Origin: a virus
Reading direction: 5' to 3' (one strand)
IMG/VR virus record: IMGVR_UViG_3300013132_000286
Span: 1-22,208 of that record
Length of the DNA: 22,208 nt
Shown here: piece after piece, positions 1 through 22,208 of the stretch
Layout of the letters: each line of letters begins with the position of its first letter
Numbering within the stretch: the first letter of the stretch is position 1
The notes under the pieces: generated by a model
Databases searched by the model: none
What the model was told of the DNA's origin: nothing
Seen by the model: only the letters and a program-made list of their open reading frames with translations
Made by a program: the position numbers and the translations under genes

Positions 1-764
1 AATCCAATGGTTGGCGTCATTCCATTTAAAGAAAATTTTGTGCTTTCTGTCGTTTCTTTTAATTTCTTCGCATCAAAGTCTTTAAACTTTTCTTCCATGA
101 ACTCACGAAGTTTGACTAATGGTTGTTCATCCGCATTAATTGCTGCAGTGAGTGCGTCAGTTCTCGATGATGTTGGTGCAGGACCACTAGCCATCGCTTC
201 TTTTGATGAAACCATCTTCCCGTCAGCGTTCTTGAATTTACCACCACCAGCCATTCTCGGATCAAAAGTGTAGCCTGATTTAAGAGAAGGTTTAGTCAGC
301 GCCTTCTCAATGCCACGAACCATCTTTTGAGTTTGAATTACATTACGAAGAATTAATGAAAGTGGTTTTGCGAGTTTACCTACACCACTGCTTCTATCAC
401 CTTTTTCTTTTTTATCTAATCCAAATTTTGTTCTGGCTTCTTTGATCTTTTCTGGAGATTCCATTTTCTCCAATCCAAGATCTTTCACCAAACTTCCTAA
501 ATCTCTGCCTAGCAATCCTTCGAAGAATGCAGTTCTTCTTCCCATTGTACCTTGCGTTGCAATTTTATATTCTTCAGCAACACGAGATTTGGCTTTTGCA
601 CCAGCAATGGCACCACCAATTAATCCTTTACCTTCTCTGGCTTTTGCAACTTCAGCAGCCGCGACTTTTTCAAATGCGCTCGAATCTTCTTTGCCCTTTC
701 CAATTTCTTTGAGGACACCCTTTAGAACGCCTTTGAGTATTTTACCTTGATTTGCTACTGCCAT
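1..764 (-). CDS. Probable tail tape measure protein, N-terminal 254 residues (runs off left edge)
   Basis: An open frame starts at ATG 764-762 and stays open to the left edge, so only the N-terminus is visible. It begins MAVANQGKILKGVLKGVLKE and is rich in Lys, Ala and Gly, with predicted helical stretches and a small Gly/Ala patch (GLIGGAIAGAKAK). Later it has charged helical segments such as EFMEEKFKDFDAKKLKE. I recognise no catalytic motif. The start lies 5 nt after the stop of the frameshift-accessible ORF at 770, so it is probably translationally coupled. A long gene directly downstream of a G/GT-like chaperone pair is the usual place for a tape measure, and the helix-rich composition fits. 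T4 gp29 would be the functional counterpart. The assignment rests on context and composition, not on recognised homology; another large virion protein is possible. Confidence 0.5.
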   Translation of the reverse strand, partial: MAVANQGKILKGVLKGVLKEIGKGKEDSSAFEKVAAAEVAKAREGKGLIGGAIAGAKAKSRVAEEYKIATQGTMGRRTAFFEGLLGRDLGSLVKDLGLEKMESPEKIKEARTKFGLDKKEKGDRSSGVGKLAKPLSLILRNVIQTQKMVRGIEKALTKPSLKSGYTFDPRMAGGGKFKNADGKMVSSKEAMASGPAPTSSRTDALTAAINADEQPLVKLREFMEEKFKDFDAKKLKETTESTKFSLNGMTPTIG

Positions 765-769
765 TTATT

Positions 770-967
770 TTATCTTCTACGCTGTAACTCGATCATCTTC
801 ATTTTTTCGGTCTGTTCTTTTATAAACTCTTGCAGCATCGTAACATAGATCTGCTTTTCCCACGGTATCAAATTCTCTAACTCTGTTAAAGAGTATTTGT
901 GATGCTGCATCAATGAGAAATTAGTTGTATAGTAATTTTTCAGATTATCATAACCAAAGATTAGTCG
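770..967 (-). CDS. gp51-position ORF, read by -1 frameshift from the gp26-like gene (tail assembly chaperone T-like extension)
   Basis: This frame is open from 997 to its stop TAA at 772-770. It contains no ATG, GTG or TTG in the part overlapping gp26; the first TTG/ATG pair is at 913-908 and has no clear ribosome binding site. Read after a -1 slip at 973-967 it adds 65 residues, giving a fusion of about 303 residues. The added part reads RLIFGYDNLKNYYTTNFSL, then MQHHKYSLTELENLIPWEKQ, and ends in a charged helix (EFIKEQTEKMKMIELQRRR). A compact 'YSLTELENLIPWEKQIY' helix followed by a charged tail resembles the T part of siphophage GT chaperones. T4 has gp51 (hub assembly) in this position after gp26. 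If translated alone from ATG 910 it would be 46 residues. The coding capacity is well supported; the fusion is inferred. Confidence 0.7.
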   Translation of the reverse strand, partial: RLIFGYDNLKNYYTTNFSLMQHHKYSLTELENLIPWEKQIYVTMLQEFIKEQTEKMKMIELQRRR

Positions 968-1680
968 AAAAAACTTAGAATGCCCTCCACGTTGACATTA
1001 TGTACATAGCCACATTTTCCGCATGCGAGTTCTTGTTTAAGAACTACTCGTGGGCTTGTTAAGAAAAACTGTTTGATGTTCTGCACTTGATCAATCGTCA
1101 GATTATCAAAAAAAGCCATCAGTTCTTCTTTGGTAACTTCATCCTTCTTATAAATCTGATCTTGATCATAGATGTAATCAAGATATTCTGCAATCACTTC
1201 ATAGCCACCATCTTCGAATTTGTCGTTCAATGCGGCTTCTGGGATTGTGATTGAAGGATAGTTAAACTTTGCTCCGATATTTTCGGTCAACTTCACAATA
1301 CTCGAATGACCCTCTGTATCTTCGTAAGCAATATTCTTTAGAAGAAGATCAAACTCTGTTTTGTGTTCGCATGGTTTATCTTCAACAATATTATTGCAGG
1401 TATAGATCATCTGCGCTGTTTCGCCAACAGAGTTGATTCTTAGATGAAGAAAGAACATTTCGACATCGAATGTCGGAAGATTATCGACATCAATATCATC
1501 TAAGCAGCAATTTCTAATGATCTGTTTAATTGTTGCGGCAATTTCTTTCAGATCATCTGATTCTTTCGCCATTAACAGAAGTTTTTCTTCTTTGACGAGA
1601 AATGGGCGATAGCGAACTGTCTTTTCTAAAGACTTCAGATACACTTCAAATATAGGATGTTCAATTTTTGGTAAAGGCAT
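961..1680 (-). CDS. 26: gp26-like T4 baseplate/hub protein (PF12322-type), likely tail assembly chaperone
   Basis: The protein has 239 residues (T4 gp26 has 208) and begins MPLPKIEHPIFEVYLKS, followed by the family-typical RYRPFLVKEEKLLLMAKES (residues 23-41) and a DVDNLPTFDVEMFFLHLR segment. Two Cys pairs, C95-x8-C104 and C220-x2-C223, could form a zinc ribbon. The protein ends ILSFFD. The start ATG at 1680 is preceded by GGAG at a good distance. In T4, gp26 is listed as a baseplate hub subunit and is followed by gp51, gp27, gp28 and gp29. Here it is followed by a gp51-position ORF in the -1 frame and then by a tape-measure-like gene, which suggests a G/GT-type chaperone role. Family membership is confident; the chaperone role is inference. 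Confidence 0.8.
   Translation of the reverse strand: MPLPKIEHPIFEVYLKSLEKTVRYRPFLVKEEKLLLMAKESDDLKEIAATIKQIIRNCCLDDIDVDNLPTFDVEMFFLHLRINSVGETAQMIYTCNNIVEDKPCEHKTEFDLLLKNIAYEDTEGHSSIVKLTENIGAKFNYPSITIPEAALNDKFEDGGYEVIAEYLDYIYDQDQIYKKDEVTKEELMAFFDNLTIDQVQNIKQFFLTSPRVVLKQELACGKCGYVHNVNVEGILSFFD
967..988 (-). promoter_or_regulatory. Programmed -1 frameshift signal: internal Shine-Dalgarno plus slippery heptamer
   Basis: Read on the minus strand, GGAGGG (988-983) is followed by a 9-nt spacer (982-974) and the heptamer T TTT TTC (973-967), phased X XXY YYZ on the gp26 frame. The zero frame then reads GAC and stops at TAA 963-961; the -1 frame continues for 65 codons. An upstream Shine-Dalgarno-like stimulator about 10 nt before a slippery heptamer is the layout known from E. 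coli dnaX. No start codon follows the GGAGGG at a usable distance in any sensible frame, so it is not an ordinary ribosome binding site. I see no convincing downstream stem-loop. Confidence 0.75.
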
Positions 1681-1701
1681 AATCTACTCCATAGTTAAAA
1701 A

Positions 1702-2427
1702 TTAATCCCAACCGCCAGTCGCACCACCACCAGCAAAGGTGCCACCCTTTCCTCTAAAATCTGATTTTCTTGGTGCTTTGTTTGTAGGCTGAGTTCCAAT
1801 TGTTAGTGGTGTTGATCCAGATGCTGGAACAACTTTTCTTGTTCCAGTAGTTTTAACTTCTTCTAATGGTTGACCAGCACTTATTTCAAGATCACCAGTG
1901 ATCCAATATTCATATCTAAATGTTACTGGAAGACGATGAATTCCATCGTCCGCCCAATTAACACTCATTGGAGCAATTGAAGTTGGGAAGGCTTCAAAAA
2001 ACGAAACACTATAAATGACTGGTGCTGAATTGCTTTGATCAGCAACTTCAGAAAATTGATTGATAATAATTTTCGGAGAAGTGTATGTTTCTTTATAATT
2101 TGGATTGTAGTTATTAATTGGAATAACTAAATTCATCCAACGATCAAATAGTTTCTTTTCCCAAAAATCACCTGAACAAACGAATGTGAGTGTTAAGTCA
2201 GCAAAAGTTGGAAAAGAAGCAACTGGATTGGCGACGCCATAATAGCGACCATCAACAGTGTTAACTGTATAGCCTGGGAGTTCAGTCGCTTCGCATTGAA
2301 ATCTTAAATCTGTTGCATCTAAACCAAGCCCTGGAGGAGCAGTGATTCTTACATCGAACTTTGAAGTTTTTGCGAAATCATTATGCTTTGCAAAGTGATC
2401 TCTAAATTGATTAACACTAAATGCCAT
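1702..2427 (-). CDS. Tail tube family protein (gp19/gp54-like, PF06841 type)
   Basis: The protein has 241 residues and begins MAFSVNQFRDHF, followed by a KFDVRITAPPGLG strand region, a CEATELPGY motif and GDFWEKKLFDRW, then a late FRYEYWITGD strand. These are the landmarks of the T4 gp19 tube-protein family in T4-like phages, which also includes the tube initiator gp54. The C-terminus (about residues 180-241) is a low-complexity tail rich in Gly, Thr and Lys that ends GGGATGGWD. T4 gp19 has 163 residues and gp54 has 320, so size does not decide between them. Its place beside gp26 and the tape-measure-like gene, away from any sheath gene, favours a gp54-like tube initiator or baseplate role. 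Its ATG overlaps the preceding stop as TAATG. Confidence 0.75.
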   Translation of the reverse strand: MAFSVNQFRDHFAKHNDFAKTSKFDVRITAPPGLGLDATDLRFQCEATELPGYTVNTVDGRYYGVANPVASFPTFADLTLTFVCSGDFWEKKLFDRWMNLVIPINNYNPNYKETYTSPKIIINQFSEVADQSNSAPVIYSVSFFEAFPTSIAPMSVNWADDGIHRLPVTFRYEYWITGDLEISAGQPLEEVKTTGTRKVVPASGSTPLTIGTQPTNKAPRKSDFRGKGGTFAGGGATGGWD

Positions 2428-2975
2428 TATTGATTATACACCATCTTTTGGAACGGAAGGAAAATCGCAGTTTCCCAGTTATTTGGCTCGACGTAAATGA
2501 CAGAGGATCGAATTTGAGTAAATAGATATCGCTTGATGCATTGCTGAATCAGATTATAGCGACGAGATTTAGACAATAAAGCATAAGACAATCTAAATTT
2601 TGTCGTATCGTCGTATTTATCGTTGTTTATGAAATCGTGCAAACGATCTAGTAGTGCTAGACGAGAATATGGATCCAAGTAATGGAGATTCAATCCCAGA
2701 AATCCATCGTCGTACATTTCCATCGGAATGACAAGAGGAAACTTATCCCAAACTGGAAGTGTATCTTTATACTTCGGATCGTAGTGATAAAGATACATTC
2801 TACCAACAAAGGCTCTTGGAGAAATGCGATTCGCATCATTTAGAACATTTGATCTATTCGTTGGCATACGAAGTGACTGAAGATTACTCGCAAGCCATGA
2901 ACGAGCCGCTGCTGTGCGAGGTTTAATTCCCGCAGAGTTGAGATCTTTTGAGACTTTATCAAATAGTGATGGCAT
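2427..2975 (-). CDS. Conserved T4-like phage protein next to gp4, candidate DNA end protector (gp2-like)
   Basis: The start was chosen at ATG 2975-2973, which overlaps the gp4 stop as TAATG with AGGA just upstream; this gives 182 residues. An upstream ATG at 3017 would add 14 residues and overlap gp4 by 43 nt, which I consider less likely. The protein is basic at its N-terminus (GIKPRTAAARSWLASN). It then has a conserved core: VGRMYLYHYDPKYKDTLPVW, DKFPLVIPMEMYDDGFLGLN and LHYLDPYSRLALLDRLHDF. I recognise this core as widespread in T4-like phages from the environment. In T4, gene 2 (DNA end protector) lies beside gene 4, so a gp2-like role is suggested by position; I cannot confirm it from motifs. 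Confidence 0.7.
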   Translation of the reverse strand: MPSLFDKVSKDLNSAGIKPRTAAARSWLASNLQSLRMPTNRSNVLNDANRISPRAFVGRMYLYHYDPKYKDTLPVWDKFPLVIPMEMYDDGFLGLNLHYLDPYSRLALLDRLHDFINNDKYDDTTKFRLSYALLSKSRRYNLIQQCIKRYLFTQIRSSVIYVEPNNWETAIFLPFQKMVYNQ

Positions 2976-3949
2976 TAGATTCCTAAATCTTTTTCTGTGA
3001 TTATCACGAATTTCCATCCTCTCTCTTTACAGTATTTATTGGCTGCAGAAAACTTCGCTGAATTTGTTCCCCATTTAGCAACTTCTGTGAGATATCTTTT
3101 AGATTTATTCGGATTTTTTATGGGTTGTGGTGCCATTGTTTCTTTCAAGGGTTTTACTTCGATCACACTAGTTTCAATTAAACCCTCTTTATTTTTACTC
3201 TTTATAACAAAGTCTGGAAAATATCTACGCAATTTGTTAGATACTGGATCGAAATATGGTATTATTAATTCCTCAGAAGCCCATTGAATAATGTTTTCAT
3301 TTTTGTCAAAATGACTCATGCACCTCAATTCCCAACTACTTCTATAGAAGATGTTGTCTGCATTTCCAGCATATTTTTCTGGATTTCTTGGTTTAAATTT
3401 TCCGTTCATATATTTCCCGCTGTTTCCAGATAATCCGTTGAGCATATTGGATAGTAATTGCTCACGACCAAGTCTATTTAATCTTTCGATTGTTTCTTGA
3501 TCGCACTTGTAATATCTACTATAAACTTCTTTTCTGCCTTGTTCGTCGAGAGAGTTGGATAAATTGATTGCAGCGATTCGAGCATTCTCAGTAATTTGTA
3601 GTTTTTGTTTATAAGTTCGTTTAGACCATATATTGCGCACTGAATTTTTAGTTCTATTCACAAATGCCTCATATTTTTCTGAGTCTTTCTTCAATTTTCG
3701 TTTATTGTAAATTGCTTGACATCTATTTCCGCAAAAAAGATTATATCCAACCCCGACGCCTCTAAATTTGGGCTCTGATCCGCATTTAAGACACGCTCCC
3801 TCGTTTGATTTTTTAAGGTATTGATCATAATACGCTTTAGAGGTATAATCATGACTCTGGCAAAAATGTTTTGCCAAGGATCTATATGAATGGTATTTGT
3901 TGCCACAGATATGACAATCTGCGGGCTGATAAATAGAATTGCTGGACAT
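2975..3949 (-). CDS. 4: Head completion protein gp4-like, with N-terminal zinc-finger extension
   Basis: The protein has 324 residues against about 150 for T4 gp4. Residues 181-324 match gp4: GKFKPRNPEKYAGN, YRSSWELR (E207), then RRYFPDF (P245-D246), SVIEVKP (E264-x-K266), then KRYLTEVAKWGTNSAKFSAA and a closing FVIITEKDLGI. This is the PD-(D/E)xK nuclease-fold signature of the head completion family. Residues 1-180 are extra: a C2H2 finger (C12-x2-C15-x12-H28-x4-H33), a C4 finger (C53-x2-C56-x16-C73-x3-C77) and a basic helical linker. This type of finger module is familiar from phage homing endonucleases. ATG at 3409-3407 (M181), preceded by GCGGGAAAT, could start a normal-length 144-residue gp4. 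It is the first gene leftward from the divergent promoter region. Confidence 0.82.
   Translation of the reverse strand: MSSNSIYQPADCHICGNKYHSYRSLAKHFCQSHDYTSKAYYDQYLKKSNEGACLKCGSEPKFRGVGVGYNLFCGNRCQAIYNKRKLKKDSEKYEAFVNRTKNSVRNIWSKRTYKQKLQITENARIAAINLSNSLDEQGRKEVYSRYYKCDQETIERLNRLGREQLLSNMLNGLSGNSGKYMNGKFKPRNPEKYAGNADNIFYRSSWELRCMSHFDKNENIIQWASEELIIPYFDPVSNKLRRYFPDFVIKSKNKEGLIETSVIEVKPLKETMAPQPIKNPNKSKRYLTEVAKWGTNSAKFSAANKYCKERGWKFVIITEKDLGI
3407..3422 (-). promoter_or_regulatory. Possible internal start (RBS plus ATG) for a standalone gp4
   Basis: On the minus strand a GCGGGAAAT stretch (purine-rich GGGAAA) lies about 7 nt upstream of ATG 3409-3407, in frame with the long gene. Initiation here would give a 144-residue product that begins exactly where similarity to T4 gp4 begins (MNGKFKP). 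The ribosome binding site is weak, so this is a hypothesis. Confidence 0.35.
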
Positions 3950-4110
3950 GGTAGTCTCTCTTGATTGCTTCTTTATGGTCTAGAGTTCCTGGATATTGGT
4001 AGTATCGCGAGGAACACTTTTATTTATATTAATTCACCTAAATATTTATTGGTATTTTTAGGACTAAATTTACCACTATAAGCCATAGAACATATTTATA
4101 GGAACTTTAA
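3950..4110. promoter_or_regulatory. Divergent control region with T4-type late promoter motifs on both strands
   Basis: This 161-nt, AT-rich stretch separates the leftward and rightward operons. On the minus strand the T4 late promoter consensus TATAAATA occurs exactly twice (4028-4021 and 4100-4093), plus a near match AATAAATA (4050-4043). The copy at 4028-4021 would place a transcript start about 65 nt upstream of the gp4-like gene. On the plus strand the best candidate is CTAAATA at 4038-4044, about 70 nt before gp48; a weaker CTAAATT lies at 4064-4070. A clear AGGAA ribosome binding site (4100-4104) precedes the gp48 start at 4111. The motifs are seen directly; promoter activity is inferred from T4 late transcription. 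Confidence 0.6.
4021..4028 (-). promoter_or_regulatory. Late promoter -10 motif TATAAATA for the leftward operon
   Basis: The motif is an exact match to the T4 late promoter octamer on the minus strand, followed by further A-rich sequence (TATAAATAAAAG). It lies 72 nt upstream of the start codon at 3949, a sensible distance for a short leader. T4 late promoters need only this element, recognised by the gp55 sigma factor, so the absence of a -35 box is expected. Confidence 0.6.
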
Positions 4111-5322
4111 ATGGCGCAGCAATCTGTCGTAAGCCCACCTGTTGTCACAAAGGGAAAAACGCAGGCATCTGATCCGAGAAGCGGAAGTCAAAGACCACCA
4201 ACTGGTCCTCAAAAGAAAACAGAGTCTTCGCCTTTCGAGTTTAATGATCTTCGTTTCCCTGAGAACGTGGGGCAAATTGGTAAATTGCGTCATTGGATTA
4301 AATTCATTCCAACATTACAGCAAAAATCTAGTTATAATATTAAGAAAGCAGGTGGCGCTGGTGGTATGTTGAGCACGACCGACACAAATAGAAGTGCAAA
4401 ATTTGGTTTTGGTGGAGATCAACTTGGATCAACTACAGATCCATTTAATGACGCTGCAGCAATTGGTGGCATCGGAACGGTGCTTGGACTTATTAAAGGT
4501 GCAGAGGGATTTTTTGGTGGAGATAATTTGGGCGAAGCAGTTGCAGGCGCTGCTGGCAGTGCAGTGAGAGGATTTGTTGGTGGTGCGTTTGCAGGTGCAG
4601 TTATCGGTCAGATCGATCTTACTCGCAAAACTCGACGTGCTGCTGGTTCAATTGCTCTTTATATGCCAGATACTGTAAATCAAACAGTTGTGAACGATTA
4701 TGATCAAGTGAGTTTAACTCAGGCTTTGGGGACTGCAGGCTTAATAATGCAGGCTGGAGGGTCGTTAGTTGAAGGAATCGCGCAGGCAGCAATTAGTGAG
4801 AACGTAAGCCTCGGGCAAACTCTTGGTTCTGCTGCAGGCGCAGAAGTTGCAGGTGCATTAGCAGAAAAAACTGGTGCATTTGGTCAAGGTATTACTGATG
4901 TTCTCTTATTCTCTGCTGGTTATGCGCAAAACCCTCAAGTTGAATTACTCTTCAAAACCATTCAAAATCGCGAGTTTCTTTTTGACTTTAAATTTGTTCC
5001 AAGAAATAAAAAAGAAGCAGAAGTGATCATCAAGATTATTCAAGCATTTCGTTTCTTCGCTGCTCCAGAAATTCCATCAGTGGGTCAAGGTCGATACTTT
5101 GTTCCACCGTCAGAATTTGATATACAATTTATGGTTGGAGAAAAACCTAATCCAAATCTTCCCAGACTCGCAACGTGTGTGCTTCAAGGAATTGATGTAA
5201 ACTATGGAAGTGCAGGACAATGGACTGCATTTGAAGACGGCATGCCAGTTGAAATTTCAATGCAACTTCGATTTAAGGAAGTCGAAATTATGCACAAAGA
5301 ACTCATTAATCAGGGCTTCTAA
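4111..5322 (+). CDS. 48: gp48-like baseplate tail tube cap protein
   Basis: The protein has 403 residues (T4 gp48 has about 364). Residues 1-45 are a disordered Pro/Ser/Lys-rich N-terminus. The conserved start follows as FNDLRFPENVGQIGKLRHWI, then an Ala/Gly-rich insert at about 110-165. The hallmark SIALYMPDT occurs near residue 180, then QVSLTQALGTAG, FLFDFKFVPRNKKEAEVI near 290, and a C-terminal tube-like fold ending in MQLRFKEVEIM. In T4, gp48 sits on top of the hub and, with gp54, nucleates tube polymerisation. It is the first gene of the rightward operon, with AGGAA at a good distance before the ATG, and its stop overlaps the gp53 start (TAATG). The identification rests on motif order and position. 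Confidence 0.82.
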   Translation: MAQQSVVSPPVVTKGKTQASDPRSGSQRPPTGPQKKTESSPFEFNDLRFPENVGQIGKLRHWIKFIPTLQQKSSYNIKKAGGAGGMLSTTDTNRSAKFGFGGDQLGSTTDPFNDAAAIGGIGTVLGLIKGAEGFFGGDNLGEAVAGAAGSAVRGFVGGAFAGAVIGQIDLTRKTRRAAGSIALYMPDTVNQTVVNDYDQVSLTQALGTAGLIMQAGGSLVEGIAQAAISENVSLGQTLGSAAGAEVAGALAEKTGAFGQGITDVLLFSAGYAQNPQVELLFKTIQNREFLFDFKFVPRNKKEAEVIIKIIQAFRFFAAPEIPSVGQGRYFVPPSEFDIQFMVGEKPNPNLPRLATCVLQGIDVNYGSAGQWTAFEDGMPVEISMQLRFKEVEIMHKELINQGF

Positions 5323-6002
5323 TGAAATACTTCGAGAGTTTTCCGCAAACATCTTTCACTTTAAATTCAGATTCACCATTTGCAAATCAGCAATTGGTGA
5401 CAAATATTCTTGCTCGCTCTACTTTTTTAAGAGAGATTGCGAATAATACTGCTATTGCATATGAGTATAATGTAAAAGAAAGTGACACTGCTGAGATTAT
5501 CGCTCATAAAGTATATGGAGATGCTTATAGAGGATGGATTATTTTATTGTTTAATAATATCATTAATCCATTTTATGATTGGCCACTCAAAAATGACGCT
5601 CTAGATAATTATATCTCTAAAAAATATAATCAAAATATCGACGTTGCTCGTTCTACAATTCACCATTACGAAAAAGAAACAACCAAGAAGTCAGTGTATA
5701 ATGGATTATTAATTGATGAAGAAGTTACAACTCAGATTATATCAGAATATCAATTAAATTATACAACTGGACAAATTACGCCAACTGCACTTCCAACAGT
5801 TGCTGATACTTCAGTTGCTGTAAGTTCAGAGACTATAAATTATTCAACATATACATTGTCAATTGATATTGTGAATAAAGCAGTATCAAACTACACTTAC
5901 GAATTAAATGAAAACGAGAAGAAAAGAAAAATAAAAATTCTTGATGAGAAGTTTGTGCAGCGAGTTGAAGACGAATTTAGGAATTTAATGTTAAATGGCT
6001 GA
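5322..6002 (+). CDS. 53: Baseplate wedge subunit gp53
   Basis: The protein has 226 residues (T4 gp53 has 196). Its N-terminus (MKYFESFPQTSFTL) is followed by RSTFLREIANNTAIAYEYNV. A LysM-like segment comes next, with DTAEIIAHKVYGDAYRGWII and LLFNNIINPFYDWPL at about residues 50-90. This is the gp53 signature (PF11246). gp53 joins neighbouring wedges around the hub in the T4 baseplate. The C-terminal half is less conserved and ends in a basic segment (NENEKKRKIKILDEKF). It overlaps gp48 by one base upstream and the next gene by 8 nt (ATGGCTGA), so translation is likely coupled. Confidence 0.88.
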   Translation: MKYFESFPQTSFTLNSDSPFANQQLVTNILARSTFLREIANNTAIAYEYNVKESDTAEIIAHKVYGDAYRGWIILLFNNIINPFYDWPLKNDALDNYISKKYNQNIDVARSTIHHYEKETTKKSVYNGLLIDEEVTTQIISEYQLNYTTGQITPTALPTVADTSVAVSSETINYSTYTLSIDIVNKAVSNYTYELNENEKKRKIKILDEKFVQRVEDEFRNLMLNG

Positions 6003-7290
6003 AAATGGTGTTTATAATTCAAAAGATTATGAGATTAAACAACTAGAATTAATTAATTCTGGCGGACAAACCATTGATCTTCGTAATATCTTTTTAGAAA
6101 TGCAGATTTTCCAAGATCTGTATTCTTCCGTCATGAACGGAAATATTCTTATTAATGAGGGTAATGATACCTTTGGCAATTTCTATTTGTGCGGCAACGA
6201 ATATCTTAAAGTCAGTATTGATAAGCCAGGATTAAATCGTCCACTAGAACGATTGTTTAGAATATACAAAGCAACTGATAGAAGACCATCTTCTGATTCT
6301 GGTCAAGTTTATCTTCTCCACTTTTGCTCTGATGAAATGCTATCATCCGAATCATTAAGTGTCAGTAAAGCATATAAAACGACAAAAATTAAAGATGTGG
6401 TAAGCGATATTCTATTAAGAGAATTAAATGTTGATCCACAAAGAATTGCTAGTTTAGAGGACACATCAGGATCGTTTGATTTAGTCATTCCTGCGTATAG
6501 ACCATTCGAGGCAATTCAGTGGGTAACTGCTCGTGGTTATGATCAAAAGAAGTTTTGTTATTTCTTTTTCGAAAACAAAAACGGATTCAATCTAACTTCT
6601 TTACAAACCTTACTTAAACAAAAGCCGTATAAGAAACTCAAGTATGAGTTGAAGAACACAGAAGGGAATGATCCTGCGCTTAATAAAGACTCAATCGACA
6701 ACTTTGTCATCTTAAACGACTTTGATATGATCTCATCTATTTCAAATGGTTCGTTTTCATCACGCCTTCTTTCTATCGATATCTTCACGCAAAAGTTTGA
6801 AAATATTGATTATAGTCTCCAGACAGCGGAAGCCCAGGGAAATCTTTTAAATAAATTTAAACCAGTGAACTCGTTTAAAAATTCTAAAAATCAAACTTTG
6901 TTTAATTCTCCATATGCGTTCTTTAGAACATATTTGACAATTAATGACACTGCATCTGAGAAGAGTAATGACATTAAGTTTTGGATGCAGCCAAGAGCAA
7001 TGCATATGTCATTACTCAATCATTTTAAAATTCAAATCACCATTCCAGGCGATGTCGAACTCAAAGCAGGGGATATCGTAGAATATGAATTCCCGTCTTT
7101 TGAGAGCGCCACCGCTGGTGGTAAAAAATTGGATAAAGCGAGAACTGGTAAATATCTCGTTGCATCAATCAATCATAAGTTCAGTGGTGATACGTTTGAA
7201 TCGATCGTTGAATTGGTTTCGGATTCTTTCTCTGAGGCTCTACCTCAAGCGAAAGATGGATTGAATAAATTAACAAAGAAAGGTAAGTAA
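5995..7290 (+). CDS. 27: Baseplate hub protein, gp27-like
   Basis: The protein has 431 residues (T4 gp27 has 391). The N-terminal region contains IDLRNIFLEMQIFQDLYSSV and NGNILINEGNDTFGNF, an early beta domain with a gp27/gpD-like look. It is followed by LLHFCSDEMLSSESLSVS, KDVVSDILLRELNV and VIPAYRPFEAIQWVTARGYD, as in phage hub proteins that form trimeric rings under the tube. The C-terminal part has a strand-rich segment, LKAGDIVEYEFPSF, then KYLVASINHKFSGDTFESIV, typical of the last hub domain. In T4, gp27 trimers hold gp5 trimers; here gp5 lies one small gene downstream. It is separated by two bases from the thioredoxin gene. The family call is by pattern and position rather than close sequence match to T4. 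Confidence 0.72.
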   Translation: MAENGVYNSKDYEIKQLELINSGGQTIDLRNIFLEMQIFQDLYSSVMNGNILINEGNDTFGNFYLCGNEYLKVSIDKPGLNRPLERLFRIYKATDRRPSSDSGQVYLLHFCSDEMLSSESLSVSKAYKTTKIKDVVSDILLRELNVDPQRIASLEDTSGSFDLVIPAYRPFEAIQWVTARGYDQKKFCYFFFENKNGFNLTSLQTLLKQKPYKKLKYELKNTEGNDPALNKDSIDNFVILNDFDMISSISNGSFSSRLLSIDIFTQKFENIDYSLQTAEAQGNLLNKFKPVNSFKNSKNQTLFNSPYAFFRTYLTINDTASEKSNDIKFWMQPRAMHMSLLNHFKIQITIPGDVELKAGDIVEYEFPSFESATAGGKKLDKARTGKYLVASINHKFSGDTFESIVELVSDSFSEALPQAKDGLNKLTKKGK

Positions 7291-7292
7291 TT

Positions 7293-7538
7293 ATGAAAAA
7301 AGTATATAAATTTTCTGCAACTTGGTGTGGTCCTTGTAAGATGTTAGCAAAAACTTTATCAACTGTTGAATCTCCAATTCCGATTGAAGAAGTCGATATT
7401 GATGCAAATCCAACATTGACTCAACAGTTTAAAGTTCGTGGAGTTCCGACGCTGGTAATTGTTGATGATGATGTGGAAGTCAAAAGAAAAGTTGGTGTGA
7501 TGAGTGGACCAGAATTCTTGGAGTGGGTTAACAGTTAA
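7293..7538 (+). CDS. Small thioredoxin inside the baseplate hub operon
   Basis: The protein has 81 residues with the active site FSATWCGPCKML (C12, C15) and the cis-proline motif RGVPTLVI (P52). The order after the active-site helix is EEVDIDAN, QQFKVRGVPT and VGVMSGPEFLEW, as in thioredoxins. It lacks most of the N-terminal beta-alpha unit of E. coli thioredoxin (about 109 residues), so it is a minimal type. There is no signal peptide, so it should act in the host cytoplasm. It has an AGG-type ribosome binding site, starts two bases after the hub gene and overlaps gp5 by one base (TAATG). Being embedded between gp27-like and gp5 suggests late expression and possibly a role in folding or in redox control during tail assembly rather than DNA precursor synthesis; that role is inference. 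Confidence 0.9.
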   Translation: MKKVYKFSATWCGPCKMLAKTLSTVESPIPIEEVDIDANPTLTQQFKVRGVPTLVIVDDDVEVKRKVGVMSGPEFLEWVNS

Positions 7539-9328
7539 TGCCAGGCGCCAAGAAAAATTTTATTGGACTCGAAGGGTTCATCTGGTGGATTGGAGTCGTT
7601 GAAGATCGCCAAGATCCAGAGCAGCTTGGTCGTGTCCGAGTAAGATGTTTCGGTTGGCATACTGAAGACAAAGAAAAGATTCCAACAGATCAATTGCCTT
7701 GGGCACATCCTGTAATTCCAGTGAACAGCCCAAACGCTTATACACCGAAAGAAGGTGATATGGTGTTTGGATTTTTTGTCGACGGAACAAATGCACAAAA
7801 TCCTGCAATCATGGGTGTTCTTCCAGGAAAACCAGAAAAGAAACCCGACTATGCAAAAGGGTTCTCAGATCCTGGTAAAAATTTAGGAAGTCGCCCAAAG
7901 AAGCCAGATGATTCTGCTGAAGCGTATCCGAAAGCAAAATATCTTCGCGAGCAAACAACCAATCGTCTTTCAAGAGGAAAACCAGAAGGAACGATTATTG
8001 CGACAAGAAAAAAGAATTTAAAGAAAGGCGTCAAGTCTGCTGGTGGTGTAACATGGAGCGAACCACCTCCACCATTCAAGCCAACGTATCCATACAATAA
8101 TGCACTCGAGACAGAATCAGGTCACGCATTAGAGTTTGACGATACTCCAGGGCAAGAGCGTGTTCACCTTGCTCACAAGAAAGGCGCATACATTGAGTTT
8201 GACAAAGATGGTTCTAAACTAGAGCGAGTTCAAAAAGACAATTATACAGTCATCATGGGTGATGATTTTATCTATGTGAAAGGTAAAGCAGTCATTACAG
8301 TTGATGGGAATTTCAATTTAAAAACCTCCACAATCAATATTGAAGCATCAGAAATAAACATGTCTTCTGATGGTGCAGTGAAGATTAAAGGCAGCAGCGT
8401 AAAGATTGAGTCAACTGGTGGAATGGATTTGAAGGCTGGTGGTGCAGGTAAATTCACATCTGGTGGTAAACTTTCTCTCAAGGGTGCAACTGCAGCATTG
8501 GCTGGAGCAACAGTCGATATTCCTGCAGCAAAAATTGGATTACAATCTGGTTCAGCTGCGAGTGCATCTGGAAGTGGACTTAAAGGTGGTGGAACCGCAC
8601 CAAGTGCTGAAGAAAGAGAAGAAGCAGCAAATACTGTTTCAGCAGCAAATAGCACCAAAGCAAATACTGCTGCGAGTGCAAACTCAGTAGGAACCTCTGC
8701 ATCGGCAAGTTCTGCTGCAGCAGGTATAGACCCAAAAGCCAATCCTAATAATCAGTTAGAAGAAGTCAAGGTGACAGGTAAAAAAGTTGATGTATCAAAT
8801 ACTGCGACGAAAACTACTTTCGGTAAATTAGTTGATGGAATATCTTCGACAGTTAGTGGTGTTGTTAAGGCTATCGGTGGAGCTGCTGATTCAATTATTA
8901 AAGACTTTGCGAGCTCGGCTTCTATTGGTGAACTTTCATCTAAGATTGAAACCTTTGCTGGTTCTGTAAATGATAGCAAGGGATTGATTCTTGGTCTAAA
9001 GACGAACTTGAAAAATGGCTTGTTAGATAAAATTGATCAAGTCGCAACGGGCGCTATTGAAAGAAATATAGATTTTGATGTTGATTCTACGATAACCAAT
9101 GCGATAAATGAATTTAAATATGCAGGATTAGCAGCGATCGATGTAAAATTAGGAAAGCACATCTACCCTCGAACTGAAACTGTCGAGATCACAAACATTC
9201 CAGAGCCAATTCTAGAGGAAGTGCCAGTAGAAACGACAACTGAACCAACAGAGGAAAACATATTTGAACTCCCAGAAGATTTATTACCTGAAGAACCTCA
9301 ATCTTCACAAGAACAGACGGGTGAATAA
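7538..9328 (+). CDS. 5: gp5-like central spike protein (OB domain plus beta-helix, no lysozyme domain)
   Basis: The protein has 596 residues. Residues 1-100 form the gp5 OB-fold domain: FIWWIGVVEDRQDPEQLGRV, TDQLPWAHPVIPVNSPNAYT, EGDMVFGFFVDGTN and PAIMGVLPGKPE. After a Lys/Pro-rich linker, residues about 186-340 hold a spike-type segment (ESGHALEFDDTPGQERVHLA, IEFDKDG, then repeated short V/I-x-K/S strands), which predicts a trimeric beta-helix. An Ala/Ser-rich stretch (340-400) and a weakly conserved C-terminus with an acidic Pro/Glu-rich tail follow. T4 gp5 has a lysozyme domain between OB and helix; no lysozyme E...D...T motif is visible here. The protein would form the membrane-piercing needle docked on the hub. 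Overlap with the thioredoxin stop suggests coupled translation. Confidence 0.85.
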   Translation: MPGAKKNFIGLEGFIWWIGVVEDRQDPEQLGRVRVRCFGWHTEDKEKIPTDQLPWAHPVIPVNSPNAYTPKEGDMVFGFFVDGTNAQNPAIMGVLPGKPEKKPDYAKGFSDPGKNLGSRPKKPDDSAEAYPKAKYLREQTTNRLSRGKPEGTIIATRKKNLKKGVKSAGGVTWSEPPPPFKPTYPYNNALETESGHALEFDDTPGQERVHLAHKKGAYIEFDKDGSKLERVQKDNYTVIMGDDFIYVKGKAVITVDGNFNLKTSTINIEASEINMSSDGAVKIKGSSVKIESTGGMDLKAGGAGKFTSGGKLSLKGATAALAGATVDIPAAKIGLQSGSAASASGSGLKGGGTAPSAEEREEAANTVSAANSTKANTAASANSVGTSASASSAAAGIDPKANPNNQLEEVKVTGKKVDVSNTATKTTFGKLVDGISSTVSGVVKAIGGAADSIIKDFASSASIGELSSKIETFAGSVNDSKGLILGLKTNLKNGLLDKIDQVATGAIERNIDFDVDSTITNAINEFKYAGLAAIDVKLGKHIYPRTETVEITNIPEPILEEVPVETTTEPTEENIFELPEDLLPEEPQSSQEQTGE

Positions 9329-9330
9329 CT

Positions 9331-10239
9331 ATGGCATTAACAGCAGCCGCAGCTAAAATTATTGCAAGGATCGAGGCTAAAATTCTCGATAAAATTAATG
9401 ACGCTCAAACCAATGGGGGAACTTTTTTACAGCAAGTTCCAACGGTAACGATTGGTGGAATGCCTGTGGCTGCGAGAGTTGGTGGTTTGGGTGGGGGTTT
9501 GTCGTCTCTAAGTGGAGCATTAAGCACAGTGACTGCTGCAGTACAGGCTGCTGGAGACATTGCCGCTTTAGTACAAAATCCGATGTCGTTAGTAGAAGGT
9601 GCTGTCGGTAGTGCAATATCCGCTGTAAGTGGACAAGCCTCAGCAATCGCAGGACAATTAACTGGTGGTCAACTCAGTCAAATCTCTGGTGCAATTTCTG
9701 GAATCTCGAGTACACTCTCTACTTTTCAAGCACACACATCCAATCTTTCTGGGTTGTCATCAGCCGTTGGTGATGCATTCCCAGATTTTAATAAGATTAA
9801 AGATCTTGGGCAAACTATCACAGCATTCGGAAATGAAACAAAAGATTCATTTGTCGCAAATACTGCATCGGCTCTTTTCTCAGATACAAAATTGAATGAT
9901 GTAAAAGATACACTTAATGCGCAAGTTTTAAGTAAAATGGATCTCATTAAAAGACTAGACGCGAACACTCCAGCAGGGCAAACAGCAATTGCAAATTATG
10001 TTACCGAGATAACAAACCTACTAAATAGTTCAAATACAATAATGGATACAATTGTTACTACAGATACACATAATTTTAATGAATCAAGTAATAATTTGAA
10101 CGCTTCAATCACGGTCAACTCTTTAGCCGAAGATTTTGCCGATGCCAACAGCGTGTCATATACATTGTTGAATCGAGTGGGTAAAGATAGTACGATTTCA
10201 GCATTTAACACGGCTATAACGAGTTCTACAGAAACATGA
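9331..10239 (+). CDS. Gly/Ala/Ser-rich spike-associated protein with a PAAR-like segment
   Basis: The protein has 302 residues. Residues 36-51 read VPTVTIGGMPVAARVG, which resembles the second half of a PAAR repeat (VLINGKPAARVGD type), but the closing Asp is Gly here. Residues 52-145 are a long Gly/Ser/Ala-rich region with repeated GQLSQISGAISGIS-like text that may form amphipathic helices or beta turns. The rest is Asn/Thr/Ser-rich and helical. In T4, the PAAR protein gp5.4 caps the tip of gp5; this gene directly follows gp5, with GGTGA before the ATG. The C-terminus overlaps the gp25 start (ATGA). I recognise no whole-length family, so the tip role is a tentative inference from the short motif and position. 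Confidence 0.6.
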   Translation: MALTAAAAKIIARIEAKILDKINDAQTNGGTFLQQVPTVTIGGMPVAARVGGLGGGLSSLSGALSTVTAAVQAAGDIAALVQNPMSLVEGAVGSAISAVSGQASAIAGQLTGGQLSQISGAISGISSTLSTFQAHTSNLSGLSSAVGDAFPDFNKIKDLGQTITAFGNETKDSFVANTASALFSDTKLNDVKDTLNAQVLSKMDLIKRLDANTPAGQTAIANYVTEITNLLNSSNTIMDTIVTTDTHNFNESSNNLNASITVNSLAEDFADANSVSYTLLNRVGKDSTISAFNTAITSSTET

Positions 10240-10628
10240 GTTTAATTACAAGAAGATTCTCTGATCTAGACCTTAACTTTACAAAGCATCCTGTGACAAA
10301 GGATGTCTCAAAGAAGGTTAACGAGAATGCGATCGCTGCAGCGATTCGTAATCTACTTCTCACAAGCCACTATGAAAGACCATTTAATCCAGACCTCGGA
10401 TCAAATCTAAAGAAGTTTCTTTTTGAGCCGATCGATAATGTCACAATTTCTCTTATACAAGACTCAATTTTTGAAACCATTAAGAATTTTGAACCAAGAG
10501 TGACTGTTTCTGAAGTTGTAGCAGCTCCCAATTTCGAAGATCAACGATATGATGTTTATGTGACTTTCTTTGTAAAAAATACTATTGAACCAATCACAAT
10601 CTCATTCTTCCTAGAGCGAATAAGATAA
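10236..10628 (+). CDS. 25: Baseplate wedge subunit gp25
   Basis: The protein has 130 residues, the usual gp25 length (T4 has 132). It starts MSLITRRFSDLDLNF, followed by NENAIAAAIRNLLLTSHYER and PFNPDLGSNLKKFLFEP. The family hallmark EPR (residues 86-88 in FEPRV) follows, and it ends in strands TISFFLERIR. This is the GPW/gp25 family (PF04965), which is related to the sheath-initiating TssE of type VI secretion. gp25 forms the core bundle of the inner baseplate with gp6 and gp7 and starts sheath polymerisation. The start overlaps the previous stop (ATGA), and gp6 begins one base after its own stop, so the three genes are read as one block. Confidence 0.93.
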   Translation: MSLITRRFSDLDLNFTKHPVTKDVSKKVNENAIAAAIRNLLLTSHYERPFNPDLGSNLKKFLFEPIDNVTISLIQDSIFETIKNFEPRVTVSEVVAAPNFEDQRYDVYVTFFVKNTIEPITISFFLERIR

Positions 10629-10629
10629 C

Positions 10630-12699
10630 ATGGCAAATCCAGAAGCAAAACTTAAAGTCGCTGAACTTGATTTTGATGCGATTAAAACAAATCTAAAGGG
10701 ATTCCTCAAATCTCAGTCTGAGTTTAGTGATTACAACTTTGAAGGCTCAGGTATGTCTGTCCTTTTGGATATTCTTGCCTATAATACTCATTACATGGGA
10801 TATTATTTAAACATGGTATCAAACGAAATGTTCATTGATACTGCGATTAAACGTGGATCGGTTGTTTCACATGCTAAACTTTTAGGTTATGTTCCACGCT
10901 CTCGTGTTGCTGCTCGTGCTGTGATTGATTTAACAGTCACACCAGTTGCGAATGATTCGAATAGTTCAATAACAATCCCACGGTTCACTCGTTTTATTTC
11001 AGAAACAAAAGATGGCATAAACTATATTTTTGTGAATCCTTCTGCTAAAATTGTTACAAAAAATACGTCAACTGGTTTATTCAATGTTGATAATCTTGAA
11101 ATTAAAGAAGGTCAGCCAAACGCAATCACTTTCACTTATGATTCACAGACGAATCCAAAACAATATTTCGAGTTACCAGACGAAGGGATCGACACATCAA
11201 CAATTCAAGTGACTGTGCAGCGTTCTGCAGAAAATGCAAATCAAAGAAGTTATATTCTTGCACAAGATGCCACTGATGTTGATCCAGATGCATTAGTTTA
11301 TTATCTCGAAGAAAATAAAAATGGCAAGTATCAAATTTATTTTGGTGATGATGTAATTGGAAGAGCACTTACTGAAGGAAATATTGTAATCGTCAGTTAT
11401 ATCATTACATCTGGAACAACTGCGAATAATCTAAAAGAATTTAAACCTGTTGATACTATTTTAAATGGCGCAACAGTCACAGTTACTCTTGAGAGTGAAT
11501 CGACTTCAGGAGCACCAGCAGAAGATATTGAAAAAATTCGGTTCACTGCACCGAAAGCATATATCTCTCAAAATCGCGCAGTTACAAAGAATGATTATAT
11601 CGCACTAATTAATCGCGATTATCCATATTTTGAAGCAGTGAATGTTTGGGGTGGAGAAGAAAACGATCCACCTGTTTATGGAAAGGTTTTCTATACTGCA
11701 AAACCACTTGGTGGATATGAAATTACAGTGACTGAAACAAATTATATTAATGAAAAAATTCTCAAACCTTTTTCTGTTCTCACAGTAACGCCTGAATATG
11801 TTTCAGCTGATTATAATTACTTGATCATCAATGCTGACATTAATTATGATCCAACACAGACAAATAAGAGCGGCGATGAGATCAATGTTGGTATTGTCAA
11901 TACTATTAAATCATTCTGTAATCAAAATTTAGATACGTTCAATTCAACATTCAAGGTTTCACAATTAGCTCGAGCAATCGATGACTTTGATCAATCAATC
12001 ACAAGTAATGATATATCAGTTGCAATTGAAAAACGATTTACAGCAGATATCACGAGAACAACTAGTTATTCATTAGATTTTGGTACTGAATTGGTACAAG
12101 GAACAACATCACAGCGTCTTGTATCCTCTCCTTCATTTGGATATAGAGATTCAGCAGGTATTGAAAGAAATTGTTTCTTAGAAGAGGTGCTTCAATCATT
12201 TACTGGAATAGATACGATTGATGTCTTGGCACCAGGTAGTGGATATGTAAGTACACCTGATGTTATTATTGATGGTGACGGAACAGGTGCATCTGCTCGA
12301 GCATTGATTGTTAATGGGTCAGTTAAGAGAGTAGAGGTTGTAAATCCTGGTTCTGGCTACACTTCGGCTAGTGTGACAATATCTGGTGGTGGAAGCGCTG
12401 GTGCAACTGCAAGAATTAATCTTCAGGGAAGAAATGGAAAATTGCGCATTTATTACTTTGATACCAACAACATTAAGAAAACAATAACCGATGACGCAGG
12501 AACCATAGACTATCTTAATGGTATCGTAAATTTAAATAATTTCTCACCAACAAGCGTAGATGATCCGTTTGAAACTCTCGTGATTCGCGCTATACCACGC
12601 AAGAAAATTTTTTCTTCTGTTAGAAACAGAATCGTGACACTTGATGATACAGATCCAACATCAATAACAACAATACTAACTGCAGTGGTTGAGCCATAA
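10630..12699 (+). CDS. 6: Baseplate wedge subunit gp6 (Baseplate_J-like)
   Basis: The protein has 689 residues (T4 gp6 has 660). The N-terminus is typical: LDFDAIKTNLKGFLKSQSEF, then YNFEGSGMSVLLDILAYNTH and YLNMVSNEMFIDTAIKRGSV. The central J-like part contains ISQNRAVTKNDYIALINRDY and FEAVNVWGGEENDPP. Compared with T4 there is an extra beta module at about residues 528-600, with two GSGY units (APGSGYVSTPDVIIDGDGTG and NPGSGYTSASVTISGGGSAG). The C-terminus returns to a conserved pattern (RNRIVTLDDTDP). gp6 dimers clamp neighbouring wedges into the ring around the hub. The gene starts one base after gp25 and is followed one base later by the gp7-like start, consistent with coordinated synthesis of the gp25-gp6-gp7 core. 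Confidence 0.9.
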   Translation: MANPEAKLKVAELDFDAIKTNLKGFLKSQSEFSDYNFEGSGMSVLLDILAYNTHYMGYYLNMVSNEMFIDTAIKRGSVVSHAKLLGYVPRSRVAARAVIDLTVTPVANDSNSSITIPRFTRFISETKDGINYIFVNPSAKIVTKNTSTGLFNVDNLEIKEGQPNAITFTYDSQTNPKQYFELPDEGIDTSTIQVTVQRSAENANQRSYILAQDATDVDPDALVYYLEENKNGKYQIYFGDDVIGRALTEGNIVIVSYIITSGTTANNLKEFKPVDTILNGATVTVTLESESTSGAPAEDIEKIRFTAPKAYISQNRAVTKNDYIALINRDYPYFEAVNVWGGEENDPPVYGKVFYTAKPLGGYEITVTETNYINEKILKPFSVLTVTPEYVSADYNYLIINADINYDPTQTNKSGDEINVGIVNTIKSFCNQNLDTFNSTFKVSQLARAIDDFDQSITSNDISVAIEKRFTADITRTTSYSLDFGTELVQGTTSQRLVSSPSFGYRDSAGIERNCFLEEVLQSFTGIDTIDVLAPGSGYVSTPDVIIDGDGTGASARALIVNGSVKRVEVVNPGSGYTSASVTISGGGSAGATARINLQGRNGKLRIYYFDTNNIKKTITDDAGTIDYLNGIVNLNNFSPTSVDDPFETLVIRAIPRKKIFSSVRNRIVTLDDTDPTSITTILTAVVEP

Positions 12700-12700
12700 T

Positions 12701-15700
12701 ATGTCTGCAGCAGAGAAAACAGTTTCAGCATTAATTGAGTCGCAGCTGCCAGACTTTGTCAATGGCGATCATCCTCAATTTAAACGATTTCTTGAATTAT
12801 ATTACCAATGGATGGAACAGAATTCTGCCAATGGTATTTCAAATACTGCTGGCAATACAATCTATCACGCAATGGAAATTGAAAACTATCGTGATATTGA
12901 TCAAACACCACCAGAATTTGTTAAGTATTTTAAAGACGAAATACTTCCATTTTTCCCAGAGGGAACTTCTCTCAGCACTGAAAAAATTCTCAAATCTGCT
13001 AGAGAATTTTATAGTAAGAAAGGAAGTGATGAATCACTACGCTGGTTATTCAAAGCATTGTTCAATGAAGACATTGAAATCAACTATCCAAAAGAACAAA
13101 TTTTTATTGCTTCTGATGGTAAATGGATTCAACCAAGAGCATTTAGAATCACGGTAACTGATCAAAATAGAAGCATTGATCCAAATCTATTTGAGCGTAG
13201 ACAGGTTGTTGGTGTGAATTCTGGCGCCACTTGCGTCATTGAAAGAGCAGCGCGTTCTATTGATCCAACTAATGGTCGCGAAGTTCTTGAAATATATGTT
13301 TCAAACATTAAAAAATATTTCAATAACGGTGAATTTATCGAGATCGCATATGTTGATGAGAATGGATCAGATCAAGTTTTCCGCGAAAGAATTATCGGAA
13401 CGCTTTCAAATATTCGTGTAGATTCGAATATTCGTACAGATCCAGCGCAGCGTCGCCGAGGATTATACTACAATGTTGGCGATCCAATAGTTATTACTGG
13501 TGGTCTTGGCATCTCAGCTGAAGCGAATGATGCTGCTGCAATAGTTAATGAAATATCCCAAGGATCTATTGAAGCTGTTACAATGGGCTTCCGTGGATAT
13601 GGATATCGCACATATTCTAACTCAGAAGTGGTTGTATTGAGAAGTGTTGGTGATGATCCAAATGCAAATTCCTCTACAGATCTTCGGATTAATGCAATTA
13701 ATACAACTGCATGTACTTCGAATAGCCAAAGAAATTTTCTAGAAAAAATAACTTACGATAAGGCAGTTATCAATATTTTAGAAGACACTGTTATCAGTAC
13801 TGCTAACTACGTGCCATTTACAACAAAGACTCGAAACGTCGTGTTAAACGTAACTGAAGACGATGCTGACGACTTTTTTATCAATTATGCATTAGTGTAT
13901 GCAAACGGGAATAACTACACTGATGCTCTATTCACTGCGAAGATTGCAACTCCAAATGGACAAACTGCTATCAGTGGAACTGTTTCTTACTATGGAAATT
14001 CTGCCATAACTGGAACAATAACCGCATATGGAAACACTTCAATCACTGGAACAGTAAATGTTGCAGTTTTAAGTTATAAAGTGACTGGAAATAATACAAC
14101 CTTCACTAGTGATTTCGCAGCATACGATTATATTCGAATCATAGACCAAACTCGTCAAGTATTAAGTGTTGATAGTGATACTGAATTGACAATTGATACA
14201 CCATTCTCATATACAAGAAATGATTTGACTGCAAAGAAAGCAAACACAAACATACTTGGAAGCGGTACAACATTCACTTCATCATTAGCTGTAAATGACG
14301 TTTTGGTTGTGAATAATGAGACAGCAATTATTACAAATATTGATAACAATACATCATTAACAATTAATTATCCATTTAGTTTTTCAGATAGTGGATATAC
14401 CGCATATAAAAATAATTTCAGCACTCCATTTTCAATTGTTGGCAACGGAACCAATTTTAACATTCTAACTTCAGGTCAAAAACTTCGCGTTGGGAATGAA
14501 GATCGTGAAATTGCTAATATTGCAAATGACTTGTTTTTAAATGTGACAACTACATTTACATCAACATTCAGCGCACAAACTGCTTACAGAATCGGCAAAT
14601 TTGGAGCAAAGGGTGGATTTGGAACTGAGCAAACTGGCGATATCGTACTATATGATATCGCCAATACTGGTTCGTTGTCAGTAATTTTAAATGGGGCGCA
14701 GTTAAATGTATTACCTATTACTGATGATATATCAGTTACATCAACAACAACTCCAGACAAGTCATTCCTTGTCAACTCTATAACAACGTATCTGTTACCA
14801 TCTAATGTAAACAGCGCAATTGCACAGTGCCTCGACCTTGAAACGGTGAACACTGGCGGTATCGATGTTATCTCTGTACTCAATGGTGGCGGTGGATTTA
14901 GATCATCACCAGACCTATTAATAAGATCATTCTACGATACACAGTTATCTGAACAGTATAACTATAATTCAGAATATGGTATAAAGGCAAATACAAGACA
15001 ATTATTTAAAGATCTTGGATTGATTGCACATGTTTATATCGATAATGGTGGTTCTGAATATTCGAATAATGACATCATTAAATTTGATGGTCGTGGATAT
15101 AGTGGTGGTGGATATGTATCCGACGTTGATTCAAACGGAGCAATCAAGTCAGTTGTACTATTTGATCGTGGCGAAGGACATCTCGTAAGACCAAATGTAA
15201 TTGTTGAACGCGCTTCGCCAACGTATACAACATTGACGGGTAGTGCAAACATTGTAGCTGATAATGCAACAATAATTGGAGTAAATACTCAATTCACAGC
15301 AGATTTAAGTTTGGGAAGTACAATTAGAATTAATAATGAACTTCGCAAAGTTGCAACAGTTATTAATAATACAATTCTCAGAGTAAATACTGCATTTTTC
15401 ACTTCAGGCAATGGTAATACAGTATTTCTTCAAGATGGAATAGATGCATCACTCACTGCTTATTTGTATGGTGATGGAGAAGATTATACGATTGAAACAT
15501 CGGCAATTGGTAGAGTGAGAGACATTAGACTTCTCTATCGCGGATATGATTATGTGTCAGTTCCAAACGTATCACTTAAAGTTGTTGATGCAATTGTAAA
15601 TCCAATTGCAACTGAAGCCCCATTTACAGAGACTGAGTATATCTATCAGGGATCCTCTCTTGAAACTGCAACATTTAAGGCAAATGTAAAATACTTCAAC

Positions 15701-18385
15701 AATACAACTGGATTGTTAAGATTATACAATTATTCTGGAAGAATCGACAGAACAGTCGACCTTAAAACTGGAAATGCCATTTTCTGTAATATTAATACTT
15801 CGACGAATGTTTCAGCGCCAGAACAATATGATGCAGGTGTAATTGCAATTGGATTACCAAATCCAATGTATTATGGAAATGGTCGTGCAAGAGCAAAAGC
15901 ATTATTTGCTAATGGATTAATCGAATTTGATGGATTCTATCTAAACTCTGATGGATTCCCAAGTGCGGATAAAGTATTCCAAGATTCAGAAATATACCAT
16001 AACTTCTCATATATCGTTCAGTCTGAGAAAAATCTCGTTGACTTTGAAGTTCCAATTAAAAATATTGTTCATCCAGCTGGAATGTCTCTCATCTCTAAGA
16101 CTGTATTGAAACAGGAGGAAGATCAACAATATGTTGCTTATCCAAACGTTTCAATTATCATGCCTGGAAATGGCACAGAGGCGGTCACAGTCACGAATTC
16201 TTATTCAAATGTGGTGATAGGATTCTCAACATTCTTCAATCCACCTGTTGGAAATATAATGTATTCTAACACTCGCGTGAATGTCGGTGATTTGTTTATC
16301 ATTGAGGATGGATTTAGAAACCCAATCTCAAGAATTGTATCTGCTGTGAATAGTAATAATGAACTTGAAGTTGAAGGCAATTTCATTTACACAGGTGAAG
16401 GTAGATTGAACAGTAATGTTCAGTATGAAAATATTACTGGTAATGTTTTATTGAATCCTCCTGTAACTGGAACAGTGAATGTCAATTCACCAATTACTGG
16501 AACAATCAATTTAAATCCACTTATTGCTGGAACTGTTAATGTTGAGATATCAAATATTATTCTCACATATAATACAATCACTGGCACTGCAAGCATTGCA
16601 ACAGGAACTAACACTGTAACAGGAACGTTCCACACTTATGCTAATGGAACTGCAAGTGTTACAGGATCAGCAAATACTGTAACTGGCTCTGGCACAACTT
16701 TCGTGCTTGATCTTGAAGTTGGGGATATAATTAGGGTTAATAATGAAATTAGAAAGATTGAGAATGTTATCTCGAACACTTCGTTAAATGTTAATTCAAA
16801 TTTTGCGCAAACTGCTACCTCGCAAACACTATTCTTTGGTAATACAAAATTCTTAAATGAATTTGTTGAAGGTAGCACAATTAAGATCAATAATGAAGTG
16901 AGAGAAGTTGTTCTTGTAATTGATAATAACACACTAACTGTGAATACAAATTTTGCTACCACTGGATCTGCAAAACAAATCTATAAAAACGATGGTTATT
17001 ATACTGGCAATACTGATATTGAGCTGAGAGGAAATAACACCACATTCTTGAGTAACATTGCAGCAAATGATATAATTGTTGTTAATAATCAAGTTCGTAA
17101 AGTGATAAGTGTTGTTAACAACACCTTCTTGCTTGTCAATGATCGATTCTATCTCTCAGGAACTGATCAATCATGTTACGTCAGCTCAAACATCGTTTAT
17201 GGTAACGGGACGACGTTTGTTCTGAACGTTGCAGCAAATGATATTATTGTTGTCGACAATGTGATCAAACAAGTCGTTAATGTTACAAGCAATACACAAC
17301 TTATCGTTAATTCGATCTTCTCTAATAGTTCTAGCGATTTGATCGTCTATAAGAGAAGCAATACAGTTTATGGTACAGGAACAAACTTTGATCCACAAAT
17401 AAATGTTGGCGATATTATTACTGTGAATAATGAGATTCGTCAGGTGACAAATGTTGTATCTGATACTGAGTTAACTGTTAATAATGTATTTACTAACTAT
17501 AGCACTGGCGAATTAGTGTATAAACAAAACTCTGAGGTGCTGGGAGTTGCAACTACGTTTACAGCAGATTTGATTGTTGGTGATACTATAAATGTAAATA
17601 ATCAGGTGAGAAGAGTCACCTCAATTTCAACTGCAAATCTTCTTACTGTAAATGCTGGATTTGATTATTATGGAACTGGTAATGATATTGCTAAGATATC
17701 TAATACGATCGTGACCTTGTCTGCAAACGACGTGATTACTGGAAATAATGTTCTTGTAAGTGATAACGTAAGTTTCAACATTTTCCCATCGAATCTAATG
17801 GTCGCTCAGACAGGAACAGTTCAAATATTCACGTCAAATGGAAAGGTGATTGGAACGGGCACATTATTTACTACAGAGTTATTAGCAAACGATACAATCA
17901 TGATTGGTAATCAGGTGCGTAAAGTTGTAAATATTGCAAATAATACTATTCTAAACGTGAACCTTGGATTCTCTGCTGCAGATACTGGAGAATTATTATA
18001 TAAGAGAGCTGCTGCAATCAATGCGCAGGTTCTTTCAATAAGTGGAAACACATTATCTCTTAACGTTGCATTGAATGCAAATTTATCAAATTTAGTTTAT
18101 GTTGTCAATCCAAACTTTAGACAAATTGCGCTAGTAGGTGGAACAGTTAATACTAGCGGTAATCTTGTTGTAGCAAACACGAGTAATGCAAACACTCCAA
18201 CCAGTTTTGTGGGAACTATCTACATTGATAATGAGATTATCATTGATGGTCAAACAAAAACGGTTGTTAATGTGAATGCAAGTACCATTACTGTAAATAC
18301 AAACTGGAGTTCTCCAGGAAGTAATAAATATCTGTCTGTCTATGAAAATCATACGTTCAATGTTGTCACATTGACAGCCTATTGA
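12701..18385 (+). CDS. 7: Giant gp7-like baseplate wedge protein with repeated beta modules
   Basis: Starting at ATG 12701, just after the gp6 stop, it has 1894 residues; T4 gp7 has 1032. A TTG at 12689 would overlap gp6 and is less likely. The N-terminal 230 residues carry the conserved wedge start: IESQLPDFVNGDHPQFKRFL, LELYYQWMEQ, AREFYSKKGSDESLRWLFKA, LFNEDIEINYPKEQI and ASDGKWIQPRAFRITVT. The remainder is strand-rich and Asn/Thr/Val-rich. It contains about 12 copies of a roughly 56-residue repeat (core GTTF...VGDIIxVNNEIRKV), a block of four 10-residue repeats (1245-1284) and GGGF/GRGY-type modules near 735, 790-830 and 935-970. gp7 links the gp6/gp25 core to the outer baseplate. The repeats may extend the wedge arm or display it externally; that is inference. 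Confidence 0.85.
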   Translation: MSAAEKTVSALIESQLPDFVNGDHPQFKRFLELYYQWMEQNSANGISNTAGNTIYHAMEIENYRDIDQTPPEFVKYFKDEILPFFPEGTSLSTEKILKSAREFYSKKGSDESLRWLFKALFNEDIEINYPKEQIFIASDGKWIQPRAFRITVTDQNRSIDPNLFERRQVVGVNSGATCVIERAARSIDPTNGREVLEIYVSNIKKYFNNGEFIEIAYVDENGSDQVFRERIIGTLSNIRVDSNIRTDPAQRRRGLYYNVGDPIVITGGLGISAEANDAAAIVNEISQGSIEAVTMGFRGYGYRTYSNSEVVVLRSVGDDPNANSSTDLRINAINTTACTSNSQRNFLEKITYDKAVINILEDTVISTANYVPFTTKTRNVVLNVTEDDADDFFINYALVYANGNNYTDALFTAKIATPNGQTAISGTVSYYGNSAITGTITAYGNTSITGTVNVAVLSYKVTGNNTTFTSDFAAYDYIRIIDQTRQVLSVDSDTELTIDTPFSYTRNDLTAKKANTNILGSGTTFTSSLAVNDVLVVNNETAIITNIDNNTSLTINYPFSFSDSGYTAYKNNFSTPFSIVGNGTNFNILTSGQKLRVGNEDREIANIANDLFLNVTTTFTSTFSAQTAYRIGKFGAKGGFGTEQTGDIVLYDIANTGSLSVILNGAQLNVLPITDDISVTSTTTPDKSFLVNSITTYLLPSNVNSAIAQCLDLETVNTGGIDVISVLNGGGGFRSSPDLLIRSFYDTQLSEQYNYNSEYGIKANTRQLFKDLGLIAHVYIDNGGSEYSNNDIIKFDGRGYSGGGYVSDVDSNGAIKSVVLFDRGEGHLVRPNVIVERASPTYTTLTGSANIVADNATIIGVNTQFTADLSLGSTIRINNELRKVATVINNTILRVNTAFFTSGNGNTVFLQDGIDASLTAYLYGDGEDYTIETSAIGRVRDIRLLYRGYDYVSVPNVSLKVVDAIVNPIATEAPFTETEYIYQGSSLETATFKANVKYFNNTTGLLRLYNYSGRIDRTVDLKTGNAIFCNINTSTNVSAPEQYDAGVIAIGLPNPMYYGNGRARAKALFANGLIEFDGFYLNSDGFPSADKVFQDSEIYHNFSYIVQSEKNLVDFEVPIKNIVHPAGMSLISKTVLKQEEDQQYVAYPNVSIIMPGNGTEAVTVTNSYSNVVIGFSTFFNPPVGNIMYSNTRVNVGDLFIIEDGFRNPISRIVSAVNSNNELEVEGNFIYTGEGRLNSNVQYENITGNVLLNPPVTGTVNVNSPITGTINLNPLIAGTVNVEISNIILTYNTITGTASIATGTNTVTGTFHTYANGTASVTGSANTVTGSGTTFVLDLEVGDIIRVNNEIRKIENVISNTSLNVNSNFAQTATSQTLFFGNTKFLNEFVEGSTIKINNEVREVVLVIDNNTLTVNTNFATTGSAKQIYKNDGYYTGNTDIELRGNNTTFLSNIAANDIIVVNNQVRKVISVVNNTFLLVNDRFYLSGTDQSCYVSSNIVYGNGTTFVLNVAANDIIVVDNVIKQVVNVTSNTQLIVNSIFSNSSSDLIVYKRSNTVYGTGTNFDPQINVGDIITVNNEIRQVTNVVSDTELTVNNVFTNYSTGELVYKQNSEVLGVATTFTADLIVGDTINVNNQVRRVTSISTANLLTVNAGFDYYGTGNDIAKISNTIVTLSANDVITGNNVLVSDNVSFNIFPSNLMVAQTGTVQIFTSNGKVIGTGTLFTTELLANDTIMIGNQVRKVVNIANNTILNVNLGFSAADTGELLYKRAAAINAQVLSISGNTLSLNVALNANLSNLVYVVNPNFRQIALVGGTVNTSGNLVVANTSNANTPTSFVGTIYIDNEIIIDGQTKTVVNVNASTITVNTNWSSPGSNKYLSVYENHTFNVVTLTAY
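14081..14602 (+). repeat. Beta repeats R1-R3 in the gp7-like protein
   Basis: Three consecutive copies start near 14081, 14243 and 14414 (residues 461, 515, 572). Each has the pattern G-x-x-T-x-F, then a strand, a short 'N/Y-D-x-I/L' turn, 'R/A-x-I/V', 'N-x-T/S-x-L-x-I/V' and an aromatic-rich loop. R1 and R2 are clear (GNNTTF, GSGTTF); R3 is looser. The copies differ widely at the DNA level, so they are old or strongly diversified. Confidence 0.7.
15233..15442 (+). repeat. Isolated beta repeat R4 in the gp7-like protein
   Basis: One copy of the same unit lies at residues 845-914: IIGVNTQFTADLSLGSTIRI, NNELRKVATVINNTILRVNT, then an FF loop. It lies between GRGY-type modules, showing that the two module types are interleaved. 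Confidence 0.7.
16433..16552 (+). repeat. Four tandem 30-bp coding repeats (10 residues each)
   Basis: Residues 1245-1284 read ITGNVLLNPP, VTGTVNVNSP, ITGTINLNPL and IAGTVNVEIS: four units of exactly 10 residues with the pattern (I/V)-(T/A)-G-(T/N)-(V/I)-x-(V/L)-x-x-x. Related ITGT/VTGT text continues irregularly to about 16690, and a shorter set lies at about 13970-14060. A 10-residue strand-turn period is typical of fibrous beta structures in phage fibres. Confidence 0.8.
16652..18007 (+). repeat. Tandem array of ~56-residue beta repeats R5-R11 in the gp7-like protein
   Basis: Copies begin near 16652, 16841, 16988, 17189, 17360, 17528 and 17837 (residues 1318-1769). R8, R9 and R10 follow one another at 57 and 56 codons. 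The core consensus is Y/T-G-x-G-T-x-F, L-x-V/A-G/N-D-I-I-x-V-N-N-x-V/I-R-K/Q-V, x-x-V-x-S/N-x-T-x-L-x-V-N and a loop ending in Y-K. A degenerate twelfth copy follows at about 18136-18352. The frame is uninterrupted throughout. Confidence 0.85.
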
Positions 18386-18392
18386 GGATAAA

Positions 18393-20405
18393 ATGTCATC
18401 ACTTATCACACCACTATTTTCAACCTTTCTAGTCGATGATGTGCAGCAACACTTCTCCGAAGAGAGCAACACTTTTATTACTCTTGGTAGAATCGTCAAC
18501 ACAGGCGCAAATGTTTCTAATGTTGAAACATTAAGCTGGACCACAAACGAAAAAAATAACTTTTATCGAAATATGGTAGGAATGAAGAAGATAACAGCTG
18601 CTGATATGCAGCCAGTCGTTCCTCGCGTTGATTGGGTTGCTAACGCTGTTTATGATACTTACGAAGACCATATTACTTTTTTATCTTATGATGATTTGTA
18701 TAACATTGGAACAGTCAATGCGAATGCTAATACTGTTTTAAGTGGAACTGTAAACATTGCAGCATCAAATGTGGTGGTTGGTAATGGAACAGCCTTCACA
18801 ACTTATATCTTTCCAGGCGACCAAATTATTGTCAACTCTGCTACAAAAACAGTTATGACTGTGACTAACGCAGAGCATCTGATTGTAAACAGTGCATTCG
18901 CTAATACAAATTCTGGTTCCAGTATCACATTAAAAAATAATGGAACAATTATAGTAGCAAATTCAGCAAACTTTATCGGTAACGTAGAGTCTGGAAATCT
19001 AGTCTATATTGGTGAAGAAACAAAAGAACTGATTTCAATTCGAAGCAATAAAGTCATTTCTATCAATTCAAATCTTTCATCCTCGTACTCAAATACTGCA
19101 TTGTCTCGAAAAGATAATACATATCCATATACTGCAAACACTTTTTATGTACGAAATGGGCGCGATCAAGTATTCAAATGCTTGTTAAATAATTCTAGAG
19201 CCATCTCAACATCGGAACCAACAATTGATATCGACGGTCAATTACCAGAAAACCCATTTATTTTAACAGGTGATGGATATAAATGGAAATATCTTTATAC
19301 AATTCCTGCAGGTTTAAAGCAAAGATTCTTTACCAATCGATGGATGCCTGTATCAAACGATTCAGTGGTGGTTGAGGCTGCTACAGCAGGAAGAATTGAT
19401 ATTATAGCTGTTCTCTGGGGTGGTTCTGGATACATTAATGGCGGTAATAGCAATACTGCGGCTATTTTAGAGATTACGAACACTGATGGTCAGGGTGCAA
19501 ATTTATCTGCAGCAGTTTCAAATGGCATTATCACAAATGTTACCATATTAAATGGTGGAAACAATTATACAGTCGGTCAAGTAACTTTTAATAGCGCAGC
19601 GGATCAATTGGGTTCTACAATACTCGGTGGAACTGTTAATGTTGTTTCAACTGCGGTTTCTGCAAATTTATCAAATACTGCAAATCAATCATTTATTGGA
19701 AATGTATATGTAAATGATATTGTAACAGTTAATGCAGAGTCTCGAAATGTTGTTACAGTAATCAACTCTACGCATTTTACTGTAAATACAGCCTTTACAA
19801 ATCCTGCAAATTCACAAATAATGACTTTGGCCAGATCAAACGCTGTATTTGATATATCCTTTCCACCAAAGGGTGGTCATGGTTCCGACCCGTTAGAAGA
19901 ACTTGGAGTCCATAGTTTTATGATCTCTGTGGAGTTTGATGACACAGAAAATGACACTATTCCTATGAGCGATTCTACTAACAGTTTCGATTTTAATCAA
20001 GTGGGTATTCTTATTGATCCATTGATTGCGAATGGTGCATATACTGCTAACCAAACAAATTATAGAATAACTACTCGAATTGAGGTTCCAGATCCTGGTA
20101 TAGCCCAATTTCAAGACGATGAAACTGTTTATATTGGCAGCTCGATAGACACTGCTACTGGAATCGCAAATGTAGCCCACTGGGAGGTGGGGGATAATTA
20201 TCTTTACATAAATAACATTACTGGAACATTCTTGGGTTCGCAAATTATTAAGGGTGTTAATTCTGGTGCTTCAGTTCCGATTCTTTCCATCTCGAATTCG
20301 CAGATAAAACTATTTACAGGCGAATTGGTTTATATGGAAAATAGAACAAATGTCATTCGAAAAGTGAATCAAATAGACCAAGTTAAAGTTGTATTGTCAT
20401 TCTAA
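18393..20405 (+). CDS. 8: Baseplate wedge subunit gp8, enlarged by repeat insertions
   Basis: The protein has 670 residues, twice T4 gp8 (334). gp8 landmarks are split by insertions. Residues 1-105 contain FVNTGANVSN-type text and KNNFYRNMVGMKKI with PVVPRVDWVANAVYD. Residues 242-325 contain FYVRNGRDQVFKCLLNNS, TGDGYKWKYLYTIPAG and FFTNRWMPV. Residues 490-540 contain FPPKGGHGSDPLEELGVHSF and FDFNQVGILIDP. The first insertion (118-241) holds two copies of the beta repeat seen in the gp7-like protein; a second (about 340-483) holds a GGSGY/GGNNY module and a third repeat copy. gp8 binds gp7 and gp6 as a dimer at the wedge periphery. GAGG before the ATG gives a good ribosome binding site, 7 nt after the gp7 stop. 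Confidence 0.88.
   Translation: MSSLITPLFSTFLVDDVQQHFSEESNTFITLGRIVNTGANVSNVETLSWTTNEKNNFYRNMVGMKKITAADMQPVVPRVDWVANAVYDTYEDHITFLSYDDLYNIGTVNANANTVLSGTVNIAASNVVVGNGTAFTTYIFPGDQIIVNSATKTVMTVTNAEHLIVNSAFANTNSGSSITLKNNGTIIVANSANFIGNVESGNLVYIGEETKELISIRSNKVISINSNLSSSYSNTALSRKDNTYPYTANTFYVRNGRDQVFKCLLNNSRAISTSEPTIDIDGQLPENPFILTGDGYKWKYLYTIPAGLKQRFFTNRWMPVSNDSVVVEAATAGRIDIIAVLWGGSGYINGGNSNTAAILEITNTDGQGANLSAAVSNGIITNVTILNGGNNYTVGQVTFNSAADQLGSTILGGTVNVVSTAVSANLSNTANQSFIGNVYVNDIVTVNAESRNVVTVINSTHFTVNTAFTNPANSQIMTLARSNAVFDISFPPKGGHGSDPLEELGVHSFMISVEFDDTENDTIPMSDSTNSFDFNQVGILIDPLIANGAYTANQTNYRITTRIEVPDPGIAQFQDDETVYIGSSIDTATGIANVAHWEVGDNYLYINNITGTFLGSQIIKGVNSGASVPILSISNSQIKLFTGELVYMENRTNVIRKVNQIDQVKVVLSF
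18744..19115 (+). repeat. Two beta repeats inserted in gp8 (R13, R14)
   Basis: Residues 118-183 contain VVGNGTAFTTYIFPGDQIIV and VMTVTNAEHLIVNSAF, the same unit as in the gp7-like protein. Residues 184-241 hold a more distant copy (ANFIGNVESGNLVYIGEETK, SIRSNKVISINSN). They lie between the N-terminal gp8 part and the conserved FYVRNGRDQVFKC segment. Confidence 0.7.
19629..19840 (+). repeat. Third beta repeat in gp8 (R15)
   Basis: Residues 413-483 contain SFIGNVYVNDIVTVNAESRN and VVTVINSTHFTVNTAFTNP, matching the core strand pattern. The copy sits immediately before the conserved FPPKGGHG motif of gp8 and after a GGSGY-type module. Confidence 0.7.
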
Positions 20406-20418
20406 CAGGTAAAAGTTC

Positions 20419-22208
20419 ATGGAATTTAACATCGATCCATATAACGACGATTTTCAGCAGAATGCGTTAGATAATAACTACGTTAGAATTCTGTTTAAGC
20501 CAGGTCGTGCAGTTCAGGCGCGCGAACTGACACAGATTCAATCTATGATTCAGAATCAGATTAAGCAGTTCGGAGATCATGTCTTTCAAAATGGTTCTCC
20601 AGTTATTGGTGGAAATCTCACGCTCGATAATAAAGTAAAATATATCAAATTGCAAGAAACATATAATGGAACTGACGTTGATGTTGATGAGTTCAATGGC
20701 ACAGTTATTCGTAACGTCGAAGGCTCCGCTCAAGCAAAAGTTCTAGCAACGTATTATCCAGAAGATGGAATTCCAACTCTTCTTGTAAAGTATATCACAG
20801 GTATTGAATTCGCTGATGCTGAGGTGATCAAAGTTGTTGCCACTGATGACATTCAGGCACAACTTGTTTCTTCATCTGCAAATGGAAATGGAACTGTTTG
20901 TTCTATCAACGAAGGTGTATTTTATGTCGATGGTTTCTTTGTTCAGGTTCCTGATCAAACAACAGTTGTGAGCGCATACTCTACGGTTGCAAACGTAAAA
21001 ATTGGTCTTGAAATTTCAGACGATATCGTCGATAGTGATATTGATTCAACCCTTCTTGATCCCGCACAGTCATCTTTCAACTATCAAGCTCCTGGTGGTG
21101 ATCGTTATCAATTCAATTTGTCGCTCTCCACTCGTCCATTGGATACAGTAGTCGACGAGGCTCAATTCTTCGAACTCATGAGAGTTGAAGAAGGTGCAAT
21201 CACTAAACAAGTCAAATATCCAATCTATGCTGAGTTAGAAAAAACACTTGCTCGTAGAACGTTCGATGAATCGGGTGACTATACAGTGCGCCCATTCCGA
21301 GCCTCTATTCAAAATGCATCAGATGCAAATAATTATACAATTTCAATTGAACCAGGAAAAGCATATGTTAAAGGCTTTGAATTTGAGACAATTGGAACTT
21401 TGAAGATAAGCGCACCAAAACCACGCGATGCATCAGACATTAAAACATTAGTTGACACAGATGTCGATATCTCTTATGGGAATTTCGTGTATGTGACATC
21501 AATTCGTGGTGCAAATGGAAGTGAGTTTGTGAATGTTGCTGCAGTCGAAAAGGTTGATATTCACTGCGTCGATTCATCAAATGTTCTTGCAAATGGAACA
21601 TTTGCTGGAACCGCGAATGCATCTATCTATCAAAATACAAAAATTGGAACAGCTCGCGTTAAGAATTTTGTTCGATATACACCTGATCTTTTCAATGCAA
21701 ATACTGACTCTGCAGGTGTGTATAAACTATATCTCACTGAGATTGATATTCAGCCAAAAGTCACAAAAATCGTACAAGCAAACGCTACGACAATCAGTGT
21801 TTCTAATCGATTCAGTTTGAATACAAATGCTTATACAAATGTGTCAGTAACTGTCCTTCCAATTAGACTAGATGCAATCGCAAATGTTACTAAAGCAAAT
21901 GTATTTCAAAATGGCTATCGCCTAAACGCAAACAGTTCAACGGCAAATGTGTTCAGTCCATCAAATGTTACTGTAGGTGATATTATTCGCGTTGGTGATA
22001 TGGTGCGTGAAGTTGTGAGCATTAATACTGCTGGCGATTATCTAACAGTTAACACTGCATGGGATTATACTTTTGAGGGCACTGGCACATCACAACCATT
22101 ATATGTGCTTAAACAAACATCATATAATCAAAACACAACAAGTCAAACGAGAACAATTTCTAGATCTATTTCTGAGCCAGCAAACAATGCTGTAACATTT
22201 ACACTAGA
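20419..22208 (+). CDS. Large virion structural protein, DUF4815-type (runs off right edge)
   Basis: The frame starts at ATG 20419, 13 nt after the gp8 stop with AGG upstream, and is open to the right edge (596 codons visible). The N-terminus is highly characteristic: NIDPYNDDFQQNALDNNYVR, then KPGRAVQARELTQIQ (residues 27-41) and a coiled segment (SMIQNQIKQFGDHVFQNGS). It is followed by VFYVDGFFVQVPDQT, VRPFRASIQNASDANNYTIS and EPGKAYVKGFEFET. I recognise this as the DUF4815 family (PF16075) found in T4-like phages of aquatic bacteria, at the position of T4 gp9/gp10. One beta repeat like those in gp7/gp8 is at residues about 509-566. It is probably an outer baseplate or fibre-connecting protein; its function is not known to me. 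Confidence 0.82.
   Translation, partial: MEFNIDPYNDDFQQNALDNNYVRILFKPGRAVQARELTQIQSMIQNQIKQFGDHVFQNGSPVIGGNLTLDNKVKYIKLQETYNGTDVDVDEFNGTVIRNVEGSAQAKVLATYYPEDGIPTLLVKYITGIEFADAEVIKVVATDDIQAQLVSSSANGNGTVCSINEGVFYVDGFFVQVPDQTTVVSAYSTVANVKIGLEISDDIVDSDIDSTLLDPAQSSFNYQAPGGDRYQFNLSLSTRPLDTVVDEAQFFELMRVEEGAITKQVKYPIYAELEKTLARRTFDESGDYTVRPFRASIQNASDANNYTISIEPGKAYVKGFEFETIGTLKISAPKPRDASDIKTLVDTDVDISYGNFVYVTSIRGANGSEFVNVAAVEKVDIHCVDSSNVLANGTFAGTANASIYQNTKIGTARVKNFVRYTPDLFNANTDSAGVYKLYLTEIDIQPKVTKIVQANATTISVSNRFSLNTNAYTNVSVTVLPIRLDAIANVTKANVFQNGYRLNANSSTANVFSPSNVTVGDIIRVGDMVREVVSINTAGDYLTVNTAWDYTFEGTGTSQPLYVLKQTSYNQNTTSQTRTISRSISEPANNAVTFTL
21943..22113 (+). repeat. Beta repeat R16 in the DUF4815-type protein
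   Basis: Residues 509-565 contain NVTVGDIIRVGDMVREVVSI and DYLTVNTAWDYTFEGTGTS, then YVLKQ. This is the same unit as in gp7-like (VGDIIRVNNEIRKI) and gp8, here in a third unrelated backbone. Confidence 0.7.

Follow-up and report, generated by a model that had tools for sequence, protein, structure and literature searches.

Does the junction between a T4 gp26-like gene and the small gp51-like reading frame behind it separate two hub proteins, or does it yield a short and a long form of one tail assembly chaperone? The question is raised by a stretch of viral DNA of 22,208 nucleotides, referred to here as the window. A preliminary description of this DNA had claimed that the gp26 and gp51 genes of the lineage are chaperones of the λ G/GT type. 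This claim is borne out by conservation of the slip site, constraint on the -1 frame, lack of a usable start, synteny, and a match of the two parts together to T4 gp51 as against the first part alone to T4 gp26. We consider it highly probable that the locus is a two-form tail assembly chaperone made by programmed -1 frameshifting of the λ G/GT type.

Anatomy of the junction

The features concerned, with the evidence for each in brackets, all lie on the minus strand:

1702..2427, minus strand: tail-tube-like gene preceding gp26 (match to phrog_45, tail tube, at E 2.7e-36)
961..1680, minus strand: gp26-like gene, 239 aa, putative short tail assembly chaperone (TAC-N), zero frame (PF12322, phrog_150, T4 gp26 profile match)
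983..988, minus strand: internal Shine-Dalgarno (SD)-like element GGAGGG (-9.8 kcal/mol with the anti-SD; exceeds synonymous expectation; spacing tracks the heptamer)
967..973, minus strand: in-phase candidate slippery heptamer T_TTT_TTC (94 of 99 non-redundant relatives keep T_TTT_TTN in this phase)
961..963, minus strand: zero-frame stop TAA, ending the short form (sequence)
770..967, minus strand: -1 extension, 65 codons plus stop, putative TAC-C with a gp51-like C domain (phrog_634, phrog_150 235-278, pN/pS 0.12, T4 gp51 C-terminus)
3..764, minus strand: start of a tape-measure-like gene, which runs off the window (position, size, hydrolase domain and annotation in relatives)

The gp26 reading frame ends with GTG GAG GGC ATT CTA AGT TTT TTC GAC TAA. 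The element GGAGGG is followed by a spacer of 9 nt, CATTCTAAG (982..974), and then by T_TTT_TTC (973..967) in the phase X_XXY_YYZ, exactly to the base as the preliminary description had it. A single sense codon (GAC) stands between the heptamer and the stop TAA, which is thus the second codon after the heptamer, again as described. The -1 frame is open from upstream of the heptamer; its 65 codons occupy 967..773, its TAA lies at 772..770, and its translation read from the heptamer is FFRLIFGYDNLKNYYTTNFSLMQHHKYSLTELENLIPWEKQIYVTMLQEFIKEQTEKMKMIELQRRR. The next ATG, at 764, comes 5 nt past the end of this ORF, so that the extent claimed for the -1 frame holds as well. Joined to gp26 residues 1-238, the -1 extension would give a long form of 303 aa. 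Folding of the downstream RNA revealed no 3' structure that might serve as a stimulator.

The heptamer by itself is no evidence. TTTTTTC is common in this AT-rich DNA (12 occurrences in the window against 13.9 expected), and the case for frameshifting therefore rests on comparison: the significance of the heptamer stems from its phase, its position and, above all, its conservation. A chance heptamer was ruled out, since phase and conservation are enriched even though TTTTTTC alone is not.

The order of genes is tail-tube-like gene, gp26 (TAC-N), -1 ORF (TAC-C) and tape-measure-like gene; the order V-G-T-H in λ equals tube, TAC-N, TAC-C and tape measure. The window's fragment of the downstream gene gave no direct family match in searches of PF and PHROG profiles. 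In relatives, the downstream protein is about 900 aa long with a VanY or GH19 hydrolase domain in its middle, and the syntenic gene is elsewhere annotated as tape measure or lysozyme; this context is consistent with a tape measure gene. Where two relatives (L001 and L006) have a VanY peptidase as the hydrolase domain, a third (L022) has a GH19 domain, a cell-wall hydrolase swap within otherwise related tape-measure-like proteins.

Other parts of the window hold features of separate interest. An 81-aa thioredoxin-like gene (7293-7538, plus strand) lies in the baseplate cluster, between the genes for a tail protein and a gp5-like hub lysozyme. In the 324-aa protein encoded at 2975-3949 (minus strand), a gp4-like head closure domain takes up the last 145 residues only, and the first 178 residues include Cys/His-rich motifs. 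A wedge- or fibre-like protein of 1898 aa (12689-18385, plus strand) contains many repeats of the type VNNEIRKV...NNTxLTVN.

Conservation of the slip site, the upstream element and the -1 frame

Metagenomic virus contigs and 16 isolate phages provided, together with the window, 128 usable gp26 genes, and removal of sequences with at least 90% amino acid identity left 99 non-redundant ones. In this comparison of relatives, which the preliminary description had proposed, an in-phase T_TTT_TTN near the gp26 stop is kept in 94 of the 99, whereas codon usage alone would be expected to give T|TTT in about 43%. The third codon of the heptamer is TTC in 71, TTT in 20 and TTA in 3. Conditional on having the heptamer, the first Phe codon is TTT in 94 of 94 (69% expected), and the codon preceding Phe-Phe, which specifies Ser, Asp, Asn or Gly, ends in T in 94 of 94 (61% expected). 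The distance from heptamer to stop is 10 nt in 82 sequences and 7, 16, 31 or 34 nt elsewhere.

The SD-like element is also a common property of these genes. Because the peptide E-G encoded there is itself conserved, the test that we applied concerns codon choice and not the presence of E-G. Across the 94 sequences, pairing with the anti-SD upstream of the heptamer averages -7.1 kcal/mol as against a synonymous expectation of -5.1 (p 3e-11); the same test on 50 lineages less than 60% identical gives p 5e-6, both p-values being indicative only, owing to residual relatedness of the sequences. Control windows in the same genes yield z near 0. Most sequences have 9 nt between SD core and heptamer, and this interval remains at 8-9 nt for stops 7, 10, 16 or 31 nt past the heptamer alike; the element thus follows the slip site and not the terminator. 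At -9.8 kcal/mol, the window's GGAGGG is stronger than any of 15 initiation sites that were tested in the window, the best of which reaches -6.0. Its 9-nt spacing falls within the 9-14 nt published for stimulation of -1 shifts (PMC5009743). The SD is weak or absent in 15 of the 94 relatives, L031 and L032 included. These comparisons, namely a pairing stronger than the synonymous expectation and a spacing that tracks the heptamer, argue that the internal SD probably stimulates slippage, in line with the dnaX-like stimulation suggested beforehand.

The -1 ORF evolves as a protein. A comparison of 13 sequences from the window's clade gave pS 0.758 and pN 0.089 (pN/pS 0.12) for the -1 frame, and the other two frames lack a comparable pattern. 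Codons 5-25, upstream of the first in-frame ATG in the window, are equally constrained. A start preceded by an SD within 8 codons of the heptamer was seen in only 2 of the 94 relatives and in none of the other 92, and close to where the conserved stretch begins, the window and most relatives have no ATG, GTG or TTG preceded by an SD. The view that the first part of this frame lacks a usable start was thus correct. An independent start for the -1 ORF was rejected on these two grounds, absence of an SD-supported start and constraint ahead of the first in-frame ATG.

Relation to T4 gp26 and gp51, and alternative readings

The window's gp26-like protein matches PF12322 (E 2.9e-57), phrog_150 (E 2.7e-63, profile positions 5-232 of 282) and, in a profile comparison with hhalign, T4 gp26 (E 3e-17); its identity to the members from cyanophages and pelagiphages is about 32-38%. 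The -1 ORF matches phrog_634, "baseplate hub assembly catalyst" (E 2.5e-25), and more weakly positions 235-278 of the 282 of phrog_150, and its C domain matches the C-terminus of T4 gp51 (hhalign, E 6e-5). The two T4 proteins are homologous to one another: gp26 matches phrog_150 over 14-235, that is, the first stretch only, and gp51 matches it over 13-280, together with phrog_634, that is, both stretches. By this criterion T4 gp51 is the long, N plus C form and T4 gp26 the short one. Compared directly with T4 gp51 by hhalign, the gp26 profile gave a short, doubtful match, whereas the PHROG comparison is clear. In the window, a single gene with a -1 step serves for both forms; judged by sequence, gp26 is very probably the short tail assembly chaperone and, with its -1 extension, the long one.

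Structure prediction adds a description of the two parts. According to AlphaFold, TAC-N (pLDDT 87) combines three helices with a beta hairpin and other beta elements, and TAC-C (pLDDT 78) is all-helical. A search of the PDB by phmmer gave no match, and a fold search of the PDB with the TAC-N and TAC-C models returned nothing significant, the match of the TAC-N model to the HK97 chaperone 2ob9 (E 3.5) included. In a viral structure library, TAC-N matched baseplate-hub, gp51-like and unnamed proteins. A CxxC zinc-ribbon-like motif lies near the gp26 C-terminus, at about 1025-1009 (minus strand), shortly upstream of the slip site; it occurs in most of the window's clade and in T4 gp26 and is absent from the aligned cyanophage and pelagiphage members.

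The 5 of 99 relatives in which the heptamer is missing are Ackermannviridae and Vibrio phages. The preliminary description had regarded relatives with a start of their own and no slip site as speaking against frameshifting. Such cases occur only in a weak form, among some Ackermannviridae and Vibrio phages, which have a TAATG overlap and no heptamer; in contrast, Kuttervirus Marshall (Salmonella) and Taipeivirus Magnus and T751 (Klebsiella) retain the -1 ORF although heptamer and start are both missing. In these three, a -1 ORF homologous to the gp51 C domain lies, unannotated, just past the gp26 stop, and the junction (ATT TTC ATT TAA) contains the tetramer T_TTC, from which tetramer frameshifting in Ackermannviridae seems plausible.

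Could the -1 ORF then be a small gene in its own right, gp51, which has GGAGGG as its ribosome binding site and is translated either by termination-reinitiation or from an independent start? Public records annotate it so, many of them giving the C domain an internal start or omitting it, and stop and start overlap as TAATG in Ds3CZ, SW16-7, VP-1, K357 and phiGrn1 and as TGATG in PhiW-14 and Mendera; the TAATG of the first four could be the start of the C domain. However, a separate gene would fit poorly with the lack of SD-supported starts in the window and most relatives, the constraint on codons before the window's first in-frame ATG, an SD whose distance is fixed to the heptamer and not to the stop, and the union of both parts in one protein in T4 gp51. 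We regard this explanation as very unlikely. In records L034-L038, of cyanophages and of Pelagibacter phages Mosig and HTVC008M, the slip site is clear, yet the gp51-like C domain is annotated as a tiny gene with an internal start or left out.

A shift arising from slippage of RNA polymerase on the T run, and not of ribosomes, would be favored by the runs of 7-9 T in 20 of the 94 relatives. Exactly six T are present in the other 74, and six T is short for transcriptional slippage; moreover, the run always lies in the phase T_TTT_TTN with an SD at the spacing for -1 shifts, neither of which transcriptional slippage needs. The constancy of phase argues for ribosomal slippage, and the part of polymerase is extremely doubtful. 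Finally, the fact that the two parts match one continuous T4 protein, gp51, might raise the suspicion of a continuous gene split by a sequencing or assembly error, but the gene is split in the same way, at this very heptamer, in 94 diverged lineages, in independent assemblies and isolate genomes, which makes an error of this kind improbable to the point of being negligible.

Proposed mechanism and known systems

From the anatomy, conservation, constraint and homology read in these sequences, we infer slippage and its rate, stimulation by the SD and chaperone action in the following way. The majority of ribosomes would halt at the TAA (963..961), releasing the short form (gp26, TAC-N). A minority would slip by -1 on T_TTT_TTC, both Phe-tRNAs re-pairing with UUU, and go on to the 303-aa long form (TAC-NC), which would end in the helical TAC-C domain. 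Slippage would probably be raised, as in dnaX, by pairing between the 16S rRNA in the elongating ribosome and the GGAGGG that lies 9 nt upstream. By analogy with λ gpG and gpGT, the N part would coat the tape measure protein, and tail tube subunits would be recruited by the C part. In T4 the same job would fall to genes 26 (N) and 51 (N plus C), which are separate.

These properties invite comparison with several known systems. The λ gpG/gpGT and P2 E/E+E' pairs likewise owe their short and long chaperones to a -1 slip immediately before the tape measure gene, a device known from long-tailed phages. The slip site of λ differs from the window's T_TTT_TTC, and to our knowledge no SD stimulator has been described for it. 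E. coli dnaX resembles the window in having an internal SD upstream of the heptamer, the window's 9 nt lying within the same 9-14 nt (PMC5009743); it differs in its heptamer, A_AAA_AAG, and its 3' stem-loop. The chaperone genes of Vandenendeviridae and Andersonviridae have a poly-T -1 site at the TAC-N 3' end and a -1 ORF before the tape measure gene, but the motif there is GTTTTT and the phage families are others (PMC12846349). In T4, too, the short form (gp26, N) is homologous to the long one (gp51, N plus C); unlike the window's, these forms come from two separate genes on opposite strands, with no frameshifting.

The closest precedent is found in the T4-like phages themselves. In a review of 2016, T4 was still given as the exception (PMC5009743). 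As cited in later papers, Vladimirov, Gautam and Davidson (2022, Virology 566:9-15) described T4-like phages that, in place of frameshifting, have one gene for the short chaperone and a fused one for the long (PMC10885494) and poly-T slip sites in the TAC-N genes of T4-like phages (PMC12846349). To the extent that these citations convey it, the arrangement is the same as ours in its genes, its poly-T -1 site in TAC-N and its position before the tape measure gene; the window differs in representing a new uncultured lineage. Chaperone frameshifting in T4-like phages is thus already published. The belief that it had gone unrecorded for T4-like gp26 fits most database annotation; it does not fit the literature, as these citations of the 2022 study indicate. 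Frameshifting reportedly appears conserved in several T4-like groups in the work of Vladimirov and colleagues, with T4 using genes 26 and 51. In the papers that we searched, we found no description of an internal SD for T4-like chaperone genes, a weak negative, and a dnaX-type internal SD in these genes may be unreported.

One could envision that in many T4-like phages a selected internal SD of the dnaX type, at a fixed 9-nt spacing and without 3' structure, drives the frameshifting of tail chaperones, that the strength of the SD sets the ratio of short to long form, and that lineages changing strategy dropped the site, the heptamer being lost in Ackermannviridae and the genes separate in T4. 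We would give this proposal about even chances. The conserved SD, with its varying strength, offers a set of natural variants on which the control of the chaperone ratio could be tested. At the level of the gene family, the present analysis settles the identity, in an uncultured lineage, of two T4-like genes long misnamed "baseplate hub" and "hub assembly catalyst". Among the relatives found, the predicted frameshift is the usual arrangement and the two-gene solution of T4 is the exception.
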